DNA of 17,902 nucleotides from Nitrospirota bacterium (GTDB taxonomy: Bacteria; NPL-UPA2; JAADIA01). The stretch spans positions 1 to 17,902 of the forward strand of contig JAADIA010000093.1 of the NCBI GenBank assembly GCA_013151555.1, in the 5' to 3' direction. The translations under genes were made by a program, and so were the position numbers. Below are positions 1 through 17,902 of the stretch, piece by piece. The notes below the pieces were generated by a model, which made no database searches, was not told where the DNA came from, and saw only the letters and a list, made by a program, of their open reading frames with translations. Within the stretch, counting starts at the first letter, position 1. Every line of letters starts with the position of its first letter.

Positions 1-71
1 CCATGATCTACGTGCCCTATCGTACCTATGTTTATATGGGGCTTCGTTCGCTCAAATTTCTCTTTGGCCAT
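1..71 (-). CDS. tuf: Elongation factor Tu, N-terminal fragment
   Basis: EF-Tu is the GTPase that delivers aminoacyl-tRNA to the ribosome. Only the first 23 codons lie in the window, and the gene runs off the left edge. The visible peptide begins [20 protein letters not shown] and continues VDHG. This is the invariant EF-Tu N-terminus leading into the G1 (P-loop) motif GHVDHGK. The ATG lies at 69-71 and is preceded by a strong AGGAGGG ribosome binding site at about 79-85. The gene follows tRNA-Thr(GGT) on the same strand, an arrangement known from thrT-tufB in Escherichia coli, so both are probably transcribed from the promoter at 254-282. Identification is firm despite the short fragment. Confidence 0.95.
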
Positions 72-151
72 CTTCCTACCCTCCTTTGAAAGATAGTTAA
101 TCTAAGATAAAGCAGATAGTATAACTCTAAAACCTTAGACGCTCCTGCCCG

Positions 152-224
152 AGCCCACGACCGGGATCGAACCGGTGACCTCATGCTTACCATGCATGTG
201 CTCTACCAACTGAGCTACATGGGC
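152..224 (-). tRNA. tRNA-Thr (anticodon GGT)
   Basis: Read on the minus strand, the sequence folds into a complete cloverleaf. The 7-bp acceptor stem is GCCCATG with CGTGGGC (one G-T pair). The D-arm contains AGCTCAGTTGGTAGAGC. The anticodon arm has stem CATGC/GCATG and loop ATGGTAA, giving anticodon GGT. The T-arm contains GGTTCGATCC. The discriminator base is T and no CCA is encoded, so CCA must be added by nucleotidyltransferase. It reads ACC/ACU threonine codons. It lies 80 bp upstream of tuf on the same strand. Confidence 0.96.
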
Positions 225-253
225 AACTTACTTCTATAGGCAAAAGGAGTTAT

Positions 254-282
254 ATTTTATCGAATACCACTCTATCTGTCAA
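254..282 (-). promoter_or_regulatory. Promoter of tRNA-Thr - tuf
   Basis: On the minus strand a consensus -35 TTGACA (277-282) is separated by 17 bp from a -10 TAAAAT (254-259). The start site would fall near 247, about 23 nt before the tRNA 5' end. Directly upstream of the -35 (283-309) lies a nearly pure A/G tract on the plus strand (T/C on the promoter strand). Its A8 runs are broken by a G every 9 bp, which resembles an UP element. Such strength fits a stable-RNA/EF-Tu transcription unit. Confidence 0.85.
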
Positions 283-309
283 GAAAAAAAAGAAAAAAAA
301 GAAAAAATT
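283..309. repeat. A-tract with 9-bp period upstream of the tRNA-Thr promoter
   Basis: A8 runs are interrupted by single G residues at 9-bp spacing. The tract abuts the -35 box of the tRNA-Thr/tuf promoter. Phased A-tracts next to strong promoters commonly act as UP elements or intrinsic bends, but function here is inferred. Confidence 0.5.
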
Positions 310-559
310 CGCAAACCTTTGACCTGTAAAGAAACACTTTGTCGACGGTAATAAAAAATAAAGAGGGGGAATTGAAAGAGAAAAGTAGGAGCAACTCCCT
401 TTCTTTCTTCGAACTCCGGGAAATCGCAAAGTAATTTCAGGCGCCGAGTTCCGGAAATGCTTCGCATTTCTTGAGAAAAGAACAGAGGAAATAATTCGCA
501 CCTACCGTTTCGCTTTGCTTTTGCGTAACCAAACAAAGCCGGGGAAACCCATTAAAAAC
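310..559. other. Non-coding gap with small hairpins; no gene seen
   Basis: No convincing ORF with a ribosome binding site lies here. Visible structure includes a hairpin GAAATGC-TTC-GCATTTC at about 454-470. A larger imperfect stem pairs GAACTC (411-416) with GAGTTC (445-450). The string TAATTCGCACCTACC at 492-506 resembles the constant left arm of the leader elements at 729-746 and 828-845, but lacks a perfect matching right arm. Confidence 0.5.
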
Positions 560-588
560 TTGAATTTTTTCCCGGAAACGGATATAAT
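560..588 (+). promoter_or_regulatory. Promoter of the PpiD/SurA-like gene
   Basis: -35 TTGAAT (560-565), a 17-bp spacer and a perfect -10 TATAAT (583-588). The start site is expected near 595, which leaves a 5' leader of about 290 nt before the ATG at 888. The leader holds several stem-loops. Confidence 0.75.
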
Positions 589-600
589 CCCAGACAGCAA

Positions 601-648
601 ATGAAAACGCAGTTTAGGAAGCGGAACACTCAGAAGTTACCCGGCTGA
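601..648 (+). CDS. Possible 15-codon leader ORF
   Basis: An ATG about 6 nt after the predicted transcription start opens a 15-codon frame, MKTQFRKRNTQKLPG then TGA. The peptide is strongly basic. No Shine-Dalgarno sequence fits between the start site and the ATG, so translation would have to be essentially leaderless. It could be a leader peptide linked to the downstream hairpin at 671-708, or simply chance. Low confidence. Confidence 0.15.
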   Translation: MKTQFRKRNTQKLPG

Positions 649-670
649 ATTTATCCTTGTTATCCGCCTG

Positions 671-708
671 AAGAAGAGGATGGGCTCGGCAGAGTATCCC
701 CTCTTCTT
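671..708 (+). other. Stem-loop in the PpiD-like leader (hairpin A)
   Basis: AAGAAGAG (671-678) pairs with CTCTTCTT (701-708). An inner GGG/CCC stem (682-684 with 698-700) lies beyond a 3-nt bulge. A short T run (707-710) follows, so it could act as a weak intrinsic terminator or attenuator, but the U tract is poor. Confidence 0.45.
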
Positions 709-728
709 TTCCTGAAAAGACGGGGGAT

Positions 729-770
729 GTTAATTCGCACTTATCATCCGCCTCAGGCGGATGATGTGCT
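729..770 (+). repeat. Leader stem-loop element, copy 1
   Basis: A constant left arm GTTAATTCGCACTTATCA (729-746) and constant right arm TGATGTGCT (762-770) flank a 15-nt middle, TCCGCC-TCA-GGCGGA (747-761). The whole folds as GCAC (737-740) with GTGC (766-769), a TT bulge, then ATCATCCGCC (743-752) with GGCGGATGAT (756-765) around a TCA loop. The same arms recur in copy 2 with an unrelated but equally palindromic middle. Confidence 0.8.
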
Positions 771-786
771 ACTCACTTGCTTAGAC

Positions 787-817
787 AAGGGGAAATTCTC
801 TGCGATAATTTCCCCTT
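787..817 (+). other. Perfect 11-bp stem-loop between the two leader elements (hairpin B)
   Basis: AAGGGGAAATT (787-797) and AATTTCCCCTT (807-817) are exact reverse complements around a 9-nt loop, CTCTGCGAT. There is no long T tract after it, so it is not a standard terminator. It alternates with the two related stem-loops in the leader. Confidence 0.7.
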
Positions 818-827
818 AAGCTGCGGA

Positions 828-875
828 GTTAATTCGCACTTATCACTTAGCACAGCTAAGTGATGTGCTCATTAA
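828..875 (+). repeat. Leader stem-loop element, copy 2, abutting the ribosome binding site
   Basis: The left arm (828-845) is identical over 18 nt to copy 1 and the right arm TGATGTGCT (861-869) over 9 nt. The 15-nt middle CTTAGC-ACA-GCTAAG (846-860) is different but again a perfect 6-bp hairpin. GCAC (836-839) pairs with GTGC (865-868). Here the base extends further: TTAAT (829-833) with ATTAA (871-875). The final AA overlaps the AAGGAG ribosome binding site (874-879) of the ATG at 888, so folding could affect translation. Confidence 0.8.
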
Positions 876-887
876 GGAGACGAAAAT

Positions 888-2495
888 ATGCTTAGAATGT
901 TGCGGAAGAAGATGAGAGCTATTCTTATCGTTACGATACTTATTATCATCCCTGCCTTCATCGGATTTTATGGCGTCGGACGCTACCGGGGAAGAAATAG
1001 GCAGCAATCGGTCATCGCCAAGGTCAACGGTCAGAAGATTTCCTATCGCCAGTTCTACGACACTTATCAGAAAATTAAGGAGAGTCAACAGACCATCTAC
1101 GGAAAGAGCCGTTTGAGCGAGGAGAATGAGAAACAGCTCAATAAAGCAGCCCTGGAACAGTTAATTAAAAAACACATCCTTCAGCGGGAGGCTAAAAGAC
1201 GCCATATTAAGGTAAGCGATAAAGAAGTGTTAAGGGAAATTGAATCTTACACTCCCTTTCAGAAAGATGGGAAATTCGACCGGGACCGCTACCTCCGGGT
1301 TATGCAGTTTAACCGAATTAACCCCAAGCAATTCGAGGAAGGAATACGAAACGATCTACGGATAAGGAAACTCCTCCGGCAAGTAGTAGAAGGAGCAATT
1401 GTCTCCGGCGAGGAGATGAGAAAAGAATATGTCAGAAGAAATGCAAAGGTAAGGGTAAAATACCTCCTCTTCAAAACGGAAACCTTTAAAAAAGATATAA
1501 CCGTAGATAAAAAAGAGATCGAGGAATATTTCCAGGCTCACAAGCAGGAGTTCAAGATACCGGATAGAGTAAATGTAGAATATATAATGGTCCGCTTTAA
1601 GCCTAAGGAAATAGAGGTGAAAGAAAAGGAGATAGTCGACTATTACCGGGAACACCCCGAGCGATATAAAAAAGAAGGCTCTGAAAAGACTTCATCTAAA
1701 GCTCCCTCCCTTATTCCCCTCAAGGAGGTAAGGGCAGAGATCAAAGATACCCTGACTAATCAGAAGGCAGAAGATAAGGCCCGGGAAGAAGCAGAAGGCT
1801 TGGCCTCCAACCTCTTCGACATAGCCGCCTGGAAAGCCATGGTTAAGGAGAAAGGGTTGAAAGTGAAGGAAACGGGCTTCTTTGCTCGTGGAGAAGCCAT
1901 AAAAGACATTGGCTGGGCACCCGATTTCGTTGAGGAAGCTTTCTCCCTTGAGAAAGATGAAGTAAGCAGTGCTGTCCAGACTCCCAAAGGCTATGCTATC
2001 TTTATCGTAAAAGAGAAAAGCGCAGCCCATCTCCCCCGCTTAGAAGAGGTGAAGGCTAAGGTGGAAGAGAAGGTACGATACGAAAAGGCAAAGGCCCTGG
2101 CACGGACAAAGGCCCTGGAGTGTTTGAGGAAATTGAAAGAAGGAAACAGCTTCGAGGAAACAGCTAAAGAATTCTCCCTAAAGGTCAAGGACAGTGGACT
2201 TTTCACCCAGGGGGGATATATCGAAGGAATCGGGCTCTCCTCTCCTTTTGCCACAGCCGCTTTCTCCCTCCAGCAGGGAAAGATAAGCCCGGTGGTAGAG
2301 GTCAGCCTGGGCTTTGTCATCCTTAAGGAAGAAGAGAAAAAAGGAATAGATGAAAAGAAATTTGCCTCAGAAGCAGAAGAGTTACGGAAAGAGCTCCTTC
2401 CCTGGAAACAGATGGGAATCTACAATAAGTGGTATCGGGCCCTGAGGAAAGATGCCAAAATATGGATAGACCCGAATTTCGAGAAGCAATTGTAA
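888..2495 (+). CDS. Membrane-anchored PpiD/SurA-like periplasmic chaperone (parvulin-family)
   Basis: Probable periplasmic folding factor for exported proteins. The 535-residue protein has a short basic N-terminus and one membrane segment (about residues 11-29), as in PpiD. A SurA_N-type helical chaperone domain follows (about 41-180, beginning VIAKVNGQKISYRQFYDTY). Then comes a charged linker (about 200-300). Two regions resemble the C-terminal half of parvulin PPIase domains: about 325-377 (GFFARGE...AFSLEKDEVSSAVQTPKGYAIFIV) and about 416-480 (SGLFTQGG...AAFSLQQGKISPVVEVSLGFVILK). Neither shows a full N-terminal parvulin strand, so catalytic activity is doubtful and a chaperone role is more likely. 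ATG 888 has AAGGAG at 874-879. It is the only plus-strand gene in the left part, is monocistronic, and converges on the DUF4321 gene. Its long leader suggests post-transcriptional control. Confidence 0.8.
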   Translation: MLRMLRKKMRAILIVTILIIIPAFIGFYGVGRYRGRNRQQSVIAKVNGQKISYRQFYDTYQKIKESQQTIYGKSRLSEENEKQLNKAALEQLIKKHILQREAKRRHIKVSDKEVLREIESYTPFQKDGKFDRDRYLRVMQFNRINPKQFEEGIRNDLRIRKLLRQVVEGAIVSGEEMRKEYVRRNAKVRVKYLLFKTETFKKDITVDKKEIEEYFQAHKQEFKIPDRVNVEYIMVRFKPKEIEVKEKEIVDYYREHPERYKKEGSEKTSSKAPSLIPLKEVRAEIKDTLTNQKAEDKAREEAEGLASNLFDIAAWKAMVKEKGLKVKETGFFARGEAIKDIGWAPDFVEEAFSLEKDEVSSAVQTPKGYAIFIVKEKSAAHLPRLEEVKAKVEEKVRYEKAKALARTKALECLRKLKEGNSFEETAKEFSLKVKDSGLFTQGGYIEGIGLSSPFATAAFSLQQGKISPVVEVSLGFVILKEEEKKGIDEKKFASEAEELRKELLPWKQMGIYNKWYRALRKDAKIWIDPNFEKQL

Positions 2496-2518
2496 AAGGA
2501 GGACAACAAGCGCCTTTC

Positions 2519-2815
2519 TTACAGGAGCCTGCCCAGGTAAATAGCGCCGATGAACCCCATTAGAGTGAGAAGATTAACTTTTATATGAAAGCCAAAGGTG
2601 AAATCCAAAACATATAAGTTAATGAACCGGGGGTCAAAACCGGGGCTGATCCCGGCGATAAAGAACTTGTGAATCAGACTGGCCTTATCCTGAAAGAATA
2701 GCCCGATGATTTCCGCTGTGATGCTCCCGATCAAGGCTCCAATAATGAGAACGAGCAACCAGAAACCGATTCCTTTCCCTGCTCTTTCCCTTCTCGTTTT
2801 TCTCCTCCTTGGCAT
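2519..2815 (-). CDS. DUF4321 family small membrane protein
   Basis: A 98-residue protein with a basic N-terminus (MPRRRKTRRERAGKG) and two hydrophobic segments, about residues 17-40 (LLVLIIGALIGSITAEIIGLFF) and 77-96 (IKVNLLTLMGFIGAIYLG). The pattern GALIGS near the start and FTFGFHIKVNLLTLMGFIGAI at the end is that of DUF4321, whose function is unknown; members usually are 80-100 residues. The ATG at 2815 is preceded by a purine-rich GGGAGGGGAG. The gene lies 256 bp downstream of rnfB on the same strand, but repeats in between make co-transcription uncertain. Its 3' end converges on the PpiD-like gene with only 23 bp between them and no clear terminator. Confidence 0.7.
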   Translation of the reverse strand: MPRRRKTRRERAGKGIGFWLLVLIIGALIGSITAEIIGLFFQDKASLIHKFFIAGISPGFDPRFINLYVLDFTFGFHIKVNLLTLMGFIGAIYLGRLL

Positions 2816-2830
2816 ACCGGCCTCTCCCCT

Positions 2831-2855
2831 CCCGCCAGTCGGGATGTTGCGACTG
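2831..2855 (-). promoter_or_regulatory. Overlapping hairpins ahead of the DUF4321 ribosome binding site
   Basis: Two stems that cannot form together: CAGTCG (2836-2841) with CGACTG (2850-2855), and CCCG (2831-2834) with CGGG (2840-2843). The second sits right against the purine-rich ribosome binding site on the minus strand. The stems are short, so a switch function is only a possibility. Confidence 0.25.
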
Positions 2856-2880
2856 ATAGCTTTACAGAACCCATCCCCTT

Positions 2881-2918
2881 AAATCCAAAATCCAAATGTC
2901 AAAATCCAAATGAATCCC
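2881..2918. repeat. Short degenerate direct repeat (AAAATCCAAATG type)
   Basis: The word AAATCCAAA(ATG) recurs three to four times in a row between the DUF4321 gene and rnfB. No ORF is present. It belongs to the same class of low-complexity intergenic material seen in other gaps of the window. Confidence 0.6.
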
Positions 2919-2940
2919 TAAAATCTCAATAATAGAATTA

Positions 2941-3008
2941 AGACCTAAGACATCAGACTTTAGACCTAAGACAAAAACCAAAAAAATCTTTTAGTCTATG
3001 GTCTGCGG
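2941..3008. repeat. Inverted pair of AGACCTAAGAC-type repeats
   Basis: Direct repeats AGACCTAAGAC, ATCAGACTTT, AGACCTAAGAC (2941-2972) are followed by an inverse copy AGTCTATGGTCTGCGG (2993-3008) across an A-rich loop. The same vocabulary (AGACTTTAGACATCAGACC and its inverse) reappears at 12014-12074. Confidence 0.6.
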
Positions 3009-3010
3009 CC

Positions 3011-3069
3011 CGTTACAATTTGTCATTGATGATTCATTTGTCATTCATTATTTTAGCTCTTCCGTAACG
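3011..3069. repeat. Hairpin enclosing TTTGTCATTCATT-type repeats after rnfB
   Basis: CGTTAC (3011-3016) and GTAACG (3064-3069) form a closing stem around the repeated words TTGTCATTGATGATT and TTTGTCATTCATT. It starts just after the rnfB stop codon (3072). It might act as a transcript-end structure but has no T tract typical of intrinsic terminators. Confidence 0.45.
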
Positions 3070-3071
3070 CC

Positions 3072-3878
3072 TTATAACTTGACTATGCACTTAGTCGGAC
3101 ATTTTTCCAGAGGTTTCTTCCAGTCAGTGTCCTCTTTCATTCCCCGGATATCCACTCGGGCCAGGTTATCTTCCACTTTAAAGAGTTCCGGGCAAATCTT
3201 CTCACATAACTTACAGGCGATACAGCCTACAGAGCAGATGCTTCTAACAGCCTTTCCCTTATCCAGGGAGCTACAGGCTACAACGATCAAAGGATGAGTT
3301 CCATTTCCCATCTCCAGGGAGATGATACCCCGGGGGCAAGTCTTAACACAAATCCCACATCCGGTGCATTTCTTCTCATCTATGCGGGGTAGCCCATCTT
3401 CCATAACGATGGCCTCAAAAGGGCAAACCTGAGCACAATCCCCATATCCAAAGCAGCCATAAACACAGGATAAGCCCCCCCCGGCCACCAGGGTACTGGC
3501 CTGGCAACTTTTTAGCCCTCGATAGTCCGACCGCCACTTTTTCTCCTCGGACTTAGCCCCGCAATGAACGACAGCTATTTTCTTTTCAGCAGCCTGACTT
3601 TCTACTCCCAATACGGTAGCTAACCGCTCAGCTACTTTCGCTCCCCCGGGTACACAATCATTTACGGTTACTTCTTTAGTTAAAAGTCGTTCAGCGAATA
3701 GCTGACAACTGGCCGAACCGCAGGCTCCACAGTTAGCTCCGGGAAGAGCTGCTTCTATCTTCTCCACCCGGGGATCATCTTTGACAAACAGCTTCTTACT
3801 TGCCCAGGCGAGAATCACGGCAAAGAAGGCTCCCAAACCTGCCAGGCTCAATATCGATACTAAGACTATTGTGTCCAT
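3072..3878 (-). CDS. rnfB: Electron transport complex subunit RnfB (polyferredoxin subunit)
   Basis: RnfB relays electrons from reduced ferredoxin into the Rnf complex, which couples ferredoxin oxidation with NAD+ reduction to Na+ or H+ export. The 268-residue protein has an N-terminal membrane anchor (about residues 4-25). The RnfB-specific [4Fe-4S] motif has C50, C53, C58 and C75 (GANCGACGSASC...DCVPGG). Ferredoxin-type clusters follow: C138/C142/C148/C152, C171/C174/C177/C181 and C215/C219/C222/C225/C229, with further cysteines at 260 and 264. The frame stays open upstream to 3998, but that part is a translated low-complexity repeat. MDTIVLVSIL is the normal RnfB start, so ATG 3878 is chosen, with a modest GAAAGAG upstream. 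It is last in rnfCDGEAB, as in Clostridium-type operons. Confidence 0.95.
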   Translation of the reverse strand: MDTIVLVSILSLAGLGAFFAVILAWASKKLFVKDDPRVEKIEAALPGANCGACGSASCQLFAERLLTKEVTVNDCVPGGAKVAERLATVLGVESQAAEKKIAVVHCGAKSEEKKWRSDYRGLKSCQASTLVAGGGLSCVYGCFGYGDCAQVCPFEAIVMEDGLPRIDEKKCTGCGICVKTCPRGIISLEMGNGTHPLIVVACSSLDKGKAVRSICSVGCIACKLCEKICPELFKVEDNLARVDIRGMKEDTDWKKPLEKCPTKCIVKL

Positions 3879-3920
3879 AGTTACTCTTTCAGACGGTTTC
3901 CTAGTCACTGGTGACAGGAG

Positions 3921-3968
3921 CCCGGTTTTTTCTGTTCTCTGTGTTCTGTTTTCTGTCCTCTGTCTTCC
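3921..3968. repeat. TTCTGTTCTCTGTGTTCTG-type repeat between rnfA and rnfB
   Basis: Five or so degenerate copies of a 6-8-nt word (TTCTGT, TCTCTGTG, TTCTGT, TTTCTGT, CCTCTGTC) begin directly after the rnfA stop codon (3970-3972). The word matches the repeats at 4580-4611, 9486-9533 and 12711-12810. Confidence 0.7.
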
Positions 3969-3969
3969 G

Positions 3970-4551
3970 TTAAGCCGAAGGCAGCCCCACAAAACCATAA
4001 AAGGCTAAAGCCATAAGGCCGGCAATAAGAAGGCCGATAGGGGCGCCTTTAAGGGCTTCCGGCACATCGGCAAACTCTAACTCTTCCTTGATACCGGCCA
4101 TAATAACGATCGCCAGGGTAAATCCCAGTCCCGAACCCAAGCCAAAAAGGGTGCTCTGGATAATATTATATTGCCGTAAAACCAGGAAGAGGGCACTGAA
4201 AAGAATAGCACAGTTAGTAGTTATCAGAGGCAGGTAAATGCCCAGAGTGCGATAAAGTCCCCGGCTGGTCTTCTTGATGAACATCTCCAGCAACTGAACC
4301 AGAGCAGCGATGACGATAATGTCGGTAACATACTCTAAGAAAGGCAACTTAAACTTAATAAGGACGAAAGTGCTAAGCAGCCAGACCACCGGGGCGGTCA
4401 GAGTCATTACAAAGGTAACGGCCATCCCCATGTTTAAGCTGGACTTCACCTCACTGGATACCCCGAGGAAAGGACATATCCCTAAAAAGTATTTCAGCAC
4501 AAAGTTATTTACCACCACGGCACTGATAAATATTAAAAAAAGATTACCCAT
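3970..4551 (-). CDS. rnfA: Electron transport complex subunit RnfA
   Basis: RnfA is an integral membrane subunit of the Rnf complex and pairs with RnfE. Each contributes half of the membrane core that holds an intramembrane iron-sulfur centre. The 193-residue protein has six hydrophobic segments. It shows the conserved NNFVLKYFLGICPFLGVS stretch near the N-terminus (with the conserved Cys at about 26) and LITTNCAILFSAL at about 109-121 (second conserved Cys at 113). The length is normal. ATG 4551 has GAGGAG 6-8 nt upstream. It is 60 bp downstream of rnfE and 91 bp upstream of rnfB, both gaps filled with short repeats. Confidence 0.96.
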   Translation of the reverse strand: MGNLFLIFISAVVVNNFVLKYFLGICPFLGVSSEVKSSLNMGMAVTFVMTLTAPVVWLLSTFVLIKFKLPFLEYVTDIIVIAALVQLLEMFIKKTSRGLYRTLGIYLPLITTNCAILFSALFLVLRQYNIIQSTLFGLGSGLGFTLAIVIMAGIKEELEFADVPEALKGAPIGLLIAGLMALAFYGFVGLPSA

Positions 4552-4564
4552 TGTTTCTCCTCAC

Positions 4565-4611
4565 AGGACAGAACTCATAATTTTTCTGTTTTCTGTCATC
4601 TGTTTTCTGCC
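4565..4611. repeat. CTGTTTTCTGTCATCTG repeat with inverse GGACAGAAC between rnfE and rnfA
   Basis: TTCTGTTTTCTGTCATCTGTTTTCTG (repeat words on the plus strand) is preceded by GACAGAA (4567-4573), its inverse. The two form a 7-bp or longer stem. The repeats lie directly after the rnfE stop codon, and the same words are used between rnfA and rnfB. Confidence 0.65.
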
Positions 4612-5247
4612 TTAATGACATGCCGATCTGTTAGCCATCTTGCCGGTAAAGAAATTGCTGATCCCGATCATTGTTCCCAAAGTGAGAAAAGCTCCTGCCG
4701 GCAAGAGCATGATTATCCAGGGACGGAATCCCCCGCCCTTGCCCACGAGCGCAAGAATTTGAATCCCGAATATCGACCCCGAACCTAAAAGCTCCCGGAT
4801 GCTGGCCAGGGCAATGAGGGCCAGAGTAAAACCTACCCCCATACCCAGGGCATCAGCCACAGATCGATGGACAGGATTCTTGGAAGCGAACATTTCCTGG
4901 CGGCCCAGGATTAAACAATTAACGACAATCAAGGGAATATACGGGCCCAGGGCCTTGCTGATTGCAGGGAAGTTTCCTTTTAAGAAAAGGTCTACTATGG
5001 TTACAAAGGTAGCTATAATAACTACAAAGGAAGCAATTCTCACCTCATGGGGAAACACCCTCCTGAAGGTAGAAATGATGATACTGCTGCAAAGGAGAAC
5101 GAAGGCAGTGGCCAAGCCCATGCTCAATCCATAGACGGCCGCATTAGTTACCGCCAGGGTAGGACACATCCCTAACAACTGGCGAAAGACAGGATTTTCT
5201 TTCCACAATCCCTTAAGGGCATCTTTGAATAAAATATACTCTTTCAT
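4612..5247 (-). CDS. rnfE: Electron transport complex subunit RnfE
   Basis: RnfE is homologous to RnfA and inserts with the opposite topology in the membrane core of the Rnf complex. The 211-residue protein begins MKEYILFKDALKGLWKENPV. It contains the conserved LLGMCPTLAVTNA (Cys at about 28) and IPLIVVNCLILGR (Cys at about 111), with six hydrophobic segments. ATG 5247 has GGAGCGGGGGGGA upstream. A 143-bp gap with a long inverted repeat separates it from rnfG, unusually long for this operon. The C-terminus (MANRSACH) runs to the stop right before the repeat at 4611. Confidence 0.96.
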   Translation of the reverse strand: MKEYILFKDALKGLWKENPVFRQLLGMCPTLAVTNAAVYGLSMGLATAFVLLCSSIIISTFRRVFPHEVRIASFVVIIATFVTIVDLFLKGNFPAISKALGPYIPLIVVNCLILGRQEMFASKNPVHRSVADALGMGVGFTLALIALASIRELLGSGSIFGIQILALVGKGGGFRPWIIMLLPAGAFLTLGTMIGISNFFTGKMANRSACH

Positions 5248-5265
5248 TCCCCCCCGCTCCTTCTT

Positions 5266-5381
5266 TTGACAGGATTTACAGGATTTACAAGATTTTTTCT
5301 AACTATTCCGCCTTAAGTAAACTCTTTGTCATTAACCTTTTCTTTAAAGTTTAATCCTCTTCATCGGGTTAATCCTGTCAA
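5266..5381. repeat. Inverted repeat TTGACAGGATT ... AATCCTGTCAA between rnfG and rnfE
   Basis: TTGACAGGATT (5266-5276) and AATCCTGTCAA (5371-5381) are exact 11-bp reverse complements, 94 nt apart. The left side carries direct repeats of ACAGGATTT, and the right side carries the related words TTTAATCCTC and GTTAATCCTG. No ORF lies inside. Confidence 0.7.
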
Positions 5382-5390
5382 TTCTTTGTT

Positions 5391-5957
5391 TTATTGAAGC
5401 ACCTTCAATACCTTAGCTATCCCCTTATTAATCATATCCACTACTGCCTTTGAGGAGATGGTAGCTCCGGTTATAGCATCGATCTGCCCGGGCTTCTTGG
5501 GTGTGGCCGGATTTCTGTTCTTAATGTAGGTTATCCTCGGCTTGATGACCAGTCCCTTAAATTGGTCTTTGAACTCGGGGGTGGTAATATTCCCCCCCAA
5601 GCCCGGCGTCTCCACGCTCTCCAGAACTTGCATACCCAACAATTTTTCCAGCCGGTTATCCAGGCCAACCATCAAATAGATCTTCGCCTGGAAGCCCGGC
5701 CCTTCCACTTTAAAGGCTATCCCCACCGGCTTTCCTTCTCCATCAAGTCCTCGGTAAAGGACCAGCCCGTCTTTTTTCTCCGTTCGATAACTCTTGGCTT
5801 GGGGAAGGACAGTAAAGATAGCGGCCTTCAACGTCTTCAACCGCTGTTTCTCGATTTTGGGCGCCGCCCCTTTATATACCATAGCCAGAGTCCACCCGGA
5901 GATAACTCCTACTGCAGTAAGGACAATCACCATTTTAGCTGCCGGGGACATCTTCAT
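5391..5957 (-). CDS. rnfG: Electron transport complex subunit RnfG (FMN-binding)
   Basis: RnfG carries a covalently bound FMN on the outer face of the membrane and passes electrons within the Rnf complex. The 188-residue protein has one N-terminal membrane helix (about residues 8-28) followed by an FMN-binding domain. The flavinylation motif is DAITGATISSKAV, with the acceptor threonine at about residue 166, and SVETPGLGGNI at about 114-124 is the conserved surface loop. ATG 5957 has GAGGTGA just upstream. A second ATG two codons in is possible but less well spaced. The gene starts 16 bp after rnfD, and covalent flavinylation would need an ApbE-type transferase that is not in this window. Confidence 0.96.
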   Translation of the reverse strand: MKMSPAAKMVIVLTAVGVISGWTLAMVYKGAAPKIEKQRLKTLKAAIFTVLPQAKSYRTEKKDGLVLYRGLDGEGKPVGIAFKVEGPGFQAKIYLMVGLDNRLEKLLGMQVLESVETPGLGGNITTPEFKDQFKGLVIKPRITYIKNRNPATPKKPGQIDAITGATISSKAVVDMINKGIAKVLKVLQ

Positions 5958-5973
5958 TCTTTCACCTCAAATT

Positions 5974-6909
5974 CTAACGGACTCCGAAAGGTTTCGGCCG
6001 AGTGTATCTATTAATGAGGGGAACGGCCATATTCATCAACAATATAGAGTACATCACTCCCTCTGGCAGCCCTCCCCAGAGACGAATAATTATCAGCAGT
6101 ATACCACTTCCAAAACCAAAAATCCACCTTCCTTTTTTGGTCAGAGGAGTAGTTACCGGGTCAGTAGCCATAAACAGGGCGCCCAGAAGGAATCCTCCCA
6201 CCAAAACCTGAAATAACGGCGAGGCGAACTTAGCATTAACCAGGTGAGCAGCTTCCCCAAATACAAAGACGGTAACGAAATAAGCAAGAGGAATTCTCCA
6301 GTCGATGTACCTCTTCCAGAGCAAATAAGCCCCACCCAGAAGAAGAGCCACGGCAGAGGATTCCCCCAAGGAACCGGAGGTCTGCCCCAGGAAGAGCTTA
6401 AGAAGGGGAGTTGTCATTCCCTGAAACTTCATCATACCCAAAGGAGTAGCTCCGGTAACAGCATCCAAGCTAAGGGGATTTATCCAGGTAGTGAGAGCCA
6501 CCGGGAAGGTTGCTAAAAGGAAAGCCCTTCCCACCAGGGCCGGATTGAAGATGTTATAACCCAATCCCCCGAAGATCTGTTTTCCCAGGGCAATAGCCAT
6601 AACTGCTCCCAGAACCGCTACTCCCAGGGGAAGACTCGGAGGAAGAACAAGGGCTAAAAGAAGTCCGGTGAGCAGAGCAGAGCCATCAAAGAGGGTTACC
6701 TTCTTCCGGCGCGCCTTCTGAAAGACAGCTTCTGTGGCCAGGGCAGCAAGAATGGAGACAACGATAAGACTTATGGCCTTTCCCCGGTAAAAATAGATGG
6801 AAGCGGCTACAGCGGGAATCAAGGCATAGATAACCCCGCGCATCATGGACCTCACATCCATCCGTCCCTTAATGTGAGGAGAAGCAGTTACAATAAATTT
6901 TTCTTTCAT
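5974..6909 (-). CDS. rnfD: Electron transport complex subunit RnfD (FMN-binding membrane subunit)
   Basis: RnfD is the NqrB-like integral membrane subunit with covalent FMN. The 311-residue protein starts MKEKFIVTASPHIKG, the typical RnfD opening, and has about nine to ten hydrophobic segments. The flavinylation motif is DAVTGATPLGMMK, with the acceptor threonine at about residue 155. The frame is open further upstream to 7002, but that part overlaps rnfC and is not RnfD-like. ATG 6909 has AAGGA 10 nt upstream and overlaps the rnfC stop as ATGA (6906-6909), typical of translational coupling. This settles the start. Confidence 0.96.
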   Translation of the reverse strand: MKEKFIVTASPHIKGRMDVRSMMRGVIYALIPAVAASIYFYRGKAISLIVVSILAALATEAVFQKARRKKVTLFDGSALLTGLLLALVLPPSLPLGVAVLGAVMAIALGKQIFGGLGYNIFNPALVGRAFLLATFPVALTTWINPLSLDAVTGATPLGMMKFQGMTTPLLKLFLGQTSGSLGESSAVALLLGGAYLLWKRYIDWRIPLAYFVTVFVFGEAAHLVNAKFASPLFQVLVGGFLLGALFMATDPVTTPLTKKGRWIFGFGSGILLIIIRLWGGLPEGVMYSILLMNMAVPLINRYTRPKPFGVR

Positions 6910-8219
6910 GAACGTTTTATCCTTCGCAGTTCCGATTTGCCTACCTTGAAAAGGTGAACCAGAGGGATATCTGCCGGACAGACGTACTGGCAGCATCCGC
7001 ATTCCATACAGTTAAGGATATTATATTCGCTGAGTCTCTCCCAGCGGCGGGCGCGCACCTCTTTCCTTATCTCGGTGGGAAGAAGGTTCATGGGACAGGC
7101 ATCCACACAACGAGCGCAGCGGATACAGGGCGTCTCTTCTTTCAGAGCGACTTCTTTTTCCCCTAAACAGAGAATGCCCGAAGTGCCCTTGGTTACCGGG
7201 GTATCCAAAGAATGCTGGGCCAATCCCATCATCGGTCCCCCGATAATTACCTTGCCAACCTCTCCCCGAAATCCGCCACATTCCTCGATTAAATTACTGA
7301 TGGGTGTCCCTATCCTCGCCCGGAGGTTAACAGGATCGTTTACCACCCTTCCGGTAACCGTAACTACCCGTTCATATAAAGGCTTGCCTAATCCTATCGC
7401 CTCATAGATAGCCAGGGCCGTCCCCACATTATTGACCACACAACCCACATCCAGAGGAAGCCCTCCAATGGGAACCTCCCGGTTGAGGAGAGTCTTGAGC
7501 AACTGCTTCTCAGCCCCTTGCGGATACCTCACCTCCAGAGGAACCACTTCTACTCCTTCTTCTCCCCGAAGAGCCTCGCGCAAGGATGCGATAGCCTCTG
7601 CCTTATCCTTCTCTATACCCACATAAACCTGTTTTACCCCTAAGGTTCTCATAATTATCTTCAAACCCTGGACCACCTCGTTGGTTTTCTCCACCATAAT
7701 CCGGTAGTCGCCGGTAAGATAAGGCTCACATTCCGCTCCGTTCAGGATAAAGGTATCTATTTCCTTCCCTTCCGGAGGAGTAAGCTTGACATGGGTGGGA
7801 AAAGCTGCTCCCCCCAATCCTACTATCCCCGCCCGGGCTATTATCTTCCGGGCTTCCTCAGGGGTAACCCCTTCCGGATCCCGCGGGGTGAACTCCTCCC
7901 GCTCGTCCTTTCCATCCCCCTCAATGACGATAGCCTGGGCACTTCCCAACACCGGATGGGGATGTTTCTCAATGGCAACTACCTTGCCGGAGAGGGATGA
8001 ATGAACCAGGCTGGAGATAAACTTATCGCTTTTCCCAATTTCAGTTCCCGCCTTAACCTCGTCACCGACTTTAACCGTCGGTTCTGCCGGGGCGCCGGCA
8101 TGCTGACTCAAGGGAATAATTACTTTATCGGGAAGCTTTGCTTCCTTAATTGATTTATCCCGGGTAAGCTCCCGGAAATACCGGGGATGAATCCCCCCCT
8201 TAAATGTTGTCCTGGCCAT
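6906..8219 (-). CDS. rnfC: Electron transport complex subunit RnfC (NADH/FMN and 2 x [4Fe-4S])
   Basis: RnfC is the peripheral subunit that reduces NAD+ using electrons from ferredoxin via the complex. The 437-residue protein has an N-terminal barrel-sandwich domain (about 1-110). An NADH/FMN-binding region follows with the glycine-rich GIVGLGGAAFPTHVKL (about 131-146) and NGAECEPYLTGDYRIM. Then come an SLBB-like segment (about 285-335) and two [4Fe-4S] motifs, C365/C368/C371/C375 and C404/C407/C410/C414. ATG 8219 has GAGGA 7-8 nt upstream. It is the first rnf gene. No near-consensus promoter is evident in the 168-bp repeat-rich gap before it, so read-through from the nrd genes is possible. 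Confidence 0.96.
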   Translation of the reverse strand: MARTTFKGGIHPRYFRELTRDKSIKEAKLPDKVIIPLSQHAGAPAEPTVKVGDEVKAGTEIGKSDKFISSLVHSSLSGKVVAIEKHPHPVLGSAQAIVIEGDGKDEREEFTPRDPEGVTPEEARKIIARAGIVGLGGAAFPTHVKLTPPEGKEIDTFILNGAECEPYLTGDYRIMVEKTNEVVQGLKIIMRTLGVKQVYVGIEKDKAEAIASLREALRGEEGVEVVPLEVRYPQGAEKQLLKTLLNREVPIGGLPLDVGCVVNNVGTALAIYEAIGLGKPLYERVVTVTGRVVNDPVNLRARIGTPISNLIEECGGFRGEVGKVIIGGPMMGLAQHSLDTPVTKGTSGILCLGEKEVALKEETPCIRCARCVDACPMNLLPTEIRKEVRARRWERLSEYNILNCMECGCCQYVCPADIPLVHLFKVGKSELRRIKRS

Positions 8220-8251
8220 TTCTTTTCCTCAGGTTAACTCGCTTCGCTCGT

Positions 8252-8355
8252 AATTGTAAATTGAAGATTGGAAATTTTAAATTGGAAATTTAAAGTAAAA
8301 TTAAAAACAAAGAAACCAAAAACTTTTTTTATTTCAAAATCTACAATCTACAATT
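8252..8355. repeat. 18-bp inverted repeat AATTGTAAATTGAAGATT between nrdG and rnfC
   Basis: AATTGTAAATTGAAGATT (8252-8269) and the reverse complement of 8338-8355 (AATTGTAGATTGTAGATT) match at 16 of 18 positions. A/T-rich degenerate copies (GGAAATTTTAAATTGGAAATTTAAAG) lie between. The element occupies most of the gap upstream of rnfC and may obscure or supply the promoter. Confidence 0.7.
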
Positions 8356-8387
8356 CAAGTTGCGACCGTAGGGAGCCAACTTGGCTT

Positions 8388-9113
8388 TTATATCCCCCGC
8401 ACCTGACAGTCTTCCACATAGGTTCGGGCTTGCCGGGCCATCTCTTCAAGTTTCTCCGGGGAATAAGGTTTTAGTTGCATCATCTCTTCCCCGGAAGCAT
8501 TCTCCGGAACGAATTGCTGGAGGACATATTTTTTTGCCCCCTGGATGGACCTGGCAATCTCCTCGATATCCTGCTCGTTCAGAAAAGCCGGCACCACCGT
8601 CGTCCGGAACTCATAATCAATCCCGCTCTTCATGAGAAGACCGATGCTTTCCCTTATCTTCTCCAAATCGACCTCCGACCCTACCGTCCTTTCATACTTA
8701 TCCTTTTCAACTTTCAACTTTAAACTTTGAACTGTATTTTTAATATCCATAGCCGCCGAATCAACCAGCCCTTCCTCAATTAACTCTCTGAGCATCTCCG
8801 GATAGCTACCATTAGTCTCTATCTTTACCGGGATCCCCCACCCTTTAATCCGCTCGATGAACTCGGGAAGGGAAGAGTGAATAGTCGGTTCTCCTCCTGT
8901 GATAACGATTCCATCCATCCAATTCTTTTGTCTTTGGATAGCCTCCTCAACTTGCCAGAAAGGTACCGTATCCAAATTTTCCGAATTGAAGGCAAGGTCT
9001 GGAACGTGGCACCAGGGACATTTGAAATTACAGCCGGGCAAAAAAATGACAGAAGCTATCTTCCCGTCCCATTCTATAAGAGAGTTTTCCAAAAAACCTT
9101 TTATCTCAAGCAC
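8388..9113 (-). CDS. nrdG: Anaerobic ribonucleoside-triphosphate reductase activating protein (radical SAM)
   Basis: Class III RNR activase: it cleaves S-adenosylmethionine and installs the glycyl radical on NrdD. The 241-residue protein opens with EIKGFLENSLIEWDGKIASV, then the radical-SAM cluster motif CNFKCPWC (CxxxCxxC, about residues 28-35), the glycine-rich ITGGEPT (about 71-77) and IETNG. The start is GTG (9111-9113), with AAGG about 10 nt upstream; homologues begin at the same point. Around residues 127-138 the sequence NTVQSLKLKVEKDKYE contains a lysine-rich stretch encoded by a low-complexity tract (8705-8733), which looks like an in-frame insertion. It follows the thioredoxin-like gene by 37 bp and completes the nrd cluster. 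Confidence 0.92.
   Translation of the reverse strand: MLEIKGFLENSLIEWDGKIASVIFLPGCNFKCPWCHVPDLAFNSENLDTVPFWQVEEAIQRQKNWMDGIVITGGEPTIHSSLPEFIERIKGWGIPVKIETNGSYPEMLRELIEEGLVDSAAMDIKNTVQSLKLKVEKDKYERTVGSEVDLEKIRESIGLLMKSGIDYEFRTTVVPAFLNEQDIEEIARSIQGAKKYVLQQFVPENASGEEMMQLKPYSPEKLEEMARQARTYVEDCQVRGI
8705..8733. repeat. Low-complexity repeat (TTTCAACTTTCAACTTTAAAC type) inside nrdG
   Basis: Four degenerate copies of CAACTTT/AAACTTT/GAACT lie in frame inside nrdG and encode the SLKLKVEK segment. The composition and repeat style match the intergenic repeats of this window rather than the rest of nrdG. Confidence 0.65.
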
Positions 9114-9150
9114 AAATATAGTACCTTAAGCTCCAAGACTCTCTTCCAAA

Positions 9151-9429
9151 TCAAGGCCTTTCCCTCAGATACTTCTTAAAATCCTCCGATTTAGGAACCT
9201 CTCCTGTCCAGCGGGCTTCTTCTCTTCCGTCTTTTTCCAAGATGCTGGTGGGCACTTCCCCTACACCATAAAAAGCTCCTTCAGCCAGACCGTCCACCGT
9301 ATCCATATCATAAAAACTGACCTTTACTTTATCAGAAACTTTCCACTCTTTCAAGAAAAAATGAAATTTATTTTTGGTCGTCTGACATTTAGCACAATTT
9401 TTCTTACCAAATATCTTAATTTCCACCAT
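9151..9429 (-). CDS. Thioredoxin/glutaredoxin-like protein (NrdH-like)
   Basis: A 92-residue protein with a thioredoxin fold. The N-terminal strand VEIKIFGKKNC leads into the redox motif C12-A-K-C15, and the cis-proline loop GEVPTSILEKDGRE has Pro at about residue 60. The fold would suit a small disulfide reductase. Its place between nrdD and nrdG suggests it supplies or maintains reducing equivalents for ribonucleotide reduction or for NrdD cysteines. Class III enzymes often use formate as reductant, though some are served by thioredoxin/glutaredoxin-type partners. ATG 9429 has GGGGAG 5-6 nt upstream. Specific orthology to NrdH is not certain. Confidence 0.8.
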   Translation of the reverse strand: MVEIKIFGKKNCAKCQTTKNKFHFFLKEWKVSDKVKVSFYDMDTVDGLAEGAFYGVGEVPTSILEKDGREEARWTGEVPKSEDFKKYLRERP

Positions 9430-9485
9430 CGGAACTCCCCATAAGATATACTACTTAATAAATCGCAGACTCTGGACAAAGAAAA

Positions 9486-9533
9486 AAAGACAGATGTGAG
9501 AAGACAGGTCCCGGTTCTCTGTCATCTGTCTTT
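9486..9533 (-). terminator. Hairpin with U tract after nrdD (terminator or attenuator)
   Basis: On the minus strand AAAGACAGATG (9533-9523) pairs exactly with CATCTGTCTTT (9496-9486) over 11 bp. The 3' arm continues into a T tract ending at 9482. An inner GACAG/CTGTC stem can extend it. It starts at the last base of the nrdD stop codon. The stem is A/T-rich for an intrinsic terminator, so it may only partly terminate, lowering expression of the downstream thioredoxin-like gene and nrdG. It is built from the same GACAGA words as the repeats at 3921-3968 and 12711-12810. Confidence 0.5.
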
Positions 9534-11974
9534 CAACGAATGGTATAATCTCCCTTGTGGCGGTCATTGAGTTCACCGACCTTTGAACGGTTCCAATTAC
9601 TTACCCGGCTGAAGTAACCTACAATACGAGTAATACCGTAGACATTCTGCTTGCCGCAGTAGGAACAGCTATCCCGAAGACCGCGACTTTGGCGATGGCA
9701 ATCATTGCAGATAGTGAACTCCGGAGAGATAGTCAATTGAGCCGCCTGGGTATTCTCCCAGGTTTTTTTGATTAAGTTCAGGATGCTTTCCGGCGAGGGT
9801 TTTTGCTCTCCTACAAAAGCGTGTAAGATGGCCCCTGATTCGATGAGAGAATGGAAACGGCTCTGCTTGACAATCCTATCAACCAGACTTATGGGAGCGT
9901 CAGCCCGGAAATGGATGCTGTTGGTATAGTAACTTTCATCGTTATCTATATCTCCTTTCACTACACTAGCCGCCTCCGGGTACTCCCGGAGGTCTATCTT
10001 GGAAAGCCTTCGGGTAGCCGATTCCGCAGGTGATTCTTCCAGGGCAACATGCAAATTATATTTTTCCCCGCAATCCTTCGCCTTCAAATTCATAAAAGAG
10101 ATTATCCGCAGGCCTAATTTATAAGCCTCTTCATCCTCATGCAGCTCCTTTCCAACCAGATACTGGACACACTCGTTGAGCCCGATGATTCCGATAATGT
10201 AGGTAGCCTTGTCCAAATCAATGTAAGGTCTGCCGTCTTCAGCAATCTTTCCTACTTCCCACATCGGCATACTGGGCTCCCGCATCAGTTCCCCGATGAA
10301 TTCCTTCTTCTCCAGATGAGCTTTCATGGCTATCTCCATAGCCTTGTCAATTTCCTTATAGAGCTGGTCGCTACTATACCTTTCCTTTATCCCCGCCAAA
10401 TTCCGGCGCACCCGATAAGCCACCTGAGGGAGATTGATAGTCACATTCTGAAAACCACAGAAGCGCATACTTTCCGGATGTTCAATCATATAATTATCTC
10501 TAATCTTAGTCCTTAACCGGCAGCAAGCGGAAAGAGTTACTTCATCCCGGTCGAAGACAAAATAGGGCGTTCCGTTCTCACTGGCAATCTCACAGGCGTA
10601 TTGCAATAACTCATACTGATTAGGGTCATCGAAAGCTTCCTGAGAAACATGGAGATCACATTTGGGAAAAGCGAAGACATTCCCATGCCTGTCTCCCGCT
10701 CTCCAGACATCCAGCATCGCCCGGGTGAACCGTTGAGATGCCTTTTCATATTCTCCATAAGTCTTCCCGGTATACTTCCCCCCCGGGCCAATGGCCGAAA
10801 TGCCCTTGAGATAACCGGGTATTCCCAGGTGAATATTGAAGTCTAAAAACAGGGTCTGCCCTCCCCGGGAAAAAGCGTTCTGAGAACCGCTGAAGATGAG
10901 ATATTGAGCTTCTTGCCTCATCTCCTCATCGGTCATCTCCGCTACATAAGGAGCATAAAAGATGTTTATATAACCCACCCCCAAGGCTCCCGCATAGTAA
11001 GCCTGAAGGGAGGCAAGGAAAGTATTGAGATGCCCGGTAAGAGTTCGGGCATGAACAGCCGGGGCAGAGGAAGTATCTAAATTGCCCAATTCCAAGCCAT
11101 ACTTCTTGATATACTCCAAACTGTGGGAACTACAATATACCCGGGGATAACCTAAATCATGAATATGAATCATTCCCGTAAGATGCGCATTGCCTACCTC
11201 CTGGCTGAAGACCCGCTGGAGCATATACTGCTTGATAGTATTCTCGGCCACCGCTAAGTTTATAGCTTCCGGATTATTGGTGGTAATATTGCTGTTTTCG
11301 TTGCTCTTAGAGAAGATGAGCTGGTCCAAATCATAAGCGGGCATACCGATCAACGTCTGCCGGGCAAGTTTTTTCCGGTAACCCCGGTCCAGGAGCTCAT
11401 TATCTACCAATTCCCGGATGAGGCTGGTTGATATCTGTCCCAAACCCGAACTCAAGACCCTTGCCTCCACTGACGTAGCAATGGAATCAGCTACCGCCTG
11501 AGAGAGACTGGCCTCCTTCATCAAGGCCTGGGAGATCTTAGCCTTATCCCAGGGAATAATTTCATCATGGGTCGAGCCCGCAACCAGAAGAGATAGGTCG
11601 GTGGTAGTCATCTTCCCCCTTATCTCCTTCCTCACCTTGAGCACCCCCCGTTGTCGAGTTCTTTTATCCCGGTAGAGGATGTAAGCTTTGGCCGTCTTGG
11701 CGTGCCCGGTCTCCATAAGAACTTTCTCTACGGCATCCTGTATTTCCTCTATATCGGGCACCGCATTCCCCAACTTTCTTCCCAGGAAGAAAGTAACCGC
11801 CTTAGCCAACTCTTCTGCTAAGAACTTATCTTCCCCCCCCACGGCCGTGGCCGCTTTAAAGATAGCATCAGCTATCTTAGCCTCATCGAAGGAAACGACT
11901 CTCCCATCCCTTTTCCTCACCGAGGCAAAGGTCTCTTTCTTCTTTCTTTCCTTAGTCGTTAACACTTCCCCCAT
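9533..11974 (-). CDS. nrdD: Anaerobic (class III) ribonucleoside-triphosphate reductase
   Basis: Reduces ribonucleoside triphosphates to dNTPs using a glycyl radical. The 813-residue protein starts with an ATP-cone (about 14-105, FASVRKRDGRVVSFDEAKI). A second ATP-cone-like segment follows (about 122-212, PWDKAKISQALMKEASLSQAVA...TSLIRELVDNELL). The 10-stranded barrel has VYCSSHSLEYIKKYG with a probable active-site cysteine at about 281. A C-terminal zinc motif has CNDC and CSYC (about 756-773). The glycyl-radical loop is RIVGYFSRVSNWN, with the radical glycine at about 786. ATG 11974 has AGGAG 8 nt upstream. The tandem ATP-cones suggest allosteric control by ATP/dATP. nrdR lies 183 bp upstream, and the activase gene follows. 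Confidence 0.96.
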   Translation of the reverse strand: MGEVLTTKERKKKETFASVRKRDGRVVSFDEAKIADAIFKAATAVGGEDKFLAEELAKAVTFFLGRKLGNAVPDIEEIQDAVEKVLMETGHAKTAKAYILYRDKRTRQRGVLKVRKEIRGKMTTTDLSLLVAGSTHDEIIPWDKAKISQALMKEASLSQAVADSIATSVEARVLSSGLGQISTSLIRELVDNELLDRGYRKKLARQTLIGMPAYDLDQLIFSKSNENSNITTNNPEAINLAVAENTIKQYMLQRVFSQEVGNAHLTGMIHIHDLGYPRVYCSSHSLEYIKKYGLELGNLDTSSAPAVHARTLTGHLNTFLASLQAYYAGALGVGYINIFYAPYVAEMTDEEMRQEAQYLIFSGSQNAFSRGGQTLFLDFNIHLGIPGYLKGISAIGPGGKYTGKTYGEYEKASQRFTRAMLDVWRAGDRHGNVFAFPKCDLHVSQEAFDDPNQYELLQYACEIASENGTPYFVFDRDEVTLSACCRLRTKIRDNYMIEHPESMRFCGFQNVTINLPQVAYRVRRNLAGIKERYSSDQLYKEIDKAMEIAMKAHLEKKEFIGELMREPSMPMWEVGKIAEDGRPYIDLDKATYIIGIIGLNECVQYLVGKELHEDEEAYKLGLRIISFMNLKAKDCGEKYNLHVALEESPAESATRRLSKIDLREYPEAASVVKGDIDNDESYYTNSIHFRADAPISLVDRIVKQSRFHSLIESGAILHAFVGEQKPSPESILNLIKKTWENTQAAQLTISPEFTICNDCHRQSRGLRDSCSYCGKQNVYGITRIVGYFSRVSNWNRSKVGELNDRHKGDYTIR

Positions 11975-12013
11975 TTCTTCTTCTCCTCTTCGGTAATTTA
12001 AACATTGGACTTA

Positions 12014-12074
12014 AGACTTTAGACATCAGACCTTTTTTCTTTTTTTTAAGCCCGCGGTCTATAGTCTATCGTCT
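12014..12074. repeat. Inverted pair of AGACTTTAGACATCAGACC repeats between nrdR and nrdD
   Basis: AGACTTTAGACATCAGACC (12014-12032) and the reverse complement of 12056-12074 (AGACGATAGACTATAGACC) match at 14 of 19 positions, across a loop with a T-rich run. The words match those at 2941-3008, upstream of DUF4321. No clear NrdR-box pair or consensus promoter is visible in the gap. Confidence 0.65.
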
Positions 12075-12157
12075 GGAACGTTTTAGTATTGTATTTATCT
12101 ATGGTTGCGAAACTTTTTATTAGAGATGCTAATCTTTATTTATCGGAGGTGGGACGC

Positions 12158-12607
12158 CTACTTCAACAGTCCTTTTACCTCCTTCATAAAATCCGTAATA
12201 TCTCTGAACTGGCGATATACCGAGGCAAAGCGGACATAGGCCACCTCATCCAGGTCATGGAGTTTCCTCATAATCAATTCCCCAATCTCTCTCGAGGGCA
12301 CCTCTTTCTTAAACTTGCCCTGCAGAGTCCCCTCAACCTCATCCACCAATTCCTCTATTCTTTCCATGCTTACCGGTCTCTTCTCACAGGCCTTGATGAC
12401 TCCATTTAAAATCTTCTGACGGTCGAAAGACTCGCGCCGCCGGTCTTTCTTGACAATGAGGATAGCAATCTTCTCTCGACGCTCGTAAGTAGTGAAGCGG
12501 TGTTTGCATTTGAGACACTCCCGGCGTCGTCTGATGACCAGGTCGTCTTTGCTGGAGCGGGAATCAACTACTTTATCTTCGGGGAAATTACAATAAGGGC
12601 AGCGCAT
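12158..12607 (-). CDS. nrdR: Transcriptional repressor NrdR
   Basis: NrdR is the nucleotide-sensing repressor of ribonucleotide reductase genes. The 149-residue protein has the N-terminal zinc ribbon (C3, C6, C31, C34: MRCPYC...RRRRECLKCKHRFTTYER) and an ATP-cone (about 46-136, IVKKDRRRESFDRQKI...YVRFASVYRQFRDI). Length and all motifs are typical. ATG 12607 has AAGG 7 nt upstream. The promoter (12679-12707) overlaps two NrdR-box-like sites, suggesting autorepression. It is followed on the same strand by nrdD, its most likely target, either by read-through or from an undetected promoter. Confidence 0.97.
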   Translation of the reverse strand: MRCPYCNFPEDKVVDSRSSKDDLVIRRRRECLKCKHRFTTYERREKIAILIVKKDRRRESFDRQKILNGVIKACEKRPVSMERIEELVDEVEGTLQGKFKKEVPSREIGELIMRKLHDLDEVAYVRFASVYRQFRDITDFMKEVKGLLK

Positions 12608-12655
12608 TTTGACCTTCTTTTCAGGTAGGCGATGAATTATCTAAAAAGCCTTTAA

Positions 12656-12671
12656 ACCCCCTATATTGAGC
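12656..12671 (-). promoter_or_regulatory. NrdR-box-like site 2 (downstream of the -10)
   Basis: Minus-strand 16-mer GCTCAATATAGGGGGT agrees with the NrdR-box consensus (acacwatatntwgtgt) at 11 of 16 positions, best in the core CAATATA. On its own it is weak. Its start lies exactly 31 bp from site 1, the tandem spacing known for NrdR boxes. Confidence 0.4.
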
Positions 12672-12678
12672 TATAATA

Positions 12679-12707
12679 ATTTTACCACCCAACATCTGGG
12701 GTGTCAA
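12679..12707 (-). promoter_or_regulatory. Promoter of nrdR
   Basis: On the minus strand a perfect -35 TTGACA (12702-12707), 17-bp spacer and -10 TAAAAT (12679-12684). Predicted start near 12672, about 65 nt before the nrdR ATG. Confidence 0.85.
12687..12702 (-). promoter_or_regulatory. NrdR-box-like site 1 (in the promoter spacer)
   Basis: Minus-strand 16-mer ACCCCAGATGTTGGGT is a near palindrome (ACCC...GGGT) and agrees with the NrdR-box consensus at about 12 of 16 positions. It fills the spacer between -35 and -10, where a bound repressor would block RNA polymerase. Confidence 0.5.
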
Positions 12708-12710
12708 GGG

Positions 12711-12810
12711 AAAACAGAGAACAAAGAACAGAGAACAGAAATAGAGAAAATCTGTCATCTGTCTTCTCATTTCTGTCTTCTCATTTCTGTCTTCTGACTT
12801 CTGTCATCAA
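12711..12810. repeat. Inverted CAGAGAACAGAA / CTGTCTTCTCATTT repeat array
   Basis: The left half has ACAGAGAACA-type words (12711-12745). The right half has a 14-nt tandem unit CTGTCTTCTCATTT repeated about 3.5 times with decay (about 12761-12810). The halves are inverse to each other. The array extends into the 3' end of the dCMP deaminase gene and ends close to the nrdR -35 box on the other side. Confidence 0.75.
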
Positions 12811-13261
12811 GAGGAATAGCCGCTTCCCGGAGCATCGTTCTGGCCATCTCATCGGGATAACCCTTGGCAATAACGATCCTCTGAACACCTGCATTAATGA
12901 TCATTTTAGCACAGACGCTACAGGGTTGATGAGTGGCATACAGGGTTGCTTCTTTTATGCTTGCCCCATACAAGGCGGCCTGGATAATAGCGTTCTGCTC
13001 CCCATGTAACCCCCGGCACAGTTCATGTCTCTCGCCCCGGGGAACTTTCATCTTCATTCTCAAGCAACCGGTTTCCTCACAGTGGACCAATCCTGCCGGA
13101 GCGCCATTATATCCGGTGGAAATAATCCTCCTATCCTTGACAATAACCGCTCCCACCTTTCTCCTCAGACAGGTAGAACGTTTAGAGATAAGCTCGGCCA
13201 CCTCCAAAAAATAATCATCCCAGGAGGGGCGCTTCATCTTTGCTTTCCGCTTTGTCTTCAT
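12767..13261 (-). CDS. dCMP deaminase (ComEB-type)
   Basis: Deaminates dCMP to dUMP, feeding dTMP synthesis; this links it to the adjacent nrd genes. The 164-residue protein has the deaminase zinc motifs H86-G-E88 ([11 protein letters not shown]) and P-C114-S-V-C117. A second structural zinc region, HCEETGCLR (about 60-68), is typical of dCMP deaminases. The family normally starts [10 protein letters not shown], so an ATG at 13237 (residue 9) is a serious alternative to 13261; neither has a strong ribosome binding site. The last ~10 residues ([10 protein letters not shown]) are encoded by the repeat array at 12711-12810 and look like non-family tail. It follows glyA by 95 bp. Confidence 0.88.
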
Positions 13262-13285
13262 CCCCCATCTTTCTTTTTAAAGCAT

Positions 13286-13348
13286 AAACCACAGATTGCA
13301 CGAGATTTTTATTATTTTCTTGTGTTAATCTGGGAAATCTTGTGGTTT
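13286..13348. repeat. Imperfect hairpin AAACCACAGATT ... AATCTTGTGGTTT
   Basis: AAACCACAGATT (13286-13297) pairs with AATCTTGTGGTTT (13336-13348) with one extra base. Inner CACGAG can pair with CTTGTG. It fills the gap between glyA and the dCMP deaminase gene. It has no classical terminator T tract on the minus strand. Confidence 0.65.
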
Positions 13349-13356
13349 CATTTCTG

Positions 13357-14598
13357 TTATTTTTTCTTGTATAAGGGAAAACTCTTACAGAGTTCTTCAA
13401 CTTCTTCCCCGACCCTGCTCCTAACTTTATCATCGTGGATATTCTTCAGGACATCATCAATCATCCCGGCAATATTTTTCATTTCTTCTTCCTTCATTCC
13501 CCGAGTGGTCAGGGCCGGCGTGCCCAAACGAATTCCGCTGGTGACAGACGGCGACCGGGGATCGAAGGGGATACTATTCTTATTCACCGTTATTCCGGCC
13601 TTATCAAGAGCCGTCTCCGCCTCCTTTCCCGTCATTCCTCTCTCGGTTAAATCCACCAAAGCCAGATGCGTATCCGTCCCTCCTGAGACCAAACGGAACC
13701 CTTTTTCCTTCAGCCTCTCAGCTAAAGCCTGAGCATTCTTAACCGTTTGTTTCTGATATTCCCCGAACCCCGGCGACTCCGCCTCCTTAAAGGCAACTGC
13801 CTTAGCCGCAATAACTTGCATCAAAGGACCCCCCTGAATACCGGGGAAAATCATCTTATCTATCCTTTCCCCGAACTCCCGGGCACACATAATCATTCCT
13901 CCCCGGGGACCCCGCAGAGTCTTATGGGTAGTAGTGGTTACAAACTGGGCCTGAGGGATAGGATCGGGATGAATCTTAGCTATCACTAAACCGGCGATAT
14001 GAGCAATATCCGCCAGGAGATAGGCCTTCACCTCATCGGCTATCTCCCGAAAAGTTTGGAAATCCAGAGTCCGGGGATAAGCACTCGCTCCAGCCACGAT
14101 CATTTTGGGTTTATACTTCCGGGCCAGTTCCCGCAATTGGGAAAAGTCTATTACTTCCGTATCCCTGTTCACTCCATAGGAAACTACCCGGAAACACCGT
14201 CCCGAGAAATTTACCGGGCTGCCATGAGTAAGATGTCCTCCCTGGGCCAAGTCCATTCCCAGGAGAGTATCCCCCGGATTCAGGGCCGCAAAGTAAACAG
14301 CCATATTGGCTTGAGATCCGGAATGGGGTTGGACATTGACATGCTCTGCTCCGAACAATCTCTTCGCTCTCTCTCTGGCCAGGGACTCCGCCTTGTCCAT
14401 AAACTCGCAGCCCCCGTAATACCTTTCCCCGGGATATCCTTCTGCATATTTGTTGGTGAAGACCGACCCCTGAGCTTCCAGAACCGCCCGGCTGGCATAA
14501 TTCTCCGAAGCAATCAGATTAAGTTTACTTTTTTCCCGCTCCTCCTCCAAACGAATCGCTTCTGCAATTTCAGGGTCAGTATTTTTTAACTCTCTCAC
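13357..14598 (-). CDS. glyA: Serine hydroxymethyltransferase
   Basis: PLP enzyme that interconverts serine and glycine with transfer of the one-carbon unit to tetrahydrofolate, supplying purine and thymidylate synthesis. The 413-residue protein has full family length. It shows [11 protein letters not shown] (about 26-36), [16 protein letters not shown] (48-63), [12 protein letters not shown] and the PLP-lysine motif [14 protein letters not shown] with Lys at about 226. The start is GTG (14596-14598), with GAGGAG about 9 nt upstream. It lies 18 bp after rpiB in a unit resembling the Bacillus ywlC-ywlE-ywlF-glyA neighbourhood. Confidence 0.97.
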
Positions 14599-14616
14599 TT
14601 GCTGTCTCCTCTGATA

Positions 14617-15069
14617 TCACTTGCACTGAAAGCTCTCTTCGATCCTCTTTATTTTCTCCAATCTGCGAGCGTGCCGGAGGCCGGAGAAGGAAGTTGTGAG
14701 CCAGACATCCACCATCTCCCGGGCGGTTTTTTTATCTATCACCCTCCCCCCGAGACAGAGGATATTGGCATCATTATGAGAACGGCTCATCTTTACCGTA
14801 TAGGCATTATGGCAGAGCGCCGCCCTTATCCCGGGAACTTTGTTGGCTGCGATAGAAGAACCAATCCCGGTGCCACAAACGATTATTCCCGTTTCCGCAT
14901 CTTCTCCCACTACCGCTTTAGCCACAGCCAAGGCATAGTCAGGATAGTCCACCGATTCGGGGCCATGCGTTCCCAGATCCTGAACTTCATGTCCCATCTT
15001 CTCCAGAAAGAGCTTCAAATCCTCCTTCATTTCCCAGCCCGCATGGTCACTACCAATAGCAATTTTCAT
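14617..15069 (-). CDS. rpiB: Ribose-5-phosphate isomerase B
   Basis: Interconverts ribose 5-phosphate and ribulose 5-phosphate in the pentose phosphate pathway. The 150-residue protein has the RpiB hallmarks: IGSDHAGWEMKE at the N-terminus, the catalytic Cys65 loop GIIVCGTGIGSSIAANK, and SRSHNDANILCLGGR (His98/Asn99). Full length. The ATG overlaps the stop of the upstream phosphatase gene by 4 bp (15066-15069, ATGA), so the two are translationally coupled. It corresponds to ywlF of Bacillus in the same gene order. Confidence 0.96.
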   Translation of the reverse strand: MKIAIGSDHAGWEMKEDLKLFLEKMGHEVQDLGTHGPESVDYPDYALAVAKAVVGEDAETGIIVCGTGIGSSIAANKVPGIRAALCHNAYTVKMSRSHNDANILCLGGRVIDKKTAREMVDVWLTTSFSGLRHARRLEKIKRIEESFQCK

Positions 15070-15545
15070 CTAAGATACCTCTCTAAACTTTCTAAAAGTC
15101 CCTGAAGACAGCTTTTAATCTCCTTGAGAACCTCTTGATAAACCGGCAAAGGAGCTCCAATAGGGTCGGAAATATCCAAAGACCTCTCTTCCGGATTAGG
15201 GCTGAATTTCTTAAGCAAGAATACCTTTCCTGAAGCATTGGGATTCATCTCCAGCACAGCCTGACGGTGACGCTTTTCCATAACCAGGACGAGGTCCGCT
15301 TCCTCAATTGAATCTATCGTTAAAGAGGTAGCCCGGTGAACGGAGACATCTACACCCTCTCCCCGCATTACTTTTTCCACCGCCGGAGGAGGTCTCATCC
15401 CCTTCGGAGCCGCCGTCCCTGCTGAAATGACCCGGACATCATCCCTTCCCAGCTCATCCAGCATCTTCCGAAAGATACCTTCGGCCATAACGCTACGGCA
15501 GCTATTCCCGGTGCAGACGAAAAGGATTATTTTACTCAATTTCAC
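15066..15545 (-). CDS. Low-molecular-weight phosphatase, YwlE-like (protein-arginine/tyrosine phosphatase family)
   Basis: Phosphatase of the LMW-PTP fold. The 159-residue protein has the P-loop C11-T-G-N-S15-C-R17-S (CX5R) near the N-terminus and the general-acid loop DISDPIG with Asp at about 127. In Bacillus YwlE, a protein-arginine phosphatase, the residue two after Gly in this loop is Thr (CTGNTCRS), whereas tyrosine phosphatases carry a bulky Ile. Here it is Ser, closer to the YwlE type. The neighbourhood (tsaC upstream by 14-bp overlap, rpiB downstream by ATGA) is that of ywlE. Start GTG (15543-15545) with GAGG upstream. No McsB arginine kinase is in the window, so the substrate remains open. 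Confidence 0.85.
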   Translation of the reverse strand: MKLSKIILFVCTGNSCRSVMAEGIFRKMLDELGRDDVRVISAGTAAPKGMRPPPAVEKVMRGEGVDVSVHRATSLTIDSIEEADLVLVMEKRHRQAVLEMNPNASGKVFLLKKFSPNPEERSLDISDPIGAPLPVYQEVLKEIKSCLQGLLESLERYLR

Positions 15546-16179
15546 TTTCCAAAACCTCTTTCACCCTTCTCCAGCTAATAATTCCCCGGCGGAGAACGCG
15601 AGGTTGGTCATTGCTGATATCAACGACAGTAGAAGGCCTTCCCAGCTTAGCCCTTCCGCCATCAATGATGAGCTCGATCTTCTCTCCCAGTTCTCTTCTC
15701 ACTTCCCCCGCCTCGAGCGGCTCTATATCCCCGGAAAGATTGGCGCTGGAACCGGTAACAGAAGTCCCCGTTGCCCTAATTAAAGCCAGAGCAACTTTAT
15801 TATCAGGAATTCTGATTCCTACCTTGTGAGCATCAGAAGTAAGGAGAGAAGGAACTTTCCGGCCGGCTTTAAACACCAGAGTAAGAGCCCCCGGCCAGAA
15901 GTAGCTGGCCAGCATAAGCGCTTGAGGGGTAATATCCTCTACCAGAGATTCCATCTCAGCGAAATCAGCAACTAAAATAGAGAGAGGCTTGTCCTTACTT
16001 CGCTCCTTGGCTTTGAAAACCCTCTCTACCGCTTTCTCGTTGAAAACATCAGCTCCCAAACCATAAACGGTATCGGTGGGAAAAGCCAGCAAGCCTCCGC
16101 TTCGCACCACTCGGGCGGCCTCTTCTATCTTCTCCGGTTCGGGCTCTTCCGGGTCAATTTTAAGAATCTTAGTTCCCAT
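15532..16179 (-). CDS. tsaC: L-threonylcarbamoyladenylate synthase (TsaC/Sua5 YrdC-domain)
   Basis: Makes threonylcarbamoyl-AMP from threonine, bicarbonate and ATP for the t6A37 modification of ANN-decoding tRNAs. The 215-residue protein is a single YrdC domain. It has LAFPTDTVYGLGADV (about 32-45), the KxRxK-like AKERSKDKPLSIL (58-69), YFWPGALTLVF (93-103) and SVTGSSANLSG (140-150). The longer Sua5 C-terminal domain is absent. ATG 16179 lacks a clear Shine-Dalgarno. A TATAAT (16189-16194) lies only 10 bp upstream, so the transcript may be nearly leaderless. It is the first gene of the tsaC-ywlE-rpiB-glyA unit. Confidence 0.94.
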   Translation of the reverse strand: MGTKILKIDPEEPEPEKIEEAARVVRSGGLLAFPTDTVYGLGADVFNEKAVERVFKAKERSKDKPLSILVADFAEMESLVEDITPQALMLASYFWPGALTLVFKAGRKVPSLLTSDAHKVGIRIPDNKVALALIRATGTSVTGSSANLSGDIEPLEAGEVRRELGEKIELIIDGGRAKLGRPSTVVDISNDQPRVLRRGIISWRRVKEVLESEIE

Positions 16180-16188
16180 GGCTCAACT

Positions 16189-16194
16189 ATTATA
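16189..16194 (-). promoter_or_regulatory. Possible -10 element just upstream of tsaC
   Basis: TATAAT on the minus strand ends 10 bp before the tsaC ATG. No good -35 is present at 17 bp; the matching position lies inside the GGCACTAAGGCACA repeat. If used, the RNA would start within a few bases of the ATG. Confidence 0.25.
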
Positions 16195-16202
16195 TAGGTA
16201 AG

Positions 16203-16292
16203 TAAGGCACTAAGGCACACAGGCACTAAGTTAAAAAACTGTGAGTATCGGTTCTTGTTTCTCCTTTATGCCTTTATTACTTTGTGCCTTTG
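16203..16292. repeat. Inverted GGCACTAAGGCACA / TGTGCCTTTGG repeats between purE and tsaC
   Basis: TAAGGCACTAAGGCACACAGGCACTAAG-type words (16203-16230) are mirrored by TTTATGCCTTTATTACTTTGTGCC-type words (16265-16292) in inverse orientation. The right half runs into the 3' end of purE. Confidence 0.7.
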
Positions 16293-16774
16293 GACCTTAT
16301 CTTTTTCTTTCCCACTTTCCGGGCCAATTGGCTCTTATATCTTTTAAGTTTTTCCCGCAGAGCCGGATATTTAACAGCTAAGATCTCCACCGCCAGGATA
16401 GCCGCATTCCGAGCGCCGCTTTTGCCGATCCCCATGGTAGCTACAGGCACTCCTCCCGGCATTTGCAAAGTAGAATAGAAGGAATCCAGACCTTTTAAGG
16501 GAGAGTTCAAGGGAACGGCCACCACGGGAAGGACCACCCGGGCAGCTAAGACACCGGCTAAATGAGCCGCTCCTCCCGCTCCGGCAATAATGACCTGTAA
16601 TCCTCTTTTTTCAGCATTCTTAGCATAGGATTCAGCCCTCCGGGGGGAACGATGAGCAGAAGCAATGGACATCTCGTAAGCAACCCCGAAATCTTCTAAA
16701 ACCTTGCCTGCTTCCTTCATCACTTCCAGGTCCGAATCACTTCCCATAACTATACCCACCAAAGGCTTATTCAT
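16277..16774 (-). CDS. purE: N5-carboxyaminoimidazole ribonucleotide mutase (PurE class I)
   Basis: Converts N5-CAIR to CAIR in de novo purine synthesis. The 165-residue protein has the class I motifs VGIVMGSDSDLEVM (about 6-19) and SIASAHRSPRRAESYA (about 36-51; His41 in the active site). It also shows IIAGAGGAAHLAGVLAA and GLDSFYSTLQMPGGVPVATM. The length is at the upper end of normal. The final residues (KGTK) are encoded by the GGCACAAAG repeat. ATG 16774 has AAGGTGAGAG upstream. It lies 6 bp after a possible small ORF, likely on the same transcript from the promoter at 16906-16934. Partner purK is not in the window. Confidence 0.95.
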   Translation of the reverse strand: MNKPLVGIVMGSDSDLEVMKEAGKVLEDFGVAYEMSIASAHRSPRRAESYAKNAEKRGLQVIIAGAGGAAHLAGVLAARVVLPVVAVPLNSPLKGLDSFYSTLQMPGGVPVATMGIGKSGARNAAILAVEILAVKYPALREKLKRYKSQLARKVGKKKIRSKGTK

Positions 16775-16780
16775 CGGCTC

Positions 16781-16888
16781 TCACCTTTTTGGTTTCCGGT
16801 TCTCCTCAACATAAATCTGGTCACAGACAAGCTTATCACAGCAGAAGATACCGGCTTTGCCTAAGGAACTATTAGAGGCAATATTCAT
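16781..16888 (-). CDS. Possible 35-residue small protein upstream of purE
   Basis: A short frame, MNIASNSSLGKAGIFCCDKL then VCDQIYVEENRKPKR, ends 6 bp before the purE ATG. Its start lies about 11 nt after the predicted transcription start, with AGGGTAAGAAA directly upstream as a reasonable ribosome binding site. It contains three cysteines (CCxxxxC), a pattern that could bind metal or form a disulfide. I do not recognise the family. Position, spacing and promoter support translation; the short length and lack of a known homologue argue for caution. It could also be a leader peptide coupled to purE translation. Confidence 0.4.
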   Translation of the reverse strand: MNIASNSSLGKAGIFCCDKLVCDQIYVEENRKPKR

Positions 16889-16905
16889 TTTCTTACCCTG
16901 CAACC

Positions 16906-16934
16906 ATTTTATAGTAAGTCCTTACGTTTTACAA
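16906..16934 (-). promoter_or_regulatory. Promoter of the small ORF and purE
   Basis: On the minus strand -35 TTGTAA (16929-16934), 17-bp spacer and -10 TAAAAT (16906-16911). Predicted start near 16899. Confidence 0.7.
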
Positions 16935-16947
16935 GGATTTTTTTGTG

Positions 16948-16976
16948 CCGGGAAAGCCCCGGTCTTCCTTTTTTTT
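16948..16976 (+). terminator. Hairpin with T tract between divergent purE and MATE promoters
   Basis: CCGGG (16948-16952) and CCCGG (16958-16962) form a stem with a 5-nt loop, followed on the plus strand by a T8 run after TCTTCC. It would stop plus-strand transcription, yet no plus-strand gene lies upstream. It may insulate the MATE promoter from antisense transcription or be incidental. Confidence 0.35.
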
Positions 16977-16990
16977 CCGGACATTGCTCC

Positions 16991-17019
16991 TTGCTTTTGC
17001 TAAAGGGAGATGCTAAAAT
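16991..17019 (+). promoter_or_regulatory. Promoter of the MATE-family gene
   Basis: -35 TTGCTT (16991-16996), 17-bp spacer, -10 TAAAAT (17014-17019) with an extended -10 TGC just before it. Start near 17026, about 35 nt before the ATG. Confidence 0.7.
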
Positions 17020-17060
17020 CTTTGGCAGGTAAAGAGGATAAGTGATTCTGAGGAAAGGTT

Positions 17061-17902
17061 ATGAGAACGAGCGAACAGCTCTTGATAGAGACTAAGAAGA
17101 GAGACCTCCTTCAGGGAAGTATTGTCCGGAACGTCTGGGCTCTGGCTGCGCCGATGATGTTCGGAAACATATTGCAGACGACTTTTAACGTCGTGGATAT
17201 GATCTGGGTAGGGAAACTCGGAGGGGCAGCCATTGCCGCGGTAGCCATGAGCGGAAGCATCCTCATGGTCGTTATGACCTTAATCATCGGTATTGCTACA
17301 GGGACCATCGCCATGGTATCCCGGTTCACGGGAGCAGGCGACAAGAAAAAAGCTAACGAGGTAGCCATGCAGTCTCTCATCCTCAGCCTTATCGCTTCTT
17401 CTTTGTTGGCAGCCGCCGGGTTTGGCCTGGCGCAAGGGATGTTGAAGTTATTAGGAGGCTCCCCGGAAGTCGTGGCTCTGGGCACGGGTTATCTGAAGAT
17501 ACTCCTGGTAGGAGGAACGGTAATGTTTCTCCTCTTCCTGGCCGGAGCTATCCTCCGGGGCGCCGGGGACGCCCTGACCCCGATGGTGATCCTGATTGTA
17601 GCTACCCTGCTGAATATTATTCTCGACCCCCTGATGATTTTCGGTATCGGGTTCCCCCGTATGGGAGTAAACGGAGCGGCCTTCGCTACGGTGATTGCCC
17701 GGGGGGTAGGGGTAATTATCGCCTTTTGGGTTCTCTTTCGGGGAAGTTCCCCCATTCATCTAAAGCTAAGACATGTAAAAGTCAACTTTGACCTCATCTG
17801 GAAAATAACCAAGATCGGAGTTCCCAGCTCTATTCAGATGAGCTTGAGAAGCTTAATGGGTGTTGTCCTCATGGCCATTGTAGCTAAATACGGAACCTAT
17901 GC
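17061..17902 (+). CDS. MATE-family efflux transporter (5' part)
   Basis: Multidrug/metabolite exporter of the MatE family, driven by Na+ or H+. The first 280 codons are present; the gene runs off the right edge (families are about 440-460 residues). The frame opens MRTSEQLLIETKKRDLLQGS, followed by the MATE-typical VWALAAPMMFGNILQTTFNV and VDMIWVGKLGGAAIAAVAMS of helices 1-2. Later come GIATGTIAMVSRFTGAGDKKKANEV, GAILRGAGDALTPM and NIILDPLMIFGIGFPRMGVNGAAFATV, the conserved repeat-end signature. About seven hydrophobic segments are visible. ATG 17061 has AGGA 6 nt upstream. It is divergent from purE. The substrate cannot be told. Confidence 0.92.
   Translation, partial: MRTSEQLLIETKKRDLLQGSIVRNVWALAAPMMFGNILQTTFNVVDMIWVGKLGGAAIAAVAMSGSILMVVMTLIIGIATGTIAMVSRFTGAGDKKKANEVAMQSLILSLIASSLLAAAGFGLAQGMLKLLGGSPEVVALGTGYLKILLVGGTVMFLLFLAGAILRGAGDALTPMVILIVATLLNIILDPLMIFGIGFPRMGVNGAAFATVIARGVGVIIAFWVLFRGSSPIHLKLRHVKVNFDLIWKITKIGVPSSIQMSLRSLMGVVLMAIVAKYGTY

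Follow-up and report, generated by a model that had tools for sequence, protein, structure and literature searches.

Two hairpins in the leader of a ppiD-like gene

The window analysed here, a stretch of 17,902 nucleotides taken at its full length, raises the question of why two elements with identical arms and different, perfectly palindromic cores lie ahead of a single gene. That gene, a putative PpiD/SurA-like periplasmic folding factor named as in the first-pass annotation, is an open reading frame of 535 amino acids on the plus strand (888-2495). Upstream of it, the 18-nt left arm GTTAATTCGCACTTATCA is present exactly at positions 729-746 and 828-845 (a spacing of 99), and the right arm TGATGTGCT is located at positions 762-770 in copy A and 861-869 in copy B. 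The cores read TCCGCC-TCA-GGCGGA (747-761) and CTTAGC-ACA-GCTAAG (846-860), respectively; both are perfect 6-3-6 palindromes, and five of the six pairs are changed on both sides, exactly as the first-pass annotation had described. Folding compared with dinucleotide shuffles gave z-scores of -5.3 for copy A and -4.5 (more exactly, -4.45) for copy B.

We refer to these two elements as hp1. Copy B (829-875, plus strand) is complete, with the arrangement TTAAT-TC-GCAC-TT-ATCACTTAGC-ACA-GCTAAGTGAT-GTGC-TC-ATTAA, and it stops at the Shine-Dalgarno sequence; the covariance model described below matches it at 831-873 with 53.9 bits (E = 1.5e-14). Its right arm runs on to CATTAA, so that the basal stem TTAAT/ATTAA is closed, an extension that had been overlooked, as had an imperfect hairpin, hp2, that is positioned between copies A and B and recurs together with them. 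Copy A (730-770, plus strand; TTAATTCGCACTTATCA-TCCGCCTCAGGCGGA-TGATGTGCT) is without the right basal arm CATTAA and is matched by the model at 732-773 with 25.7 bits. The hp2 hairpin occupies positions 771-829 on the plus strand (ACTC..GCTTA..AAGGGGAAATT-loop-AATTTCCCCTT..TTAAGC..GAGT), contains an inverted repeat (787-800/804-817) and recurs before hp1 with covarying stems.

The predicted promoter of the ppiD-like gene, a sigma-70-type sequence on the plus strand at 560-588 (TTGAAT-17-TATAAT, 10/12), is located upstream of the inserted elements, and this good match makes a leader of ~290 nt plausible. In two relatives (G001 and G004), a promoter-like TTGAAATTTCTTTTCAG..TATAAT stands directly before a ppiD leader of 25-70 nt. 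Orthologues of the gene are present in all eight same-phylum genomes tested. In another relative, G003, a reversed hp1 (G003:C6:2036-2091, L225) adjoins the ppiD orthologue at its stop codon, the opposite end of the gene. Elsewhere in the window, positions 410-480 hold a further cluster of short palindromic repeats (GAAATCGCAAAG..TAATTTC and GGAAATGCTTCGCATTTC) of the kind seen in other places as hp2 modules before hp1, and a minus-strand tRNA gene (152-224) adjoins the ppiD leader region.

A family with a conserved fold and variable letters

The 18-nt arm is not a chance repeat, as it occurs with up to three mismatches at 39 sites in the 1.8-Mb source genome, compared to none for a reversed control. 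A genome search with a covariance model had been proposed in the first-pass annotation; the model, built from 40 sequences, recovered 37 hp1 copies in the source genome and three to nine in each of four relatives of the same order or phylum (G001, 8; G003, 4; G004, 3; G005, 9), and it found none in 51 genomes outside the source phylum. A strict DNA pattern located hp1 in 101 of 285 Omnitrophota genomes, about a third of those sampled, with 0 for its reversed control. Searches of Rfam at gathering and permissive thresholds returned no relevant match, which agrees with the first-pass annotation, where no named family was recognised, and the literature searched contained no publication on repeats of this kind in Omnitrophota. 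The hp1 family is real and new, and its members are best read as miniature hairpin elements of a REP/MITE-like kind.

The family consensus is TNAAT-TC-GNNC-(bulge)-variable stem-GN'N'C-TC-ATTN'A, in which the N of the foot pairs with N' in most copies. Its constants are the TC/TC internal loop, the AAT/ATT beneath it and the G..C / G..C that surround the loop. When a search fixed only the letters AATTCG...CTCATT, even the arm stem turned out to vary, appearing as GTCC/GGAC, GCCC/GGGC, GCGC/GCGC, GCAC/GTGC, GACC/GGTC, GAGC/GCTC or GGCC/GGCC. In a hand-copied subset of the AATTCG...CTCATT matches, palindromes make up 47 of 98 from family genomes and 0 of 6 from control genomes. Over 140 sequences, the mean number of Watson-Crick pairs in the stem inside GCAC/GTGC is 8.4, as compared to 1.5 after shuffling, and in an alignment of 40 sequences 96.1% of the cells are paired, 9 of the 16 pairs are double-changed and the covariation score was reached by 0 of 500 shuffles. 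The proposal that structure rather than sequence is conserved therefore holds, because pairing is kept through double changes. Random, unpaired middles in other copies, which the first-pass annotation had named as the observation that would speak against a selected fold, were looked for and are not what is seen; the stems remain paired across copies.

This covariation across genomes is stronger evidence for structure than the difference between copies A and B, which had been interpreted as compensatory change. The part of that interpretation concerning conserved pairing stands, whereas the implied stepwise compensation is better replaced by a core swap. The cores of the source genome fall into a few classes, a feature also missed earlier, and the copy A core (TCCGCCTCAGGCGGA, 747-761, no strand assigned) is itself a dispersed palindrome; TCCGCCTnAGGCGGA is found with up to one mismatch at 37 places in the source genome, several of which are outside hp1 (e.g. 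L248, L251, L257, L260 and L261). Because this sequence is dispersed by itself, the A/B difference is most simply explained as an exchange between standing core classes. In one hp1 copy, C2, the core is missing altogether. Variation that keeps structure has precedent, as REPINs have conserved ends and a spacer that stays paired via compensatory changes (PMC3116915).

In the source genome many hp1 copies are paired as direct repeats at a distance of about 100 bp, with hp2 between them and the last copy ending just before the ribosome-binding site. The outer stem of hp2 is freely variable, and arms of at least 8 bp are present in 22 of 93 left flanks of hp1, as compared to 2 of 93 on the right and 1.3% of shuffles. 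A third hairpin, with CGAACTT or GAATTT at its end, frequently precedes hp2 (L065, L089, L093, L116-L119, L129, L159 and L161), so that the gene is preceded by three hairpins in tandem; some of these third hairpins show G-A loops in the opposite orientation. That hp2 precedes hp1 in many copies, and that an extended -10-like TGCGATAAT is present at 801-809, would suit a mobile promoter or leader cassette, in which the hp2-hp1 unit brings a promoter (TAGACA-16-GATAAT in hp2) together with a leader and spreads by benefiting genes. The promoter-like word occurs inside hp2 in many source-genome copies, and only there. We nevertheless consider such a cassette very unlikely, as the -10-like word is not preserved in many hp2 copies, the hp2 stems vary freely and lone hp1 copies are found within operon spacers. 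An integron attC site has a similar plan of box, spacer, bulge and variable tip; this candidate was rejected, as the R box (GTTRRRY / RYYYAAC) is absent and the base before TNAAT can be G, A, T or C.

Placement at gene boundaries and evidence for movement

Mapping against gene starts, also suggested in the first-pass annotation, was performed for the 77 hp1 copies with enough flank. In 51 of these (about two thirds), a start codon in the same orientation is located within 60 nt downstream, as compared to 6 of 77 in a mirror test. The distance to the start codon is mainly 11-18 nt, and a further set of copies, without a Shine-Dalgarno sequence, lies 3-5 nt away (distances of -9 and -7, caused by ATG words inside the element, were left out). 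The downstream genes are unrelated to one another and include essential ones, e.g. groEL and rpsP, and some copies directly precede tRNA genes. In several genomes the same hp1 end, in reverse, adjoins a stop codon, with seven copies positioned within -3 to +1 nt of it; a foot in which N is A, T or G itself contains a stop codon. Both copies in the window do lie in the ppiD leader, but the view that hp1 is a feature of that leader is not supported, as it is absent from the ppiD leaders of the relatives compared and precedes unrelated genes and tRNAs. One further copy is located just past the 3' end of a 23S rRNA 3' part (L120 1563-2664), which takes 1102 nt for 375 model positions and suggests an intervening sequence.

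Proximity to gene starts, the compensatory changes in hp1 and the essential genes among its neighbours are all features expected of a phylum-wide cis-regulatory 5' leader, i.e. an RNA hairpin by the Shine-Dalgarno sequence that a protein binds or an RNase processes, and that controls, for many genes, translation or the stability of the mRNA. We regard this explanation as unlikely, though deserving of weight, as hp1 also stands directly before tRNA genes, its target genes are unrelated, seven reversed copies sit directly at stop codons, its presence at orthologous genes is lineage-specific and G-T mismatches are as frequent as A-C mismatches. The last point derives from 13 isolated G-T and 13 isolated A-C mismatches among 1619 pairs (139 sequences, symmetric count; a tRNA control was too small to calibrate it), an equality that gives no sign of selection on the RNA of either strand. 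A wobble polarity towards RNA of the minus strand, hinted at by first counts, was dropped after the symmetric recount, and the choice of strand is consequently based on G-A loops and stability only. When read on the opposite strand the TC/TC loop is a tandem G-A pair, and the strand bearing these G-A loops (antisense relative to the gene that follows) has the higher stability in 90 of 140 sequences, compared to 23 of 140 for the other strand. Because the G-A-loop strand is more often the stabler one, single-stranded DNA is favoured, short of proof, and hp1 probably folds in this form. An RNA role is not favoured, given the equal mismatch counts and the location of the tandem G-A pairs on the strand opposite the mRNA.

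Copies within a genome are more similar to each other (0.594) than copies from different genomes (0.454), a difference reached by 0 of 1000 permutations, and the spread of hp1 within genomes as DNA is well supported by these sequence comparisons. In the groES-groEL spacer of G003, the groES stop codon is followed directly by the Shine-Dalgarno sequence and there is no hp1, whereas in G004, another species of the same genus, a lone hp1 is positioned exactly between the stop codon and the Shine-Dalgarno sequence, and its first bases provide the groES stop codon. The source genome also contains hp1 in this spacer. In the murA-rpsP spacer, hp1 or a close variant is present in 4 of the 23 genomes examined, and in some others the Shine-Dalgarno sequence comes straight after the murA stop codon. 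Such patchy presence at orthologous spacers records insertions, or losses, that are specific to lineages and fall precisely at gene boundaries, and the hp1 copies are apparently tiny mobile DNA elements. A genus-level search for close strains yielded one genome only.

As hp1 is short, palindromic, non-coding and dispersed, it could be thought a sequence-level MITE of a DDE-type DNA transposon, which carries terminal inverted repeats. Binding of double-stranded ends would conserve letters, not pairing. The interior of hp1 covaries, its ends consistently differ (AATTCG as compared to AATGAG) and comparing the groES-groEL spacers reveals no target-site duplication, all of which make a DDE-type origin highly improbable.

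A candidate single-stranded DNA mechanism and its parallels

On balance, we think it probable that hp1 is a miniature non-coding hairpin element that spread as DNA, is recognised as a folded single strand and is placed by an enzyme before the Shine-Dalgarno sequence. We infer a single-stranded DNA mechanism for its spread, in which the recognised object would be a fold comprising the basal stem TNAAT/ATTN'A, the symmetric TC/TC internal loop, the GNNC/GN'N'C stem, a bulge of 1-2 nt and an apical stem that is free to vary. The copying or moving of hp1 is probably the work of a nuclease or transposase, which may be an HUH enzyme that acts on lagging-strand DNA, and the target would be the gap that extends from a stop codon or promoter to the Shine-Dalgarno sequence of the next gene, entered in a preferred orientation. 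Because the ends can carry stop codons, an inserted hp1 could harmlessly end the upstream gene. The ppiD leader of the window contains, between promoter and Shine-Dalgarno sequence, two hp1 elements and their companion hp2, and any putative effect on translation would be secondary. Placement by the Shine-Dalgarno sequence or start codon is more regular than would be expected from plain insertion and purging, and a host function is therefore conceivable.

Another explanation is that hp1 constitutes a true REP/REPIN family moved by a resident RAYT (TnpA-REP, Y1) transposase. Both are short, dispersed, imperfect and extragenic hairpins with an internal mismatch or bulge, dozens of copies, conserved arms and spacer pairing kept by compensatory changes, the last being known from REPINs (PMC3116915), and RAYT-like Y1 genes are present in eight of nine genomes tested. 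However, the canonical REP feature is a GT[AG]G foot (PMC6006769), which hp1 does not have; its feet are TNAAT / ATTN'A with varying flanking letters. Moreover, copies A and B are direct repeats 99-102 nt apart rather than inverted, inverted doublets are absent, placement at gene starts is in one orientation, and even the arm stem GNNC covaries. No mobilising gene was found among the Y1 loci examined, as hp1 was present at none of 18 Y1-transposase (PF01797) loci in eight genomes, searched with flanks of about 1.5 kb, and no RAYT gene lies beside any copy found; G001 contains eight copies and no PF01797/Y1 match (the genome is 90% complete). A REP/REPIN origin thus appears quite unlikely. The RAYT-like Y1 gene of the source genome (L099 1420-2165) lies between inverted ends of its own, AAAGGGGACAGGCTAC (GGGGACAGGCTAC), and is a separate element.

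Miniature elements derived from IS200/IS605, with their subterminal hairpins, likewise have a mismatched hairpin beside a short sequence, and a strand-specific orientation would fit; in contrast to them, no hp1 family member with tnpA or tnpB was found, and hp1 on its own seems to form a unit. No full-length IS200/IS605 element with hp1 ends and tnpA was present among the Y1 loci examined, which come from incomplete draft genomes. Looser parallels exist further afield. The mobile hairpin and double-hairpin elements of Allomyces and sponge mitochondria occur singly, doubly or multiply in tandem, their mobility was inferred from species differences, and those of Allomyces are without reported flanking duplications (PMC2800124). 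They share with hp1 the tandem hairpins, the kind of evidence for mobility and the lack of flanking duplications, but they are also found inside rRNA and coding genes, and neither a TC/TC loop nor a preference for gene starts has been reported for them. The TAACTGA direct repeats of Beggiatoaceae are intergenic, lie a few nucleotides upstream of the start codons of unrelated genes, and are patchy across phyla, by a mechanism that is unknown (PMC4679880). They resemble hp1 in position and distribution, but they are heptamer direct repeats rather than covarying hairpins.

Dispersed hairpins such as REPs are known, whereas a hairpin of defined shape in which nearly all stem letters change, found across a large uncultured phylum at gene starts, is unmatched in the RNA library and literature searched. 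More tentatively, hp1 may represent a phylum-wide class of mobile single-stranded hairpins whose recognition depends almost entirely on shape (tandem G-A pairs, the bulge and a foot that is paired, with hardly any letters fixed) and which an enzyme places at gene boundaries, beside start or stop codons; this broader possibility is less likely to be right than wrong. If it is true, a single element family would be rewriting 5' leaders of numerous genes in both Omnitrophota and the source phylum. Leader structures in hp1-bearing genomes should not automatically be read as riboswitches, and hp1 offers a test bed for how mobile DNA recognised by its shape picks gene boundaries.
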